Shown piece after piece: positions 1-63,404 of a stretch of 63,404 nucleotides of DNA; positions within the stretch are counted from its first letter, which is position 1; every line of letters starts with the position of its first letter. Both the position numbers and the translations under genes were made by a program. This stretch comes from Gammaproteobacteria bacterium (GTDB lineage: Bacteria > Pseudomonadota > Gammaproteobacteria > Arenicellales > Arenicellaceae), in NCBI GenBank assembly GCA_022447525.1, contig JAKVBA010000013.1:1-63404 (forward strand), read 5' to 3'. The notes below the pieces were generated by a model. That model saw only the letters and a list, made by a program, of their open reading frames with translations, was not told the origin of the DNA and made no database searches.

Positions 1-340
1 TGATCCGCTTTTGATCACGTGGCTTATCTACGTCTTCAACACGAACAGCCGTCATTAGCCGACATTTGGCGATTTGCAAATCTAGTAACTCACATAAGCC
101 GCCACCCTCATGTTCCATCAGTCCATCTTTGCCGACAATACCAAGATCTGCCGCACCGAACTGTACATAGGTGGGCACGTCGGTGGCACGAAGGATCAGA
201 CATTGCACATCATCGCGGTTTGTAGCAAAAATCAACTTACGACTGGTAAACGGGTCATCCAGCAGCTCGATACCAATATCACTGAGCAGCGGCAGAGTCT
301 GCTTTAGGATGCGTCCTTTTGATAAAGCTAGAGTAATCAT
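1..340 (-). CDS. hisG: ATP phosphoribosyltransferase HisG, N-terminal part (cut by window edge)
   Basis: First enzyme of histidine biosynthesis, joining ATP and PRPP to give phosphoribosyl-ATP. Translating the minus strand from the ATG at 340 gives [19 protein letters not shown] and about 113 open codons running off the window at position 1. The family features seen are the LALSKGR start, the [18 protein letters not shown] segment and the GKDGLMEH segment. The remaining roughly 100 residues or more lie outside the window. It follows murA in the same direction with a 37-base gap, the common murA-hisG order of beta- and gammaproteobacteria. Whether it is the short form needing HisZ cannot be judged from this fragment. 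Identification is firm. Confidence 0.93.
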
Positions 341-377
341 ATGAGGGTCATCATGTCTCTGTTAGAGGCTTTTTAAA

Positions 378-1682
<1,305 letters not shown>

Positions 1683-1734
1683 TTACCTTTGCAAAGATAT
1701 CGCTTAGCCAGTGTTAAGAATATGAGTGAAAATG

Positions 1735-2061
1735 TTATGCAGACAAAGTGTCTTTTAGCTCACCACTCTCATACATCTCGGTCATAATATCGCAGCCACC
1801 GATGAACTCACCGTTTACGTATAGCTGAGGGATTGTTGGCCAATTTGAAAAGTCTTTAATACCTTGTCGAACCGAGTCATTACTCAGTACATCTACCGTT
1901 ACAAATTCCGTCTCAAGCGCTTGCAGTATTTGAATAGCCCTTCCAGAAAAGCCACACTGAGGAAAATTAGCGTTACCTTTCATGAATAAAACCACAGGGT
2001 TGTCGGTTACGGTTTGTTTGATTTGTTCCGCAATATTTGGAATGTCGTTATTTTCACTCAT
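1735..2061 (-). CDS. grxD: Monothiol glutaredoxin Grx4 (CGFS type)
   Basis: Monothiol glutaredoxin that, in this family, carries or hands on [2Fe-2S] clusters with glutathione and often works with BolA-type proteins. The active site reads FPQCGFSGRA, with Cys36 in the CGFS signature. The glutathione-binding TIPQLYVNGEFIGGCDI stretch is also present. Length is 108 residues from the ATG at 2061. An upstream TTG at 2070 would add three residues, but ATG is preferred. It lies directly next to ibaG on the same strand, a BolA/Grx pairing that matches the known complexes of these two families. Identification is firm. Confidence 0.95.
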   Translation of the reverse strand: MSENNDIPNIAEQIKQTVTDNPVVLFMKGNANFPQCGFSGRAIQILQALETEFVTVDVLSNDSVRQGIKDFSNWPTIPQLYVNGEFIGGCDIMTEMYESGELKDTLSA

Positions 2062-2159
2062 TTTTCTCAACTCATTTAGATTGGCTTAGGTAATACCTAA
2101 AAAGGCAGCAGGTATGCCACCCTCAGTAAAATTTACTTGATTGATATTTTTGGTTGCGA

Positions 2160-2387
2160 CTATGCCTCGCTCGGCGTCAATGTTTTCATCGATAAAGCAT
2201 GCACTTCGGCTTTCATCTTATCGCCTAGTGCACCATAAACTAATTGGTGTCGCTGTATTCTGGATTTACCCTCAAATTCACTGGCTACGATAACGGCTTC
2301 AAAATGATGGCCATCGCCCTCTACTGAAACCTCAGCATTATCAAAGCCTGACTCAATCCACGTTTTCAACTGTTCTGGAGTAACCAT
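2160..2387 (-). CDS. ibaG: BolA-family protein IbaG
   Basis: Small BolA-like protein of 75 residues. The conserved core is visible: SVEGDGHHFEAVIVASEFEG, then SRIQRHQLVYGALGDKM and the C-terminal HALSMKTLTP. The length and the position beside murA and the mla-type genes match E. coli IbaG (YrbA) rather than BolA itself. BolA-family proteins bind [2Fe-2S] clusters together with CGFS glutaredoxins, and grxD is the next gene downstream. A role in Fe-S trafficking or acid tolerance is known for relatives and inferred here. Start ATG at 2387. Confidence 0.92.
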   Translation of the reverse strand: MVTPEQLKTWIESGFDNAEVSVEGDGHHFEAVIVASEFEGKSRIQRHQLVYGALGDKMKAEVHALSMKTLTPSEA

Positions 2388-2820
2388 AATTCTCTACTAG
2401 ATATTTGCGGAATCTTATATTAATTCTAGATTGTCTCTGCATAGCCTTTAGGCGTTTAGCCGCTGATCGCAGTTTTAAGTGAATGGTCATTCCCTTCACA
2501 AGAACTGCAATAGAGCCAGCATGCTCTTAAAGGCCTGCCCAACGGCGATTTCAAAATATTGTGTAATCTTCGTGTTTGTTTTTTTGCATGACTGATCTCA
2601 AGTCATACACGCACAACTTTAACGCAATTATGAAACTGCCCAAAAGCCAGAGATCGTCTGGAATTGCTCAGAGGACCCTAATTATTTAACGATGTGATTC
2701 AAACCTCAGCAACCAGCTGCAAACGGCTTAAAACAAGGGCGTGTAGGATACCTGAAACCCCGATTACCATCCAGTTTCAAATCATTAATATCATATACCC
2801 TTTAATACCGTTGGGTTTGA
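2388..2820. other. Gene-free stretch between ibaG and the ABC permease
   Basis: About 430 bases with no convincing reading frame on either strand. In Burkholderia and Neisseria-type mla loci the permease is followed almost immediately by the bolA gene, so the gap is longer than expected. A hairpin at 2586-2608 (GCATGACT / AGTCATAC) has its T-run on the wrong side for a minus-strand terminator. The stretch probably holds the promoter of the ibaG-grxD-murA-hisG group, but I cannot point to clear -35/-10 boxes. Confidence 0.4.
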
Positions 2821-3588
2821 CTAGGCATCTCTAAGTTTATAACCAGTGGCTAATAGTTTGACGCAAAAGCCAGTTAAAACGACTGCCGCCGATAACATCA
2901 CAAAGAAACTAATCATGACCGGCTGATCAGACTGACCAAAAAAACCATATCGAAAGCCGTCTATCATATAGAAAAACGGATTTAAGTAAGATACCGAAGC
3001 CCAAAATGGAGGCAGTGAGTTGATTGAATAAAAAACACCACTGAGAAATGTAAGAGGCATAATCAGAAAACTCTGAAACGCGGCAATTTGATCAAATTTT
3101 TCAGCCCACATGCCAGCAATCAGCCCAAGCGCACCCATCACATAACTACCTAGAACAGCGAAACCTATTATTAAAAATATATCGTGAACAGGCGGAACCT
3201 TTACGTAAAACAGAGCTACTAAAAATACTCCTACCCCGACAGCCATACCCCTGAGGATTGCCGCGCCAATATAAGCCAGAAACATTTCAAATGCCGAAAA
3301 TGGCGGCAATAACACAAATACTATACTCCCCATCACCTTGGATTGAATCAAGCTTGACGAGGTATTGGCGAACGCGTTTTGAATTACGCTCATCATCAAA
3401 AGGCCAGGTATCAAAAACGCTCCGTACGATATCCCGGGAAATACCTCTACTCTACCCTCTAGAACGTGCCCAAATACAGCAAGGTAAAGAAGCGCTGTAA
3501 TAACTGGTGCCAGAACGGTTTGTAGCCAAACTTTTCGCCAGCGTTTCACTTCTTTTTTCAGCAGCGTAAGGGTTGCTATCGCATTCAT
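2821..3588 (-). CDS. ABC-2 type transporter permease (YadH-like)
   Basis: Inner-membrane permease of an ABC-2 exporter, 255 residues with about six hydrophobic segments. Recognisable features are the N-terminal cytosolic TLLKKEVKRWRKVWLQT segment, the PGISYGAFLIPGLLMMS region and the late LTFLSGVFYSINSLPPFW loop typical of the YadH/NodJ group. Its ATG overlaps the stop of the ATPase gene by four bases (ATGA, 3585-3588), so the two are translationally coupled and form one transporter. The substrate is unknown. The position among mla-type genes suggests an envelope lipid or glycan, but that is context only. Confidence 0.9.
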   Translation of the reverse strand: MNAIATLTLLKKEVKRWRKVWLQTVLAPVITALLYLAVFGHVLEGRVEVFPGISYGAFLIPGLLMMSVIQNAFANTSSSLIQSKVMGSIVFVLLPPFSAFEMFLAYIGAAILRGMAVGVGVFLVALFYVKVPPVHDIFLIIGFAVLGSYVMGALGLIAGMWAEKFDQIAAFQSFLIMPLTFLSGVFYSINSLPPFWASVSYLNPFFYMIDGFRYGFFGQSDQPVMISFFVMLSAAVVLTGFCVKLLATGYKLRDA

Positions 3589-4505
3589 CTAGCACCTCCG
3601 GGCGCTACCGTGAGCCGAACAAAAACATCTTCCAAACTGTCATTCATCACATTCACAAATTCAATATCAAGACCATGTTGACGAAGATCATCGAGAATTT
3701 GCATGACTGAATCGACCTCTCTATTAAGGACGATTTCAACTTCATTAGCTTCAAGTCTGGATACTTTTGATTCATACGATGGTGGCACCGAGTTGATGCT
3801 TTGCTTCGAACGAACCAACAATGTGTTACCCAGCCCCTTCGCCAACAAATCTTCTTTACTTTCCAGTGCGATTAATTCTCCCTTATTGATAATGGCAATA
3901 CGATCGCATAGCTCTTCAGCCTCTTCGAGATAATGAGTGGTGAGAACAATCGTATGTCCCTCGCGATGCAATCGACGCACAAACCGCCACAACGACTGCC
4001 TAAGCTCAACATCAACTCCGGCGGTGGGCTCATCAAGTACTAAAACATTTGGTTTATGAACTAAGGCTTGCGCGATCAAGACACGTCTTTTCATCCCTCC
4101 GGACAATTGCCTCATATTACTGTTTGCTTTGTCAGCGAGGCCTAATTGATCGAGCAATTCATCGATCCACTGCGAATTGTTACTTATCCCAAAATAACCA
4201 GATTGGAACTCTAAGGTCTCTCTCACTGTAAAAAATGGATCCATAACAATTTCTTGCGGAACCACACCCAAGGCCGAACGAGCTTGGCGATAATCTGCAA
4301 CCACATCATGCCCCATGACTGAAAGAGATCCAGCATCGGTGCTGAGCAAACCTGCCAGTGCACTTATCAAAGTTGATTTTCCGGCGCCATTGGGCCCCAA
4401 AAGCCCAAAAAACTCGCCTTGCTTAATATTCAAGCTGAGTTTATTCAAGGCGCGAAGCTCACCGTAGCTTTTACTGACGTTTTCGATTTTTATTGCATCT
4501 ACCAA
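3585..4505 (-). CDS. ABC-2 transporter ATP-binding protein (YadG-like)
   Basis: Cytosolic ATPase partner of the permease that overlaps its stop codon. It has 306 residues with Walker A (GPNGAGKSTL), the ABC signature LSGGMKRR, Walker B (VLVLDEPTAGVD) and the H-loop in TIVLTTHYLEEAEELC. The C-terminal ~80 residues form the small domain common in YadG-type ATPases. The start appears to be TTG at 4505. It is preceded by GAGGA about seven bases upstream and there is no in-frame ATG near the conserved N terminus. No STAS protein (MlaB) lies between this gene and mlaC, unlike in beta-proteobacterial loci. Confidence 0.92.
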   Translation of the reverse strand: MVDAIKIENVSKSYGELRALNKLSLNIKQGEFFGLLGPNGAGKSTLISALAGLLSTDAGSLSVMGHDVVADYRQARSALGVVPQEIVMDPFFTVRETLEFQSGYFGISNNSQWIDELLDQLGLADKANSNMRQLSGGMKRRVLIAQALVHKPNVLVLDEPTAGVDVELRQSLWRFVRRLHREGHTIVLTTHYLEEAEELCDRIAIINKGELIALESKEDLLAKGLGNTLLVRSKQSINSVPPSYESKVSRLEANEVEIVLNREVDSVMQILDDLRQHGLDIEFVNVMNDSLEDVFVRLTVAPGGAR

Positions 4506-4570
4506 AATAAGTCCTCATTGGGGGCAAATAATTCTTAATGGAGATCAAAGTATTATTAGTTTAACGCGCA

Positions 4571-4598
4571 ACGCAAAAGAGCCTTCCTGAGAAGGCTC
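4571..4598 (-). terminator. Rho-independent terminator of mlaC
   Basis: On the minus strand GAGCCTTC-TCAG-GAAGGCTC forms a perfect 8-bp stem with a 4-base loop (4579-4598), followed at once by TTTTGCGT. It lies 26 bases past the mlaC stop and before the ABC ATPase gene, so mlaC is probably transcribed mostly on its own. Confidence 0.85.
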
Positions 4599-4623
4599 AT
4601 CTCAGTTTACTCTTGCTAAATGT

Positions 4624-5238
4624 TTACGAGGTCTTTTTTCGCAGATCCGCAATCAAACCATCAATGCCTTTCTTATCTAGCACTGGCTGAAAAGTCGATC
4701 GATAGTTTCTCACAAAATTAACGCCAGCAACCTCAATATTGAAAGCCCTCCAGCGCGTGTCTTTCCTGTTGCTCATATACAAACTGATTGGATACGCCTC
4801 GCCGGAAGCAGATACAAGCTCCGCTTCTATCTTTACGATGTCCTGACCAGGCTTTAATTTGACTGGTTTGTAATTCACTTTTTCTTTGCCCGTTGCGCTC
4901 AACAGACCTGACGCGTAAGTGGTGACAATAAAGTCCTTGAATACATCGGCGAACTCTGCCTTTTTCTCTTTGCTCGAACTTCTCGCGTACGTTTTGCCCA
5001 AGATTTGATCGGCCATTCGAGACATGTGAATAGCAGGAATCAAAGTTTGGTCCAACATGTCATACAGAGCTTGCTCATCTGCTTTGTAAGCGTCTCTATT
5101 TTGTTGGATTGCATTGACCATGGTGTCAACAGTCTCTTTGACAACCTGCTCAGGTCCTTTCATTGTTTGAGCGCTTGCTGAAAGGGTTAATACCAGCAGC
5201 AAAATAGTTAAATTAGCGGAAAAAGCGAGGGTTTTCAT
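4624..5238 (-). CDS. mlaC: MlaC-family periplasmic phospholipid-binding protein
   Basis: Periplasmic carrier of the Mla pathway, which in E. coli shuttles phospholipids between the outer-membrane MlaA complex and the inner-membrane MlaFEDB transporter. The ATG at 5238 has GGAG upstream and gives 204 residues. A signal peptide is clear (MKTLAFS, a leucine-rich core, then SASAQ). The family fold follows, ending in GVNFVRNYRSTFQPVL and DKKGIDGLIADL, which is highly characteristic. No mlaF, mlaE, mlaD or mlaB is next to it. The upstream neighbour is the divergent antiporter gene, and a strong terminator follows. Partners must be encoded elsewhere, or MlaC serves another system. Confidence 0.92.
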   Translation of the reverse strand: MKTLAFSANLTILLLVLTLSASAQTMKGPEQVVKETVDTMVNAIQQNRDAYKADEQALYDMLDQTLIPAIHMSRMADQILGKTYARSSSKEKKAEFADVFKDFIVTTYASGLLSATGKEKVNYKPVKLKPGQDIVKIEAELVSASGEAYPISLYMSNRKDTRWRAFNIEVAGVNFVRNYRSTFQPVLDKKGIDGLIADLRKKTS

Positions 5239-5571
5239 ATAAATTGTTCTCCGGGGCAAAAGCAAATTAGCTCACACTCGTGATACTAGTCGGATTGTAA
5301 CGCAATCGCACAATACCACACGTAGTCTGAACTGAAAGTTAATGCAATATAACGGCAGTATCAGCTTATTCAAGCGCAGTTATGACCAAACTATGATTCT
5401 ATTGACCTATTTTTACAGCAACACTACTAATATTCGTGACTCCTTTGGTTTATTTAGGTTGCAATTTAACTTTGAAAGCCAGACACTAGCCGACTTTTCA
5501 GATACTCCGAAACAAAAATCCATCAAATCGACCTTGAATTTGCAATTGGACAACCAAATATCCCTAACTAT
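5239..5571. promoter_or_regulatory. Divergent intergenic region between mlaC and the antiporter gene
   Basis: About 330 bases separating the minus-strand mlaC from the plus-strand yrbG-like gene. It must hold the promoters of both units. A 77-codon plus-strand frame inside it has no family resemblance and no ribosome-binding site, so I do not call it. No clear operator or box could be assigned. Confidence 0.4.
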
Positions 5572-6528
5572 ATGAGTATATTTCTTGCAACAGCATTGGT
5601 TTTAGTTGGCTTTGTGTTACTGATCTGGAGCGCAGATGTATTGGTTGATAACGCGTCTGAGCTAGCGGGCAAGTTAGGGGTTTCCACGTTCCTCATAGGT
5701 GTTGTCATTGTTGGGTTTGGCACATCTGCCCCAGAGCTATTTGTCTCTGCCATGGCGGCGCTAGAAAACAAAGGCAATTTGGCACTCGGAAATGCCTTGG
5801 GATCAAATATAACAAATATAGGCCTAGTATTGGGTGCAGCGGCACTGGTGCGAGTAATGCCAGTTGAACGCGCCACAGCCACTAGGGACATTCCCGTGGT
5901 GTTAGGAGCAGGTATCGTATCGATATTGCTCGTTCTAGACGGCACCTTAAGTCAATTTGATGGACTGCTACTATTAACGGCTTTGGCCGCCTATTTGATT
6001 TATTCTGCGACGAAGTCAACGTCTTCTGACGTCGTGGCTGCTGAAGCAGCGATTGCCGAGGGCAATTCTGACAACCCATTAATTAAAAGCTTACTCTGGA
6101 CAGTAGGCAGCATTATCATCCTGATGCTCGCCTCTAGAATATTAGTTACTGGCGCTATAGCTATTGCTGAATATTTTGAGGTGAGCGAGCTCATCATCGG
6201 TTTAACTATCGTGGCTATTGGTACCAGCTTACCGGAATTGGCTGCTGCCGTCGCCGCTGCCAGAAAAGGTGTGCATGATATGATCATCGGCAACATCATC
6301 GGTTCAAATGTTTTTAACACCCTAGGAGTCTTAGGATTGACAGGAGCCTTGAGAGCGACCGAAATCGATAGAGGTGGATTAATCAGAGACTTTCCAATTA
6401 TGTTTGTATTCACTGTGCTCATGCTAATTTTCGCCGCAAGTAGACGCCAATTTGACAGAGTAGAGGGAGGCATATTACTGGCTGGATACTTTGCCTATCT
6501 GGGGTATTTGATATCATCTGCGAGTTAG
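5572..6528 (+). CDS. yrbG: Calcium/sodium antiporter family protein (YrbG-like)
   Basis: Inner-membrane cation/Ca2+ exchanger family (CaCA) protein of 318 residues and about ten membrane segments. Both inverted alpha-repeats are visible. The first is GFGTSAPELFVSA followed by LALGNALGSNITNIGLVLG. The second is IVAIGTSLPELAAAV followed by IIGNIIGSNVFNTLGVLG. The paired GTSxPE motifs supply the ion-binding acidic residues. It heads the plus-strand run leading into kdsD, as yrbG does in E. coli. The true substrate is not proven for most members. The ribosome-binding site is weak. Confidence 0.93.
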   Translation: MSIFLATALVLVGFVLLIWSADVLVDNASELAGKLGVSTFLIGVVIVGFGTSAPELFVSAMAALENKGNLALGNALGSNITNIGLVLGAAALVRVMPVERATATRDIPVVLGAGIVSILLVLDGTLSQFDGLLLLTALAAYLIYSATKSTSSDVVAAEAAIAEGNSDNPLIKSLLWTVGSIIILMLASRILVTGAIAIAEYFEVSELIIGLTIVAIGTSLPELAAAVAAARKGVHDMIIGNIIGSNVFNTLGVLGLTGALRATEIDRGGLIRDFPIMFVFTVLMLIFAASRRQFDRVEGGILLAGYFAYLGYLISSAS

Positions 6529-6616
6529 TTTTTATAATCTCCGTCTACGAATAGCATTCTGTATCAGCGCGTTTCCTATCCACACATTTGATTGTTTGGT
6601 AAAGCACCGTTAAATT

Positions 6617-7600
6617 ATGCCGATGAACAAAGCCAACACAAAAAAAACATTTTTAGAATCGGCTAGCAGTGTACTGCAAATAGAGGCTGACGCTATTATG
6701 GCTCAGCTAAATTCACTCGGCGCAAGCTTTGAGAAAGCCTGTAAAAAAATTTTAGAGTGCGATGGCCGCTTGATAGTCACCGGCATGGGCAAGTCTGGTC
6801 ATATCGCCAACAAAATAGCCGCAACATTTGCCAGTACTGGCACCCCCGCGTTTTTTGTTCATCCTGGCGAAGCGAGTCACGGCGATCTTGGCATGATCAC
6901 GCCGAAAGACTTGGTAATGGCCATTTCTAATTCGGGTGAAACATCAGAGGTACTTTCTATCCTTCCCATCATCAAAAGGATGGGGGTGCCTCTAATAGGA
7001 ATTGCAAGCATTCCAGAGTCAACACTGGCGAAACTATCAGACGTTTACCTAAACGTCACAATTAACCAAGAAGCCTGCCCGATGAACTTAGCTCCGACTG
7101 CGAGCACAACGGCTACTCTAGCGCTGGGTGACGCGCTGGCTATTGCAGTACTGAATGCCAGAGACTTTGACGAGAATGACTTTGCGAGATCACACCCTGG
7201 TGGCTCTTTAGGTCGAAGGCTACTGTTGTACGTCGAAGATATTATGCATAAGGGCGAGGCAATTCCCCTAGTCAATGAGACGGCCCCCTTGGCAGATGCA
7301 TTAGTCGAAATGACGACAAAAGGTCTGGGTATCACAGGTGTCGTTGATAGTGATGGTAAGCTTGTAGGAGTTTATACAGATGGCGATCTTCGCAGAACAC
7401 TTGCCAAACAAACCAATATAGATTGCTCGATTGCTCAATTGATGACTAAAGATCCGATCACTGCTACGCCAAATATGCTCGCGGCCGAATTAGTCTCTAT
7501 CATGAAGGCAAAAAAAATAGGTGCCCTAATTATTACTGACTGTGATCGGATCGTCGGCGCACTGAATATGCAAGACCTGCTAAAAGCAGGCGTATTGTGA
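6617..7600 (+). CDS. kdsD: Arabinose-5-phosphate isomerase KdsD
   Basis: Converts ribulose-5-phosphate to arabinose-5-phosphate, the first step toward KDO for LPS. The protein has 327 residues in three domains. A SIS sugar isomerase domain (about 35-185) carries GMGKSGHIANKIAATFASTG, HPGEASHGDLGM and SNSGETSEVL. Two CBS domains follow (about 210-327), beginning with VEDIMHKGEAIPLV. The length matches E. coli KdsD (328). ATG at 6617 is followed by another ATG at 6623, and either could be used. The kdsC gene lies 19 bases downstream. Confidence 0.96.
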   Translation: MPMNKANTKKTFLESASSVLQIEADAIMAQLNSLGASFEKACKKILECDGRLIVTGMGKSGHIANKIAATFASTGTPAFFVHPGEASHGDLGMITPKDLVMAISNSGETSEVLSILPIIKRMGVPLIGIASIPESTLAKLSDVYLNVTINQEACPMNLAPTASTTATLALGDALAIAVLNARDFDENDFARSHPGGSLGRRLLLYVEDIMHKGEAIPLVNETAPLADALVEMTTKGLGITGVVDSDGKLVGVYTDGDLRRTLAKQTNIDCSIAQLMTKDPITATPNMLAAELVSIMKAKKIGALIITDCDRIVGALNMQDLLKAGVL

Positions 7601-7619
7601 CATTTGTGGAAGACAAACG

Positions 7620-8174
7620 ATGAATCTCCCCAGCCTACCTTATAACCTCGAGCAGAGTCTCATTGATAAAATCAAACACATCAAGCTCGCCTTGTTTGAT
7701 GTAGATGGTGTATTGACTGATGGAAAACTACACTATGGCCCTAATGGCGAAGAAATGAAGGTATTTCATGCCTTAGACGGTCACGGACTAAAAATGTTGC
7801 AGATGGCCGGCATCGATGTAGGCATTATTTCAGCGCGACGCTCGACAGCACTTCAAACGCGTTTAAACGATCTGGGAATTAAACACGATTATTTGGGTGT
7901 AAATGACAAACTAGATGTGTTCAAGAGTTTACAAGACCAATTGGGCATAGATAACGCTCAATGTGCATTTACCGGGGATGATGTAATCGATCTCGAAGTG
8001 ATGCAGGCATGCGGCACTAAATTTTCAGTTGAGAATGGACATTTTATCGTAAAAAATATCGCTGACTGGGTGGCACCATTAACAGGAGGCAATGGCGCAG
8101 TCAGAGCGATTTGTGATGTGATACTGTATTGTCAAAATAATTACCCTTTGAGCACATCACATTCAGTGCAATAG
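7620..8174 (+). CDS. kdsC: 3-deoxy-D-manno-octulosonate 8-phosphate phosphatase KdsC
   Basis: HAD-superfamily phosphatase that removes phosphate from KDO-8-phosphate. The 184 residues lack a cap domain, as usual for this tetrameric family. Motif I is LALFDVDGVLTDG with Asp27 and Asp29. Motif II is the IISARRS region and motif IV is AFTGDDVIDLEVM. The gene lies between kdsD and lptC, the standard LPS-precursor order. Identification is certain. Confidence 0.96.
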   Translation: MNLPSLPYNLEQSLIDKIKHIKLALFDVDGVLTDGKLHYGPNGEEMKVFHALDGHGLKMLQMAGIDVGIISARRSTALQTRLNDLGIKHDYLGVNDKLDVFKSLQDQLGIDNAQCAFTGDDVIDLEVMQACGTKFSVENGHFIVKNIADWVAPLTGGNGAVRAICDVILYCQNNYPLSTSHSVQ

Positions 8175-8224
8175 ACACTGAAATTTCCCGAGCAAAAAGT
8201 ACGAAACGAATACAGAATGCAACT

Positions 8225-8680
8225 ATGAAACAGCTCGAGTCCTCTCTGTACATAGCGATCCTAGGCATGGTCGGTCTGTTCAGTATTTATCTACAAGGAC
8301 TAATTTTCGAAGAAGAAGAAATCGAAGAGACGGTGGCGCAAAGACATGATCCCGATTACTACATACTTAATTTCATTGCCACTGGATTGGATAAAAATGG
8401 GCAGCGACGCTACGTCTTAAAGGCTGATAGAATGGTACATTTCCCTGATGACGATACTGCTGTTTTCGACAAGCCACATGTCATCGAGTACGAAAAAGGA
8501 CTAGCTCCGCGGCACACCTATGCCGACTCGGGATGGATGAATTCTACTGGTGATGAGATTCTAATGACTGGCAACGTCAAAGTTGTTGTAGAGGCAGACG
8601 AACGCGGACCCGGTGGAACACTTAAAACGCAACGATTGCGCATCCTCTTGAATAAGAACCAAGACGGGAGTGTATTTTAA
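8225..8680 (+). CDS. lptC: LPS export protein LptC
   Basis: Bitopic inner-membrane protein that takes LPS from LptB2FG and passes it to LptA. It has 151 residues: one N-terminal membrane helix (about 8-28), then an acidic patch EEEEIEETV and a periplasmic beta-jellyroll. Typical sequence includes LNFIATGLDKNGQRRYVLKA and the repeated 'aDSGWMNSTGDEILMTGNV' type strands. It is short compared with E. coli LptC (191) and sequence is poorly conserved in this family. Context between kdsC and lptA makes the call secure. Confidence 0.88.
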   Translation: MKQLESSLYIAILGMVGLFSIYLQGLIFEEEEIEETVAQRHDPDYYILNFIATGLDKNGQRRYVLKADRMVHFPDDDTAVFDKPHVIEYEKGLAPRHTYADSGWMNSTGDEILMTGNVKVVVEADERGPGGTLKTQRLRILLNKNQDGSVF

Positions 8681-8796
8681 CATAGGTTTATGGCAACGCT
8701 TGTTCAGCCTACAGTCAGCTACTGTGTTATATTTTGACCCTGGCCGACTCACCCATTAACAGGCTTTAAAGCATTAATAGTAAATGGTACAAACAT

Positions 8797-9549
8797 ATGA
8801 ACGTTTCCGTGATAAAAGCACATCGTAATTACACACAGGTCTGGCAGCAGTGGCTATCTATTGTAATGGTTGTTTTCTTAGCGATCGTGTTTTCAGCCGG
8901 CACGTCAGCGCTCGAGTCAGACAGAAATCAACCAGCTGACATCGAAGCTGATGACACTACCATTGACTTTAAAACAGGTAAGAGAACCTTCAATGGTAAC
9001 GTGATTGTGATTCAGGGCACCTTGCGGATTAAAGCCGATAAGGTTATCGCCAATTATAATGAAGGGAAAATCATCAATGCCACCGCTTGGGGAAAAGTAG
9101 CTAGATTCAAATCACGCCCGGATGGTAAAACCGAAGATGTGGAAGGATCAGCGGAGAAAATATTCGTTAACCAACTAAAAAACACACTAACTCTAACGGG
9201 TAAAGCCAGACTTAAGCAGGGATACAACACAGCTGACGGTGAAGTAATTGTGTATAACATGGCTAACGACACGCTTAAGATAAAGAACAGTAAGCTTGGA
9301 TCCGGGGGCAATACCGGGAAAGAACGGCCAAAACGCAAATTGGAGGACCCATTTAAAGATGATCCTCTTCCAAGTTCAGCTCAGAAAAAACCAGATACCA
9401 AGTCGCAAGCGCCAAGCAGCAAAAAAACAATAGACCCAGTGCAAACTGACGATGCAACTAGTGCACCTCAAATAGAGGCGGCTCCATCAGGTAGGTCGCG
9501 ACTAATCATCCAACCAAAACCCAAAAAGCAAGAAGACGACAAGAATTAA
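8797..9549 (+). CDS. lptA: LPS transport periplasmic protein LptA
   Basis: Periplasmic bridge protein that carries LPS across the periplasm. It has 250 residues. A long N-terminal region ends in a hydrophobic core and signal-peptidase-like site (VFSAGTSALES). Then comes the LptA/OstA beta domain, about 45-165, with QPADIEADDTTIDFKTGKR, a GNVIVIQGTLRIKADKV strand and a TADGEVIVYNM strand. The last ~75 residues are a Lys/Pro/Ser-rich low-complexity tail (SAQKKPDTKSQAPSSKK), longer than in E. coli (185 residues in total). The lptB start follows six bases after its stop. Confidence 0.92.
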   Translation: MNVSVIKAHRNYTQVWQQWLSIVMVVFLAIVFSAGTSALESDRNQPADIEADDTTIDFKTGKRTFNGNVIVIQGTLRIKADKVIANYNEGKIINATAWGKVARFKSRPDGKTEDVEGSAEKIFVNQLKNTLTLTGKARLKQGYNTADGEVIVYNMANDTLKIKNSKLGSGGNTGKERPKRKLEDPFKDDPLPSSAQKKPDTKSQAPSSKKTIDPVQTDDATSAPQIEAAPSGRSRLIIQPKPKKQEDDKN

Positions 9550-9555
9550 GCCACA

Positions 9556-10281
9556 ATGAGCATTCTTGAAACTAAGGACCTCTGCAAGAGCTACAAAGGC
9601 TTAGAGGTAGTAAAAAACATCAACATCTCTGTTGAAAGCGGGCAGGTTGTAGGTTTGCTTGGGCCCAACGGTGCGGGCAAAACTACAAGCTTTTACATGG
9701 TCGTTGGGCTAGTTCGCAGCAATAGCGGTCGAATTTTACTCAACGGACAGGATATCAGCCACCTTCCAATGCACTCTAGGGCAAAGCTGGGCATAGGATA
9801 TTTACCCCAAGAACCGTCAATTTTTAGAAAACTTACTGTGGCTGAAAATCTAATGGCTGTGCTAGAGACAGACAAACGCCTGACGCCCCAGCAACGAGAC
9901 CTAAGAGTCGAGCAACTACTCGAGGAATTCAACATTGGACACAAACGCGATACCTTAGGAATTTCTCTCTCTGGCGGCGAGCGCAGGCGTGCAGAAATTG
10001 CAAGATGTATTGCACTTAAGCCCTATTTCATTCTTTTGGACGAGCCTTTTGCAGGCATTGATCCAATTTCAGTGGGCGATATCCAACAGATAATTGATTA
10101 CCTAAGAAACACAGGTATTGGCATCATCATTACCGATCATAATGTTCGTGAAACATTAGATATATGCGATCACTCATACATTCTCACAGAGGGTCAGGTC
10201 TTGACTGAAGGTACGGCAAAGCAAATTCTAAGCCATCAAGGCGTTAGAGATGTTTATCTGGGATCTAAATTTAAAATTTAA
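9556..10281 (+). CDS. lptB: LPS export ABC transporter ATPase LptB
   Basis: Cytosolic ATPase that powers LPS extraction by LptB2FG. It has 241 residues with Walker [15 protein letters not shown]-loop in [16 protein letters not shown], signature [13 protein letters not shown], Walker [14 protein letters not shown] and switch His in [12 protein letters not shown]. The [13 protein letters not shown] stretch is typical of LptB. lptF and lptG are not in the window, which is normal because they usually lie elsewhere. Confidence 0.97.
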
Positions 10282-10588
10282 CGTCTTGTTAATCGATGAT
10301 AGACAGCTTGTCTCTTTATTAAAATTTGATGGCAAACTGAGCAATATAGGCATAGAATGGATTCCCGGTATTTGTTTAACATGCCTTTAAATCTGGTGTT
10401 GCAGACCGCTTGTGTACCCTTGATATTATTTATCAGCAAAGGAGTTCAAGGCAGTCGAAGCTCTGTAAATTAACAGCGCATACTCTCAGCGGATGTTAGG
10501 GAACACGTAAGTATAACGTGAACTCTTTGTCCGCAAGTTTTCAAACAAGGCCAAACAGCGATTAAAGTGAGGACACAGCAGTCTTAAA
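10282..10588. promoter_or_regulatory. lptB-rpoN intergenic region
   Basis: About 300 bases with no gene. A weak hairpin just after lptB (AGACA-GCT-TGTCT at 10301-10313, then CTTTATT) may act as a partial terminator. A possible rpoN promoter is the TTGCAG near 10400 with an AT-rich GATATTATTTAT about 17 bases later. Neither is strong enough to call firmly. Confidence 0.3.
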
Positions 10589-12076
10589 ATGAAACAAGCT
10601 CTGAATTTACAACTTTCTCAGCAGCTCACCTTAACGCCCCAGTTAAAGCAATCACTCAAACTATTGCAACTCTCCTCATTAGATTTAGAACAAGAAATCC
10701 AACTAGCAATCGACAGCAATCCTCTGCTGGAAAGAATCGAGAACGAGGTTCCCGAAGTTCGAGAGATTCAGGAGCTCAGCCCAACTTTAGACAACGGCAT
10801 TATGCAACCAGTGGCGGAGTCGTCAGATCCCAATGCCGAAATAGAAAGGACAGACCATCTTGCGCCTGAGCAAGATTTAACAGCAAATTGGGAGGAGGCA
10901 TTTGAATCGCGCAGGACCACGTTAAGCTCTGGTACCAGCGGTCGCGACACCGAATTTACCCAATTTGTTGTACGCCAGGACTCATTGTATGAGCACCTTG
11001 CTTGGCAAATAAAAATGACCTCACTGTCAGACAGGGATCAATTGATTGCGCAGGCGATACTACATTGCTTAGATGCGGAGGGTTATCTAAAGCACAATCC
11101 GTCCGAGATCGTTGAAATGCTCGACTCCAACCTGGAAGTAGAAGACGACGAGGTGAGTGCGGTTTTAAGTTTAATAAAAACATTGGATCCGCTGGGAGCA
11201 GGCTGCCAAGATTTGCGTGAGCGCCTCTTAGTCCTGCTAAAGAATAAACCCGAACACTCAAAACCAAGTGGGCAACTGGCTGAGAACATCATTGATCACC
11301 ATCTAGACTTGGTTGGGAATCACAATCTCACCAAACTAAAAAGATCTCTATCAGTGACTGAAGAGGAACTCTCCGAGGCTCTTGCATTGATAACGACTCT
11401 GAACCCCAGAATAGGCTCTGCTTTTAGCTCTGATAATGAAAATTATGTGACCCCAGACGTTATTGTAAAGAAGGCAGGTGATAAGTGGACTGCTCAACTC
11501 AATAGTGAAAGTCAAACTAAATTACGCGTTAACGAAACCTATTCCCAATTGCTAAAAAAGTCAGAGGGCTTAGATAAAGATAGTAGTCAATTCATACAAA
11601 CCCACTTACTCGAAGCAAAAAACTTCATAAAAGGCCTGATGAGTCGATATGACACATTGCTTTTGGTTTCTAGAGCGATTGTAGAACGACAGCAAGCTTT
11701 TTTTGAACAAGGCGAAACTCAGATGAAACCGATGGTTCTTCAAGACATCGCTGATGCGCTGGAAATGCATGAATCAACAATTTCAAGAGCAACATCGGGT
11801 AAATATCTTTTGTCGCCTCGAGGGGTTTACGAGCTTAAATACTTTTTTTCAAGCGCCGTAAGTAATACCGATGGCGCAACATCAAGCTCAACTGCGATTC
11901 GGTCGTTAATAAAGAAATTAATAGATTCAGAGTCGAAAACAAAACCGCTTAGCGATAGTAAGATCGCTAAGGAGCTTGAAACACAGGGGCACATAGTAGC
12001 CAGACGTACAGTGGCAAAGTATCGTGAAAGCATGCATATAGCGCCGTCCAGCCAAAGAAAGTCTTTGACGGGATGA
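10589..12076 (+). CDS. rpoN: RNA polymerase sigma-54 factor RpoN
   Basis: Alternative sigma factor that recognises -24/-12 promoters and needs AAA+ activators. It has 495 residues. Region I is a clear glutamine/leucine-rich start (LNLQLSQQLTLTPQLKQSLK). An acidic, variable region II follows, then the core-binding domain and the HTH segment ADALEMHESTISRATSGKY. The C-terminal RpoN box is present as ARRTVAKYRESM. The gene order lptB-rpoN-hpf-ptsN is conserved in proteobacteria. I did not find convincing -24/-12 promoters in this window. Confidence 0.97.
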   Translation: MKQALNLQLSQQLTLTPQLKQSLKLLQLSSLDLEQEIQLAIDSNPLLERIENEVPEVREIQELSPTLDNGIMQPVAESSDPNAEIERTDHLAPEQDLTANWEEAFESRRTTLSSGTSGRDTEFTQFVVRQDSLYEHLAWQIKMTSLSDRDQLIAQAILHCLDAEGYLKHNPSEIVEMLDSNLEVEDDEVSAVLSLIKTLDPLGAGCQDLRERLLVLLKNKPEHSKPSGQLAENIIDHHLDLVGNHNLTKLKRSLSVTEEELSEALALITTLNPRIGSAFSSDNENYVTPDVIVKKAGDKWTAQLNSESQTKLRVNETYSQLLKKSEGLDKDSSQFIQTHLLEAKNFIKGLMSRYDTLLLVSRAIVERQQAFFEQGETQMKPMVLQDIADALEMHESTISRATSGKYLLSPRGVYELKYFFSSAVSNTDGATSSSTAIRSLIKKLIDSESKTKPLSDSKIAKELETQGHIVARRTVAKYRESMHIAPSSQRKSLTG

Positions 12077-12177
12077 TAAATGCGGCAACACGATCTACCT
12101 ACTCCATTCAAACACTTTGTGCAAAATGCAATGGGCAGTACTCAGTTGAGGACCCCCTCTATCAATAGGAGACAAAT

Positions 12178-12528
12178 ATGCAGTTAACAATCTCAGGCCA
12201 TCAAATCGATCTTACCGACTCAATGAAAAACTACATTGGCGAGAAGATGCAGAAAATAGAAAGGCATTTCGACCACGTAAATAGTATAGACGTGGTATTG
12301 CATGTGGAGAAACTTCACCACAAAGCCGAGGCCACTGTTAACGCAAAAGGCGTAACCATGCATGCCCATGCTGATTCAGAAAATATGTATGCCACAATCG
12401 ATGATTTAGCTGATAAACTCGACTCCCAAGTTCGCAAGCATAAAGAAAAAATCACAGATCATCATCGCGCCGGTGGAGCATTGAAAGATCAAGATTTTGG
12501 ACAAAACATACCAGAAGAAGATATGTAG
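12178..12528 (+). CDS. hpf: Ribosome hibernation-promoting factor HPF
   Basis: Ribosome-associated protein that stabilises inactive 70S/100S ribosomes in stationary phase. It has 116 residues. The sigma-54 modulation/S30EA domain is clear: MQLTISGHQIDLTDSMKNYI, then IERHFDHVNSIDVVL and YATIDDLADKLDSQVRKHKEK. It is about 20 residues longer than E. coli HPF (95), the extra being an acidic tail, but it is not the long form with a dimerisation domain. A good ribosome-binding site (AGGAG) precedes the ATG. Confidence 0.95.
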   Translation: MQLTISGHQIDLTDSMKNYIGEKMQKIERHFDHVNSIDVVLHVEKLHHKAEATVNAKGVTMHAHADSENMYATIDDLADKLDSQVRKHKEKITDHHRAGGALKDQDFGQNIPEEDM

Positions 12529-12652
12529 CCGCAGCAAACGATTAACTATCGTTGAATTGGTGGCCTAGAGACATCCAAACTACACTCTATTTCCATCAAT
12601 TCAACTTTTTTGGATCCATAGCTACCTTGACAACAGTGGATTTTTCAGTCAA

Positions 12653-13132
12653 ATGAACCCAACAAATAAGCTTGTTTTCAGTCTCAATCTCGATCGTATT
12701 CAAGTGGGGTGCGACCTTCAGAGTAGCAAAAGAGTGCTGCAGGGAATGGCGGAATTATTGACTAAAGGTCTTGGGGAAGAAGCCAAACAAAAAAACATAT
12801 ACCATCACCTGCTTGAACGAGAGAAACTAGGGAATACCGGTATAGGGAACGGAGTGGCCATTCCACACTCTCGATACGCGGCGACGAAAGAATCCGTCGT
12901 CGCACTAATGACAATGGAAACACCAGTAGATTACGACAGCCCCGATGGTGTGCCTGTCGATGTTGTTTTTGGTTTACTGGTACCCGAGGATGCGAAACAA
13001 GAACATTTAAACTTGCTTGCTGAAATCGCCAGATTGATGTCAAACCCGCGTCACAAAGCAGCGCTAGCATCTTCAACATCAAGCGAAGATGCTATGAGCC
13101 TGCTTCGAACATGGGCGAAAGCTACCGGTTAA
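12653..13132 (+). CDS. ptsN: PTS IIA-like nitrogen regulatory protein PtsN
   Basis: Terminal phosphate acceptor of the nitrogen PTS, regulating potassium and nitrogen-related processes through its phosphorylation state. It has 159 residues and is an EIIA-fructose/mannitol fold. The phosphoacceptor histidine sits in GIGNGVAIPHSRYAATKES, and VVFGLLVPEDAKQEHL is also typical. Spacing to rapZ is short. Regulatory partners present in the same operon are NPr and enzyme I. Confidence 0.95.
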   Translation: MNPTNKLVFSLNLDRIQVGCDLQSSKRVLQGMAELLTKGLGEEAKQKNIYHHLLEREKLGNTGIGNGVAIPHSRYAATKESVVALMTMETPVDYDSPDGVPVDVVFGLLVPEDAKQEHLNLLAEIARLMSNPRHKAALASSTSSEDAMSLLRTWAKATG

Positions 13133-13164
13133 TCTCCACAACTAAAAGACGGAGCAGCAAGACA

Positions 13165-14031
13165 ATGAGCACACCTAAGTTCTTTATTATCAGCGGAACC
13201 TCCGGCTCTGGTAAGACCATTGCCCTTCAGGTGCTAGAAGACTTAGGATTTTATTGCATCGACAATCTTCCGATCTCATTAGTTCCAGAAATGGCCGCGA
13301 GAGTTCTTGGTAACAATACCAAAGATCATAATTGCGCATTTAGCATAGATTCTCGGAACCAAGATATTGTCGAAGACATCGAAGCAAGTTTTGCCAGCTT
13401 AAAATCTTATAATATTGAGACACGTGTAATCTTTGTAGACGCTGACGATAAAACGCTACTCAAAAGATACAGCGAAACGAGGAGAAAACATCCATTAAGC
13501 GATGAAAACACGTCACTCTCTGAAGCGATCCGTAAAGAAAGGTCACTGTTAGAGTATCTTCGAAAAATAGCTAATAGGACTATAGATACATCATCAACAA
13601 CGCCGCATGAACTGAGAAAGTTGATTCGTGATGAAACGGCTATCGCAAGTGACAAAGCCCTCACTCTATTAGTTCAATCCTTTGGCTTTAAGTACGGTGG
13701 ACCAGTGGATGCGGATTTTGTTTTTGACGTAAGGTGCCTACCTAATCCTCATTGGCATAGTGAGTTAAAGCCACTTACTGGTCTAGACGCACCAGTCGCT
13801 GATTTTCTTGGCAGGCAAGACCTTTGTCATAACATGTTCAAAGATATAAGTGGATTTATCGATACCTGGCTACCACATTTTATTAACGAAAACCGCAACT
13901 ACATCACATTAGGTATTGGCTGTACGGGCGGGCAACATAGATCTGTGTATCTGACAGAGCGACTCAGGGAACACTTTTCACGTAATCAAAGAATTCACAC
14001 GCTTGCCAGACATCGAGAGATTTCTTTATAG
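13165..14031 (+). CDS. rapZ: RNase adapter protein RapZ
   Basis: Nucleotide-binding protein that in E. coli guides RNase E to the small RNA GlmZ and so controls glucosamine-6-phosphate synthesis. The ATG at 13165 gives 288 residues, matching the usual ~284. Walker A is GTSGSGKT (about 10-17) and the next motif is LEDLGFYCIDNLP. The C-terminal domain holds GCTGGQHRSVYLTERL and ends in HREI. A longer frame opening at 13111 would overlap ptsN and is rejected. I did not see GlmZ/GlmY candidates in the window. Confidence 0.95.
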   Translation: MSTPKFFIISGTSGSGKTIALQVLEDLGFYCIDNLPISLVPEMAARVLGNNTKDHNCAFSIDSRNQDIVEDIEASFASLKSYNIETRVIFVDADDKTLLKRYSETRRKHPLSDENTSLSEAIRKERSLLEYLRKIANRTIDTSSTTPHELRKLIRDETAIASDKALTLLVQSFGFKYGGPVDADFVFDVRCLPNPHWHSELKPLTGLDAPVADFLGRQDLCHNMFKDISGFIDTWLPHFINENRNYITLGIGCTGGQHRSVYLTERLREHFSRNQRIHTLARHREISL

Positions 14032-14044
14032 GACAACCGTAAAT

Positions 14045-14314
14045 ATGATTGAACGCGAACTAGAAATCATAAATAAATTAGGCTTGCACGCTAGAGCATC
14101 AGCAAAGCTGGTCAATACTGCGAATTCATTTGCGAGTAAAACAGAAATTGAATTCGCCGGACAAACAGCCGATGCTAAGAGCATTATGCAGGTGATGATG
14201 TTGGCCGCTTCGTTTGGCAGCAAAGTGAAAATAAAAACTACTGGTTCTGACGAGCAAGCTGCAATAAACGCCATAGCAGGATTAATCAACAACTATTTTG
14301 ATGAGGAGGGCTAA
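14045..14314 (+). CDS. ptsO: Phosphocarrier protein NPr (HPr family)
   Basis: Small phosphocarrier passing phosphate from enzyme I to PtsN. From the ATG at 14045 it has 89 residues. His15 lies in KLGLHARASAKL and Ser46 in ADAKSIMQVMML, both at the canonical positions. The downstream gene is enzyme I. A longer frame from 14003 would overlap rapZ and add residues not found in the family. With ptsN and enzyme I it forms a complete soluble phosphorelay. Confidence 0.94.
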   Translation: MIERELEIINKLGLHARASAKLVNTANSFASKTEIEFAGQTADAKSIMQVMMLAASFGSKVKIKTTGSDEQAAINAIAGLINNYFDEEG

Positions 14315-14317
14315 GTC

Positions 14318-16060
14318 TTGTTGAGCATATTCGGCTCCGGAATCGGTAGAGGAATTGCGATAGGCAAAGCCTACGTATTGCGACAAAGTGATATTGAAGC
14401 TCCTCAATATACGATTGAAAAGTCCGACGTAAACAAAGAGGTTAAAAGACTCCGTCAAGCTGTCGTGGCCACGAAAGCCAAATATCAAAAGCTGTTAAAG
14501 GATTTACCCAAAACAGCACCGAGAGAAAGCGCCGCCTTTATCGATGCACATATGCTAATGCTCAGTGATCCGCTTTTGATCGACGGCGCCATCAAGATTA
14601 TTAAGTCTGATTCAATCAATGCAGAGTATGCTCTGATTAAACAGTCTCAAGACTTAATTAAAGTCTTTGAGCAAATGCAAGATGCTTACTTGCGAGAAAA
14701 GAGAGTTGATGTCCGACACGTCACCAACAGAGTACTAAGGAGCTTAATGGGAATCGTAGCTCACAGTCTCGATGAAGTTCATGATGATGAACTCAAAGGA
14801 AAAATCGTAATTAGTCAGGACCTAACTCCGGCAGAAACCATGTTCGTAAGGGAACAAAAAATTGTCGCTTTTGTAACCGACCTAGGCTCCCAGATATCTC
14901 ATACCGCTATCGTGGCAAGAAGCCTCAAGATGCCTGCCGTTGTCGGCTTACATGGTGCTACTAAATACATAAATGACGATGATATGTTGATCGTTGATGG
15001 CTTGCGTGGCGCGGTTTTAATCAACCCCTCCGAGAGCATCCTAAAAGAGTACCGAAAACGTTTAAGTAAAATCCGAGCAAGAGAAAAGTATCTAACCACA
15101 CTCACGCGCCGCATCGCTAAGACCAAAGACGGCAAGACCATAAGGTTAATGGCTAATGTGGAGACCTCCAAGGAGCTCGGTGCGGTAAAGAAATCAAATG
15201 CGGCAGGAATTGGCTTATACCGAACTGAATACTTGTTCATGAATCGTGAGCAAGCACCAACTGAGCAGGAGCAATTCCGCGCTTATAAAAAGATCGTCAC
15301 CGGTGTTGAGAAGCCGGTCATAATACGAACCTTAGATATTGGTGGTGATAAGCGCCTAGATTTTAACTACCCAAACAAAAAGTCGAGCGAATCCCCACTT
15401 GGACTTAGGGCGGTTAGACTTTGCTTGAATCATATTGAGGTATTTAAACCGCAACTGCGTGCTATTTTGAGAGCTTCAGCTTTTGGGAAAGTGTCGATCA
15501 TGATACCGATGATCAGTAATGTGGACGAAGTTGATCAAGTACTTACACTGATTAAACAGACCAAGACCGAGCTCAGATCGGAGGGGATTGAGTACGATAA
15601 AAGGGTGAAAATCGGCGGCATGATCGAGGTGCCAGCCGCAGCTATCATGGCTGATGTGTTTGCGCAAAAGCTGGACTTTTTATCGATCGGAACCAATGAT
15701 CTAATACAATATACCTTAGCAATCGATCGAGTGGATGATGCGGTCAATTACCTATACGATCCTATTCACCCTGCTGTATTACAACTTATCAAACTAGTTA
15801 TCCGTGCTGGCAAGAAAGCATCTATACCCGTCTCGCTTTGTGGGGAAATGGCTGGCAATGTCAAATACACGCGGTTGCTACTTGCTCTTGGGTTGCGGCA
15901 TTTTAGTATGGATGCAAACTACGTTTTGGATGTTAAGGAGCAAATTTTAAGTGTGGACACTGAACAATTGAAACGAGCTGGAGAATCCATAATAAGAGCT
16001 GACAGTCCGATTCAAGCGCGTATTAAACTCGAAAAGCTAAACGAGTTTCCATTAATCTGA
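14318..16060 (+). CDS. ptsI: Phosphoenolpyruvate-protein phosphotransferase (enzyme I)
   Basis: Takes phosphate from PEP and transfers it to HPr/NPr. It has 580 residues, the length of classical PtsI. The N-terminal GAF domain of PtsP (enzyme I-Ntr) is absent. The phosphohistidine is His195 in SQISHTAIVARSLKMPAVVG. The PEP-binding barrel shows MANVETSKELGAVKKSNAAG, IGLYRTEYLFM and the catalytic cysteine in VSLCGEMAG. The start is TTG at 14318 (or TTG at 14321), seven bases after the excellent GGAGGG at the end of npr. No sugar-PTS EIIBC lies nearby, so it probably feeds NPr and PtsN. Confidence 0.94.
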   Translation: MLSIFGSGIGRGIAIGKAYVLRQSDIEAPQYTIEKSDVNKEVKRLRQAVVATKAKYQKLLKDLPKTAPRESAAFIDAHMLMLSDPLLIDGAIKIIKSDSINAEYALIKQSQDLIKVFEQMQDAYLREKRVDVRHVTNRVLRSLMGIVAHSLDEVHDDELKGKIVISQDLTPAETMFVREQKIVAFVTDLGSQISHTAIVARSLKMPAVVGLHGATKYINDDDMLIVDGLRGAVLINPSESILKEYRKRLSKIRAREKYLTTLTRRIAKTKDGKTIRLMANVETSKELGAVKKSNAAGIGLYRTEYLFMNREQAPTEQEQFRAYKKIVTGVEKPVIIRTLDIGGDKRLDFNYPNKKSSESPLGLRAVRLCLNHIEVFKPQLRAILRASAFGKVSIMIPMISNVDEVDQVLTLIKQTKTELRSEGIEYDKRVKIGGMIEVPAAAIMADVFAQKLDFLSIGTNDLIQYTLAIDRVDDAVNYLYDPIHPAVLQLIKLVIRAGKKASIPVSLCGEMAGNVKYTRLLLALGLRHFSMDANYVLDVKEQILSVDTEQLKRAGESIIRADSPIQARIKLEKLNEFPLI

Positions 16061-16070
16061 TTAGCTATTT

Positions 16071-16526
16071 TTAGTCAAAGGGGGGATCGAAACGGACATC
16101 CACCTCGTTCAATACGATAGTGGTCTCCAAGGTCTTTACATTAGGGATATCGGCCAACTCCCCTTTTATGAGTTTCTCATAATCCCGCAGATCTTTGGCG
16201 ACCACTTTCAGCAAATAATCAAACCGGCCGGTTAAAACAGCGCATTCCTGCACTCGCCTAATCGACTGTATGGCGTTTTCGAAAAATGCCGCATTTTCAG
16301 TACTATTCACGGTCAATCTCACGAACACGAGAGCTGAGATTGCTAAACCAACTTTGGATAAATCCAGCTCAGACGTATATCGCTTAATATAGCCTTCCTG
16401 CTCCAGTCTTTTGACTCGACGCAAACAAGGTGTTGGGGAGAGGTTTACTTCAGCAGCCAACTCAGCGTTGGTCATCTTTGCATTGTTTTGTAAGCGCCGT
16501 AAAATTTCTTTATCTATCCCGTCCAT
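16071..16526 (-). CDS. Lrp/AsnC-family transcriptional regulator (KynR-like by context)
   Basis: Feast/famine regulator of about 151 residues. An N-terminal winged HTH (IDKEILRRLQNNAKMTNAEL and LSPTPCLRRVKRLEQEGYI) is followed by an AsnC-type ligand-binding RAM domain (ECAVLTGRFDYLLKVVAKDL). The ATG at 16526 gives a normal family length. A GTG at 16547 would add seven residues. It is divergent from a tryptophan-dioxygenase-like gene and a kynureninase-like gene. In Pseudomonas, KynR is an Lrp/AsnC protein that responds to kynurenine and controls kyn genes, so a similar role is inferred from position. Confidence 0.88.
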   Translation of the reverse strand: MDGIDKEILRRLQNNAKMTNAELAAEVNLSPTPCLRRVKRLEQEGYIKRYTSELDLSKVGLAISALVFVRLTVNSTENAAFFENAIQSIRRVQECAVLTGRFDYLLKVVAKDLRDYEKLIKGELADIPNVKTLETTIVLNEVDVRFDPPFD

Positions 16527-16547
16527 AACCTCAGCCTGATACACCAC

Positions 16548-16695
16548 TCGAACAAATTAGCATAATAATTTAAATATAAAGTATTTTATTACTCGTTAAA
16601 CTAAAAATAGCCCTATCTTTTAGCTTATTCGACCAATTCTTCCAATTAAGCGCTGATACACTCTAAGACTAAATAACGACTGCACAACAATTGAT
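16548..16695. promoter_or_regulatory. Divergent promoter region of the putative kynurenine unit
   Basis: About 150 very AT-rich bases between the Lrp-like gene and the PrnB/IDO-like gene. Lrp/AsnC proteins typically bind such divergent regions, so operators for the neighbouring regulator are expected here. The AT-rich core is about 16555-16610. No exact site could be assigned. Confidence 0.45.
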
Positions 16696-17886
16696 ATGGC
16701 CAGTAAAAATGCAAAGGCTTTGGATGACTGGACTCGCTCGAGGTTTAAACAACTTAATACTGATTTGGAACAACTATACTCCGAACTTGCAAGCCCAGAA
16801 GAGGTAACTGATGTTGGCGTTGCCGTAAAGCTAGATCTAGTCGAAGAGGGCGGTGAGTTGATTTCTGCCCTATTGAGTGAAGGTAATACCGATGAAGGTT
16901 TTGATTCTGGTTTTGAGCTCCTCGGTAATGTTGGCTTTTTTATGGCAGCGTGTCGCCGACACGAAATCCAACCCGATCTAGGTTCAAGGTCTGCCCGATA
17001 TTTAAAAGATGCCTCGGCGCTGTCTCTCCAACTTGGTGCTTCCTTAGGCGTGGTGCCAAGGTTTGCATCTGCACACCTGGAGACCCACAACCGAGCAATT
17101 GGAGGCCAATACAAATGTTTCACACAACTTCCTGCCGAAGAGCTATTTATTGAATACAATACTCGCGGTGTATTTTCATTTATTCGTGCATCCGAAGCTC
17201 TACTAAACTGTCTACCCCTGGGTGTTTCCCACCCAATCACCTTCGATTTATTGGTCGCCGCTAGAAATGCACTGGAAGAAGTAGTTGAAAATAATAATAG
17301 GCTTTATGAAGAGCTGGATACTCATGATTTTTTCTACCATGTTCGACCGTATTATAAACCCCATACAGTTGGACTACGGGAGTATAGAGGAGCAAATGCA
17401 GGCGACTTTGCCGGCATTAACGCCATCGACTTATTACTGGGTTTGTGCCGTGCTGATGATGCCTATTACTCCCAGTTGTTGGTCGATAAATTTTTGTTTA
17501 TGCGCCCAGAAGACCAACTCATATTGCGAGACTGTATGCGACGAAAGTCGCTGATGGATGAGTTTTTATTAGACCTTACAAACGAAACAAATCAGGGGAA
17601 ATACTTTCAAAAAAATCTAACGGAGTTTTTAATGGTCTGTAACGCTCATGGTGCAACTGCCGTACAACACCATAATATGCTCATCAACAAGTTTATAGAG
17701 CGACCAGCGGCTCAAGCCGGACTCGAAGATAAAACTGACATCACTGCTTCTGGACCGCCGTTAGATATTATGTTGAGGGGCTTAAAAATGCTCTGTGATC
17801 TGCGATCAGCAGCACAGGTAGAAGGTTTGGAAACTCGTTATGAGGATATAAAGCGACTAGAACAGTTTTTAAACGAACAGATTTAA
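16696..17886 (+). CDS. PrnB/DUF1864-type haem protein of the IDO/TDO superfamily, putative tryptophan dioxygenase
   Basis: Protein of 396 residues that does not look like ordinary TDO (KynA). It resembles PrnB of pyrrolnitrin synthesis. Shared patterns are LGNVGFFMAACRRHEIQPD (PrnB has a similar IGFF..KRH segment) and FFYHVRPYYKPHTVGLREYRG. A histidine-rich helix near the C terminus (AHGATAVQHHNML, His318/325/326) could supply the proximal haem ligand. PrnB belongs structurally to the IDO/TDO haem dioxygenase superfamily, and I recall a related Shewanella protein lying next to a kynureninase. Here too a kynureninase-like gene follows 33 bases downstream. Oxidation of tryptophan or a related indole is inferred, not shown. 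The ribosome-binding site is weak. Confidence 0.75.
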   Translation: MASKNAKALDDWTRSRFKQLNTDLEQLYSELASPEEVTDVGVAVKLDLVEEGGELISALLSEGNTDEGFDSGFELLGNVGFFMAACRRHEIQPDLGSRSARYLKDASALSLQLGASLGVVPRFASAHLETHNRAIGGQYKCFTQLPAEELFIEYNTRGVFSFIRASEALLNCLPLGVSHPITFDLLVAARNALEEVVENNNRLYEELDTHDFFYHVRPYYKPHTVGLREYRGANAGDFAGINAIDLLLGLCRADDAYYSQLLVDKFLFMRPEDQLILRDCMRRKSLMDEFLLDLTNETNQGKYFQKNLTEFLMVCNAHGATAVQHHNMLINKFIERPAAQAGLEDKTDITASGPPLDIMLRGLKMLCDLRSAAQVEGLETRYEDIKRLEQFLNEQI

Positions 17887-17919
17887 CTCGCACACAACCA
17901 CTCTCGGCAATCGGTAACA

Positions 17920-19053
17920 ATGAACGACATAGCTAGCAAATTCCATCGCCCAAACGGGGCCTATTTTTTGACTCATTCCATTGGTCTAATGCCAACAATA
18001 ACCGAGGATGAATTAAATTCTTCGTTTTTACAGCATTGGCAAACCGCAGATGAGCATACTTGGCCCGCATGGCTGAATACGATCAATGATTTCAATAAGG
18101 AACTGGCAACTCTGTTTAACTCAAGATCTGAATTATTTTGTCCACAAACAAATGTATCAAGTGGGCTGAGCAAACTACTTCAGTCATTACCAGGTCGAAA
18201 TGGTAAGGACGTTATTATCGCCACCGAGTGGGACTTTCCATCTGCTGGCTTTGTTTTAAAACAAGCCGAACGACTCGGCTATTCTGTTCGACTTATTCCT
18301 AAAGAGAGAGACTTACAGTTACGGGAAACATGGGAGGATTATTTAGATGAGGATGTTCAATGTGTTTTCATCACCCAAGTTGTATACAGCTCGAATGCCT
18401 TAACGCCGGTGGAGCAAATATGTGATATAGCACGAAAGAAGCAGATTTTTAGCATCGTCGATATAGCCCAAGCGGCTGGAATCGTACCGATTGATCTATC
18501 CATAACAAAGGCAGACATGGTTGTTGGCTCCTGTATTAAATGGCTTTGTGGTGGTCCGGGAGCAGGATTTTTGTGGGTAACTGACAATCTCATTTCTCAG
18601 CTAGAGCCGTTTGATGTTGGCTGGTTTTCTCATAAAAACCCTTTTGAGTTTGATATTCAAAATTTCGAATATCACGATTTCGCCTCCAGATTTTGGGGGG
18701 GAACGCCGTCGGTGATTCCTTATGCAATAGCGGCTAGTTCATTAAAGTTAATTAACAGCAAAGGCTTACAACAAATACAGCGACACAACCATCAACTCAG
18801 CGGTTTGATTCAAGATAGCGTTCCACCAGAGTGTATTTCGTCTCCATACGATTTTAATCAAAAAGGCGGCACATTAGTGATAGATTTTACAAAGCTAGGA
18901 GAATCAAATAAAGCACGCGTTGAACAGGAACTAAAGCGCAACAACATTCATTTCGATGGAAGAGAGCTGGGCTTTCGTTTTTCTCCTCATATTTATAATA
19001 CCGAAGAGGAGGCTGCAAACCTCACCAGCTGCTTCAGTAAGCTTTTTAAATGA
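17920..19053 (+). CDS. kynU: Kynureninase-like PLP-dependent enzyme (class V aminotransferase fold)
   Basis: Expected to cleave kynurenine (or 3-hydroxykynurenine) to anthranilate and alanine. It has 377 residues, somewhat shorter than typical kynureninase (~415). PLP-site features are FSIVDIAQAAGIVPID (Asp181 to the pyridine nitrogen) and SCIKWLCGGPGAGFLWV (Schiff-base Lys207), and the latter is the kynureninase hallmark. The GWFSHKNPFEF and FWGGTPSVIPY segments also fit. It is co-directional with the PrnB/IDO-like gene and next to an Lrp-type regulator. No formamidase (KynB) gene is adjacent. Another class V lyase is possible. Confidence 0.8.
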   Translation: MNDIASKFHRPNGAYFLTHSIGLMPTITEDELNSSFLQHWQTADEHTWPAWLNTINDFNKELATLFNSRSELFCPQTNVSSGLSKLLQSLPGRNGKDVIIATEWDFPSAGFVLKQAERLGYSVRLIPKERDLQLRETWEDYLDEDVQCVFITQVVYSSNALTPVEQICDIARKKQIFSIVDIAQAAGIVPIDLSITKADMVVGSCIKWLCGGPGAGFLWVTDNLISQLEPFDVGWFSHKNPFEFDIQNFEYHDFASRFWGGTPSVIPYAIAASSLKLINSKGLQQIQRHNHQLSGLIQDSVPPECISSPYDFNQKGGTLVIDFTKLGESNKARVEQELKRNNIHFDGRELGFRFSPHIYNTEEEAANLTSCFSKLFK

Positions 19054-19106
19054 TAACCAAAAGAAACTTTAACGTAAAAATACAGGTAGATTTGACTACA
19101 ACTCTC

Positions 19107-19886
19107 TTACTTGGTTGAACTTTTATTAAGCCTCTCCGCGCCCTTTTCCAACCAGAGCATACTCTCTAAATAGGCAGCAAACTTTCTTGCGTAGCTTGGT
19201 GATAGGGACTTTAATTCGGTGAGTGCTCTGATAGCCAACATTTGTGGATTATGCGGCCCAGGATTTGGAGGGCACTCGTTTAAAGCTCTCGAAATCAACC
19301 TGTCGACATCATTAAACTCTAGGGCACGTTTAAAAACTTTCAAAGACTGGAGATCTGTGTTCTCACTTGAGATAGCGTGAGAAGAAGTTCTATTTTCTAC
19401 AATGGCATCCCCCTCGCCAAGAGCCACAGACTCTTGTTCAATCAAACGTTGCTCGAAGGTTAGATCGTCTTTATTTTCTTGGTGAAGCGACTCGTCTTTG
19501 TTTAATGCCTCGATTAGATCAAATAGATGAGATCTGCAGAACTCCATATCGTCTTTGGGTTTTCGAACCTCTTCGCGCTCCTTCAGAGCTATCAACTCTC
19601 GAAGTCTATAGGACGCAAATAGTTCACAAGCCTGTGGAAAGGCCGCTCTACTGTTGTCGCCAATCCTGGCTAATGCTGCTTTCGATTTTTCTCTGGTATC
19701 GTTAAGTTGAGCTGGCCCCGACTCTAGACCATTGGAGAGCTTGCCAAGCAACCAGTCATTGGTACCTAATCCATTTTTCGATAAACGTTTATTCAAACCC
19801 TCAATGTAGGCAAAGCTGACCGGATCCAACCTCTTCAGACCGGCACTTTCCAGCTCGTCTAATATCTTTGAAAGTTGCTTAGCCAT
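19107..19886 (-). CDS. DUF2894-like protein of the motor operon
   Basis: Last gene of the four-gene minus-strand operon, 259 residues, starting three bases after the stop of the OmpA-type gene. It appears cytosolic, with no signal peptide or membrane segment. The N-terminal half has LDPVSFAYIEGLNKRL and an alpha-helical arrangement. A low-complexity acidic/serine linker (about 130-175) follows. The C-terminal part, with FNDVDRLISRALNECPPNPGPHNPQMLAIRALTELKSLSPSYARKF split around a proline-rich centre, resembles DUF2894 proteins, which in my recollection accompany DUF802 and OmpA genes in Xanthomonas and Burkholderia. Function is unknown. An adaptor or effector of the motor is a guess. Confidence 0.72.
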   Translation of the reverse strand: MAKQLSKILDELESAGLKRLDPVSFAYIEGLNKRLSKNGLGTNDWLLGKLSNGLESGPAQLNDTREKSKAALARIGDNSRAAFPQACELFASYRLRELIALKEREEVRKPKDDMEFCRSHLFDLIEALNKDESLHQENKDDLTFEQRLIEQESVALGEGDAIVENRTSSHAISSENTDLQSLKVFKRALEFNDVDRLISRALNECPPNPGPHNPQMLAIRALTELKSLSPSYARKFAAYLESMLWLEKGAERLNKSSTK

Positions 19887-19889
19887 TAA

Positions 19890-20531
19890 CTAATCCGCGT
19901 CAGAAGTTGCAGGGGCGTTTCTTGGTACGGGAGCCATTTCTACCCGACGATTTTTAGCTCTACCCTCTTGCGTTTCATTCTGAGCCACGGGGTTTTGCGC
20001 CCCAAAAGCAGCGGCAAAAATGAGATCTGCTGGCATACCCTCCTCTATTAACACTCGGGTGACAGTAAGCGCTCTTTCGGCGGAAAGTTCCCAATTATCC
20101 GCAAAGCTTCTATTGCCTCCACGAATGGGTCGATCATCAGTAAAGCCACTCACCATCAACATCTGCTCTCGTTCTCCCAAAAACACTTTGATTGGTGTAA
20201 CCAGACTCTTTAGAAGGTCGCGCCCTTCGGGCTGTAATTGAGCAGAGTTAACGGAAAACAGCACACTGCCGCGAATCCCTATTCGCCCATTCTCTAGAGT
20301 AACGCGTCCGTTTTTAAGTTGCCTGGCTAACGCTTGCTCTAACTCGATTCGTCGCTGTTGCTCGACTTGCCGCTGCTCAGTTTCCGATTTCAGCTTTTGA
20401 GCCAATTCCAATTGGAAACCAAGTGCCCAGATCAACAGCAATACAAAAACTCCAACTAAGCCCGACATCAAGTCGCCAAAAATTGCCCAAATTGGTGGCG
20501 AACTGTCAACTTGATCGTTGAGCTCAGTCAC
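19890..20531 (-). CDS. MotB/OmpA-like stator protein
   Basis: Inner-membrane protein of 213 residues with a single N-terminal helix (about 14-38) and a periplasmic OmpA-like peptidoglycan-binding domain. The helix carries Asp20 in WAIFGDLMSGLVG, the position of the proton-binding aspartate of MotB and ExbD/TolR. After a coiled linker (EQRQVEQQRRIELEQ) comes the OmpA core with VSGFTDDRPIRGG, WELSAERALTVTRVLIEEG and GRAKNRRVEM. The start is GTG overlapping the TGA of the upstream DUF802-like gene (GTGA, 20528-20531), so translation of the two channel parts is coupled. It resembles ZorB of Zorya defence systems in layout, but ZorC, ZorD and ZorE are absent. Confidence 0.88.
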   Translation of the reverse strand: MTELNDQVDSSPPIWAIFGDLMSGLVGVFVLLLIWALGFQLELAQKLKSETEQRQVEQQRRIELEQALARQLKNGRVTLENGRIGIRGSVLFSVNSAQLQPEGRDLLKSLVTPIKVFLGEREQMLMVSGFTDDRPIRGGNRSFADNWELSAERALTVTRVLIEEGMPADLIFAAAFGAQNPVAQNETQEGRAKNRRVEMAPVPRNAPATSDAD

Positions 20532-22387
20532 TTCGAAACTCCCTCAACGGCCATTTGCTGGGGCCGCTGTGATGGCTGTGACTTTTGAGCATTCAACGCC
20601 GAAATAATTTGCTGGTGAGAGAGCAGATTGTGATCAATGATTTCCCTAGCTTGAGCAACGTAATAGGCAAGTTGCTCATCACTACGCGCATTATTGTCGG
20701 CCAAAGCAGACTCTATTCGATTGAGGTTTTCAATCAATATCGAAGTAGAATCACTAAATTGCTCCATGGCAACCTGAAATGCTTCACCCCAGCTAGCCAT
20801 ATCCGCCGTACTCGCCGCAAACAGATCCGCAGAATCACTGATCTTTTTAGATTCTTTAGAGACTTGCTCATTGAATTTGTCACCAACACTACTGAAAGTC
20901 TCGGTGGATTGACTAACAAGAGCCTCGATCGTGGCTTTTTGCTCTATCGAATTCGCCGCTAGTTTATCCGAAATTTCGTTCAAACTTGTCATCAGATCAG
21001 CTCGTTCCGCCAACACCACATTCTCACGCTCTACATTCTTCGCCACCTCGTCACGCAATTTAGTAATCACCTCAGCCGCCGCCTTTGGACTTTCTGATGC
21101 AACCTCGATCAATCGTGTAATGGGCTCCTCTAATTTCAAACCCATTGTGGTCAAGTGCTCAGCAACGAGCTCATCAAGACTTGCCAGTTTTTCAAACGCC
21201 GACTGAACTTTATCTTGCTCTTGGTCCCGCCAAGCCTTCATTTCCTCTCTAATTGCTAGGCTAATCTCTCTTGATTGCTCTACCTGCTTATTTGCCCAAA
21301 CTTCCGACGACTCCAGAAGCCTTTTTGATAAATCCGCTACATTCCCTTTCATCTCTTCGAGGAGATTTTCAACATGCGCTCCCGTCACAGAAATAAGAGA
21401 GTCTAGTTGTTCTTGGTGAATCTTTGTTTTTTCATCGATCACCCTCACTGCCCGAAGATTCGAATCCAGCGCTTGCAGCTCCAGTTGCTTAAAAACGTCG
21501 GTCGCGGCGCTCACGAGCGATTCGCTTATGCCTTCGGTGGTGGTTGATAATGATTTGCCAACCGTCTCGGTAATAGCGGAGCTGGTTTCGGCCTGCGCCT
21601 CAAGTAATCGTTCGCTTAACTGGCTATGCTGCAGAGACAATTTCTCGCCCACTGACTGACCCAAATCTGACAATTGAACGGCTAATATTTCTAGCTGTTC
21701 AGCCACCTTAGGTAGAGCCTCTGATTGATTTTGAATAGCCTTGAAAGCCAAGATTTGCTGATGAGTTGGCGAGTGCAAACTCAATTCCTCGGCAACTTTC
21801 TGATCAAGCAGACGGCTAGAGTGTATCCGCTCACGCCGACTCAACGCAGACGACAAACCAAGCATTGCCGAGGCTGCGACCCCCGCAACTGATGTCCCAA
21901 ATGCCAGCCCCAACCCTTCTATTGGTGCCGCTAAGCCTTGTCTAATAGCTTCCAATTCTGTAGTTCCTTGTAATGCCGTTACCGCGCCTCTCAAGGTGTC
22001 GACCATCCCGATAAAAGTACCAAGTAATCCCAGCATCACCAACAAACCAACGAGATAAGGAGTCAAAATAGGTCCGGGCAGAGGATTTCGCCCACCCATT
22101 GCACGTATTCGAACCGCGTCTCGTAACTGGGCGTCTATTGTCTTTAGCCAAGGCTCAAGATGCTCTAATGGTTCAGTTAATGAGCCTAATGCTAGCGTCA
22201 AGGTGGATGTAGCTCGTCGAAACCTCAATAACTCGAATGTTCCAATAAGGTATACAAACGCAATAATCAACGTTACCACTAAACCAAGAGGGTCATGCCC
22301 TAAAAAGACGCCGCCTATCCAGAGAATTGCTATGGCCCCCACCGAAAATGAGGCGAGGAAAAGAAATTTATTCATATTGTTCTTCAT
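20528..22387 (-). CDS. MotA/TolQ/ExbB-like proton channel protein with long coiled-coil tail (DUF802-like)
   Basis: Large 619-residue protein. Hydrophobic helices lie at about 8-28, 35-55, 110-130 and 157-180. The last two have the MotA/ExbB signature pattern, GLLVMLGLLGTFIGMVDTL and GLGLAFGTSVAGVAASAML. Residues ~190-600 are almost entirely charged, heptad-like helix with no globular motif, and would extend into the cytoplasm. This matches the architecture of ZorA-type motor proteins and of the DUF802 family. It overlaps the upstream DUF3348-like gene by 20 bases and the downstream OmpA-type gene by 4, so the motor parts are coupled. The substrate or target is unknown. Confidence 0.85.
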   Translation of the reverse strand: MKNNMNKFLFLASFSVGAIAILWIGGVFLGHDPLGLVVTLIIAFVYLIGTFELLRFRRATSTLTLALGSLTEPLEHLEPWLKTIDAQLRDAVRIRAMGGRNPLPGPILTPYLVGLLVMLGLLGTFIGMVDTLRGAVTALQGTTELEAIRQGLAAPIEGLGLAFGTSVAGVAASAMLGLSSALSRRERIHSSRLLDQKVAEELSLHSPTHQQILAFKAIQNQSEALPKVAEQLEILAVQLSDLGQSVGEKLSLQHSQLSERLLEAQAETSSAITETVGKSLSTTTEGISESLVSAATDVFKQLELQALDSNLRAVRVIDEKTKIHQEQLDSLISVTGAHVENLLEEMKGNVADLSKRLLESSEVWANKQVEQSREISLAIREEMKAWRDQEQDKVQSAFEKLASLDELVAEHLTTMGLKLEEPITRLIEVASESPKAAAEVITKLRDEVAKNVERENVVLAERADLMTSLNEISDKLAANSIEQKATIEALVSQSTETFSSVGDKFNEQVSKESKKISDSADLFAASTADMASWGEAFQVAMEQFSDSTSILIENLNRIESALADNNARSDEQLAYYVAQAREIIDHNLLSHQQIISALNAQKSQPSQRPQQMAVEGVSK

Positions 22388-23084
22388 ATTCTTGTAAAGC
22401 CTCGACTAAGCCTATTAAGGGCTGCATACGAGCATCCAATTCGGCCAGCAAAAGATCGCGCATTGTGAGGTAAAACTCAGGTAGAAAAGTATCAAGGTCA
22501 AACTCCTTATCGCTGGCAGAAACAGAAGCATAAAAATAGTGCTCGAGGGCTTTTGGTACGATATTGAACTGCTTTCGTATGTGACCTTCGAGATTCTCAT
22601 CAAATATCAGGTCCATTTGCGACAATCTTTGCATTTTGACTGACATAATGGACATATCTCTTCTCAAAAAATCTCTCAAGTGTTTAACAGCCACTCCCAT
22701 TTCAACTTGCTTGGCAGTATAAAAACGTTGAAACGGAGTAAACGTATATAAAGCCTCTCGACGCACACCGTTTGCCTCACTGGGGACGCTGTTATGAACA
22801 TCACTTGACGAAAAACTATCAATCAACTGCTTGACCAAACGCTCTCTAGAGTCCAGAAATTCCTCAATCACAGCATGACTCGACCCACCTTTGATCCCAG
22901 ACCCTGACGAGGGAAGATTTTTGATACCGCGCGCTAAATTCATTGAACCAGAAACTCCCAAAAAACTACCTAATCTCTCAGCAAGATTGTAGTCATAAGT
23001 ATTGAGATTTAGATCCGTGAGATCACAAATCATACCGACCAAACGAGAGCGGTCACTTAGCGATATTGAGTTCATTTGTGCCAT
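22368..23084 (-). CDS. DUF3348-like protein, first gene of the motor operon
   Basis: Cytosolic protein of 238 residues with no membrane segment. It begins LSDRSRLVGMICDLTDLNL followed by AERLGSFLGVSGSMNLARGI, the pattern I associate with DUF3348. The middle has a predicted helical block around YTFTPFQRFYTAKQVEMGVAVKHLRDFLRRDMS split across residues 110-145. The C terminus overlaps the DUF802-like start by 20 bases. The order DUF3348-DUF802-OmpA-DUF2894 recurs, as far as I recall, in Xanthomonas and Burkholderia without an assigned function. Start ATG at 23084; an ATG nine bases further in (23075) is an alternative. Confidence 0.72.
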   Translation of the reverse strand: MAQMNSISLSDRSRLVGMICDLTDLNLNTYDYNLAERLGSFLGVSGSMNLARGIKNLPSSGSGIKGGSSHAVIEEFLDSRERLVKQLIDSFSSSDVHNSVPSEANGVRREALYTFTPFQRFYTAKQVEMGVAVKHLRDFLRRDMSIMSVKMQRLSQMDLIFDENLEGHIRKQFNIVPKALEHYFYASVSASDKEFDLDTFLPEFYLTMRDLLLAELDARMQPLIGLVEALQEYEEQYE

Positions 23085-23340
23085 AGAGATTATGGAGGAA
23101 TCAATTTTTAAGGAATACGGTCTATGAACGACAGACAGGCAGTCCGCATAGCCCAGACGATGTAGATTTTGACAAAGGCCGATATTCTAGTAGATTGACT
23201 GGAAGTACTTCAATCCAACTAACCAAAAGTACTTACTTTTTACCAAAATAGGCTGCACTTAAAATTAGTAAAATCACTGTTGAAAGTGCGATACCGGCGA
23301 TCTTGTTTTCTCAACCACCTCAAACGGATCAAAAATACTA

Positions 23341-24201
23341 TTACTCAATGTTCTGAACTTGCTCACGCATTTGTTCTATTAACACTTTCAGATCCACACT
23401 CGCTTTGGTTAACCTCGGATCTTGAGCTTTACTGCCTAAGGTATTAGCCTCTCTATTTAGCTCCTGCATCAAAAAGTCTAATCTCCGACCAGCCGGTTCG
23501 GACTTGTCTAATACACGTTGAACTTCCTCTATGTGGACTAACAGACGATCGAGCTCTTCAGCAACATCGGTTTTTTGTAGAAACATCACCATTTCTTGTT
23601 CTAGCCTGCTTGGATCCAATTGGTCTTTAATTTCGCCCAACTTCTCTTCCAAACGATTTCTGTAGGCCTGCGCTATCTCAGGTAAAAAGGTTTGTACCTC
23701 GCTAATTATGTCGCGAATACCTTCTAGTCTTTGCAAAATCAAGTCCGCCATTTTTTGACCTTCAGTGGCTCGAGCCTTGACTAAACCGTCAAGAGCAATC
23801 CCGAGCACCTCCAGCAGCTTTGCCTTCATCACTTCTGGATCCGCTTTCTTCGCCTGCAAAACACCCGGCCAACGCAACACGTCGATCGCTCGAATAGCTT
23901 CCATTTCAGGAACGTGTATTCGCATTTCCCTTAGCAGTAGATTTAAATTTTTTGCTGCTTCGTCATTGGGCTCGAGATTAGACGATTCACTCTCTTTGAG
24001 TCTAATAAAGACATCAACTCTACCTCTGGCTAAACTAGCGCTGACCAGTTCTCGAAGATTCCCCTCATATAATCGGAGTTCCTCTGGCATTCTGGGAGCG
24101 ATTTCGAGATATCGATGATTCACACTGCGCAACTCGCAACTGAGTTCTCCGAGATCGGTGTTTATTGCAGCCTGTGCATAGGCAGTCATACTTTGTGTCA
24201 T
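23341..24201 (-). CDS. yicC: YicC-family endoribonuclease
   Basis: YicC/YloC family protein of 286 residues, implicated in RNA degradation. The start MTQSMTAYAQAAINTDLGEL, then SVNHRYLEIAPRMPEEL and the C-terminal GRRLDFLMQELNREANTLGSK are diagnostic. The end has the usual LIEQMREQVQNIE helix. It is transcribed divergently from the kinase-phosphatase-rph run. In many gammaproteobacteria yicC neighbours rph and rdgB, as here. Identification is certain and the physiological RNA targets are unknown. Confidence 0.95.
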   Translation of the reverse strand: MTQSMTAYAQAAINTDLGELSCELRSVNHRYLEIAPRMPEELRLYEGNLRELVSASLARGRVDVFIRLKESESSNLEPNDEAAKNLNLLLREMRIHVPEMEAIRAIDVLRWPGVLQAKKADPEVMKAKLLEVLGIALDGLVKARATEGQKMADLILQRLEGIRDIISEVQTFLPEIAQAYRNRLEEKLGEIKDQLDPSRLEQEMVMFLQKTDVAEELDRLLVHIEEVQRVLDKSEPAGRRLDFLMQELNREANTLGSKAQDPRLTKASVDLKVLIEQMREQVQNIE

Positions 24202-24258
24202 AATGTCGGCACTATCGGTAAATATTGATGAATGAGCATTAGTGTCTATAATACCTGA

Positions 24259-25149
24259 ATGAGCTTATTAAAACCCAAAACTCAGAATATCCCGGCGATG
24301 CCGCTGAAGGCAGACACCATGGTTGAGCATTATAAAATCGGCCGCGTTATTGGTGTGGGAGGGTTTAGTGTCGTTTACAGTGCTCTTGACACAAAAACAA
24401 ATGCAATTGTTGCAATTAAAGAATTTTACGCAACTAATTGCATGAGGCGTGCGAGAGATCATTCTCTGCATGTCTACCCCAAAGATCAAGAACACAAATA
24501 TCACATTGGTCTAAAACGTTTCTTCGACGAAGGCCTGACTTTGTCACAAATAGATCATCCCAATATCGTTAATGTTTCAAATTTTTTCCGCGCCAATAAC
24601 ACAGCGTATCTCGTAATGCGCTACGAGAACGGCAAAGATTTGCGATGGTTTATAAAAAATACCGACTACGTGCCTGACGAAGAGTTCATCCTGAGCGTAT
24701 TCAGTATGACACTAGCAGGGTTAAAGGAAGTACATAAAAACAACTTTTTACACTTGGATATCAAACCGAGTAACATCCTACTTCGGGCCAGCGGTGTCCC
24801 TCTTATATTAGATTTGGGTGCAGCCTATAGATTTCCCTCCACGGAAAAACATAAGGTCCATACGCTAACTCATGGCTATTCGGCGCCCGAGCAACATGAG
24901 AAAAAAGAACTTGATCTGTGTTCTGACCTTTACGCTATCGCTATGACAATGCGAGCATGCATAACTCACAAATCACCACCAAGCGCTGTCAAGCGGCTAA
25001 AAAAAGATACTTTGAGACCACTTAAAGAGACCCATGGCAGGCATTATCGCCCCAAATTGATCAAAGCAATTGATCTGGCGAGTAGTTTGGACCCCAAAAA
25101 GCGCCCGCAAACCGTTGACGAGTTTGTTGAGATCATGACGACGAGATAG
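24259..25149 (+). CDS. Serine/threonine protein kinase (cytosolic, Hanks type)
   Basis: Protein of 296 residues, essentially one kinase domain with no membrane segment or sensor domain. Catalytic features are a glycine loop (GRVIGVGGFSVVYSA), Lys54 in VAIKEF, the catalytic loop HLDIKPSNILL with Asp167, metal-binding Asp185 in LDLGAAY, and the APE-like element GYSAPEQHEKKELD. All required residues are present, so it should be active. The PP2C-type phosphatase starts 15 bases after its stop, giving a kinase/phosphatase pair. Targets are unknown. No T6SS genes, which often carry PpkA/PppA pairs, are nearby. Confidence 0.93.
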   Translation: MSLLKPKTQNIPAMPLKADTMVEHYKIGRVIGVGGFSVVYSALDTKTNAIVAIKEFYATNCMRRARDHSLHVYPKDQEHKYHIGLKRFFDEGLTLSQIDHPNIVNVSNFFRANNTAYLVMRYENGKDLRWFIKNTDYVPDEEFILSVFSMTLAGLKEVHKNNFLHLDIKPSNILLRASGVPLILDLGAAYRFPSTEKHKVHTLTHGYSAPEQHEKKELDLCSDLYAIAMTMRACITHKSPPSAVKRLKKDTLRPLKETHGRHYRPKLIKAIDLASSLDPKKRPQTVDEFVEIMTTR

Positions 25150-25164
25150 GATTGCGATAGCCAA

Positions 25165-26082
25165 ATGGGAAAAATGATTTATTCTGCAGGGCAGCAAAGT
25201 CATCAGGGAGGGAGGGACTATAACGAAGATAGTACCGGTATCTTCGAACGAGAAGACGCCGTTCTATTGGTGGTAGCCGACGGTTTGGGCGGGCATGAAG
25301 GAGGAGAGATTGCCTCTCAGTGTTTTGTCGAAGCCATGGGGGACTCTTTCAAGAAAGCAACTCCTGCTCAGCTAAAAAAAGCACAGAGCTTTTTGACATT
25401 GTCAATCAACTTTGCTCACCATGCGATACATCGTCAGGCGGTAAAAATGGGATTGCCGGTTGAATCGCCCAAGACAACATGCGTGGTCTGCCTCATCTAC
25501 AAGGGCGTATTACATTGGGCTCATTCCGGTGATAGCCGGTTCTACCTCATCAGAAAGCGCCAAGCACAATTCATCACTGAGGACCACGTATCTCAAAAGG
25601 CAGGTCGAAAAGGTAATGCCCCAATTAATCGTTGTGTTGGAGGCCTAGAAGCGCCCCGTCCGGAAGTCAGTGATCCCAGAAATATGCGTGAAGGAGACGT
25701 TTTATTCTTGGCTACCGATGGCGCCTGGGCTTGCTTCGAACCTAACGATTTAACCGAATATGTTGACCCTGTTCACCCCAGCCTAGGACTAAATAGCCTA
25801 CTCCAATCACTAGAAAACAGAAACAAGCCACCCAGCGACAACCTATCGATCGTTGTACTTTTCTGGGGAGTTACACCTTTAGAGGATCGAACTCTTAATG
25901 AATTTGACGAACCCGACACTTTACAGCTCCTCAATCAATCGATCGCAGCATCCAAAGAGCAGGAAGCGCAAGAACAGGCAGAGCGAGATGTGAAATCAGC
26001 TGAGCGCTTTAATATGAAAGATCTGGACTCTACCATCAACGAGATTGAGAGCTTCATTTCTGATCTAGATGATCAATTTTAG
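25165..26082 (+). CDS. PP2C-family serine/threonine phosphatase
   Basis: Metal-dependent protein phosphatase expected to reverse the neighbouring kinase. It has 305 residues. The PPM motifs are GGRDYNEDSTGIF, LLVVADGLGGHEGGEIAS with the Asp39-Gly40 metal site, LHWAHSGDSRFYLI, VLFLATDGAWACF and PPSDNLSIVVL. The last ~60 residues form an acidic helical tail (EQEAQEQAERDVKSAERF) outside the catalytic fold. It is co-directional with the kinase (15-base gap) and with rph (54 bases). It is cytosolic, with no membrane helix. Confidence 0.93.
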   Translation: MGKMIYSAGQQSHQGGRDYNEDSTGIFEREDAVLLVVADGLGGHEGGEIASQCFVEAMGDSFKKATPAQLKKAQSFLTLSINFAHHAIHRQAVKMGLPVESPKTTCVVCLIYKGVLHWAHSGDSRFYLIRKRQAQFITEDHVSQKAGRKGNAPINRCVGGLEAPRPEVSDPRNMREGDVLFLATDGAWACFEPNDLTEYVDPVHPSLGLNSLLQSLENRNKPPSDNLSIVVLFWGVTPLEDRTLNEFDEPDTLQLLNQSIAASKEQEAQEQAERDVKSAERFNMKDLDSTINEIESFISDLDDQF

Positions 26083-26136
26083 TTTACACTACGATATCAA
26101 CCACATATCAGTTTACAAATATTACGGTAATTTTTG

Positions 26137-26898
26137 ATGAGCACATCAAATACTCCAGCTCCCGAACCTTCGAACTCAGACAGACCGAGCGGTCGTGAAT
26201 GCGATGAACTACGTAAAATATCGATTGAGCGAAATTACACGGCTCATGCGGAAGGGTCAGTATTGATCAGCTGTGGCAATACAAAAGTACTTTGTAATGC
26301 TACGGTTGAGACTAGAGTTCCTCACTTTCTCAAAGGTAAAGGACAAGGCTGGATTACCGCCGAGTACGGGATGTTACCCAGATCAACCAACTCAAGAATG
26401 GCTCGCGAAGCAGCTAGAGGAAAACAGTCTGGTCGCACACAAGAAATACAACGTCTTATCGGCAGATCTCTTAGAGCTGCTATCGACTTAACGGCGTTGG
26501 GTGAGCACACCATCACTCTCGATTGTGACGTTATACAAGCCGACGGCGGAACTCGTACAGCCTCAATCACGGGTGCTTATGTTGCGCTAGCTGATGCGAT
26601 CAATAAAATGCTCGAAGATAAGTTAATCAAAAAAAGCCCATTGATTCGACAAATCGCATCAGTTTCGGTCGGAGTTTATCAAGGCAATGCGGTTTTAGAC
26701 CTTGATTATCCCGAAGACAGCAACGCCGAGACCGATATGAACGTCATAATGGACGACAACGGCGACTTTATTGAGGTGCAGGGCACTGCTGAAGGAGCCC
26801 CTTTTACTGCCTCAGAAATGCAGGACATGCTTAACCTCGCTGAAGTTGGAATTGCCCAACTAATTGATGCGCAAAATATGGCTCTTGAGTCTAGTTAA
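26137..26898 (+). CDS. rph: Ribonuclease PH
   Basis: Phosphate-dependent 3'-to-5' exonuclease that trims tRNA precursors. From the ATG at 26137 it has 253 residues, about 15 more than typical, as a Ser/Pro-rich N-terminal extension. The family core is clear: [35 protein letters not shown], the RQ-type [20 protein letters not shown] segment, and [18 protein letters not shown]. The phosphate-site arginines are intact, unlike the frameshifted gene of E. coli K-12. Confidence 0.96.
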
Positions 26899-26924
26899 AC
26901 CAACTCAAAAACTCGAAGTTGAAC

Positions 26925-27545
26925 GTGAAAAAAAAAGTAGTACTAGCCACAGGCAACCCGGGGAAAGTAAAAGAGATGCAAAGCCAGTTAGAAGATTTTG
27001 GCTATGAAGTTATTGCTCAAAGTACTTACAATTTCGAGGAAGCAGTAGAGGATGGCTTGAGTTTTGTTGAAAACGCCTTAATCAAAGCGAGACATGCCTG
27101 CAAGTACACTGGCCTACCGGCTATAGCCGATGATTCTGGCCTCGAAGTAGATGCCTTACAGGGTGCTCCAGGGATTTACTCAAGCCGTTTTGCAGATGGC
27201 CCTTCCGAGCATCACAGAGGCGATCAAGCCAATAACACCAAACTACTGAATAAGTTGAAAGGCATCGAAAAAAGAACCGCTAGATTCCAATGCGTGATTG
27301 TATACATGGAGCACGAGTTAGATCCAACACCGATCATATGTGAAGGCACCTGGGAAGGTAGTATTGCAAACATAGAAAAAGGTGATTTTGGTTTTGGCTA
27401 CGACCCTCTTTTTTACGTCACAGATCAGCAATGTCATGCTGCCGAGTTAGACAGTAAAATCAAAAATAAAATCAGCCACCGGGCACAGGCGATCGATAAA
27501 CTTGGTCAACGTTTGCAATCTAATAATGCTCGGACATCTCATTAA
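26925..27545 (+). CDS. rdgB: XTP/dITP diphosphatase RdgB (HAM1 family)
   Basis: House-cleaning pyrophosphatase that removes deaminated purine nucleotides. The start is probably GTG at 26925, with GAAG six bases upstream, giving MKKKVVLATGNPGKVKEM. A TTG at 26919 is the alternative. Other marks are AIADDSGLEVDALQGAPGIYSSRF and GDFGFGYDPLFYV. Its place after rph is standard in proteobacteria. An internal stretch (DQANNTKLLNKL) matches the lid region. Identification is certain. Confidence 0.95.
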   Translation: MKKKVVLATGNPGKVKEMQSQLEDFGYEVIAQSTYNFEEAVEDGLSFVENALIKARHACKYTGLPAIADDSGLEVDALQGAPGIYSSRFADGPSEHHRGDQANNTKLLNKLKGIEKRTARFQCVIVYMEHELDPTPIICEGTWEGSIANIEKGDFGFGYDPLFYVTDQQCHAAELDSKIKNKISHRAQAIDKLGQRLQSNNARTSH

Positions 27546-27609
27546 AACTGACGTTTAACTCTTTACCCTCAAATCTTAACTCTCAACTTGCAACTCTCAT
27601 CCAGTCATC

Positions 27610-29241
27610 ATGAGCCTTACTCTTGAAAAACATCCTTCATTTGCTGGTCGTAAAGGTCCTGTCGTTATCGTCGTTGCCGACGGCGTTGGGGTAGCACCGG
27701 CCGGACCTAGCAATGCTGTTTCTGAAGCCAACACTCCTACTCTAGATGCACTCGCATCACAAGATCTTTACACAGAGTTGGCTGCTCATGGCACAGCCGT
27801 TGGCTTACCCAGTGATGATGACATGGGCAATAGTGAGGTCGGACATAATGCCTTAGGTGCCGGTCGTATTTTTGCACAAGGAGCGAAACTGGTTAACCAG
27901 GCATTAGAAAATGGTAGCGTCTTTGACACTGATGTATGGCAGCAAGCTATCAAGCATGGCAAGGCCAATAAGTTACACTTACTGGGCTTGCACTCCGATG
28001 GTAATATTCACGCTCATACCAAGCACTTATATGCCTTGATGAATAAAGCCGCGGCGGAAGGGGTCACTGAATGCTGTATACACGTGTTATTAGATGGTAG
28101 AGACGTAGCAGCTAGGTCAGCATTGACCTATATTGAGCAATCCGAAAATCTGATATCAAAGATTAACGCTGAATATTCAACCAACTTTAGAATAGCAAGT
28201 GGCGGTGGACGCATGGAAATCACCATGGATCGCTATGAGGCAGATTGGGCAATGGTCGAGCGCGGCTATAATTGCCATACCCATGGAATTGGCACAGCCT
28301 TTGCCAATGCTTCAGAGGCGGTCGAAGCGATGTATGAATCTACCGGCAAGGACGATCAATACCTACCGGCCTTTGTAATCGAGAAAGATGGTAGCCCTGT
28401 AGGTAAGATGGAAGATGGTGACGCCGTTATCCTGTTTAATTTCAGAGGAGACCGAGCAATAGAGATCTCTCTAGCCTATGAGAGAGAGAATTTCGACAAG
28501 TTCGATCGGGAACAGCATGGTGTGCATCCCAAACTATTTTACGCAGGAATGCTGCAATACGATGGTGATGACCTAATACCAAACAACTACCTAGTTAATC
28601 CGCCGGCAATTAATAGAACCATGGGGGAGTTCCTTTGTGAGTCAAAATTGAAATCTTTTGCTATTTCAGAAACACAAAAATATGGGCACGTGACTTATTT
28701 TTGGAATGGAAATAGTTCCGGGTATATTGATGAGAGCTTAGAGACATACATCGAAATTCCGTCGGATAATATCGAATTCAATGAAGCACCAGCGATGAAG
28801 GCCAGAGAGATTACCGATCAGACCATTAAACTAATTGAAAGCGGCCAATTTCATTTTGGTAGGCTGAATATCGCAAATGGGGACATGGTTGGCCACACTG
28901 GTGATATGGCTGCGGCAATCCAGGCAATGGAGGTTGTAGATGAATGCGTCGCTCGCTTGATCGAGTGCGTAAAAGACCATGATGGCATACTAATATACAC
29001 CGCAGATCACGGTAACGCAGATATCATGTTTACAGAAAAAGAAGGGGTTCGCTCACCAAAAACCAGTCATACTCTAAGCCCTGTTCCGTTTGCCATTATC
29101 GATTCGAATTTTGCCGGCGAGTATACCCTATCTCCCCCTTCGGACGCTGGTTTAACTCATATTGCGGCTACGGCGTTCAACTTAATGGGTTACAAAGCAC
29201 CCTCAGACTATCAGCCAAGCCTTATCAACTTTAAAGACTAA
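27610..29241 (+). CDS. gpmI: 2,3-bisphosphoglycerate-independent phosphoglycerate mutase
   Basis: Glycolytic and gluconeogenic enzyme interconverting 3- and 2-phosphoglycerate, cofactor-independent and Mn-dependent. It has 543 residues, within the usual range. The phosphoserine is Ser75 in DDDMGNSEVGHNALGAG. Further metal and substrate motifs are HLLGLHSDGNIHAH, LLDGRDVAARSAL, FRGDRAIEIS, NGDMVGHTGDM and YTADHGNADIM. The 5' flank holds three AACTCT repeats (27557, 27578, 27592). Identification is certain. Confidence 0.97.
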   Translation: MSLTLEKHPSFAGRKGPVVIVVADGVGVAPAGPSNAVSEANTPTLDALASQDLYTELAAHGTAVGLPSDDDMGNSEVGHNALGAGRIFAQGAKLVNQALENGSVFDTDVWQQAIKHGKANKLHLLGLHSDGNIHAHTKHLYALMNKAAAEGVTECCIHVLLDGRDVAARSALTYIEQSENLISKINAEYSTNFRIASGGGRMEITMDRYEADWAMVERGYNCHTHGIGTAFANASEAVEAMYESTGKDDQYLPAFVIEKDGSPVGKMEDGDAVILFNFRGDRAIEISLAYERENFDKFDREQHGVHPKLFYAGMLQYDGDDLIPNNYLVNPPAINRTMGEFLCESKLKSFAISETQKYGHVTYFWNGNSSGYIDESLETYIEIPSDNIEFNEAPAMKAREITDQTIKLIESGQFHFGRLNIANGDMVGHTGDMAAAIQAMEVVDECVARLIECVKDHDGILIYTADHGNADIMFTEKEGVRSPKTSHTLSPVPFAIIDSNFAGEYTLSPPSDAGLTHIAATAFNLMGYKAPSDYQPSLINFKD

Positions 29242-29252
29242 TCCAACGCGTT

Positions 29253-29756
29253 TTGCCAAACATCGTCATTCACAAAGGTCGACTTATAGAGCTACACCAA
29301 GAGCAAGTTCCACTTAGAAAAGGTGGACACACTCATTTTGATATCGTTAAACATCCAGGTGGAGCGGTTGTATTAGCTATCAACGAGTTTGATCAAATTT
29401 GTTTATTAAGACAATGGCGACATGCCGTGGATGCGATGGTATGGGAGGCACCAGCTGGCTGCTTGGAACCGAACGAGCCGCCATTAAACACCGCAAAACG
29501 AGAACTAGAGGAAGAAGCCGGCATAACCGCCAAACAATGGAGAAATCTAGGCACTCTTGTGCCAAGCCCAGGCTTTAGCAACGAGGTATTGTATCTTTTT
29601 GAGGCAAAAGATCTCTGCGTTGGAACTCAAAATCTAGACGATGCAGAGCAACTGGAGGTGCATTGGCTGCCCAGATCAAAGATCAAGAAAATGATCAAAA
29701 ATAACCAAATCATCGATGCCAAGACATTGTCAATTTTAGCGAAATCAGTGCTATAA
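29253..29756 (+). CDS. Nudix hydrolase (ADP-ribose pyrophosphatase-like)
   Basis: Nudix-family pyrophosphohydrolase of 167 residues. The Nudix box runs from Gly69 to Gly90 (GCLEPNEPPL and then RELEEEAG), with the upstream LLRQWRHAVDAMVWEAPAG segment typical of ADP-ribose hydrolases. The likely substrate is ADP-ribose or another nucleoside diphosphate sugar, inferred from family. The start is TTG at 29253, 11 bases after gpmI. No ATG precedes the conserved core. Confidence 0.9.
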   Translation: MPNIVIHKGRLIELHQEQVPLRKGGHTHFDIVKHPGGAVVLAINEFDQICLLRQWRHAVDAMVWEAPAGCLEPNEPPLNTAKRELEEEAGITAKQWRNLGTLVPSPGFSNEVLYLFEAKDLCVGTQNLDDAEQLEVHWLPRSKIKKMIKNNQIIDAKTLSILAKSVL

Positions 29757-29784
29757 GCAGTTTCATCAAAAGGTACAGTTAAGT

Positions 29785-30285
29785 TTGGCTGGCTTTGATA
29801 GCGGAACTATACCGATAAAAACCAAAATGGACCTAATCTCTTTGACTAGTCAGTTATTGAGAAATGCAATTTCTCATGGAATTGAAGTACCTACTGAGAG
29901 AGCACGAATAGGAAAAAACCAGATCGGCAATGTCAACTTATCTCTGTTCAATCAAGGTGAAAATGGCTTTAAACTAATCTGCGAGGACGACGGTAATGGC
30001 ATCGATTTCGATAAACTCGAAAAGAATGCTCAAGCGGCAGGGTTAATCGATTCAAACAAAGCCAAGCAGACATCTCCTGTTCAAATCCTAAACTTATTGC
30101 TAACAAATCGACTTTCCAGCAAAGATGAAGCTGACTCAGATTCCGGTCGAGGTGTTGGACTCAATGTGGTGGGCGAAATAGCAACGAGACTTGGAGGTAA
30201 GGTTGCCCTAAAAACTCGACCAACAGAGGGGACGCGGTTTACTATACGGTTTCCTAAAACAACTCACTACGCTAGTAAAATTTAA
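29785..30285 (+). CDS. Stand-alone CheA-like histidine-kinase ATPase domain
   Basis: Protein of 166 residues consisting of little more than a HATPase_c domain of CheA type. The N box is LLRNAISHGIEVPTERARIG (Asn27). G1 is CEDDGNGID, G2 is SGRGVGLNVVGEIATRLGG and the last motif is TEGTRFTIRFP. There is no Hpt, P3 dimerisation or CheW-like P5 domain. The frame is open upstream only to a stop at 29737, so it is not simply a missed N terminus. The TTG start at 29785 is uncertain. A CheY-like receiver and CheX-like phosphatase follow, suggesting one signalling unit. Whether it phosphorylates anything alone is unknown. Confidence 0.78.
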   Translation: MAGFDSGTIPIKTKMDLISLTSQLLRNAISHGIEVPTERARIGKNQIGNVNLSLFNQGENGFKLICEDDGNGIDFDKLEKNAQAAGLIDSNKAKQTSPVQILNLLLTNRLSSKDEADSDSGRGVGLNVVGEIATRLGGKVALKTRPTEGTRFTIRFPKTTHYASKI

Positions 30286-30303
30286 TAAGGAGATTAACGA
30301 ATC

Positions 30304-30666
30304 GTGTATAAGATGATGATCGTCGATGATTCGAGAATTATTCGACAGAAAATTGAACGAGAATGTGATCAAAGTATATTCAACGTCGTTGGATCAGCGA
30401 TTAACGGCGAGCACGCCATTAGCCTATTCAAAGAAATTAGCCCTGATGTCGTTACCATGGACTTAACCATGCCAAACTTAGATGGCATCGGCTGTATTAA
30501 AGGGCTGGTCAAGCTAGATCCGAGTTGTAAAATTTTAGTAATATCAGCATTAAACGACAAAGCCACTGGCATGGAAGCTCTTGAGGCCGGAGCCATGGGT
30601 TTTGTCACCAAGCCATTTTCAGCACTGGAGCTGCAAGAAGCCTTACGAGAAATCATAGAAGATTGA
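30304..30666 (+). CDS. CheY-like single-domain response regulator
   Basis: Receiver-only protein of 120 residues. The phosphorylation pocket is complete: Asp8/Asp9 in MIVDDSRIIR, Asp53 in VTMDLTMPNLDG, Ser81 in LVISAL and Lys103 in VTKPFSA. There is no output domain. The start is GTG at 30304 with AAGGAG upstream, 18 bases after the CheA-like ATPase gene. The CheX-like gene begins 15 bases after its stop. Partners are probably those two neighbours, since no flagellar genes are nearby. Confidence 0.92.
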   Translation: MYKMMIVDDSRIIRQKIERECDQSIFNVVGSAINGEHAISLFKEISPDVVTMDLTMPNLDGIGCIKGLVKLDPSCKILVISALNDKATGMEALEAGAMGFVTKPFSALELQEALREIIED

Positions 30667-30681
30667 TTGGGAGACGTAGCT

Positions 30682-31128
30682 ATGAAGGAAGAGAACCTTA
30701 AAGCACTCATTGACTGCATTGTGAACTATTTCGCGCACACCAATGACCCGACCGTCAAAGTTGGCACCCCGTATTTGATCAATGCAATCAACGAAATAAG
30801 CGCTGACTATACTGGCACCATTGCAATTTCAGGTGCCTATAAGGGCGCATGTCACTTTACCGCGCCATCAGCGCTACTAAGACATCTGATACTTTCGATA
30901 GGCGAATCAGACACATCAGAGATGATGATGGAAGACGCGGTTGGTGAAGTTGCAAACACCCTTTCTGGCAATGCTCGACGCGAGTTGGGCCATGATTTTA
31001 TTATATCCACCCCTAAAATCACCAAAGGTACACCGCAAGATCTAAACAAACAGGCCAAGGGACGTATCTACGCGATTCCAATTAACTGGAAGTCTTACAA
31101 AGCCTCATTAGGAATCCATCTAAGTTAA
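30682..31128 (+). CDS. CheX-like phosphatase domain protein
   Basis: Protein of 148 residues resembling CheX, a CheC-related family that dephosphorylates CheY. The catalytic Glu-x2-Asn pair is visible in EDAVGEVANTLSGNARREL (Glu89, Asn92), and a GTIAISGAYKGACHF beta segment precedes it. The ATG at 30682 has GGGAG eight bases upstream; the open frame from 30667 is longer but less likely. It closes a three-gene unit with the ATPase and receiver. Its C-terminal half lacks the second catalytic helix found in CheC. Confidence 0.82.
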   Translation: MKEENLKALIDCIVNYFAHTNDPTVKVGTPYLINAINEISADYTGTIAISGAYKGACHFTAPSALLRHLILSIGESDTSEMMMEDAVGEVANTLSGNARRELGHDFIISTPKITKGTPQDLNKQAKGRIYAIPINWKSYKASLGIHLS

Positions 31129-31192
31129 ACGCACTAATAAGCTATTACCTTGAGATCGTTGACCGCACTCTAAACTTTGACCTTGAGAAGGT

Positions 31193-32491
31193 TTAGATGT
31201 GCGGCTTTAGCAGCTCCACATTTTTTGCTAGAGCACCACGATGCCTATCCACAAATCGCATCCCTTTGCCACCAATCTCATCTCTAAGACTTGGATTAGC
31301 TAGTAATTCAGCTACATTTTCAACTAAAGCTTGGGCATCATTAACCATTCGTCCAGCGCCCTCTTTAATAGTCCATTTACTGATATCAGGAAAGTTGAAC
31401 ATATATGGACCAAATAACACAGGAACTCCTAAAGCACATGGCTCAAGGATATTTTGGCCTCCTAGAGGAACTAGACTGCCACCAACAAAAGCGACATCAG
31501 AACAAGCGTACATCAAACTAAGCTCACCCATAGTATCACCAAGATACACATCGACATCGCTGGACAACTCTGACAAATCATCCGTTCTACGAACACAAAC
31601 CAAATCGCGCCGCTGAATCTTTCTTGCCATGTAATCAAACCTTTCAGGGTGACGGGGTACCAAAATTAACAGCAAAGATGGGTATTGTCGCTTAAGCTCC
31701 TTGTAAGCCGCTAGAATGATGCTTTCTTCGCCATCTCTCGTGCTGCCGGCAATCCAAATCAATCTATCTTGACCAAGGCGACGGCGCAAAACTTCCGCAG
31801 ATTCTCTGAGACTCGGTGCGATATTTACGTCGAACTTTATAGAGCCAGTCTCCACAATCTTATCCTCATCCACACCTAAAAACTGTAGATGTTTACGATC
31901 AGCAGCACCTTGGACTGCATAGAGATCGACTTTACTAAGTGTGTGGCTAACTAGTTTAGGAAACTTTGCGTAGCCGCGATAAGACTTTTCCGATAGTCGC
32001 ACATTGGTGTATATCAATTTGGTTCCAGATCGCTTGGTTACATCGATCATATTGGGCCAAATCTCGGTCTCCATGATTAGCGCGGTTTTTGGCTTAGTTG
32101 AGCTAATAAATCTCTGCATGGCCCATCGTAAATCATATGGAAAATAACAATGATGTACTTTATCTGCGAGCAACATATCAACCATCGCAGACCCTGTGGG
32201 TGTGGTAGTGGTCACTAAAATTTTAGACTGGGGTTTTATTTTTTTTAGTTCGTTTATAAGTGGTGCCGCAGCTCTAGCCTCTCCAACTGATACCGCATGC
32301 ACCCATAAATCATAAGGCCCACTCTCGAGTACGGATTCTCCAACAAAACCAAATCTCTCTGACCAGCGAAACCAATATGCCGAATTCCTAAAGCCTTTAA
32401 CAAATAGACCGATTAATCCAATCGGAATTGCGAGATTGAGTAGAACCCTATAAAGCCAAATCAAAATACTAAATCCAAGGTTTGGGAACAA
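31193..32491 (-). CDS. waaA: 3-deoxy-D-manno-octulosonic acid transferase WaaA
   Basis: Membrane-anchored GT30 glycosyltransferase that adds KDO to lipid A precursor. It has 432 residues, with an N-terminal anchor helix (about 7-29), [28 protein letters not shown], the donor-domain [13 protein letters not shown] and a late [19 protein letters not shown]. The start is TTG at 32491, overlapping the end of hemF by 23 bases. No in-frame ATG precedes the conserved anchor. It supplies KDO linkage for the kds/lpt genes on the other side of the window. The number of KDO units added cannot be predicted from sequence. Confidence 0.94.
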
Positions 32492-33380
32492 TAAAGTCCG
32501 TCAATAGTTTACATTCTGGACTACCTTGCTTTGGTGTTGCTTGATATTCCCAGGCAACCATGGGCGGCATAGACATAAGAATAGACTCGATTCGCCCTCC
32601 CGATTGAAGACCAAAAAGAGTGCCGCGGTCATAAACCAAGTTAAATTCCACATATCTTCCACGTCGCACTAATTGCCACTGACGCTCGGCCTCGCCATAA
32701 TGAGAGTCTTTACGTCTGTTGAGTATGGGCAAATAAGCCTTCAAAAAATGATCTCCGACACTTTGCATAAATGCGAAACTCTGATCAAACCCCAGCTCAT
32801 TTAGATCATCAAAAAAAAGCCCACCTATTCCTCTTTGCTCATTACGATGCGGTAGCTTAAAGTATCGATCACACCAATCTTTATATCTAGGATAAAAATC
32901 ACTTCCAAAGGCTTGGCAAGCTTCAAAGGCAGTGCGGTGCCAATGTTGGGCATCCTCTTCGTATCCATAGTAAGGCGTCATATCAAAACCGCCACCGAAC
33001 CACCAAACAGGATTATCCGAATCAGCACCCGCAATAAAAAATCTCACATTCATATGAGTCGTAGGAGCATGAGGATTTAACGGATGTAAAACCAACGACA
33101 CCCCCATTGCTTCAAATTTTTTACCGGCCAATTCAGGGCGCTTGTTTGTGGCCGCTGGCGGTAACTTATCACCGAGTACTCGTGAAAAATTTACACCACC
33201 TTTTTCTATTACGTTTGTGCCGCTAAGCACCCGGGTTATCCCACCACCACCGTTTGAGTGCTGCCAGCTATCCTCAATAAACTCATTGCCGTCAACTTCA
33301 CTGATGGCCACGCATATCGAGTTTTGGAGCGACTTTAGATAAGCCTCTACTTGATGCTTTTGTTCTTCTGCTTGTTTCAT
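32469..33380 (-). CDS. hemF: Oxygen-dependent coproporphyrinogen-III oxidase HemF
   Basis: Haem biosynthesis enzyme converting coproporphyrinogen III to protoporphyrinogen IX with O2. It has 303 residues, matching the family. Conserved blocks are [69 protein letters not shown] and [20 protein letters not shown]. The presence of hemF indicates aerobic growth. It overlaps waaA and lies eight bases downstream of tsaC, so the three genes form a probable operon. Confidence 0.97.
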
Positions 33381-33388
33381 AACTAATC

Positions 33389-33955
33389 TTAACGAATTGT
33401 AGCTCCAGTCACCGCATCTCTGATTATGGAGGCCCTTTTTAATCCACCGACGGGTAAGTCAATAACCAAATCGCATTCATCACCAATATCATTTGCAACA
33501 CTACTGGCTGTTAAGTGCTCTGGTTCGCCACTTCGATTTGCACTGGTAGAAACAATGGGATGGCCGTATTCATTCAACAGAGCCAAACAAAATTCATGTT
33601 GAGGTATCCGCATAGCGATACTTGAGTGTTGGCCTTTTATAAAGTCTGGTACGCTTTCTTTGATTGGCAGAAGCCAGGTATTAGGTCCAGGCCAAGTACT
33701 CAGAACTAAGTCTTTATTTTTCAGATACTGTAATTCCGCGTAATGACCTACTTGGGCCAGATCAGCAGCTATCAAAATAACTCCCTGCTCAGCTTTACGC
33801 CGTTTGATCGCCAGTAGTCTTTCTACAGCATCCCTATTTCTAGGATCACAGCCTAGACCGAAACAATATTCAGTTGGGTAAGCGATGACTCCCCCGCGGT
33901 GAAGCACTTGAACCGCTGTGTTCACACTTATGGATAAATCCGGTGTATGTGACAT
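33389..33955 (-). CDS. tsaC: Threonylcarbamoyl-AMP synthase TsaC (Sua5/YrdC family)
   Basis: Makes threonylcarbamoyl-AMP for the t6A tRNA modification. The ATG at 33955 gives 188 residues, the normal length. YrdC motifs are [33 protein letters not shown] with the KxR site, [16 protein letters not shown] and [13 protein letters not shown] longer frame from 33994 has no support. It lies just upstream of hemF on the same strand. In E. coli tsaC neighbours aroE; here the context differs. Confidence 0.94.
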
Positions 33956-34102
33956 AGAAAATTTGATTGCCGCTGGGATATGCCAAATTGACAAATCGAT
34001 TTAATATCCCGATTTCTCAGAGTCGATATTGTAATGCATCAACGGATATTTTTCGCCTGCTTTTGAGCCTCAAACACTCCCCCGCCAGTGATTATCCGTG
34101 TG

Positions 34103-34936
34103 CTAGGGAGTGTTCACTGTGGTGTCGTACTCATATCGAACTTTGCTCGCGGTATCGATCAACCCTGCTACTTCCTCTGAGACCTTAGATTTCAGGTATT
34201 CAAGTAAAGCGCCTTGAGATTGGGCAAAGTCAGTGTCGTACTCTTTGAAAATCTCCGACAGAACCAGTTGGTCACCCTCTACTCTAACTGCTCTGCTCTC
34301 TTGCAGGTAATTAGTTTCAAGAGCTGACAACAAGTCCTCATTATTGTCTCCCTTAAACACTTCAGTTGGCATATCTGGCCCACCCAAAGCACAAAAGAAA
34401 AGCGCGTAATGAACCCTCGGATCTTTATACATTGGTCTTATGACTCCATTCATAATATCTTCGAGTGACATGTCTTGCTGCGCAATGGTGACTATGTCAC
34501 GCCGCCAGCGCCTTGCAGGTAGTCCACGAGCCTTGATCTTGCTGACACTTCCGTTGTCTATGAACGCCTCTAACACCATCTTCAGTGTTGCTGCATTGTA
34601 GAGATTTATCCAAAACGCTTTCGCCTCAGCCTCAGTTAACTGACGAGGTTCCATAAATTGCAAGTACGTCAAATATTCATTTAACTTAGCAAAATCCGCT
34701 TGCGTAACAGCTGTATAATTAAACCTAGAAATATCACTTGGATGATCTGTGGCCACGTATTTTTTTAAGATATCCTCGAAAGCACTGTGGTCAAGGTCGA
34801 TCAAACTAGAGGGTTCAGAATCATTCCAAAAGTCGATCTGATTCATTGGCACAGCCGCTGCTGCTCGCCCCGAAACAGTTAAGACCACGAGAATTATCAA
34901 GCAGCCCACCCATTTTCTAATTTCAACACCTACCAT
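34103..34936 (-). CDS. DUF547 exported protein, degenerate copy
   Basis: Protein of about 277 residues with a signal peptide (a hydrophobic core, then GRAAAAV). The ATG at 34936 has GGAG six bases upstream. The DUF547 core shows AKAFWINLYNAATLKMVL and RPMYKDPRVHYALFF. The family's central 'NCAS.GCP' block is replaced by CALGGPDMP, losing the Asn and the second Cys. It is paralogous to the next gene upstream, which keeps that block. Function of DUF547 is unknown. This copy may have lost an activity or a disulfide. Confidence 0.85.
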   Translation of the reverse strand: MVGVEIRKWVGCLIILVVLTVSGRAAAAVPMNQIDFWNDSEPSSLIDLDHSAFEDILKKYVATDHPSDISRFNYTAVTQADFAKLNEYLTYLQFMEPRQLTEAEAKAFWINLYNAATLKMVLEAFIDNGSVSKIKARGLPARRWRRDIVTIAQQDMSLEDIMNGVIRPMYKDPRVHYALFFCALGGPDMPTEVFKGDNNEDLLSALETNYLQESRAVRVEGDQLVLSEIFKEYDTDFAQSQGALLEYLKSKVSEEVAGLIDTASKVRYEYDTTVNTP

Positions 34937-35335
34937 AGTCACTCCTATCACAGCTTTAACTCGACCCTATGTATCGCTTGTAGTGGCGATGGCACTTCGA
35001 AAAACCCCACCCCCGACCAATTTGATAAAAACAAAGTCGACACCCTATCAATCCAGTAATAAAACTTGGTTCTAACCAATGTTCTGATGCCCAAGTTTCA
35101 TTCTCTTCTAAATTGATCTACCCAGTCTTATATATATCATGAGATAGCATAACATACCCTCGAGTCTGCAAGAGATGAACCGCTCAGTTGCGTCAAAATA
35201 ACGCTAAATCATAACCTTGTTATATCAATACACCGTTACTGTACAAATATCAAGTTGACGCGTTTTGACATTGCCTATGATTACCAAACTTTAAACGAAA
35301 GCATCGATTTGGGTGATTTTTGAACAACATAAAGG
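34937..35335. other. Gap between the two DUF547 genes
   Basis: About 400 AT-rich bases with no plausible gene. A short hairpin CTGGTC-N7-GACCAG (35342-35360) overlaps the end of the upstream DUF547 gene and could act weakly in termination on the minus strand. The stretch probably carries the promoter of the degenerate DUF547 gene. I see no repeat or RNA gene. Confidence 0.35.
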
Positions 35336-36151
35336 TCAATTCTGGTCATTCAACGACCAGTCATATTGATACTTGATTTCCTTAAGGGCGTCTAATTTTA
35401 GGCTCATTGGGCTATCTACCAAGACTTTGATGTAGAGCATAACCTCTTCTTCCGTACTGCCAAAATCATCAGAATACCATTCGAAGATACTCGACAATAT
35501 TAGCGCTTGCCCCTCAATCCGCAAGGCGCGAGAACTCGATAGGAAATCCTTTGCTGCAAAATCTAATTGCGTTTCTAAAGACTGAGAGTCTAATGGCTCT
35601 GGTAATAAATTAGGGCACCCAACACTGGCACAGTTAACAGCGAAATGGATTCTCGGATCTTTCCAAATAGGTCTTAAAATCCGATGTTCGATATCGTTAA
35701 GCGATACTTGTTTTCCTGCAACTTTTGCTATCTTTTTATTCCAAGGGCCAAACAATGAGGACCAATATCGGATCTGCTTTATCGACGAGACAGGATAGTG
35801 TTTTAAAATCAGCTGGACTGTAAGCGCATTGTATAAGTTAATCCAAAAAGCAAACTGCTCCGACCGATTGTGATTTCTTGGATCTATGTTCTGCAGATCA
35901 CTAAGATAAGACTCAAGCAGCAATTTATCAGAATCTGATACAGCTGCGTAATCAAATCGATTCACGCCGTCTACAGAATTGACACTCAAATACTTAGTTA
36001 AAATCGATTTCCACTTTTGATGCGAGATAGTCGCTCGAGAGCTCTCTTTGCTTTGTTGCCAGTAGGACCAAAGCTCTGATTTTGGCGCCGCAAAAGTAGT
36101 TATCGGCGCTAACGCCACAAACAACAAAGAAAATATCAGAGATCTACTCAT
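35336..36151 (-). CDS. DUF547 exported protein
   Basis: Protein of 271 residues with a classical signal peptide (MSRSLIFSLLFVALAP, cleavage near FAAPKSE). DUF547 marks are FAFWINLYNALTVQLIL, LNDIEHRILRPIWKDPRIHFAVN and the conserved NCASVGCPNLLPEPL block. It is likely periplasmic. The start lies 11 bases from the flavoprotein reductase gene stop, so the minus-strand run 36163-38299 may read into it. The second DUF547 copy follows downstream. The function of the family is unknown. Confidence 0.88.
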   Translation of the reverse strand: MSRSLIFSLLFVALAPITTFAAPKSELWSYWQQSKESSRATISHQKWKSILTKYLSVNSVDGVNRFDYAAVSDSDKLLLESYLSDLQNIDPRNHNRSEQFAFWINLYNALTVQLILKHYPVSSIKQIRYWSSLFGPWNKKIAKVAGKQVSLNDIEHRILRPIWKDPRIHFAVNCASVGCPNLLPEPLDSQSLETQLDFAAKDFLSSSRALRIEGQALILSSIFEWYSDDFGSTEEEVMLYIKVLVDSPMSLKLDALKEIKYQYDWSLNDQN

Positions 36152-36162
36152 TTCGATCGTCT

Positions 36163-37602
36163 TTAACTAATTCTCCAACGATGAAATTTCGCAACCCATT
36201 TTAACAAACCATGGGGCTGATTCTCTCTCTTCCACACTCCAGCGACGAACTTATTAGACTCCGCCAAGCTGGGATATAAGTGAATGGTTCCAAGTATTTT
36301 GTTGAGTCCTAAGTTGTATTTCATCGCCAGCACATACTCGGATATTAAATCTCCAGCGTGATGTCCAACTATGGTAACTCCTAAAATTTTATCTTTACCC
36401 TTAGGCGTGATCACTTTGACAAAACCTTGTGCCTCTCCGTCAGCAATCGCTCGATCAAGATCATCAATTCCGTATTTGGTAACCTGACAATCAAGCCCCT
36501 GCTCTTGAGCCTCTCGCTCACTGACACCAACTCGTGCTACCTCGGGCATTGTAAACGTTGCCCATGGAATCACCCTGTAATCAACCTTGAATTTCCGAGC
36601 AAACCCAAATAAAGCATTAACGGTTGCATACCAAGCTTGATGAGAGGCTGTATGGGTAAACTGATACGGACCAGTCACATCCCCACAAGCAAAAATATTT
36701 GGCACAGCGGTACGCAAATAATCGTCAGTTTCTATGGTGCCATTTTTACGCAGTTTAATACCATGTTTGGCCAGATCCATTTGATCCGTATTTGGCTTAC
36801 GCCCAACTGCGATCAAAACTTGATCAAACTCGATCTCAACCTTGCCTGCGTCCGACTCACAATGAAGCACTTTCTGCCCATTTCTATTATCAAACTGCAC
36901 GGCTTTGTGATTTGTGAGCACCTCAATGCCTTCTTTCGTAAACTTATGAGTAATGTGCTCGGTGACGTCGACATCTTCACGCCCCATCAATTGACCCATC
37001 ATCTCAACAATAGTTACCTTAGCGCCAAGTTTGGAGAACGCTTGGCTCAGTTCACAGCCAATCGGGCCACCACCCAGAACCACTAATTTTTTAGGTAACT
37101 CTTCCAACTCCCACACTGAATCGGATGTTAGATACTCTATCTTTTCAATGCCACTAATAGGCGGCACAAAAGGTCTGGCGCCAGTCGAAATAATGATGCT
37201 TTTTGTGGTGATTACTCGATCACCAACCTTGACTGTATGGGGGTCAACGATCTCCCCCTCACCTTGAACACATTCGACACCTAAGCCCGTAAATCGCTCA
37301 ACAGAATCATGTGGCTCAATGGTCTTAATCACGTCTTGAACGCGTTGCATCACCTTTTTAAAAACCGGCTTGACCTCCACAGATTCGATTCCAAATTCGT
37401 CGGCACGACTCATATAGTTTGCTATTTTAGCTGAACGAAGAAGGGCTTTACTTGGAACACAGCCAGTGTTTAAACAGTCTCCACCCATTTTTTCCCGCTC
37501 AATAAGAATAACCTTGGCCTTCACCGCTGCGGCAATTAACGCAGCGACCAAACCACCAGAACCTGCGCCTATAACAACCAAATTCGCTTCATATTTAGCC
37601 AT
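36163..37602 (-). CDS. Pyridine nucleotide-disulfide oxidoreductase (mercuric reductase/lipoamide dehydrogenase-like)
   Basis: Flavoprotein of 479 residues. The FAD motif is VVIGAGSGGLVAA, the redox disulfide is Cys43/Cys48 in GGDCLNTGCVPSKALL, the NAD(P) motif is LVVLGGGPIGCELSQAF and a C-terminal IHLYPSLAES carries the catalytic His/Glu. It lacks the extra C-terminal cysteines and N-terminal metal-binding domain of true MerA, so 'mercuric reductase' would be an over-call. The ATG at 37602 has GGAG six bases upstream. It is coupled to a TVP38-type membrane protein; in other bacteria the two families are found side by side or fused. Confidence 0.9.
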   Translation of the reverse strand: MAKYEANLVVIGAGSGGLVAALIAAAVKAKVILIEREKMGGDCLNTGCVPSKALLRSAKIANYMSRADEFGIESVEVKPVFKKVMQRVQDVIKTIEPHDSVERFTGLGVECVQGEGEIVDPHTVKVGDRVITTKSIIISTGARPFVPPISGIEKIEYLTSDSVWELEELPKKLVVLGGGPIGCELSQAFSKLGAKVTIVEMMGQLMGREDVDVTEHITHKFTKEGIEVLTNHKAVQFDNRNGQKVLHCESDAGKVEIEFDQVLIAVGRKPNTDQMDLAKHGIKLRKNGTIETDDYLRTAVPNIFACGDVTGPYQFTHTASHQAWYATVNALFGFARKFKVDYRVIPWATFTMPEVARVGVSEREAQEQGLDCQVTKYGIDDLDRAIADGEAQGFVKVITPKGKDKILGVTIVGHHAGDLISEYVLAMKYNLGLNKILGTIHLYPSLAESNKFVAGVWKRENQPHGLLKWVAKFHRWRIS

Positions 37603-37603
37603 T

Positions 37604-38299
37604 TTATTCTCCCGTTTGTGCAACTACTTTGCGACTCTTTAAATATCCCAATAGTTTTTTAGCAAGGAACGGGAAAAGGGCTAATAAAATAAATGACACC
37701 AAGAGTTTGATATCTCCGACATCGGAAACACTCTCTATTTCTCCGAGCCTTGTCCCGGCATTAACGTATACCGCGGTACCGGCTAACATACCGACTTGAC
37801 TTACCCAGTAGAATGTCCATGCTTTAAGTTTTGTGAGCCCCATCAATGCATTAATAGCAAAAAATGGCAAGATAGGTACGAGTCTCAGGCCGAACAAATA
37901 GAAGGCCCCGTCCTCCTCTACACCTTTATGTATCACTTCCAGTCGATCACCAAATTTTGACTCGATGGCATCACTGAATAAAAACCTAGTCAAGAGGAAA
38001 GCTAACGTTGCACCAATTGTACTTGCAAATGAGGCCACAACGAATCCAGTCCAAAACCCGAATATCGCACCACCTGCTAGTGTCAAAATCGCTGCAATTG
38101 GTAGCCCCAACGCAGCTAAAACCACATACAATAAAAAGAAAGCCCCTAATATCAAGGCCGGTTGTTCAGCGTAAACATTATTCAAAGCCTGTTTCTGTTC
38201 CTTGAGATACTCTAACGATAAATACTGATGTAAATCAAAAAGAAAAACTGCTGCGAGTGATGCCACGAATATAGTAGCTAAAATTATCTTTGCCTTCAT
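37604..38299 (-). CDS. TVP38/TMEM64-family membrane protein
   Basis: Inner-membrane protein of 231 residues with five or six hydrophobic segments, DedA/VTT superfamily. The characteristic region is TLAGGAIFGFWTGFVVASFAS followed by GATLAFLLTRFLFSD and, later, RLVPILPFFAINALMGLTKL, the family's P-loop-like turn. Its stop lies one base before the start of the flavoprotein reductase gene. Relatives act in membrane homeostasis or lipid scrambling in other organisms; here the function is unknown. Confidence 0.9.
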   Translation of the reverse strand: MKAKIILATIFVASLAAVFLFDLHQYLSLEYLKEQKQALNNVYAEQPALILGAFFLLYVVLAALGLPIAAILTLAGGAIFGFWTGFVVASFASTIGATLAFLLTRFLFSDAIESKFGDRLEVIHKGVEEDGAFYLFGLRLVPILPFFAINALMGLTKLKAWTFYWVSQVGMLAGTAVYVNAGTRLGEIESVSDVGDIKLLVSFILLALFPFLAKKLLGYLKSRKVVAQTGE

Positions 38300-38420
38300 A
38301 ATGACACTTGGTATTGATAAGTTATTGCCGACCTGGGAAATTGTCCAGGCTAGTTGATGTTCTTACAGTGACCTTGAATACTAGCGTTTTATTACTCGTA
38401 CACCAATCTATTCTTCAAGA

Positions 38421-39173
38421 ATGTTAGATAAGCTATCTACAAAAGCAAACTGGATTAACAGCTCGTTAGAGCGTATGCCGACGCTGGAATCGAATGAAAT
38501 TCACATTTGGTTACTGCCATTAGAAATCAGCGAAGAGCAGCAAATGGTTGCCAAAAAGTGGCTCAACTACACGCAGAAAAGTAAGCATGAGAAGCGTTTG
38601 AAATCAGGAATGGGCTCAAGTTACTTGGCTGGTAGATATTATTTATACAAGCTTATTTCAGGCTATTCAGATCTACCTGATGAAGAGATAGAGCTGAGTT
38701 ACACAAGACTGAACAAACCCTTTTTGAAGGCAAACGACACCAGTTTATTCTTTAATTTTAGTGATACCTCAGATCAAGCCGGCGCAATCGGTATGTTCGC
38801 GTTTTCGCGGGCGGGAGAGATCGGTGTCGATATAGAATCTTTACAACGGACCGGCAATTTTTCCGCCATAGTTGGGAAGCGCTTTACCTCCTTCGAGCAA
38901 TCTCTCGTCATTGACCAAAACGGCGATGTAAACGAGGACATATTTCTCAGCGTTTGGACCCGCAAAGAGGCCTCTGGCAAAGCCACTGGGCAAGGCATTA
39001 ATTTCAAAATGAACCAGCGAGAAGTAGTAGGGTCAATAAACTCATATCATCACTACCAAGATGAGTCATCAAGAAAATGGACTCTACAGCAGCTGAGACT
39101 GAGCGAGGAACTCATTGGATGTGTTGCCTATGAAGGAAATCATCTCAGAGCCGTAAAAACACTCACTCTATAA
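38421..39173 (+). CDS. 4'-phosphopantetheinyl transferase (Sfp type)
   Basis: Transfers phosphopantetheine from CoA to carrier proteins. It has 250 residues, the Sfp-type length with duplicated halves. Motifs are SYLAGRYYLYKL, LNKPFLK, FNFSDTSDQAGAI, the metal-binding GEIGVDIESL and the catalytic SVWTRKEASGKATGQG. No polyketide or peptide synthetase gene lies in the window, so its carrier partner is elsewhere. It is followed by a 486-base non-coding stretch. Confidence 0.92.
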   Translation: MLDKLSTKANWINSSLERMPTLESNEIHIWLLPLEISEEQQMVAKKWLNYTQKSKHEKRLKSGMGSSYLAGRYYLYKLISGYSDLPDEEIELSYTRLNKPFLKANDTSLFFNFSDTSDQAGAIGMFAFSRAGEIGVDIESLQRTGNFSAIVGKRFTSFEQSLVIDQNGDVNEDIFLSVWTRKEASGKATGQGINFKMNQREVVGSINSYHHYQDESSRKWTLQQLRLSEELIGCVAYEGNHLRAVKTLTL

Positions 39174-39659
39174 TATGCCCAAGACTTCAGTTTTGGAAAA
39201 TGACCACATTTTACCGCCTCGCTAGTAACATTCCCCATCAGCCCAATACCGTCTTCTCAAGGGTACTTCGATCAGCAGTCAACCAAGCTTACCAAGACAA
39301 AGCGCGCATATATAAAGCAATCTCAGCCGGCAACCAGCCTATGCATTAAATCATGCCTTCTTCGAACGTCTCAGTCTCGTACTGAACTTGAGACCCTAAG
39401 AGCAACACGCAAGGCAAAAAGACTCATTTCTCTAAGTCAAGTTTTGTCAACCTACGACTCGAAATTGCTTTTGGCTATGTGCTTTTATGATCTATCTCGG
39501 TCAGACACATTATAGATAATTGAAAAGTATGAGTTGTGGATCTCAAGCAAATGGCAAGTAGTTTTACCGATCATCGATAGTTATTAACTCGCGACTATTA
39601 ACTCGTCACGTCACAAATGTTAGGATTATTAAACCTTGTATTAGCAATCATTTCCCCAG
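39174..39659. promoter_or_regulatory. Intergenic region upstream of trpB
   Basis: About 490 bases with no gene. The notable element is an imperfect 14-bp tandem repeat, TATTAACTCGCGAC then TATTAACTCGTCAC (39582-39609), about 50 bases before the trpB start. It could be an activator-binding site or a promoter element. I found no leader peptide with tandem Trp codons and no trp attenuator. No tRNA-like sequence was recognised. Confidence 0.4.
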
Positions 39660-40910
39660 ATGGACTTATTCGACTTTACCGACGGCCGCGAAGGTTACTA
39701 CGGTGAATATGGCGGCACCTTCCTGCCAGAAATTCTTCACAGCACAATAGAGGAACTCAAAGCCGAGTTTCGTAAAGCCAAAGACGATCCAACGTTTTGG
39801 CAAGAGTTCATCGAGCTAATGCAGAGCTATTCTGGCCGTCCTACACCAGTGACACACTTGGCAAACTTATCAAGAAAACTGGGTGGGGCTCAGATATATA
39901 TAAAACGGGAAGATCTAAACCACACCGGCTCTCATAAAATAAATAATGTTATGGGACAGGGCTTACTCGTAAAACGTATGGGAAAGAATCGAGTCATTGC
40001 TGAGACCGGCGCCGGACAGCATGGCTATGCAACCGCCACGATGGCAGCACGCTTTGGGTTTGAAAGTAAAATTTACATGGGTGCCATCGACGTTGCTAGG
40101 CAAAGGCCAAATGTCTTCTGGATGGAAAATATGGGCTCTACGGTGGTTGCGGTCGAAGACGGCCAACAAACCTTGAAAGATGCTATTAACGAGTGTTTAA
40201 GAGACTGGGTGACTAATATGGATACCACTCATTATGTACTCGGGACCGCATGCGGTCCGCATCCTTTCCCTGAAATGGTTAGTTGGTTTCAGTCGATTAT
40301 CGGACGTGAAGCTAGAGAACAAATGATCTCCTCGACAGGCAAACTCCCGGATAGAGTCTTTGCCTGCGTTGGTGGCGGTTCAAATGCTATTGGATTGTTT
40401 CAGGGCTTTATGGATGACGAGGAAACTCAGCTTGTTGGATGTGAGGCAGGCGGTTTCGGCCCAGGCAAAGGCAATCATGCTGCACGCCTGGCCTATAAAG
40501 ATGCATCAGTTGGCGTGGCGCAAGGGATGAAAACCTACTTCTTGCAAAATGATGATGGCAATATGCTTCACACTCATTCAGTAGCAGCGGGTCTAGATTA
40601 CATTGGCGTCAATCCAATCTTAGTTCATTTGTGGGAAAAGGATCGCGTTCGCTTCGAAGCGGTAACCGATGCTCAAGTTACAGAAGCTTTAAAACTGGCG
40701 ATGCGCACTGAAGGAGTAATTCCTGCGCTGGAAAGTTCTCACGGCTTTGCTCAAGCAGTTTTAGAAGCTGAGCAAATGTCAAAAGATGAAATCGTCTTGA
40801 TTAATATGAGCGGTAGGGGTGATAAAGACATTTTTACCATCGCTGACGCATTAGACGATGACCATTGGAAGAAATTCATTAGACAAAAGGCAGAAGAATA
40901 TGGCCAATAG
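39660..40910 (+). CDS. trpB: Tryptophan synthase beta chain
   Basis: PLP enzyme that condenses indole with serine to give tryptophan. It has 416 residues. The PLP lysine is Lys93 in NHTGSHKINNVMGQG; other marks are GRPTPVTHLANLSR, GAGQHGYATATMAARFG and the phosphate loop CVGGGSNAIGLF. Its stop overlaps the trpA start by 11 bases. The sequence is of the standard TrpB1 type that works with TrpA. No trpF or other trp gene lies in the window. Confidence 0.97.
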   Translation: MDLFDFTDGREGYYGEYGGTFLPEILHSTIEELKAEFRKAKDDPTFWQEFIELMQSYSGRPTPVTHLANLSRKLGGAQIYIKREDLNHTGSHKINNVMGQGLLVKRMGKNRVIAETGAGQHGYATATMAARFGFESKIYMGAIDVARQRPNVFWMENMGSTVVAVEDGQQTLKDAINECLRDWVTNMDTTHYVLGTACGPHPFPEMVSWFQSIIGREAREQMISSTGKLPDRVFACVGGGSNAIGLFQGFMDDEETQLVGCEAGGFGPGKGNHAARLAYKDASVGVAQGMKTYFLQNDDGNMLHTHSVAAGLDYIGVNPILVHLWEKDRVRFEAVTDAQVTEALKLAMRTEGVIPALESSHGFAQAVLEAEQMSKDEIVLINMSGRGDKDIFTIADALDDDHWKKFIRQKAEEYGQ

Positions 40911-41691
40911 TGAACTAAACAACTACATTTCTGACCGCAAGGCCTCCCTACCTAGTCGAGGCAGACCAGCGATGGTCATGACTCACGTCGTATGTGGCTA
41001 CCCTTCTTTTGAAGACAATTGGAAAGAACTGCAAGTCATGCATGAATTTGGTGTGGATTTGGTAGAACTTCAATTCCCATTTTCAGAACCTTCTGCCGAT
41101 GGACCACTGTTCGTCAAAGCTAATCAAGAAGCGATCAGCAAAGGGGTTTCGGTTGATGACTGCTTTAATTTCATGAAAAAAGTTACAGAGGCTTTTTCAT
41201 TCAAGGTAGTTATGATGGGGTACTTCAACACTATTTTCAAAACTGGTCAAAGAACTTTCTTAGAAAGACTTAAAGAAGCTGGCGGTCATGGATTTATCGT
41301 ACCTGACCTGCCGATTGAAGAGGCTCGAATACTGCATGAAATAGCAGCAGAGCTGGAACTTTCTCCAATCGTTCTTATGACACCCACCAATTCAGATGAA
41401 CGGCTGGCGGAACTGGCTTTAGCTGCAGATGGATTTGTATACACGGTTGCTCGAAAAGGTGTAACCGGCACAAATACTGATATGAATAGCGACTTAGCTG
41501 AGTTCATTGATCGATGCAAAGCTAAAACTGATGTACCTCTAGCCGTTGGCTTCGGAATAACCACCGCAGAGGATGTGGCTTTCATCGGTAAACACGCCGA
41601 CATCGCTGTCATTGGTACTGCCGCACTTAAGGCATGGGAAACAGGTGGGGAGACCTCATTACGAGGTTTTTTCACGCAACTGTTAAATTAA
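40900..41691 (+). CDS. trpA: Tryptophan synthase alpha chain
   Basis: Cleaves indole-3-glycerol phosphate to indole for TrpB. The ATG at 40900 overlaps the trpB stop and gives 263 residues. Catalytic acids are present in VELQFPFSEPSADGPLFVKA (the Glu49 and Asp60 positions). The usual 'PFSDP' is here PFSEP, a minor variant. The phosphate site ITTAEDVAFIG and AAVIGTAAL region are seen. A longer frame from 40858 is rejected. With the kynureninase unit in the same window both making and breaking down tryptophan are represented. Confidence 0.96.
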   Translation: MANSELNNYISDRKASLPSRGRPAMVMTHVVCGYPSFEDNWKELQVMHEFGVDLVELQFPFSEPSADGPLFVKANQEAISKGVSVDDCFNFMKKVTEAFSFKVVMMGYFNTIFKTGQRTFLERLKEAGGHGFIVPDLPIEEARILHEIAAELELSPIVLMTPTNSDERLAELALAADGFVYTVARKGVTGTNTDMNSDLAEFIDRCKAKTDVPLAVGFGITTAEDVAFIGKHADIAVIGTAALKAWETGGETSLRGFFTQLLN

Positions 41692-41803
41692 GTTACGAAT
41701 ACTCATGCTTTTTTGACGTTTTACTCCTTCTCTACTAAGATTTTCCCAACGCTCATCGCAGCAGCCTTGGCAAGGTCACTTTTGGTGGAGAAATTGAGTA
41801 AAA

Positions 41804-42832
41804 ATGAACGAAAGAAAGACATTCCTTTGCATTGGCTTGCTGCCACTTTTTGCAAGTAGCCTTCTGTTATTAGCAATCACGTTCGCGATCGAGTCCGGCG
41901 ATATCGAAGCTAAGGTAAAAGTATCCTCTGAAGCGGCACTGAAAGATCCAAAATTCAATTGGGTTGGTGTTGCCACTCATAATAGGGGACGACAAGTTCT
42001 TTTGACGGGTTCAGCGCCAAGCAAAGAGGCAATCACAGCAGCGAAAGATCTAGTGGCGACAGCAGCGGGAGTTTTAAGTGTTTCTCATAATGGAGAGATT
42101 ATTAAAAAGCCAGATTCAACTGATAGTTCTGTTAGCTTTGATGTCAGTGGTGAATACATCGCAGTAAAGGGGCAGGTTGCCAATCAAAATGAGCTTGACT
42201 CGATCCTCAATCAGCTAAAAAAATATCTACCTAATTTTCAAATCGAAAATCAACTCACGCTTGGAAGCAACTTAAAAAATCTGCAAGGGTTATATTTTTT
42301 GAAAGGGCTTGCTGTGCCCGAACAACCCAGTAGATTGACCATTAAACTACGCGGTAGAAAACTAACTGTGAATGGTTACGTTCCTTCCCAAAAGAACTTG
42401 AATGCCACAGTCAGCAAACTCAAAGATCTTTTTACCGGCGACGTAGACAATAACCTATTCGTTAACCGAGAGTTTTGTAACACCATTGTTAGTCAGGTAC
42501 AGGCACGTGGTAAAATCAACTTTGCCGCAGGTAAGACGATTATTGACGAGGCAAGCTATCAACTTCTCAACGATATGGTTTCTGCCATCGAGCGATGTCC
42601 AGAAACAATTTATGAGGTGGGTGGCCACACCGACGACACTGGCAATTACAGTAATAACCTTCATTTGAGTGAGCGGCGTGCAGACGCTGTGGCTGCGTAT
42701 TTAGTGTCTGCCGGGCTCCCAGCATCACAATTTAAGATAAAAGGATACGGACCTGATCGACCTATTGCCGACAACGGGACCGAAGAAGGTCGCCACCGAA
42801 ATAGGCGTATAGAACTTGAAGCATACAAATAA
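41804..42832 (+). CDS. BON-like/OmpA-domain envelope protein
   Basis: Protein of 342 residues with an N-terminal anchor helix (about 10-30). Two or three BON-like segments of about 70 residues follow (for example VGVATHNRGRQVLLTGSAPS and LTVNGYVPSQKNLNATVSKL). The OmpA-type peptidoglycan-binding domain at the C terminus is clear (YEVGGHTDDTGNYSNNLHLS, RADAVAAYLVSAGLPAS, GRHRNRRIELEAYK). The anchor has no lipobox. A 46-codon membrane ORF follows directly. It probably ties the inner membrane to peptidoglycan. The exact role is unknown. Confidence 0.87.
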   Translation: MNERKTFLCIGLLPLFASSLLLLAITFAIESGDIEAKVKVSSEAALKDPKFNWVGVATHNRGRQVLLTGSAPSKEAITAAKDLVATAAGVLSVSHNGEIIKKPDSTDSSVSFDVSGEYIAVKGQVANQNELDSILNQLKKYLPNFQIENQLTLGSNLKNLQGLYFLKGLAVPEQPSRLTIKLRGRKLTVNGYVPSQKNLNATVSKLKDLFTGDVDNNLFVNREFCNTIVSQVQARGKINFAAGKTIIDEASYQLLNDMVSAIERCPETIYEVGGHTDDTGNYSNNLHLSERRADAVAAYLVSAGLPASQFKIKGYGPDRPIADNGTEEGRHRNRRIELEAYK

Positions 42833-42850
42833 GAATATGAGATCAATGCA

Positions 42851-42991
42851 ATGAAACTACTAATTTTGGAAATTTGGTTTTACCTGCTTATAGCTTTTCT
42901 GCTGGGAATGTTTATGCAATGGTTCTTTTGCTGCAGAGATAAACACGATGACGAAAATCCGAGGCAAGATGAACAAGGAAAAAATGAATGA
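42851..42991 (+). CDS. Small membrane protein (46 residues) after the OmpA-type gene
   Basis: Short frame starting ATG 18 bases after the OmpA-type stop, with GAG about nine bases upstream. It begins MKLLILEIWFYLLIAFLLG and has one hydrophobic helix, a Cys-Cys pair (FFCCRDKH) and an acidic, hydrophilic tail (DDENPRQDEQGKNE). Similar short 'EIW...L...AF.LG' membrane proteins sit next to OmpA-type genes in other proteobacteria, as I recall. It could be a partner of the OmpA-type protein. Support comes from the layout and the coherent signal-like topology. Confidence 0.6.
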   Translation: MKLLILEIWFYLLIAFLLGMFMQWFFCCRDKHDDENPRQDEQGKNE

Positions 42992-43670
42992 TAAGCCCGC
43001 AACACAACGCCTTGACGTATCGACATAATTCGCTAGCTTACTGGCACGATTGATAATCGGTAGAGATTTACCTCGGCTCTAGCCCCACAGCAACAAAACG
43101 AACTCAAAGGGAATAAGAATCATCGGCGTATTAAAATATACAAACCCACGGCAAATTCGGTTATTAAGTACCTTAAAGATAATTTAAATGGGGAATTTTA
43201 ACGAAAAACCTATCCATTCTATTGAATACTCATAGCGTGTTCAGTTAGACTAAAGTCTGAGCGTTGAAGTTACGTAGTTGCTGTGGCCCCTACCCAACCC
43301 AATACCCAACCACGGTTTTTACGTGACTTCAATCGCTCAAAAACCAGCCCCGCTCCTGCAATCATCCCCTTCTTCATAAGTAACGTAAGTGATAAAGGTC
43401 ACGACGACTCCACAGTTATTGCGGCTTGAGATACTCAATTCAGAAAAAAATAGTCAATTAAAACAATATCATAGCTTATTATTTGAAAGGTAATAAATGC
43501 TTTAAATTTTGCTTAAATATGGTTTTATTACATAGCTCCTGGGTAATTTCGAGATGATTGGGAATAAAAGCCGACAACTGAATCTTGAGTTTTGAAGATA
43601 AATTGATTGTGATAATTTTAGCTACAGTCAATTCCCATTCATCAGACTTTAGTCTTAATCCTCCCTCTTG
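42992..43670. other. Long non-coding stretch before galE
   Basis: About 680 bases with no gene that I can support on either strand. AT-rich tracts alternate with a C-rich patch near 43285-43365. Two copies of an AGACT-N2-AGTCT dyad lie in it, at 43247-43260 and 43642-43655, in opposite orientation. The second ends 15 bases past the galE stop and may serve as its transcription end. No tRNA, ribosomal or riboswitch-like pattern was recognised. Confidence 0.4.
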
Positions 43671-44687
43671 CTAGTCCTTATATCCGTTCGGATTATTGCT
43701 TTGCCAGTTCCACTGATCTTTCATGATCTGATCTAAATCACGTCGGGCTACCCAATCGATCTCTTGTTTACTTAGTTCACAGTTTGCATAACTCTCTGCA
43801 ATATCCCCTGATCTGCGCGCCTCGATACTGTAAGGCACATCTTTACCACTCGCTTTTTCGAATGCTTGAAGCATTTGCAACACTGAATACCCATTCCCAG
43901 TACCGATATTATAAGCTCTGCAACCGTGATCTGGCTTGAAATGCAACAATGCTTGCATATGGGCATCAGCCAGATCCATAACGTGGATATAGTCTCGAAC
44001 ACCCGTACCGTCTTCGGTTGGATAGTCATCTCCGAAAACATTCAATTTGTTGAGTCGTCCGACGGCGACCTGTGCAATATACGGCATCAAATTATTTGGA
44101 ATACCATTTGGATCTTCACCAATAAGGCCGGAAGCATGCGCCCCTACTGGGTTAAAGTACCGCAATAAAGTGAACTGCCATTGTGAATTAGCATTTGCCA
44201 AGTCTCTAAGAATGGTTTCGATCATCAGCTTTGACTGACCATAAGGATTGGTAGCACTGAGTGGAAAGTCCTCAGTAATTGGAACTCGCACCGGATCACC
44301 GTAGACCGTAGACGATGAACTGAATACCAATTTTCTACAATCGTGTCGATCCATCGCTTTAAGCAAGCTAATGGAACCCTCTACATTATTACTGTAATAC
44401 CTCATGGGCTTTTCAACTGATTCGCCCACCGCCTTCAGACCAGCAAAATGTATAACACCATCTATTTCGTATGAGGAAAAGACTCTATCCAATACATCAG
44501 CGTCCCTAACATCACCCTCTATAAAATCAGGCTTAGTGCCAACGATGCTATTGATTCTATTCAGGACCTCTGCGTTGCTATTGTCGAGGTTGTCCACAAT
44601 AATTGCGTGATATCCTCTTTCCATCAATGTTACTACTGTATGACTGCCAATGTAGCCAGCACCACCGGTGACTAAGACTTTTTTCAT
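43671..44687 (-). CDS. galE: UDP-glucose 4-epimerase GalE
   Basis: Interconverts UDP-glucose and UDP-galactose (or the N-acetyl forms) for LPS and polysaccharide synthesis. It has 338 residues, the E. coli length. The NAD site is VTGGAGYIGSHTVV, the catalytic Ser/Tyr/Lys region is FSSSSTVYGD and NPYGQSKLMIE, and GVRDYIHVMDLADAH is typical. It stands alone in this window, so its pathway partners are elsewhere. Identification is certain. Confidence 0.96.
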   Translation of the reverse strand: MKKVLVTGGAGYIGSHTVVTLMERGYHAIIVDNLDNSNAEVLNRINSIVGTKPDFIEGDVRDADVLDRVFSSYEIDGVIHFAGLKAVGESVEKPMRYYSNNVEGSISLLKAMDRHDCRKLVFSSSSTVYGDPVRVPITEDFPLSATNPYGQSKLMIETILRDLANANSQWQFTLLRYFNPVGAHASGLIGEDPNGIPNNLMPYIAQVAVGRLNKLNVFGDDYPTEDGTGVRDYIHVMDLADAHMQALLHFKPDHGCRAYNIGTGNGYSVLQMLQAFEKASGKDVPYSIEARRSGDIAESYANCELSKQEIDWVARRDLDQIMKDQWNWQSNNPNGYKD

Positions 44688-45002
44688 TCGTTATTTTAGG
44701 GCTTGATTAAGGTTTATTAACATCAACATCGAGCTGTTCTACTTATGTTTCTAAGCAGACACTCGAATTGTATTCAAAGATAGTTTTGCTATAGATATTT
44801 TAAGCTCATTATATAGTACTATATGCGCCCGATAAGCGTTCATGGTATATCTTGGATTTGCTAATTCGCGTCGATCAAAGATCGAGAAATTACAACCGCG
44901 CCGACAAATAGTTCACGACCTGGTTTTTATTCAGTTAGCAATGCACCATCAAATAAGCCAATCTCCTCACTTCGGTTATTTTTAGTCCCAAGCTGTTAGC
45001 CC
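44688..45002. promoter_or_regulatory. Divergent region between galE and the glycosyltransferase gene
   Basis: About 315 bases between two divergent genes. A perfect 14-bp palindrome ATATAGTACTATAT lies at 44811-44824. It overlaps a minus-strand TATAAT (in TACTATATAATGAG) that could be the -10 of galE. The -35 is not clear. No gene seen. Confidence 0.4.
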
Positions 45003-46529
45003 ATGTTTCTGTCATTGAGAAATCAATATCAATTTATTCTGGCGATGGTAGTCGCCAACATACTACTGTCGACCTTAAGTGTCAGCCTCGACAAAGTGAT
45101 AAATAACGATGGCATTACCTATCTAGCAATGGCTGAGCTATTTCTCAGCGGGGATTGGGAAACGGCTAGAAGTTATTACAGCTGGCCATTCTACCCTTTA
45201 CTTATAGCGGGAGTCTCGAAGCTTTTTTCGCTTGAGCTAACCTTAGCGGCACACACTTTAAATGCGCTTCTCGCCACGTCACTCACTCTCGCTTTTGTCG
45301 CGATCGTAGATGAGCTGTCTGATGGCGATCAAAGAACATTGATTGTAGCCGCCCTAATTATCCTTGTTTTCCCGAGTATTACAAAGTATCGAGCCTACAT
45401 CATTCGAGACTTTGGATACCTAAGTTTTTATTTGTGGTCTCTCTTCTTTATTTTGAGATTCTGTCGAACCAAAACCAAAAAGGACTTTATAGGCTGGTTA
45501 TTTACTAGTATCGCTAGCTGTATTTTTCGATTTGAAGGCATGATTCTAATGCTAATCGTGCCCTACTTTCTATTTATTTTTTATGGCTTCAAACTAAAAC
45601 ACAAAAAGGCGATAGTCATTTCAATAACCGTGGCAATTCTAGCAATGAGCGGAACCACGGCCTATATGTACCTTCAGGACAAGTACGATGCTACAGTAAG
45701 GATGGCGCAGCTAGCCGGACAAGATATAGATAATATTTTTGACCTTTTTCTACACAATATTAAAAACCAAACCAACACAGAATCAACGGGTGTTTTGGGT
45801 TTCGTCAGGCCTGTGTTTAATAATATGGTTAATATTTTAGATGATCTGGTTAGAAGGATGGCGGGCATCTATTTCCTGATTTGTGTAGCCGCCATCGTTA
45901 GTGGAGTTGCTTTAAAAACTGCCCTAAGACGTCGTATATGGATTGTATACCTAGCGGTGAATCTAGGTTTACTGCTTTCCTTTAGCATTGCCAATAATAT
46001 GACAGTGAGTCGTTATACGTTAGCAACATGTTTGACTCTACTGCCCTTAGCACCGATAGCAATAGACCATTGGCTCAAGAGTATTGACAGCTACTCCAAG
46101 TCTCAAAAATGGCTTGTTTACGTAACGATTGTTTTGGCAATATTGATTTCTATTAAAAATTTGGACATACGCAGTGACAAAGGCCACTTGATCACCGCTG
46201 GAGCGTGGATTAAATCAAACGTAGATCAACAAGCGAAGATTTTTAGCAATAATAGAATTTTGATTCATTATGCAGACCTCGGCCCTGAAACGAATTTTGC
46301 TGAGCGATACACAAATACTCGCATGCAAGAACACCTTCACTCAGGGCGAATAAAAGATTTCGATTTTGTGGCACTCACGCACAACCCTGAAGAACCTGAA
46401 GAAGCACAATTCAATCAGGAACTCGTTGCATCTTTTGGGCCTCCAATCAAGATTTTGACAGGAGATAACAATAGATCGGTTATGATTTTCGAAGGGCCGA
46501 AAGGTAGTTCCAGAATACAACTTCGCTGA
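45003..46529 (+). CDS. Membrane glycosyltransferase of GT-C type (GT39/ArnT-like)
   Basis: Polytopic protein of 508 residues with about 11 hydrophobic helices in the first 400 residues. The first periplasmic loop carries the GT-C acidic motif in NNDGITYLAMAELFLSGDW, resembling lipid-linked sugar transferases of the ArnT/PMT group. The C-terminal ~110 residues are soluble. The family diverges quickly, so the sugar donor and acceptor cannot be named. It is divergent from galE, consistent with surface glycan modification. The next gene is a Tat-exported phosphoesterase. Confidence 0.65.
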   Translation: MFLSLRNQYQFILAMVVANILLSTLSVSLDKVINNDGITYLAMAELFLSGDWETARSYYSWPFYPLLIAGVSKLFSLELTLAAHTLNALLATSLTLAFVAIVDELSDGDQRTLIVAALIILVFPSITKYRAYIIRDFGYLSFYLWSLFFILRFCRTKTKKDFIGWLFTSIASCIFRFEGMILMLIVPYFLFIFYGFKLKHKKAIVISITVAILAMSGTTAYMYLQDKYDATVRMAQLAGQDIDNIFDLFLHNIKNQTNTESTGVLGFVRPVFNNMVNILDDLVRRMAGIYFLICVAAIVSGVALKTALRRRIWIVYLAVNLGLLLSFSIANNMTVSRYTLATCLTLLPLAPIAIDHWLKSIDSYSKSQKWLVYVTIVLAILISIKNLDIRSDKGHLITAGAWIKSNVDQQAKIFSNNRILIHYADLGPETNFAERYTNTRMQEHLHSGRIKDFDFVALTHNPEEPEEAQFNQELVASFGPPIKILTGDNNRSVMIFEGPKGSSRIQLR

Positions 46530-46563
46530 TTTTTGTAGACACCTATTTAGTATTAATACTTTG

Positions 46564-47820
46564 ATGAAAAATCAACGCTTCACCAACCGTAGAAATTTTC
46601 TAAAGCTAAGCGCAATATCAACCTCGATACTGGCTTTGACTGGCGGCGCTTACAGTCTTAATCGAGGCATCCGATTTCCAATGCTTGGCCTAGAGCCATC
46701 TCCCCTTCCTAACGAGTTTTGGAGCCACAACGGCAATCTCGGTCTATCAAGTAAGGATATTATCAAATTACCGGAATCGAGCGATCAGCTGTTGTGCTTT
46801 CGAGCTTTCTCTCCTGAACCGAAGTTTGAAATTTCAGCTCAAATGCAAGAACAGCTTCATATTAGAGTGAACAATATCTCTCCCGAAGCGGAATTAGTAA
46901 CCGAAGATAAGGGGGTAATAATTGGTGAGCAACGTTCAGGAATTAATCGGACTGTGACTCTGGCTCTTGACCCCGAAGTCAAAACAAGCATCGAATGGAA
47001 ACTTCCATTCAGCAATGATTTTACGTTCGCATCCATTGGCGACAGCGGTGGCGATAAAGAGTTGGACTGGTGTATAGAGAGGGCACATCAGTTAGGAGCG
47101 AAGTTTCTGCTGCATCTCGGTGATTTCAACTATCAAGCGGGAGATTATGAGCGATCGGTGAAGTCCTTCCAGGACAGCCCTATCCCTTGCTATATCAGCA
47201 TCGGCAATCATGATTTCCATGAAGATGGTCATATTTACCCTCAATTTCTAAATGAATTAGGGCCACTCAACCATTCCTTTATCATTGGAAAAACACGCTT
47301 TGTAAACCTAGACACAGCGGCCAATCACTTTCCCTACGGAGCTGGCAATCGCGGTGAGTTAGTAGAGAACCTGATTGTCGAAAATAAAGGCATTGTCGAT
47401 ACTGTAGTTTATACACATAGGCCGCTGCATGACCCTCAAGAAAATAGCACTCATGACATTGGCAGTGACGGTGAGCATGACTGGCTTGTTGAGGCGATGG
47501 GTAAACTTGAATGTAAAACAATGCTTGCCGGCCACATCCATATTTACGACCGCTCAGAGTACATGGGTATAGACCATATTATTGCTGGGCAGGGACTTGG
47601 TCACCAAGATATTTTGACTAAGTCCGATTACTCTAAAATGGTGATTGGGCGAGTCGATAAAACTGGGAAGTTAAGTTTTGATACAGAACCTCTTAGTATG
47701 CCATTTGAGCTGCATTGCCACCCACGCAGCAAATCTGCAAAGGACGCCAGAGCACAGCTCGATCCCAAGCAAGAAAATACACGTTTTATTGACGGTATAG
47801 ACGAAGCCTGTACAACGTAA
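46564..47820 (+). CDS. Calcineurin-like metallophosphoesterase, Tat-exported
   Basis: Protein of 418 residues with a twin-arginine signal (FTNRRNFLKLS, then a hydrophobic stretch). The metallophosphoesterase core has the full motif set: FASIGDSGGDKE, LLHLGDFNYQAGDYE, ISIGNHDFHEDG, VYTHRPLHDP and LAGHIHIYDRSEY. The ATG at 46564 directly follows a TTG and is preferred. A folded, metal-loaded exported phosphatase is expected. The substrate is unknown. Confidence 0.9.
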   Translation: MKNQRFTNRRNFLKLSAISTSILALTGGAYSLNRGIRFPMLGLEPSPLPNEFWSHNGNLGLSSKDIIKLPESSDQLLCFRAFSPEPKFEISAQMQEQLHIRVNNISPEAELVTEDKGVIIGEQRSGINRTVTLALDPEVKTSIEWKLPFSNDFTFASIGDSGGDKELDWCIERAHQLGAKFLLHLGDFNYQAGDYERSVKSFQDSPIPCYISIGNHDFHEDGHIYPQFLNELGPLNHSFIIGKTRFVNLDTAANHFPYGAGNRGELVENLIVENKGIVDTVVYTHRPLHDPQENSTHDIGSDGEHDWLVEAMGKLECKTMLAGHIHIYDRSEYMGIDHIIAGQGLGHQDILTKSDYSKMVIGRVDKTGKLSFDTEPLSMPFELHCHPRSKSAKDARAQLDPKQENTRFIDGIDEACTT

Positions 47821-47902
47821 GATTTACAAAAAATGTTTTATTAACACTACAGACACGGACGTTTGGTTACTCTTCGGGTAAAACAATAATGGCGTCTATG
47901 TT

Positions 47903-49366
47903 ATGACATATAACCTTAAGATGGTCGAAGAGTTCGAGGTAAATAGATCTGCCGAAGAAGTGTTCGACTACATCGTAGACTTTTCAAGAATAGCTGAGTG
48001 GGATCCAACCGTAACAGATTCCCGCAAGGTGTCAGATGGTTCAGTAGGTCAAGGAACCAAGTTTGAAGTCATGTATTCCTTGGGCCTTCGGAATATTCCG
48101 ATCTACTACACTATTGATTCCTATCAAGCTCCCAATACTGCCGTTTTAACTGGCAAAGCGAAAAGTTTTACAGCAATAGATTCGCTAACCATCGAACCAA
48201 CCTCATCTGGAGCTCATGTGAAATGGCAAGCCGACATCGTCCTTAATGGTACGGCTTCGCTAATAGCACCCTTGTTCAAGGGGCACATAAGGAAAATGGG
48301 GAGTGTTAGCATTGAGAGTTTGCGGAAGGCTTTGGAAGACAATGAGAAGTCTCCAACTCTCAGCGTTATCAAGAAAGCCGCCGATAAAGCCATCCTTCCC
48401 GGCTTAGCTAACTTCACTAAGTTCGGGTATCAATATGCCAGGAAATCTTGGAAACCAGTAACTCGGAGTATCAAAGGCAAGCACATCGTTCTGACAGGCG
48501 CTACTTCTGGCCTTGGTTTAGCATCTGCATTTGAACTGGCTCATCGTGGAGCTAGCTTAACACTGGTGGCTCGTAACCTTCAGAAAGCGGCGCAAGTAGT
48601 CACTAAAATCAAGCAACGTTCAGGTAATGATGATATTGAAGTTGAAATCGCGGAACTATCAGAGCCAAGCGAGGTTGTAAGGCTGGCCAATAGATTACTG
48701 AATAAGAGCCGGCCGATTGATGTTCTAATCAATAATGCCGGTGCTTTATTGAATCCAAGACAAGAGAACCATGATGGTATCGAAACCTCTTTCGCCCTCC
48801 TGCTACTTGGTCCGATAATTTTGACTGAAAAGCTAAAACCACTACTGCGAGAGGCCGGCACGCTCGATGACCCTGCGAGAATCATTAATGTGTCCTCAGG
48901 CGGCATGTACGCAAAACGTATCTCCGTCAGCAATATCGAATCCGTTAAAGGGAAGTATTCGGGTGCCGATGCGTATGCGCGGGCCAAACGAGGCTTAGTA
49001 CTGGCTGGTGAGTACTGGTCAAAAGCCTGGTGTAACGACAATATAGTTGTGCAAAATATGCATCCGGGGTGGGCCAAGACTCCCGGAGTAGAGGTTAGCC
49101 TACCTGACTTTAACAAGAAAATGCAACGCACCTTGCGCACACCAGAACAGGGAGCTGACACAATAATTTGGTTGGCATGCGCTTCGGAGGCAGTGCAAAA
49201 GGGAGGCCAGTTCTGGTTGGATCGAGAACCACACACCACTCATTTAACCAACAAAACTAAAGAAAATCCCGAGAATAGAATCGCTCTTTTTAACTCGTTA
49301 AAGGAATACGCTTTACGCTATGATGTAGAAATTGAACTTGGCGACTACACCAAAGGGATTGGATGA
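47903..49366 (+). CDS. SRPBCC (START-like) domain fused to a short-chain dehydrogenase
   Basis: Fusion of 487 residues. Residues 1-145 form a polyketide-cyclase/START-like pocket (VEEFEVNRSAEEVFDYIVDF, IAEWDPTVTDS). Residues ~190-470 form an SDR with KHIVLTGATSGLGLASAF, LINNAGALL, the INVSSGGM serine and YARAK active-site Tyr/Lys. The C-terminal MHPGWAKTPGVEVSLPDF resembles DHRS12-type SDRs. A lipid or hydrophobic ligand bound by the first domain may be the dehydrogenase substrate. The fusion is the notable point. Confidence 0.88.
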   Translation: MTYNLKMVEEFEVNRSAEEVFDYIVDFSRIAEWDPTVTDSRKVSDGSVGQGTKFEVMYSLGLRNIPIYYTIDSYQAPNTAVLTGKAKSFTAIDSLTIEPTSSGAHVKWQADIVLNGTASLIAPLFKGHIRKMGSVSIESLRKALEDNEKSPTLSVIKKAADKAILPGLANFTKFGYQYARKSWKPVTRSIKGKHIVLTGATSGLGLASAFELAHRGASLTLVARNLQKAAQVVTKIKQRSGNDDIEVEIAELSEPSEVVRLANRLLNKSRPIDVLINNAGALLNPRQENHDGIETSFALLLLGPIILTEKLKPLLREAGTLDDPARIINVSSGGMYAKRISVSNIESVKGKYSGADAYARAKRGLVLAGEYWSKAWCNDNIVVQNMHPGWAKTPGVEVSLPDFNKKMQRTLRTPEQGADTIIWLACASEAVQKGGQFWLDREPHTTHLTNKTKENPENRIALFNSLKEYALRYDVEIELGDYTKGIG

Positions 49367-49391
49367 GCACAGGTATTTGAGGAGGCATTAG

Positions 49392-50063
49392 ATGAACAGT
49401 AGAGCATTATCCCCGTTTATGCAGACATTTGAGAGTTTGCCTGACGCCCTGCCGATATTTCCGTTGGCCAATGCACTTTTACTACCGGCCGGCCGGCTAC
49501 CATTAAATATCTTCGAGCCCAGATACCTAAATATGATCGAAGATGCTATGTTGGGTGAGCGCTTGGTTGGAATGATTCAGCCGACACCAGAACCGACCAC
49601 AATTCAATCAGTTAGTACTCCCAAACTATATGAGATTGGCTGTGCGGGGAGAATCACCGACTATGCCGAGACCGAAGATGGTCGTCTGGAAATAATACTT
49701 TCCGGCTTATGCAGGTTCACCATAAAAAACGAGCTAAGTGGTGTCAGAGGTTATCGACTAATCAAACCCGATTGGTCGGCTTTCGTAGACGACTACTTGC
49801 AAGCTAAAGAACCAACCGCCGATATACTCGGCACCTTTAAAAGCGCCTTAGAGCATTTTTTACATCAACGTAATATCCCCGCCGACTGGGAACTTTTCCA
49901 AAAGCTCAGCACCAACAGTCTGGTAAGTAGTTTGGTTAATGTACTACCGCTGGATACTGAAGACCGTCAGATGTTACTCGAGGCAAATACACTTGAAAGC
50001 CGTATCAGGACTTTTACAGCAATACTTGAGGGGAGTGTATCCAGCTCACAAACTAGGCACTAG
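49392..50063 (+). CDS. LON N-terminal-domain protein (no protease part)
   Basis: Protein of 223 residues that is a stand-alone Lon substrate-binding domain. The marks are LPIFPLANALLLPAGRLPLN, IFEPRYLNMIEDAMLGERLVGMIQ and YEIGCAGRITDYAETEDGRL. The AAA and protease domains of Lon are absent, which is normal for this family. Cellular role is not established. Its 3' end overlaps the convergent pyridoxamine-oxidase-like gene by 18 bases. Confidence 0.9.
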   Translation: MNSRALSPFMQTFESLPDALPIFPLANALLLPAGRLPLNIFEPRYLNMIEDAMLGERLVGMIQPTPEPTTIQSVSTPKLYEIGCAGRITDYAETEDGRLEIILSGLCRFTIKNELSGVRGYRLIKPDWSAFVDDYLQAKEPTADILGTFKSALEHFLHQRNIPADWELFQKLSTNSLVSSLVNVLPLDTEDRQMLLEANTLESRIRTFTAILEGSVSSSQTRH

Positions 50064-50615
50064 CCTCTTCTTTACCCAATCGAGTCCAGTTAACTGCCAA
50101 GCCTGTTGACCATGAGGCTCACTCCTCAAATCCAGCTTCTTTACAAACACTGGCTGAAATTTTATAACCGTAAAAAACTCAGGAACAACATCGCCATAAG
50201 TCTCAAATTTGAAATCCTTTGCTGTTTTTTTCAGCATTGAATTGTCAACGAAAGATTTTTTCGCACCAGCAGAAAGCTTAGACCAAAGCTGTTCTCTCAG
50301 GTTAAGGTCGTCCCCATTAATGCTCAAACACTCAACAAAACCTGACAAGCGAAACTGTTGCCTCGCATCGACAAAATACCATGCAATTTCAGCTCTGCTA
50401 TCTTGATTAAATTCGAATCGCTTGGCACTGCCAGCATCAGTACACATTAATATTCCATGATCAGACTCATCAAAACCCCGCCAGACCATGGTCCGCACTC
50501 TTGGATGACCACCGCTATCAACTGAGGCCAATTGGCAGTAGGTTGCAGTGTGAGTATTTGTCTCATTTTTTAATGTCACCTCAAGCGATAATCGCCATTC
50601 TGGAACTTCGATCAT
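50046..50615 (-). CDS. Pyridoxamine 5'-phosphate oxidase-like FMN-binding protein (Alr4036 type)
   Basis: Protein of 189 residues with a split-barrel FMN-binding fold. Features are TYCQLASVDSGGHPRVRTMVWRG, where the first strands bind FMN, ILMCTDAGSAKRFEF and AEIAWYFVDARQQFRLSGF. The C-terminal part ends in DWVKKRLVPSL, as in the Alr4036 group. It is not canonical PdxH, which has a longer C terminus and different substrate residues. The physiological substrate is unknown. Confidence 0.85.
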   Translation of the reverse strand: MIEVPEWRLSLEVTLKNETNTHTATYCQLASVDSGGHPRVRTMVWRGFDESDHGILMCTDAGSAKRFEFNQDSRAEIAWYFVDARQQFRLSGFVECLSINGDDLNLREQLWSKLSAGAKKSFVDNSMLKKTAKDFKFETYGDVVPEFFTVIKFQPVFVKKLDLRSEPHGQQAWQLTGLDWVKKRLVPSL

Positions 50616-50644
50616 AAAGCGTCTCTCACTGTCAAAACCCTAAT

Positions 50645-51898
50645 CTAAGCAGTGCTCTGACGCCACTTGCGATATCGCTTAGTTTGTTTACTCACTTTAA
50701 ATCGATCTTTCATGATGGCAAAGATAGGACTAAAACTGGGCGAACAGTGTTTACCCTTAGAGGCTCGGTCTAACTGATATTTGGTAAGCGCCATAGTAGC
50801 TAGAGCAGCTAAAGTTTTGTTTTTCCAATTAATCTTTGGTATCTGCACATCGACACGAACCCCTGTCTTCCACTGATCGGGCAAATCAGGGTAGTACGCT
50901 AAGGCTGTGGCAATACCGACCATATCTACAGCTGGCAAACCACCTTCGGGAGTAAGTGCGTTCTCAGCCACTGATCTTCGTAAAATACCTCCAGTCACCA
51001 TAATTGGCATTCTGGCTACCGCGGCTACCTCTCGGGCAAAGTCTATGAAATAGGCTTCTCGACGCCCAGTACTATCGTCAGCTGGATTACCTTGCATGGC
51101 TGGGCTTTCATAAGAACCCCCTGATAATTCAACAAGATCAACCCTTTTACTGTTAAGCCTTTCGACAACCCACTGGGCTTCTTCAGTAGAAAAACCACCT
51201 TTCTGAAAATCTGCAGAATTAAGTTTAACGCTGACACAGAAATTAGAAGTGACCTGCTCTCTAACACGAGTGACAACCTCGAACAAAAATCGGGCCCTAT
51301 TACTCAATTCACCTCCATATTTGTCCTCGCGCCGATTAACCAAAGGTGAAAGGAACTGGCTAATTAAATATCCGTGAGCCGCATGTATTTGGACTCCAGT
51401 AAAGCCTGCTCTCTCAGCGAGAGCAGCACTTTGACCAAATCGATCTATTATTTCTTCAATTTCATTTTCAGTAAGCGCTCGAGGTTGAGCAAACATCTTT
51501 GAAAACCCACCTAAGTCCAAAGAAACATCAGACGGAGAAAGGGCTTGCTCGCCCAGTGCAGCGTATATTTGTCGCCCAGGATGACTAAGCTGCATCCAAC
51601 AATGGGTGTTGTTTTTAGTTGCGCTCTTGGCCCATTTTTCAAATGGCTCTAAATCACTACCTTGTTGAAGTACAACACCTCCAGCACCAGTCATGGCATT
51701 AGGCGCCACCATGACATTCCCAGTTAGAATCAATCCGACACCGCCTGATGACCATTGGGAGTATAGTGTATGCAATTGCTTACCCGGCACCTGACCATAT
51801 TGGCCCATGTTTTCTTCCATGGCCGCCTTGCAAATACGATTTTTAATTATGGCGCCGTTTGGTAAATCAAGCTGACTAAATAGTTTTGAATCAGACAT
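50645..51898 (-). CDS. NADH:flavin oxidoreductase (old yellow enzyme family)
   Basis: FMN-dependent barrel enzyme of 417 residues that reduces activated alkenes or similar substrates in relatives. Signature regions are IKNRICKAAMEENMG, CWMQLSHPGRQIY, RAGFTGVQIHAAHGYLISQF, SPLVNRREDKYGG and PIMVTGGILRRS. The basic C-terminal ~70 residues (KQTKRYRKWRQ) extend past the barrel. It is divergent from an exported SDR. The actual substrate cannot be predicted. Confidence 0.93.
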   Translation of the reverse strand: MSDSKLFSQLDLPNGAIIKNRICKAAMEENMGQYGQVPGKQLHTLYSQWSSGGVGLILTGNVMVAPNAMTGAGGVVLQQGSDLEPFEKWAKSATKNNTHCWMQLSHPGRQIYAALGEQALSPSDVSLDLGGFSKMFAQPRALTENEIEEIIDRFGQSAALAERAGFTGVQIHAAHGYLISQFLSPLVNRREDKYGGELSNRARFLFEVVTRVREQVTSNFCVSVKLNSADFQKGGFSTEEAQWVVERLNSKRVDLVELSGGSYESPAMQGNPADDSTGRREAYFIDFAREVAAVARMPIMVTGGILRRSVAENALTPEGGLPAVDMVGIATALAYYPDLPDQWKTGVRVDVQIPKINWKNKTLAALATMALTKYQLDRASKGKHCSPSFSPIFAIMKDRFKVSKQTKRYRKWRQSTA

Positions 51899-51998
51899 AT
51901 ACTTTAGTTAGTTGTACTGTAATATGTACGAACACTATCACGAACGAGTCTTATGTTTGTGTATCTATTCGAGATTATTCAAAGGAGCCTCTCTAATC

Positions 51999-52988
51999 AT
52001 GACGACAACTAGAACAATTATAAAAATACTGGCCTTGATTACACTATCATTTACTTTTGTATCTAATGCCGCCGCAGAACAAGAAGTGAAAGGGGCTATA
52101 CTGGTAACGGGAGCCAGTACAGGATTAGGCCAAAAAATGACGGAAGTTTTGTCTAGCAACGGTTTTCATGTGTTTGCTACGGCTCGGAATAAGACCGACC
52201 TAGATCGATTAGATGCCATGAACAATGTGCAAGCCATCGAGCTAGATGTGCGCGATCAACAACAGATCAACGACGCGGTTAAATTTGTAAAGGACAGTGG
52301 TATGGGTCTTTATGGGCTTGTCAATAATGCTGGAGTTGCAGTCTTTGGACCGATGATTGAAATCCCAGTAGAGCAGTTGGAGTATCAGCTTGATATAAAT
52401 GTACTGGGCCCATACCGAGTACTACAGGCATTTGCTCCTATGATCATTGAGAGTAAAGGCCGCATCACCACCACTGGCTCCATCGCCGGGACTATTGCCA
52501 GCCCCATTTATGGACAATACGCGATGAGTAAACACGCAATCGAAGCCTTCACCGACAGTTTAGCCGCCGAAATGCAACGATTTGATGTAAAAGTGAGTGT
52601 GATTGCACCTGGAAGCTTTGCGTCTCAAATCGGCAACACGGCAAAAAAACGTATTGAAAATAGTAGTTATTGGTCTGAGGAAACACTCTATCCTGATGAA
52701 AGAAAAGGCACATTAATTGGCTTATCAAAAGTCACTGAAGGAGCAGATCCACTGCCAGTGGCCGAAGCGGTACTGGATTTTATGCAAAGTGATAATCCAA
52801 AAAAACGCTACATGGTTGTCCCAAACGAGCGTCAGGCTCAAGCCACACTTCGCAATCATATGAAGCGACTTCTAGAGCAAAATCAAAGTCAAAATTTTTC
52901 GTATAACGCGGAGCAATTGCAAGATATTTTCAATGAGGAAATTGAGAAATTAAGTAACAATCCGGCAAAAAAGTTAGAGGATGAGTGA
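51999..52988 (+). CDS. Short-chain dehydrogenase with an export signal
   Basis: SDR of 329 residues. The ATG at 51999 has AAAGGAG upstream. The N terminus is a convincing Sec signal (TTTRTIIKILALITLSF, then SNAAAEQE). The Rossmann fold starts at KGAILVTGASTGLGQKM and contains NNAGVAVFG, TTGSIAGTI and the active-site YGQYAMSKHAIEAF. SDRs use NAD(P)H, which is scarce outside the cytosol, so an exported or membrane-tethered SDR is unusual. It overlaps tfoX by eight bases. An upstream frame from 51912 lacks a good start. Confidence 0.85.
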   Translation: MTTTRTIIKILALITLSFTFVSNAAAEQEVKGAILVTGASTGLGQKMTEVLSSNGFHVFATARNKTDLDRLDAMNNVQAIELDVRDQQQINDAVKFVKDSGMGLYGLVNNAGVAVFGPMIEIPVEQLEYQLDINVLGPYRVLQAFAPMIIESKGRITTTGSIAGTIASPIYGQYAMSKHAIEAFTDSLAAEMQRFDVKVSVIAPGSFASQIGNTAKKRIENSSYWSEETLYPDERKGTLIGLSKVTEGADPLPVAEAVLDFMQSDNPKKRYMVVPNERQAQATLRNHMKRLLEQNQSQNFSYNAEQLQDIFNEEIEKLSNNPAKKLEDE

Positions 52989-53310
52989 GTTTATCGATTT
53001 TTTATCTGAGGTGTTTATTGACTTCGGAGAACTCAGATCTAAGCGCATGTTCGGAGGCCATGGAATCTATCATCAAGACCTGATGATAGGTTTGGTTGCA
53101 AACAATGAACTCTATTTAAAAGTGGATGCGCTTACGGAAGATAAGTTTAGAGCAGTCGAATCATCGCCTTTTCAGTACAATAAAAACGGCAAGATAGTAA
53201 CCATGTCTTATTATCAAGCACCACAAGAAATATTTGATGAACCAAGGCTTGCGGCAAGCTGGGCTCAATTAGCCTTCGAGGCTGCATTTAGAAATGCAGC
53301 CAAAGTGTAA
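52981..53310 (+). CDS. TfoX N-terminal-domain protein
   Basis: Protein of 109 residues with the TfoX/Sxy N-terminal fold: GELRSKRMFGGHGIYHQD, IGLVANNELYLKVDA, then a phenylalanine- and tyrosine-rich segment (TMSYYQAP). The C-terminal helix-hairpin domain needed for competence regulation by TfoX is missing, so this is not a full competence regulator. The start overlaps the SDR stop (8 bases). Function in this stand-alone form is unknown. Confidence 0.9.
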   Translation: MSEFIDFLSEVFIDFGELRSKRMFGGHGIYHQDLMIGLVANNELYLKVDALTEDKFRAVESSPFQYNKNGKIVTMSYYQAPQEIFDEPRLAASWAQLAFEAAFRNAAKV

Positions 53311-53353
53311 ATGTTTTAATACTAATTAACCCTGACTAGTTTAAAAAATCGAT

Positions 53354-54244
53354 TCAGGCCTTTTCGATTTCTGATAACTTCTCCCGAGTCATAAATTCAA
53401 AATCGCTGGCATCATGTCGCTCCGCAAGCTGACCCTCTGGTTTGCCCCAAACTCTATTGACCATAACGGCGCGTTTAACCGCGGGGCGGTTCTTTATTTC
53501 CTTCGCCCATCGAACGACATGTTCATAGCTCTCTGCCTGTAAAAATTCCGCGGCGCTGTAAACGGTATTCATTACCAGAGCACCGTACCATGGCCACACA
53601 GCGATATCGGCTATACTATATTCGTCTCCAGCGAGAAACTGATTATTCTCAAGTTGCCTGTTTAGTACATCTAATTGGCGTTTCACTTCCATAGTAAAAC
53701 GGTCGATACAGTATTGTATTTTAATCGGCGCATAGGAATAAAAATGCCCAAACCCTCCACCTAAATAAGGCGCACTGCCCATTTGCCAAAACAACCAGTT
53801 CAATACTTCCACACGCTTATGTGACTCAGATGGAATAAATGCGGCAAACTTCTCAGCTAAGTGCAATAAAATTGACCCAGACTCAAATACTCTGACAGGC
53901 TCTATTCCAGACTTGTCTATCAGCGCCGGGATTTTCGAATTTGGGTTAATGTCAACAAAACCACTGCCAAACTGATCTCCCTCATTTATTCGTATCAGAT
54001 GAGCATCGTATTCCGCATCTGAATAACCTGCAGCAAGAAGCTCTTCAAACATCATTGTAATCTTGACCCCGTTCGGGGTAGCCAAAGAGTAGAGTTGAAA
54101 TGGGTGTTTGCCCACAGGCAACTGTTTTTCGTGCGTAGCGCCAGCCAGTGGTCGATTAATCTTTGCAAACTCGCCACCATTACTATGCTCCCATACCCAA
54201 ACATCGGCTGGCTCATATCCAGCTGGAAAATTTTCGTTACTCAT
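53354..54244 (-). CDS. yghU: Glutathione S-transferase family protein, YghU-type disulfide-bond oxidoreductase
   Basis: Protein of 296 residues resembling E. coli YghU, a GST-fold enzyme that reduces disulfides with two bound glutathiones. The family pattern is WVWEHSNGGEFAKINRPLAG, HPFQLYSLATPNGVKIT, VFESGSILLHLAEK and LFWQMGSAPYLGGGFGHF. The YghU-like N-terminal extension before the thioredoxin fold is present. Identification at subfamily level is good. Confidence 0.92.
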   Translation of the reverse strand: MSNENFPAGYEPADVWVWEHSNGGEFAKINRPLAGATHEKQLPVGKHPFQLYSLATPNGVKITMMFEELLAAGYSDAEYDAHLIRINEGDQFGSGFVDINPNSKIPALIDKSGIEPVRVFESGSILLHLAEKFAAFIPSESHKRVEVLNWLFWQMGSAPYLGGGFGHFYSYAPIKIQYCIDRFTMEVKRQLDVLNRQLENNQFLAGDEYSIADIAVWPWYGALVMNTVYSAAEFLQAESYEHVVRWAKEIKNRPAVKRAVMVNRVWGKPEGQLAERHDASDFEFMTREKLSEIEKA

Positions 54245-54407
54245 TTTGCTATTTTTGTGTTTTGTATTTGTTTACACCAAGCAATGAACACTACACTATT
54301 CCTTTAAATTTTGCGCGATTTGGTATAGAGAACTCCGTCAGAGCTTAATTCTGTCAAATTTGATCAACCGCTGGGGATCTCAAAATAAAAACTCGACCCT
54401 TTTTTGA

Positions 54408-56060
54408 TCAGGCCACAATTTCTTCAAACAAGGAATAGTAGATATGCTCACTGTAGCCCTCTCGAACATGGATCTTTTTATTCGGAAGCTGTCTGAAAAC
54501 TGTATCAACTCCCTCACGCGTAATTCGTCGGTCCTCAGTTCCGTACCAAATATCCACTGGAATGGTAATTTTACTAAGATCTAAGTGTAAAGGTGTCATA
54601 CAGTAGACCATCTCGTGGAGAATGCCGTCCAAGCTCTGTCGAGCGCCTTCCTTAAAAACATCAGTAAGGAGTTGAAAGGTGTTTTCTTTTTCAAATAACG
54701 CTTGCTCTGCACTGCCAACACTCTCAGAAAGAATGGCTATGTAGTGTGCATCGAAATTCAAGGTGATGGCTTTCAACCAAAGAGTGTAAATTTCCTTCGC
54801 AAACTGAGGCGACATTTTTACGTACTTTGCTGCAGGCGCCAATATTTCAGTGAGGTATTCTGCATCAGAATCCTCATTCAAATAAACAGGCGAGGTAAGA
54901 ATCAACTTTTTTTGCCTAGGATCAGCCTCAGCAGTGTAGGACATTGCCATCTGACAAGCGATGATACTGCCAAGAATGTCGTACTCTTTTAATCCTAATT
55001 TGTCGATGAATTCCATTAACTGTCGATTCCACTGGTCGGGATGCCCCTCCACGAATGGCGTTTTACCTAGCCCCGGACGGTCTGGAACAATCAGCCTCTT
55101 GTTTTGTCTCTCACAGACTTTTTCATACCCTTTGGGAATTGCCAAACGAGAGCCAAATCCACTGTGAAAAACTACAACGGGATAACCATCTTCAGGACCA
55201 TAATCACAATAAGAAACCTCTAAACCACAAGATAATATAAGTGATCTATCGCTGGCACTGTCTTGCATCCGAGCAACAGTGGTGATGTCAGAATTAAAAT
55301 ACGAATCTAGGACTTGTGACTCATGCGTCAGGGTCAAGCTGATTAGTGCTCCTTGAGACTTCGTTTCTGTCTTGCGAAAAATAGCCTTCAAATGGCTTCG
55401 GATTGTATTCTCGCTGACAAAAGAGGCTTCAGCTATTTGTTTTATGTTGTCACCATGAATCAAGCGCACAACAACATTTTGCTCTTTCTCAGTCAGTCCA
55501 TACTCTGCCACTAAGTCAGGATTTAACTGAACATAATCCGCACCTGGATTGAGCATCATCAAGATATGAAACTTGCTCGGCTGATTAGTCCCGCTGACCT
55601 TGCTGGAGATAGTTCTAATATATAGGTGTCCGCCATTTGGTTCGATAAAATCCAAGGCTTGCATAGCACTAATCTCTTTTTCAGCTTGGAAATCTAAGGC
55701 TTGTTGGATTTTTTGCACTAAGTCGAGCTTAAGAGCCCCAGTTGTTGAGTCCTGTAAAAACTGAAATAAGTCAGTCGCTATGCGATTGTGGTAGAGAGGT
55801 TTCAAATGATCATCTAAGATGATCATTTGAAACCGGCTCTTGTCCAACAAAGTGTTGAACGCATCAATAGCTGCATTACCTTGGCTTAATCGCGACAGTA
55901 TTTCTTCTCCTGCAGCAAGCTCTAGCAAGTTCAGAGGATCGGCTACATCCTCTGTCTCGTCCAGATATTGTTGCATCATCTCCACAATGTAGTCATCATG
56001 CCATCGTTCAGGCTTACCAATGATACGGTAGATCAAACCACTGAAATTTGAGTCACTCAT
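54408..56060 (-). CDS. LuxR-type HTH regulator fused to an alpha/beta-hydrolase domain
   Basis: Protein of 550 residues. The N-terminal part (about 60-175) looks PAS-like, the LuxR-type HTH is at 189-243 (YGLTEKEQNVVVRLIHGDNI, SENTIRSHLKAIFRK), and an alpha/beta-hydrolase fold runs from about 280 to the end (VVVFHSGFGSRL, LIVPDRPGLGKTPF, IWYGTEDRRIT). The nucleophile elbow, expected as GxSxG, reads DILGSIIACQMA, so Ser is shifted and the second Gly lost. Asp and His positions look intact. The fold may bind a ligand rather than hydrolyse it. A perfect 16-bp inverted repeat is embedded at 55799-55833. Confidence 0.83.
   Translation of the reverse strand: MSDSNFSGLIYRIIGKPERWHDDYIVEMMQQYLDETEDVADPLNLLELAAGEEILSRLSQGNAAIDAFNTLLDKSRFQMIILDDHLKPLYHNRIATDLFQFLQDSTTGALKLDLVQKIQQALDFQAEKEISAMQALDFIEPNGGHLYIRTISSKVSGTNQPSKFHILMMLNPGADYVQLNPDLVAEYGLTEKEQNVVVRLIHGDNIKQIAEASFVSENTIRSHLKAIFRKTETKSQGALISLTLTHESQVLDSYFNSDITTVARMQDSASDRSLILSCGLEVSYCDYGPEDGYPVVVFHSGFGSRLAIPKGYEKVCERQNKRLIVPDRPGLGKTPFVEGHPDQWNRQLMEFIDKLGLKEYDILGSIIACQMAMSYTAEADPRQKKLILTSPVYLNEDSDAEYLTEILAPAAKYVKMSPQFAKEIYTLWLKAITLNFDAHYIAILSESVGSAEQALFEKENTFQLLTDVFKEGARQSLDGILHEMVYCMTPLHLDLSKITIPVDIWYGTEDRRITREGVDTVFRQLPNKKIHVREGYSEHIYYSLFEEIVA
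55799..55833. repeat. Perfect 16-bp inverted repeat, 3-base loop, inside the LuxR-hydrolase gene
   Basis: The sequence GTTTCAAATGATCATC, then TAA, then GATGATCATTTGAAAC is an exact 16-bp dyad. It lies within codons ~76-88 of the LuxR-hydrolase fusion, in the PAS-like region. As RNA it would form a strong hairpin in the 5' third of the message; as DNA it could be a binding site. Confidence 0.95.
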
Positions 56061-56298
56061 GTGCTCTCTCGAAATTAATTTTTTCGGAGGATCTGAACCT
56101 TGATTTAGTCAACAAACATTGATATTGACCTTAGAGAAGCATCAAATCCAACCACGCTGATTGAGTCCTTTTCGAATAATAAGACGCTCGCAACAATAAC
56201 ACAATCACTTGATACTGTAGTCTCGGTCTGGCCTAAATGAGCCGCAGGGAGTAGTGGAGAAATTTTTTAACAACATATTGTGGTGATAAGGAACTGAT

Positions 56299-56727
56299 CT
56301 ATTTTGTGAGTTCAACCAAATCGATTGAGGTTCGTTGACACCTCAGAATCGTCGATTCGAGTAGTCGTCGATCTACATTGTTGTTTTCTAATTGAAAACT
56401 TAATCTTGAGACACTCGCTAAAATTGAGTCTATTGCGGTTCGCTCTTGCTGATATAGCATTACTGAGCGGCTTAAGAGATATTCGAGCTCTACTCTTCTA
56501 CGGCGCAAAGAGTAATCAAGCTCACTGCCAACATAGGTATCTAGATCTTCGTGTACGAGTCTGATCAAGCAGTTCTCGACTTGATCAATTACGGGCTTTA
56601 TACGTTTTCGTAAAAATTGCGCTCTTATGCTTTGTAACAGTCCAGATTTGTAGGCTTGCACTATTCCCAACGCTATTAGGAAAAGCGTCAAAGCCGAAAT
56701 CAAGGTCAGCCAAAAATTAAGTGACAT
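56299..56727 (-). CDS. Uncharacterised membrane-anchored coiled-coil protein
   Basis: Hypothetical protein of 142 residues. One N-terminal membrane helix (about 6-27) is followed by a charged helical region (LRKRIKPVIDQVENCLIRL, then RRRRVELEYLLSRS). I do not recognise a family. The frame is open with good composition and no competing frame is longer, so it is likely real. It lies between the LuxR-hydrolase and the flavin reductase without a shared operon. Confidence 0.6.
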   Translation of the reverse strand: MSLNFWLTLISALTLFLIALGIVQAYKSGLLQSIRAQFLRKRIKPVIDQVENCLIRLVHEDLDTYVGSELDYSLRRRRVELEYLLSRSVMLYQQERTAIDSILASVSRLSFQLENNNVDRRLLESTILRCQRTSIDLVELTK

Positions 56728-56856
56728 AAGTTTACTCTAAGGTGAAATGACTCAGGCTTTTGGGAACCAACCCAAAATCAGCAGATCAAGTAGTGGTTAA
56801 GCACACTTTTGAATAATACAATCCAGACAAGAAATAAAACAACTTCCTTTTCCAAT

Positions 56857-57468
56857 ATGCAAATTCAACTAGATACACTGTCCCCAAATCAGATATATCA
56901 TCTGCTGACGCAAACAATAATCCCTCGACCAATCGCTTGGGTATTGAGTGAAAATGAAGATAAGTCTTTGAATCTAGCGCCATTCTCGTTCTTTAATGCA
57001 ATGTGCTCAGAGCCACCACTGTTGGCTCTTTCCATAGGTCGCAAAGATAAAGAGACTCCCAAAGATACCGCTCAAAACATTCTAAGTGGTCGGGAGTTCA
57101 TACTGCACATCGCATCACTTGAATCGTCTGAAGCACTAAATAAAACTGCGGCCACTCTTGAATATCAAACTTCAGAGATCGATTATGCCGATATCAAACT
57201 GATCGATTTCCCGGGAGCTACCTTACCTCGAGTAGCCGATTGCCCAGTCGCGTTTCAATGCTCTCTCTACGAGCATCATATCGTGGGACCAAATAAACAA
57301 ATATTCATCTACGCTCAGGCGCATTCCGTCCACCTTAAAGATGATGTTGTCTCGGAGGACGGCAACAGGCTAACTATAAATGCCAGTCATATTAATCCAT
57401 TGAGTCGCCTCGGCGCCGCTGAATATTCATCTATCGGTGCGCCATTCAAAATCACCCGTCCAAAATAA
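56857..57468 (+). CDS. Flavin reductase-like FMN-binding protein
   Basis: Protein of 203 residues with the flavin-reductase-like split barrel. Marks are LTQTIIPRPIAWVLSENED, LAPFSFFNAMCSEPPLLAL and EFILHIASLESSEALN. An ATG at 56857 gives normal length; an upstream frame from a TTG at 56809 seems less likely. Relatives reduce flavin or serve as partners of monooxygenases, but no such partner is adjacent. Substrate and partner are unknown. Confidence 0.85.
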   Translation: MQIQLDTLSPNQIYHLLTQTIIPRPIAWVLSENEDKSLNLAPFSFFNAMCSEPPLLALSIGRKDKETPKDTAQNILSGREFILHIASLESSEALNKTAATLEYQTSEIDYADIKLIDFPGATLPRVADCPVAFQCSLYEHHIVGPNKQIFIYAQAHSVHLKDDVVSEDGNRLTINASHINPLSRLGAAEYSSIGAPFKITRPK

Positions 57469-57489
57469 CCGCGAGGTATCGATTGCCTC

Positions 57490-57897
57490 TCAAGAACGCA
57501 GCAAGCTGACGGACGATCTTATATTTTTTATATTAGCGATCTCATCGAGAACCGATACTAGGCTGTCTGTTTTGGCTCTCATATGCACCTTGACAAGCAC
57601 CTGCCTCTGTTGGCTTGCAGACAGCTTTGCTTGCACCATAGATTTGACGACATCTATTGCAATCCTCCTGCCATCTATCTCAACATCTCCTTGCTCCAAC
57701 AACTCCACTACAACTATGGACTCCGTCGATCGCTCCGAGCTTGATTGAGCTTTGTCTATCTTCAGTCCATGCTGCTGCGCTAAACTCGCGCTCACCACAA
57801 AAAAGATTAGTACAATAAATATGATATCCAATAGTGGGGTTACGTCCACGCCCTCATTATTTAAATCGTGATGTTGTTTTTGGTTTTTAAAACTCAT
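57490..57897 (-). CDS. Orphan ExbD/TolR-family protein
   Basis: Protein of 135 residues with one membrane helix carrying the proton-path aspartate in DVTPLLDIIFIVLIFFVV. A periplasmic ExbD-type domain follows (VVVELLEQGDVEIDGRR, VLVKVHMRAKTDS). The ATG at 57897 has AGAGG five bases upstream. No exbB/tolQ or tonB gene is next to it, which is unusual because ExbD works with ExbB. The partner is likely encoded elsewhere; the 20528-22387 channel gene is a more distant candidate. Confidence 0.88.
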   Translation of the reverse strand: MSFKNQKQHHDLNNEGVDVTPLLDIIFIVLIFFVVSASLAQQHGLKIDKAQSSSERSTESIVVVELLEQGDVEIDGRRIAIDVVKSMVQAKLSASQQRQVLVKVHMRAKTDSLVSVLDEIANIKNIRSSVSLLRS

Positions 57898-58136
57898 AAA
57901 TACCTCTATTAACTTACCTTGATACATTGGTTAAAATACCAGCGTAAGCCAGAGCTCTGAAATAAAGTAAGCCAGCGCACGTTCAGTCCACCCCATTTCA
58001 CCTGCTCACTTATGACATAAATGGAAATAAAATTGCCATTTCTTGAAAGATAATGGAAAGTTTGTCTTACATTCGGCTAATAATCCGATAAAATATTAAT
58101 TGATTTGGTCATCTTCCCTACGCCCCCGAACAACTC

Positions 58137-59000
58137 GTGTTTGACGCCATAAGACATATCGATGTGGATCGAAAAAATTCCTTGCCTGTGGCAGATTTTA
58201 TCAATCGCTACCGAGCAACTAGAACACCTGTAGTTTTCGGAGACATGACGCACCGCTGGCCCGCGTACAAAAAATGGAATCTAGCTTTCTTCAGGAAAGA
58301 ATTGGGTGATCTAGCAATAGATGTATACAGTCATAAAGTGGTGATCAACGGGGGATATAGCAGCCGACCGATAAACCAAATTCCAGCCAACGACTATTTC
58401 GATCTACTTTTGCACGATGAAGACGAGTTGCAAGTTCGAGATCTTAATATTTTAAAGATCAATAGGTACATTACTGAAGACTTTAAATACCCGCGCTTAG
58501 GGCTGCGTTTTAAAAAGCAAAGCCCGAGGCTTCACATCGGTGGCAGCGGCGCTATGGAACACATGCACTTTCGACCTGATTTAGCGGAATCATTTTTATG
58601 TAACTTTGGCGGGCGTCAAACCGTCTTGCTAGTTCGCCCAGAGCAAGCTAAATATACCTATGAGCCACCATGGTCGTTTGAATCATTAAGCACAGTCGAT
58701 TACTCGGAGGCCGGTTTAATAAATAATCCCGCTCTGTCAAAGCTGGACGCGTATATTGCCGAGCTTAACCATGGTGACGTCTTATATATTCCCTCTAAAT
58801 ATCGATATGCTGTGCATTATTCGACTATAAGTTTCGGCCTAATTTTGGCAGCATCACCCAAATCAATCTATACAAAATTACAAGCGCGGCACAATAAATA
58901 TATAGTCAAACCTTTGGATTCGTTTTGTGCTGGACTATTTGGGCGAAATAGATGGCAACGCAGGCGTGTTAGGAAAGCCGTGAGACGATCAAGGGGCTAG
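58137..59000 (+). CDS. JmjC/cupin-8-like protein with an unusual metal site
   Basis: Protein of 287 residues that resembles cupin_8/JmjC oxygenases. The beginning PVADFINRYRATRTPVVFGD matches the family entry segment, followed by FRPDLAESFLCNFGGRQTVLL and GDVLYIPSKYRYAVHYS. The usual first His-x-Asp appears as EHMHFRPD and the later WWH motif as RYAVHY, so the metal triad is displaced. It might still bind iron, or have lost activity. The start is GTG at 58137. Family assignment is moderate; substrate unknown. Confidence 0.7.
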   Translation: MFDAIRHIDVDRKNSLPVADFINRYRATRTPVVFGDMTHRWPAYKKWNLAFFRKELGDLAIDVYSHKVVINGGYSSRPINQIPANDYFDLLLHDEDELQVRDLNILKINRYITEDFKYPRLGLRFKKQSPRLHIGGSGAMEHMHFRPDLAESFLCNFGGRQTVLLVRPEQAKYTYEPPWSFESLSTVDYSEAGLINNPALSKLDAYIAELNHGDVLYIPSKYRYAVHYSTISFGLILAASPKSIYTKLQARHNKYIVKPLDSFCAGLFGRNRWQRRRVRKAVRRSRG

Positions 59001-59077
59001 TTTTTGCACTCTCCCCTGATCAACGGTTTAAACAGAATCGTCTTAACATCTTTATTCGGCTTACAAAGGAACACTTA

Positions 59078-60754
59078 CTACTCCCAAATTACGGCGTCTG
59101 GTGACTCATGCCAGTCCAGATACTGTTGTCCATAAGCTTTGTCTAGCTCTGTCCTTTTGACTTTGAGTGTCGGTGTCAGAAAGCCATTCTGATCAGTCCA
59201 AGCTTCCTTTTGAATTACAACGGTGGATACTGCTTCGTAATTAGCTCTGCTGGCATTTAGATCCTTCACGGTTTGCACAAGAGAGTCAGCCACATCAGAT
59301 GCGTCGCGCCCCTCTGCCGCCTCACCAAGGTTAAGAAGCGCGATTGGCTGTGGTATGCCTAAACCGACAACACAAACCTGTTCTACGAACTCGTTTTGCG
59401 CAATCGCCTCCTCAAGGGGGTTCGGCGTCACAAAGCTACCTTTTGAGGTTTTAAACGCGTCTTTGACTCGACCAGTGACGCGTAGATAGCCATTATCGTC
59501 TATCTCACCAATATCGCCACTATGAAGCCAGCCATCGTCATTTAGAACCTCAGCAGTTTTTTCAGGACTGTTGTAGTATCCGGCCATCATGTAAGGCGTA
59601 TGCATCATGATTTCACCACTTTCTTCGTCAATCTTGACCTTCGCTCCAGGTAGAGCTCTGCCCACAGAATCGCTTGGGGCGCCGGGCTCTGCGGCATTGA
59701 CAATTGAACCCAAAGTTTCTGTCATGCCGTACGCTTCAATCAACTGTATATCAAGTTTAGCAAAAAACTCCTTGATAAATGCGGGTGTAATCGCGGCCCC
59801 AGTTGCAGCGATCTCAACGTCCTTTAGCCCCATTCCAGTAAGTAGTTTACGCTTTACTACAGCTGAAACGAGTGGCACCTTCAGCAAGAAGTCGAGCCTC
59901 TTTTCGGGGATTTTAGATGTAACACCTTGATAGAACTTTGTCCAAATTCGCGGCACTGCAAAAACCATACTCGGTTGAGTGTCTCGAATATTTTGAGGGA
60001 ATGATGCTAAATTTTGCGCAAAAGAAATAGATCCCCCTATTGTAATGGCAGGTATTTCCACCCCTACTCGCTCAGCAACATGGTTGAGTGGCAAAAAAGA
60101 GAAAAACTTTGACATCTTCATTTGGAACAAGCGAACCCAGTTTGTTTTTCTCTCATTGTGCATCAGCAAAGCTGGATTACGATGGTTGTGAACAACGCCT
60201 TTGGGGGTACCAGTTGTTCCTGAGGTGAATTTAATGGTCCATGGCGTGTCCAAATCAGGACTTGGTTTGCCCTCCAAAGGTGCAGCTTTGGCAATAAGAT
60301 CGTCCCAATTTTCACCGACGCTGGGAACTACATCGTCGTCATATCGAGGAAACTTAATGACATTTAGTTGTGGCGAGATCGCTTCATCTCGATCACCCCA
60401 TTTATCCAATCTACCTATGAATAAAGCTTTTATGTCGCTGAGGTCAATTACTTCTTTGAGCTGATCTTTTGGAAGACTGGAGTAGTACGGCACGGATACC
60501 ATCCCAGAAATCATGATAGCAAGATCGGCTAAAATCCAATGCATACAGTTTTTAGAATATATCCCCACGTGATCACCTGGCTTGAGGCCTTTAGCCAATA
60601 AGACTGACGCCATTTTTCTAGCTTCTTGGCCGGCTTCTCCATAGGTCATTTCATTCCATGAATCTCCTTGTGGTTGGCGTAAGAACACTCGCTCTGGTTC
60701 TTCCGATTCCCATTTGTAGAAATATTCTATTATCGAGGTGATGTGTTCACTCAT
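59078..60754 (-). CDS. AMP-forming long-chain acyl-CoA ligase
   Basis: Adenylate-forming enzyme of 558 residues in the FadD/LACS group, activating fatty acids with ATP and CoA. The ATG at 60754 is preferred over the longer frame from 60796. The P-loop is KFTSGTTGTPKGVV. Others are YGMTETLGSIVN, GWLHSGDIGEIDDNGYLRVTGRVKD and the catalytic lysine region LTPTLKVKRTEL. It is likely cytosolic or membrane associated. The fatty acid preference is not visible. Confidence 0.92.
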   Translation of the reverse strand: MSEHITSIIEYFYKWESEEPERVFLRQPQGDSWNEMTYGEAGQEARKMASVLLAKGLKPGDHVGIYSKNCMHWILADLAIMISGMVSVPYYSSLPKDQLKEVIDLSDIKALFIGRLDKWGDRDEAISPQLNVIKFPRYDDDVVPSVGENWDDLIAKAAPLEGKPSPDLDTPWTIKFTSGTTGTPKGVVHNHRNPALLMHNERKTNWVRLFQMKMSKFFSFLPLNHVAERVGVEIPAITIGGSISFAQNLASFPQNIRDTQPSMVFAVPRIWTKFYQGVTSKIPEKRLDFLLKVPLVSAVVKRKLLTGMGLKDVEIAATGAAITPAFIKEFFAKLDIQLIEAYGMTETLGSIVNAAEPGAPSDSVGRALPGAKVKIDEESGEIMMHTPYMMAGYYNSPEKTAEVLNDDGWLHSGDIGEIDDNGYLRVTGRVKDAFKTSKGSFVTPNPLEEAIAQNEFVEQVCVVGLGIPQPIALLNLGEAAEGRDASDVADSLVQTVKDLNASRANYEAVSTVVIQKEAWTDQNGFLTPTLKVKRTELDKAYGQQYLDWHESPDAVIWE

Positions 60755-60925
60755 ATGCACATAATTACTTTCGTTCAGATCAAACAAAACTATCATAGCT
60801 TCATAAAGATTACTGCAACAATTCTTTACATTTTTTCGATAGATTTACGACTTATTGCTGCTAACATTGTCCATTCGATAAGATACAATTGGAGCGTTTA
60901 ATTATGACTCCATACAAAGCTCATT

Positions 60926-61423
60926 ATGAACAAAATCACCGTGAGCGCTCGGGCCAGCGCTTTATTCTCAATCCTGCTATTGGCGGGCTGCACCACGACT
61001 GGGATGCAAGACAAAGAAAAGCGTAGCAAGCTTAAGCCCGGATATGCAAGAATCCAGTTTCAAGAATCAAATTATATACCCCACCTATTTGAAGAAAAAC
61101 TCTATGGTTTAATTTCGCAGCTTTACACTGCTCAAGGCGAAAGTGTAGACATTAATCCAACTGGCGAGTCAAAGTCGGTGAGGTATGTTGACGTGCCACC
61201 CGGTCGTTATCGACTTTTAGCAAACTGCGATCCAGTTAATAACCATTCAGGTGATCAGTATAATTGGCTGGTAAATCATACTCTGAGCCTTCAAGCTAAC
61301 CAGATCGCGACTTTGACTTGTCAGTATTATGACGAAACGGTAGCGCGGACAGACAAAAATGGGATTAGAAAAACCGTCAAAAAAGTGAAAATAGTTCACC
61401 AAGACACTGAGTTCGTGAACTAA
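60926..61423 (+). CDS. Uncharacterised lipoprotein
   Basis: Protein of 165 residues with a signal peptide and lipobox LLAGC (about 18-22), so it should be lipid-anchored. The mature part contains a beta-type region (RYVDVPPGRYRLLANCDPV, TLTCQYYDETVAR). A DUF2846-like 'PPG.Y' turn is suggestive. Function unknown. It has no operon partner. Confidence 0.75.
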   Translation: MNKITVSARASALFSILLLAGCTTTGMQDKEKRSKLKPGYARIQFQESNYIPHLFEEKLYGLISQLYTAQGESVDINPTGESKSVRYVDVPPGRYRLLANCDPVNNHSGDQYNWLVNHTLSLQANQIATLTCQYYDETVARTDKNGIRKTVKKVKIVHQDTEFVN

Positions 61424-61477
61424 TTAATAAGCACTAAAGACGAACGTTGCCAACCAATTTAAACCAGATTAACTCAA

Positions 61478-62122
61478 TCAAGGAAAAACCTCATCAAGGC
61501 GGTACCTAATCAAACCACTTTGCTGGGAGAGACTCGAGTTAAGCAGCTTTAGCGCTACATCCTTACCTTCTATTGGTTTGTAGCTTTTTAATCCAGGCAA
61601 TAGACAAAGAGCTGGCAGTAGTTTTGCGCCCAATTCTTCTGCTAAGCGTATATGGTCGCGCGCACCAAGTAATAAGGAAGGCTGCAAAATAGTAACCTTC
61701 GAAAATTCAAGCTTAATCACAGCCTCTTCCAAATCACCCTTCATCTTCAAGTAGGGGCTTCGACTACGACTATTGGCTCCGCTAGAGGAAACCAACAGAA
61801 AATGTTTGACCTGATTGAATTGAGCTATTTTTGCTGCTTCAAGCTGATAGTCGTAATCTACTTTGCGTTGAGCTGCAATTGACCCTGCTTGCTTTCGGGT
61901 AGTTCCCAAACATGAAAATAAGCAATCGCCCTTAAACAACTCTCGATGTTTCTCAAGTTGATCAAAATTGATTTGTGGATTATGCAGCTTTTTATGTTCA
62001 AAATTGAGCTTTCGTCGAGTAGGACAAATGATACTAGAGAACTCATTAGATCGACAAAGTAGCTTAGCTAAGTGGCCACCAACAAGGCCCGTTGCTCCCA
62101 AGACAATGGCAACCTTACCCAT
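61478..62122 (-). CDS. NAD(P)-binding SDR-like protein (HTATIP2/atypical SDR group)
   Basis: Protein of 214 residues with a Rossmann start MGKVAIVLGATGLVGGHLA. Further marks are CLFSCLGTTRKQAGS, HFLLVSSSGANSRSRSPYLK and VTILQPSLLLGARD, typical of atypical SDRs of the HTATIP2 type. Its ATG overlaps the preceding small gene's stop (8 bases), so they are co-translated. The substrate is unknown. Confidence 0.88.
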   Translation of the reverse strand: MGKVAIVLGATGLVGGHLAKLLCRSNEFSSIICPTRRKLNFEHKKLHNPQINFDQLEKHRELFKGDCLFSCLGTTRKQAGSIAAQRKVDYDYQLEAAKIAQFNQVKHFLLVSSSGANSRSRSPYLKMKGDLEEAVIKLEFSKVTILQPSLLLGARDHIRLAEELGAKLLPALCLLPGLKSYKPIEGKDVALKLLNSSLSQQSGLIRYRLDEVFP

Positions 62123-62300
62123 CGGCTTCCGAGGATATTTGCATCGATGAATCTTTGCTTGCACTCAAATCACCATACTTTTCAAGCCACTTTTCCAACT
62201 CCTCGTAATAGTAATCGTAAACACAAGGAACGCAACCGCCTCCACAACATTCATGGGGTCCGGGCTTCTCAGGTTTCGTTGGAATGCTTGTGTCTGACAT
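62115..62300 (-). CDS. Small oxidoreductase-like domain protein
   Basis: Protein of 61 residues from the ATG at 62300. It shows the oxidoreductase-like N-terminal motif KPGPHECCGGGCVPCVYDYY with four cysteines and a following YEELEKWLEKYG helix. The cysteine set could bind a metal or Fe-S cluster. It overlaps the downstream NAD(P)-binding gene and probably forms a unit with it. Function is unknown. Confidence 0.8.
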   Translation of the reverse strand: MSDTSIPTKPEKPGPHECCGGGCVPCVYDYYYEELEKWLEKYGDLSASKDSSMQISSEADG

Positions 62301-62339
62301 ATATTGAAGCAAGTATGTTGAAGATCACCTAATATTCTA

Positions 62340-62996
62340 CTACTGAACAGCGGCAGCTGCTTCAGTCTTGGCTCTTTTTATCAGCAATTTTCCTTCAGCC
62401 CAGTAACAAAGGCCTTTCCACTGCTGCACGTCTTTGGCAACTTGAGTCTTCGGGAGATCAAATATACTCATGCCTGTGTTGGCAACTGAGACGTAATTTT
62501 GAGAGTTACGCAATACGGTGACAATAGGTACATTCATCATGCTAGAAAATTTTTCCAATTCATCGTATGACTTATATGAATCATTAGCCCTGTTTGCCAC
62601 AAATCCAATCTGAATAGGTTTGCAGACTTTCGCTCTTATCATTCCACGCACATCCAAAATGAATTGGAATGCTGCACGCTGATCAATAATTGAAGGATTA
62701 ATCGGCATGATCATAACGTCTGATTTGTCGATTAAATCTGTAGTGAGCCCTATATGAATCTGCGCAGGGCAATCGTATATTAAACGTTGCATACGGATAT
62801 TCGAATCGCTTTTAAACGATGATATTTTCGCCATGCTTGCATCACGACTCGCCGCCCATTGATAGCTGGACATTTGCTGATCCATATCAATCAGAGCGAC
62901 CGACAAACCTTTATTCGCATAAAACCCAGCTAAATTTGTGGCAATAGTGGTCTTACCACAGCCGCCTTTTGGATTAACCACTAATATTGTTCTCAT
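62340..62996 (-). CDS. Orphan ParA-family ATPase
   Basis: ParA/MinD-type ATPase of 218 residues. The deviant Walker A is VVNPKGGCGKTTIATNLAG, the next Asp is VALIDMDQQMSSYQWA and the Walker B-like RLIYDCPAQ follows. No parB, parS or chemotaxis partner is adjacent. Small ParA proteins without ParB position various cargoes; the cargo here is unknown. The ATG at 62996 is preferred over a longer frame from 63035. Confidence 0.88.
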   Translation of the reverse strand: MRTILVVNPKGGCGKTTIATNLAGFYANKGLSVALIDMDQQMSSYQWAASRDASMAKISSFKSDSNIRMQRLIYDCPAQIHIGLTTDLIDKSDVMIMPINPSIIDQRAAFQFILDVRGMIRAKVCKPIQIGFVANRANDSYKSYDELEKFSSMMNVPIVTVLRNSQNYVSVANTGMSIFDLPKTQVAKDVQQWKGLCYWAEGKLLIKRAKTEAAAAVQ

Positions 62997-63173
62997 TTTA
63001 ATACGCCCCCCCTCAGAAGCTGTAAAGTACATCAATGAAGGATAATCACTTATACTTGTTCAAACCCTTAAAGCAGATCAGATCGCTTAGCGAAATGCCC
63101 TAGGTGATTCATTGACTTTGAGATTGTTTGCCAGGTCAAGACTGCCAGAGATCTCAACCGAGATTTACGATAT

Positions 63174-63404
63174 TTAGACCAGATCTTTATAGTCCTCTAC
63201 GCTAAATTCCATACTAAAGCCGAGTTCAATCCCATTTTTTTCGCAGACATCAATGTAATGAAGCAGACGTTCCTCGATGCTCTGAGCGATCTGAAAAATT
63301 CTGAAGAACAACTCTGTATCAGGGTCGTGCTTATGACTTTCGAGAATATCAATAAGGTCAGCATGCATCAAAAACAGTGTATCCCCCTGCATCACGGACC
63401 CGAG
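63174..63404 (-). CDS. Uncharacterised protein, possibly cut by window edge
   Basis: About 72 residues from the internal ATG at 63392, but the frame stays open to position 63404, so the real start may lie outside. The sequence is acidic and helical (MHADLIDILESHKHDPDTEL, GFSMEFSVEDYKDLV). I do not recognise the family. It is separated from parA by about 180 non-coding bases. Confidence 0.5.
   Translation of the reverse strand, partial: LGSVMQGDTLFLMHADLIDILESHKHDPDTELFFRIFQIAQSIEERLLHYIDVCEKNGIELGFSMEFSVEDYKDLV

Follow-up and report, generated by a model that had tools for sequence, protein, structure and literature searches.

The gene at positions 54408-56060 of the analysed DNA stretch (63,404 nt of contig JAKVBA010000013.1, hereafter the window) encodes a 550-aa protein in which a PAS-like region, a LuxR-type helix-turn-helix (HTH) and a C-terminal alpha/beta-hydrolase (ABH) domain are fused, and in which the catalytic nucleophile of the hydrolase is replaced by Ile366. 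All 26 close family members, the window gene included, carry Ile or Val at this position. We consider it probable, at roughly two in three, that the protein is a one-component regulator whose ABH domain is a pseudo-enzyme that binds a ligand or partner without hydrolysing it.

Domain layout of the fusion protein

The open reading frame (ORF), its strand and the combination of a LuxR part with a C-terminal hydrolase were found by ORF and Pfam analysis as given in the preliminary description. The following features were assigned:

54408..56060, minus strand: whole gene, fusion of PAS-like region, LuxR HTH and ABH domain, 550 aa (ORF, Pfam, 25 further close relatives in the genus)
55536..55835, minus strand: PAS-like region, residues ~76-175 (suggested by the predicted order of strands and helices)
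55338..55496, minus strand: LuxR/GerE helix-turn-helix in the middle of the chain, residues 189-241 (Pfam; aligns to VpsT)
54411..55247, minus strand: C-terminal ABH domain, residues 272-550 (Pfam, HMMER, hhalign, model, fold match)
55146..55166, minus strand: oxyanion-loop region H299-S-G-F-G-S-R305, with the canonical HG changed to H-S/N (family alignment, hhalign)
54954..54971, minus strand: nucleophile elbow G364-S-I-I-A-C369, with I366 at the position of the catalytic Ser (alignments, hhalign, HMMER)
54531..54533, minus strand: Asp510, equivalent of the catalytic acid, 26/26 (family alignment, hhalign)
54444..54446, minus strand: His539, which probably corresponds to the catalytic His, 25/26 (alignment; register uncertain by one residue)

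The GerE family (PF00196) passed its Pfam cut-off with 36.5 against 23.5 bits at residues 189-241. The hydrolase family PF00561 stayed below its cut-off (21.3 against 25.8 bits, E 2.5e-4, residues 294-536); membership in the alpha/beta-hydrolase superfamily was obtained from profile-profile comparison (hhalign, 99.8%, E 1.2e-28) and from the fold match (Z 17.5). No NCBIfam model reached its cut-off among the best 25 of 27 matches, and the autoinducer-binding model TIGR03541 matched the window protein only at the HTH (188-244). At the level of sequence profiles, an autoinducer-binding domain was absent from the nine Pfam families that the window protein matches with E values of up to 1, and from 25 of the 36 Pfam families listed for the 31 members of our search profile A1.

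The N-terminal assignment is putative. With E values of up to 1 allowed, Pfam showed no PAS match in the window protein; 2 of the 31 family members gave one at E up to 0.1. The order of strands and helices fits a PAS-like fold in a full-length model of low confidence (pLDDT 52.1). This region was the least conserved of the four parts compared, with a mean column conservation of 0.529 versus 0.669 for the ABH domain. In L041 and L051 it holds about 22 residues more than in the other rows.

The former active site and its conservation in the Arenicella clade

The elbow of the window protein reads YDILG364-S365-I366-I367-A368-C369. When six ABH domains of the family were aligned by hhalign with 12 stand-alone hydrolases, I366 took the place of the catalytic Ser and D510 that of the catalytic Asp, the alignment ending before the His. 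HMMER alignments to 1a88 and to PhaZ (8ynv; S102A mutant 8ynw) gave the same elbow register. In place of the Ser, Asp or Cys of a GxNxG elbow the protein thus has an isoleucine, and the broken GxSxG elbow noted beforehand as GSIIAC is borne out. The retained Asp region stood as well: Asp510 lies after strand 7, where the catalytic acid is expected, and is kept in all 26 rows. For the His region the agreement was partial, as His539 is located in the expected loop after the last strand and is conserved in 25/26 rows (Tyr in L014), with the canonical His one column earlier in the wide alignment. The HSGFG oxyanion turn is present in altered form: where a canonical HG has its Gly, every one of the 26 rows has Ser or Asn.

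Structure models, made with six sequences, were of mediocre quality, with a pLDDT of 67.8 and a pTM of 0.68 for the ABH domain. In the domain model a strand ends at residue 364 and a helix starts at residue 369, as they should in a nucleophile elbow. The best fold match was 9wlv (Z 17.5, rmsd 3.5, 238 residues aligned). VIA-align listed 50 hydrolase-fold entries at Z 16.0-17.5, so that the fold match does not select a functional class.

We searched 61 genomes, 18 of the window's genus (its own included) and 43 from elsewhere. Besides the window gene, 25 close relatives with 43-72% identity to the window protein were found; with the window gene they come from 16 of the 18 genomes, among them the window's own. 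Outside the genus, all 43 genomes provided only much weaker partial matches or none. Five of five named loci found with the window protein belong to uncultured Arenicella MAGs, and the window is therefore taken to come from Arenicella or a very close neighbour. Within the 26 rows, H299, G301, G303, R305, D510 and R512 are invariant. Residue 365 is variable (S in 17, T in 5, A in 2 and H in 2 rows). The Ile/Val state is common to a 10-row subclade that contains the window gene and to a 16-row sister subclade, with members down to 43% identical to the window protein.

The ABH domain is under purifying selection. Its dN/dS was 0.016-0.078 in three close pairs (three of five pairs were computable, with dS near saturation). 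No internal stop was seen in the 26 matches, one of which (L010) ends at the end of its contig; together with the low dN/dS this led us to discard a pseudogene or an assembly error. The conservation of the broken elbow in all rows makes it more than a chance event, and with the low dN/dS of the ABH domain it indicates that the domain is maintained without its nucleophile.

The wider family of fusions and the gene neighbourhood

Fusions of LuxR and ABH domains recur in Gamma- and Alphaproteobacteria. The genus itself holds seven more distant fusions, whose nucleophile positions are occupied by A, S, Y, M, M, M or N. The one with Ser, the Arenicella paralogue L043 (G007 contig 10), shows the reverse pattern of loss, a GRSAG elbow without acid or His. 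A wider search of 274 genomes of the class and 398 of the phylum (overlapping sets), for which the top five or three candidates per genome were scored under strict E-value limits, and of eight plasmid records provided 61 further scorable fusions (7 from the class, 46 from the phylum, 8 from plasmids).

A nominal set of nucleophile, acid and His was present in 13 of 94 fusions (0/26 close, 0/7 distant genus, 13/61 others), a count that leaves out the false match L093, compared with 21 of the 22 best-scoring and 20 of 20 further stand-alone ABH controls found with the same profile. The rows are related among themselves, so that these counts are not independent, and the catalytic columns are aligned with uncertainty in the more distant fusions. 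The profile A1 consists mostly of nucleophile-less fusions and may favour such relatives; it also found the intact stand-alone controls. The lone exception among the controls (L135) sits about 3 kb from a fusion (L088) of the same genome, and the search match of L084, also listed with the controls, contains a stop. The comparison with fused homologues called for in the preliminary description thus replaces its picture of a single odd protein by that of a whole family with variable and frequently absent catalytic residues.

On a 107-row tree built without the catalytic columns the nucleophile state requires at least 12 changes. This tree was built by a quick method and has long branches, 37 of its 104 inner branches are open, and the direction of change, loss or gain, is our reading of it. 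The fusions presumably descend from active enzymes. Two scans found no viral relatives.

Several individual loci deserve mention. The fusions L056 and L090 have an Asp nucleophile (GYDxG) and a nominally complete triad, in which they resemble dehalogenases or epoxide hydrolases. At L073/L139 (G181 contig 2, 189000-193000) two LuxR-type matches, with open frames of 679 and 438 aa, flank an intact stand-alone ABH that belongs to the nearest family, all on one strand; this arrangement is possibly an unfused form of the LuxR-ABH pairing. At L149, on plasmid pBSY240_1 of Agrobacterium sp. RAC06, a separate alpha/beta-hydrolase gene adjoins the fusion on the opposite strand.

The neighbourhood of the window gene is rarely shared: of 23 other loci, many with flanks of 1-2 kb, only L051 and L052 have neighbours in common with it. 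A glutathione S-transferase gene (window 53354-54244, minus strand) lies downstream of the regulator on the same strand. A same-strand glutathione S-transferase also follows the regulator in L051, with another ORF in between, and in L052; none was found in the sequence covered around L053-L055. The neighbourhood was discarded as a clue to the ligand, as the genes at L053-L055 differ from those of the window and the nine checked with Pfam have no common theme. A promoter and terminator scan found sites no more numerous than in shuffled sequences. A second LuxR-type gene (contig C35 63929-64093, minus strand, 261-aa frame) lies about 8 kb away, just past the window end.

Reading of the hydrolase domain and comparison with known systems

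The preferred reading has to be weighed against three others. That the ABH domain is a functionless, decaying relic of the fusion would agree with the missing catalytic residue and with the frequent absence of such residues across the family, but uninterrupted frames, dN/dS values far below 1 and an Ile/Val state held in two diverged subclades make it highly improbable. An ABH domain that is still an enzyme, acting via Ser365, Cys369 or an activated water, would agree with the retention of Asp and His, and Ser365 and Cys369 are invariant among the 10 rows that group with the window gene. Of the 16 rows of the sister subclade, however, 9 have T, A or H at position 365, and at position 369 there are 14 with Ser, one with Cys and one with Ala. 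Neither residue falls on the nucleophile in the profile alignment, and the HG of the oxyanion loop is altered as well. We therefore dismissed Ser365 as a relocated nucleophile, since it is replaceable and aligns one residue before the nucleophile, and likewise Cys369, given the Ser or Ala in 15/16 sister rows; continued catalysis appears very unlikely. This also bears on where Ser365 falls, a check proposed at the outset: the alignments place it off the nucleophile position, and in the domain model the elbow lies between the strand that ends at 364 and the helix that starts at 369.

The main rival is a purely structural role, such as dimerisation, in which the ABH domain would set the oligomeric state or shield the HTH and would have no small-molecule ligand. 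Across the wider family many members lack the acid or the His as well (kept in 46/61 and about 26/61 of the other fusions), as if the fold alone mattered. A scaffold would have no need for the six invariant residues and the nearly invariant His539 of the Arenicella clade, and we regard this role as unlikely, though the least so of the three. A hydrolase that has lost its nucleophile is supported by the fixation of this loss in the Arenicella clade, by purifying selection, by the retention of H299, R305, D510 and H539 and by the replaceable position 365. The earlier proposal of a former hydrolase coupled to a DNA-binding domain is hence well supported, and its ligand-binding sensor is the best reading, which we infer.

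For a regulator with a pseudo-enzyme domain, Ile or Val in place of the nucleophile would not be expected to allow a covalent enzyme intermediate. Of the former active site the ABH domain retains the Asp-His side, along with the invariant oxyanion-loop Arg, and it would bind a small molecule (or a partner protein) there without turnover. Its ligand state may then change DNA binding by the central LuxR HTH, signalling being presumed to run in this direction, and the PAS-like part may act as a second input to the HTH. The regulator's DNA targets are likewise presumed.

More tentatively, and with somewhat less than even odds, the fusions may form a class of bacterial one-component receptors (PAS-LuxR-pseudohydrolase) that is widespread and so far undescribed. 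Hydrolases would then have turned on many independent occasions into receptors that bind small molecules without hydrolysing them, the very fusion to a DNA-binding domain would have freed the enzyme from catalysis, and the several paralogues of many Arenicella genomes would be tuned to different ligands. We found no paper describing PAS-LuxR-ABH fusions among the open-access PMC papers listed by our searches, and the excerpted texts of PMC3466318, PMC11878206, PMC2447327 and PMC7159879 do not describe them. A bacterial family that combines nominally intact, half-lost and fully lost triads with a fused DNA-binding output would allow the transition from hydrolase to receptor to be traced stepwise and tested in simple reporter assays. 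Several of the plasmid fusions are annotated as 'alpha/beta fold hydrolase' or 'alpha/beta hydrolase', and some genes so annotated are probably regulators and not enzymes.

The conversion of hydrolases to receptors is known best from plant hormones, and receptors of the proposed class would, if real, be bacterial counterparts of the gibberellin receptor. This receptor, GID1, acts via DELLA proteins and not via a fused DNA-binding domain. Like the window protein it has a hydrolase fold that lacks a catalytic residue, and it is a non-hydrolytic receptor; in GID1 the His is gone and the Ser remains, whereas in the Arenicella clade the nucleophile is missing and Asp and His persist (PMC3531792, in excerpt). 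The strigolactone receptor DAD2 also employs the hydrolase fold in signal perception, but, unlike the window protein, it has a complete catalytic triad and requires it for activity (same excerpt).

Stand-alone hydrolases of the type HGxPGSR...GxSGGGP...EGH (for example L070 and L075; solved relative 9wlv) are close relatives of the ABH domain (hhalign 99.8%), but their triad is intact and no LuxR part is in frame. The Ruegeria sp. TM1040 fusion WP_011536845.1 (L056) has the same order, LuxR then ABH, and a similar length (545 aa); in contrast to the window protein it carries GYDAG with Asp at the nucleophile, and with Asp and His a nominally complete set.

In the RsbQ-RsbP system an alpha/beta hydrolase acts with a PAS domain as a single sensor, and 45 adjacent RsbQ/RsbP-PAS pairs are reported from diverse bacteria (excerpt of PMC3183031). 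The likeness lies in the coupling of such a sensor to a signalling output. RsbQ, though, is encoded as a protein of its own and requires its conserved Ser-Asp-His triad, whereas the window protein is a single chain without nucleophile and thus lacks both the separate adjacent hydrolase and the intact triad of an RsbQ-PAS module. The outputs named for RsbQ-PAS are phosphatase, histidine kinase and diguanylate cyclase, with LuxR unmentioned in the text (PMC3183031), while that of the window protein is a LuxR HTH. On the best explanation, the window regulator would resemble GID1 as well as an RsbQ-PAS module in fused form.
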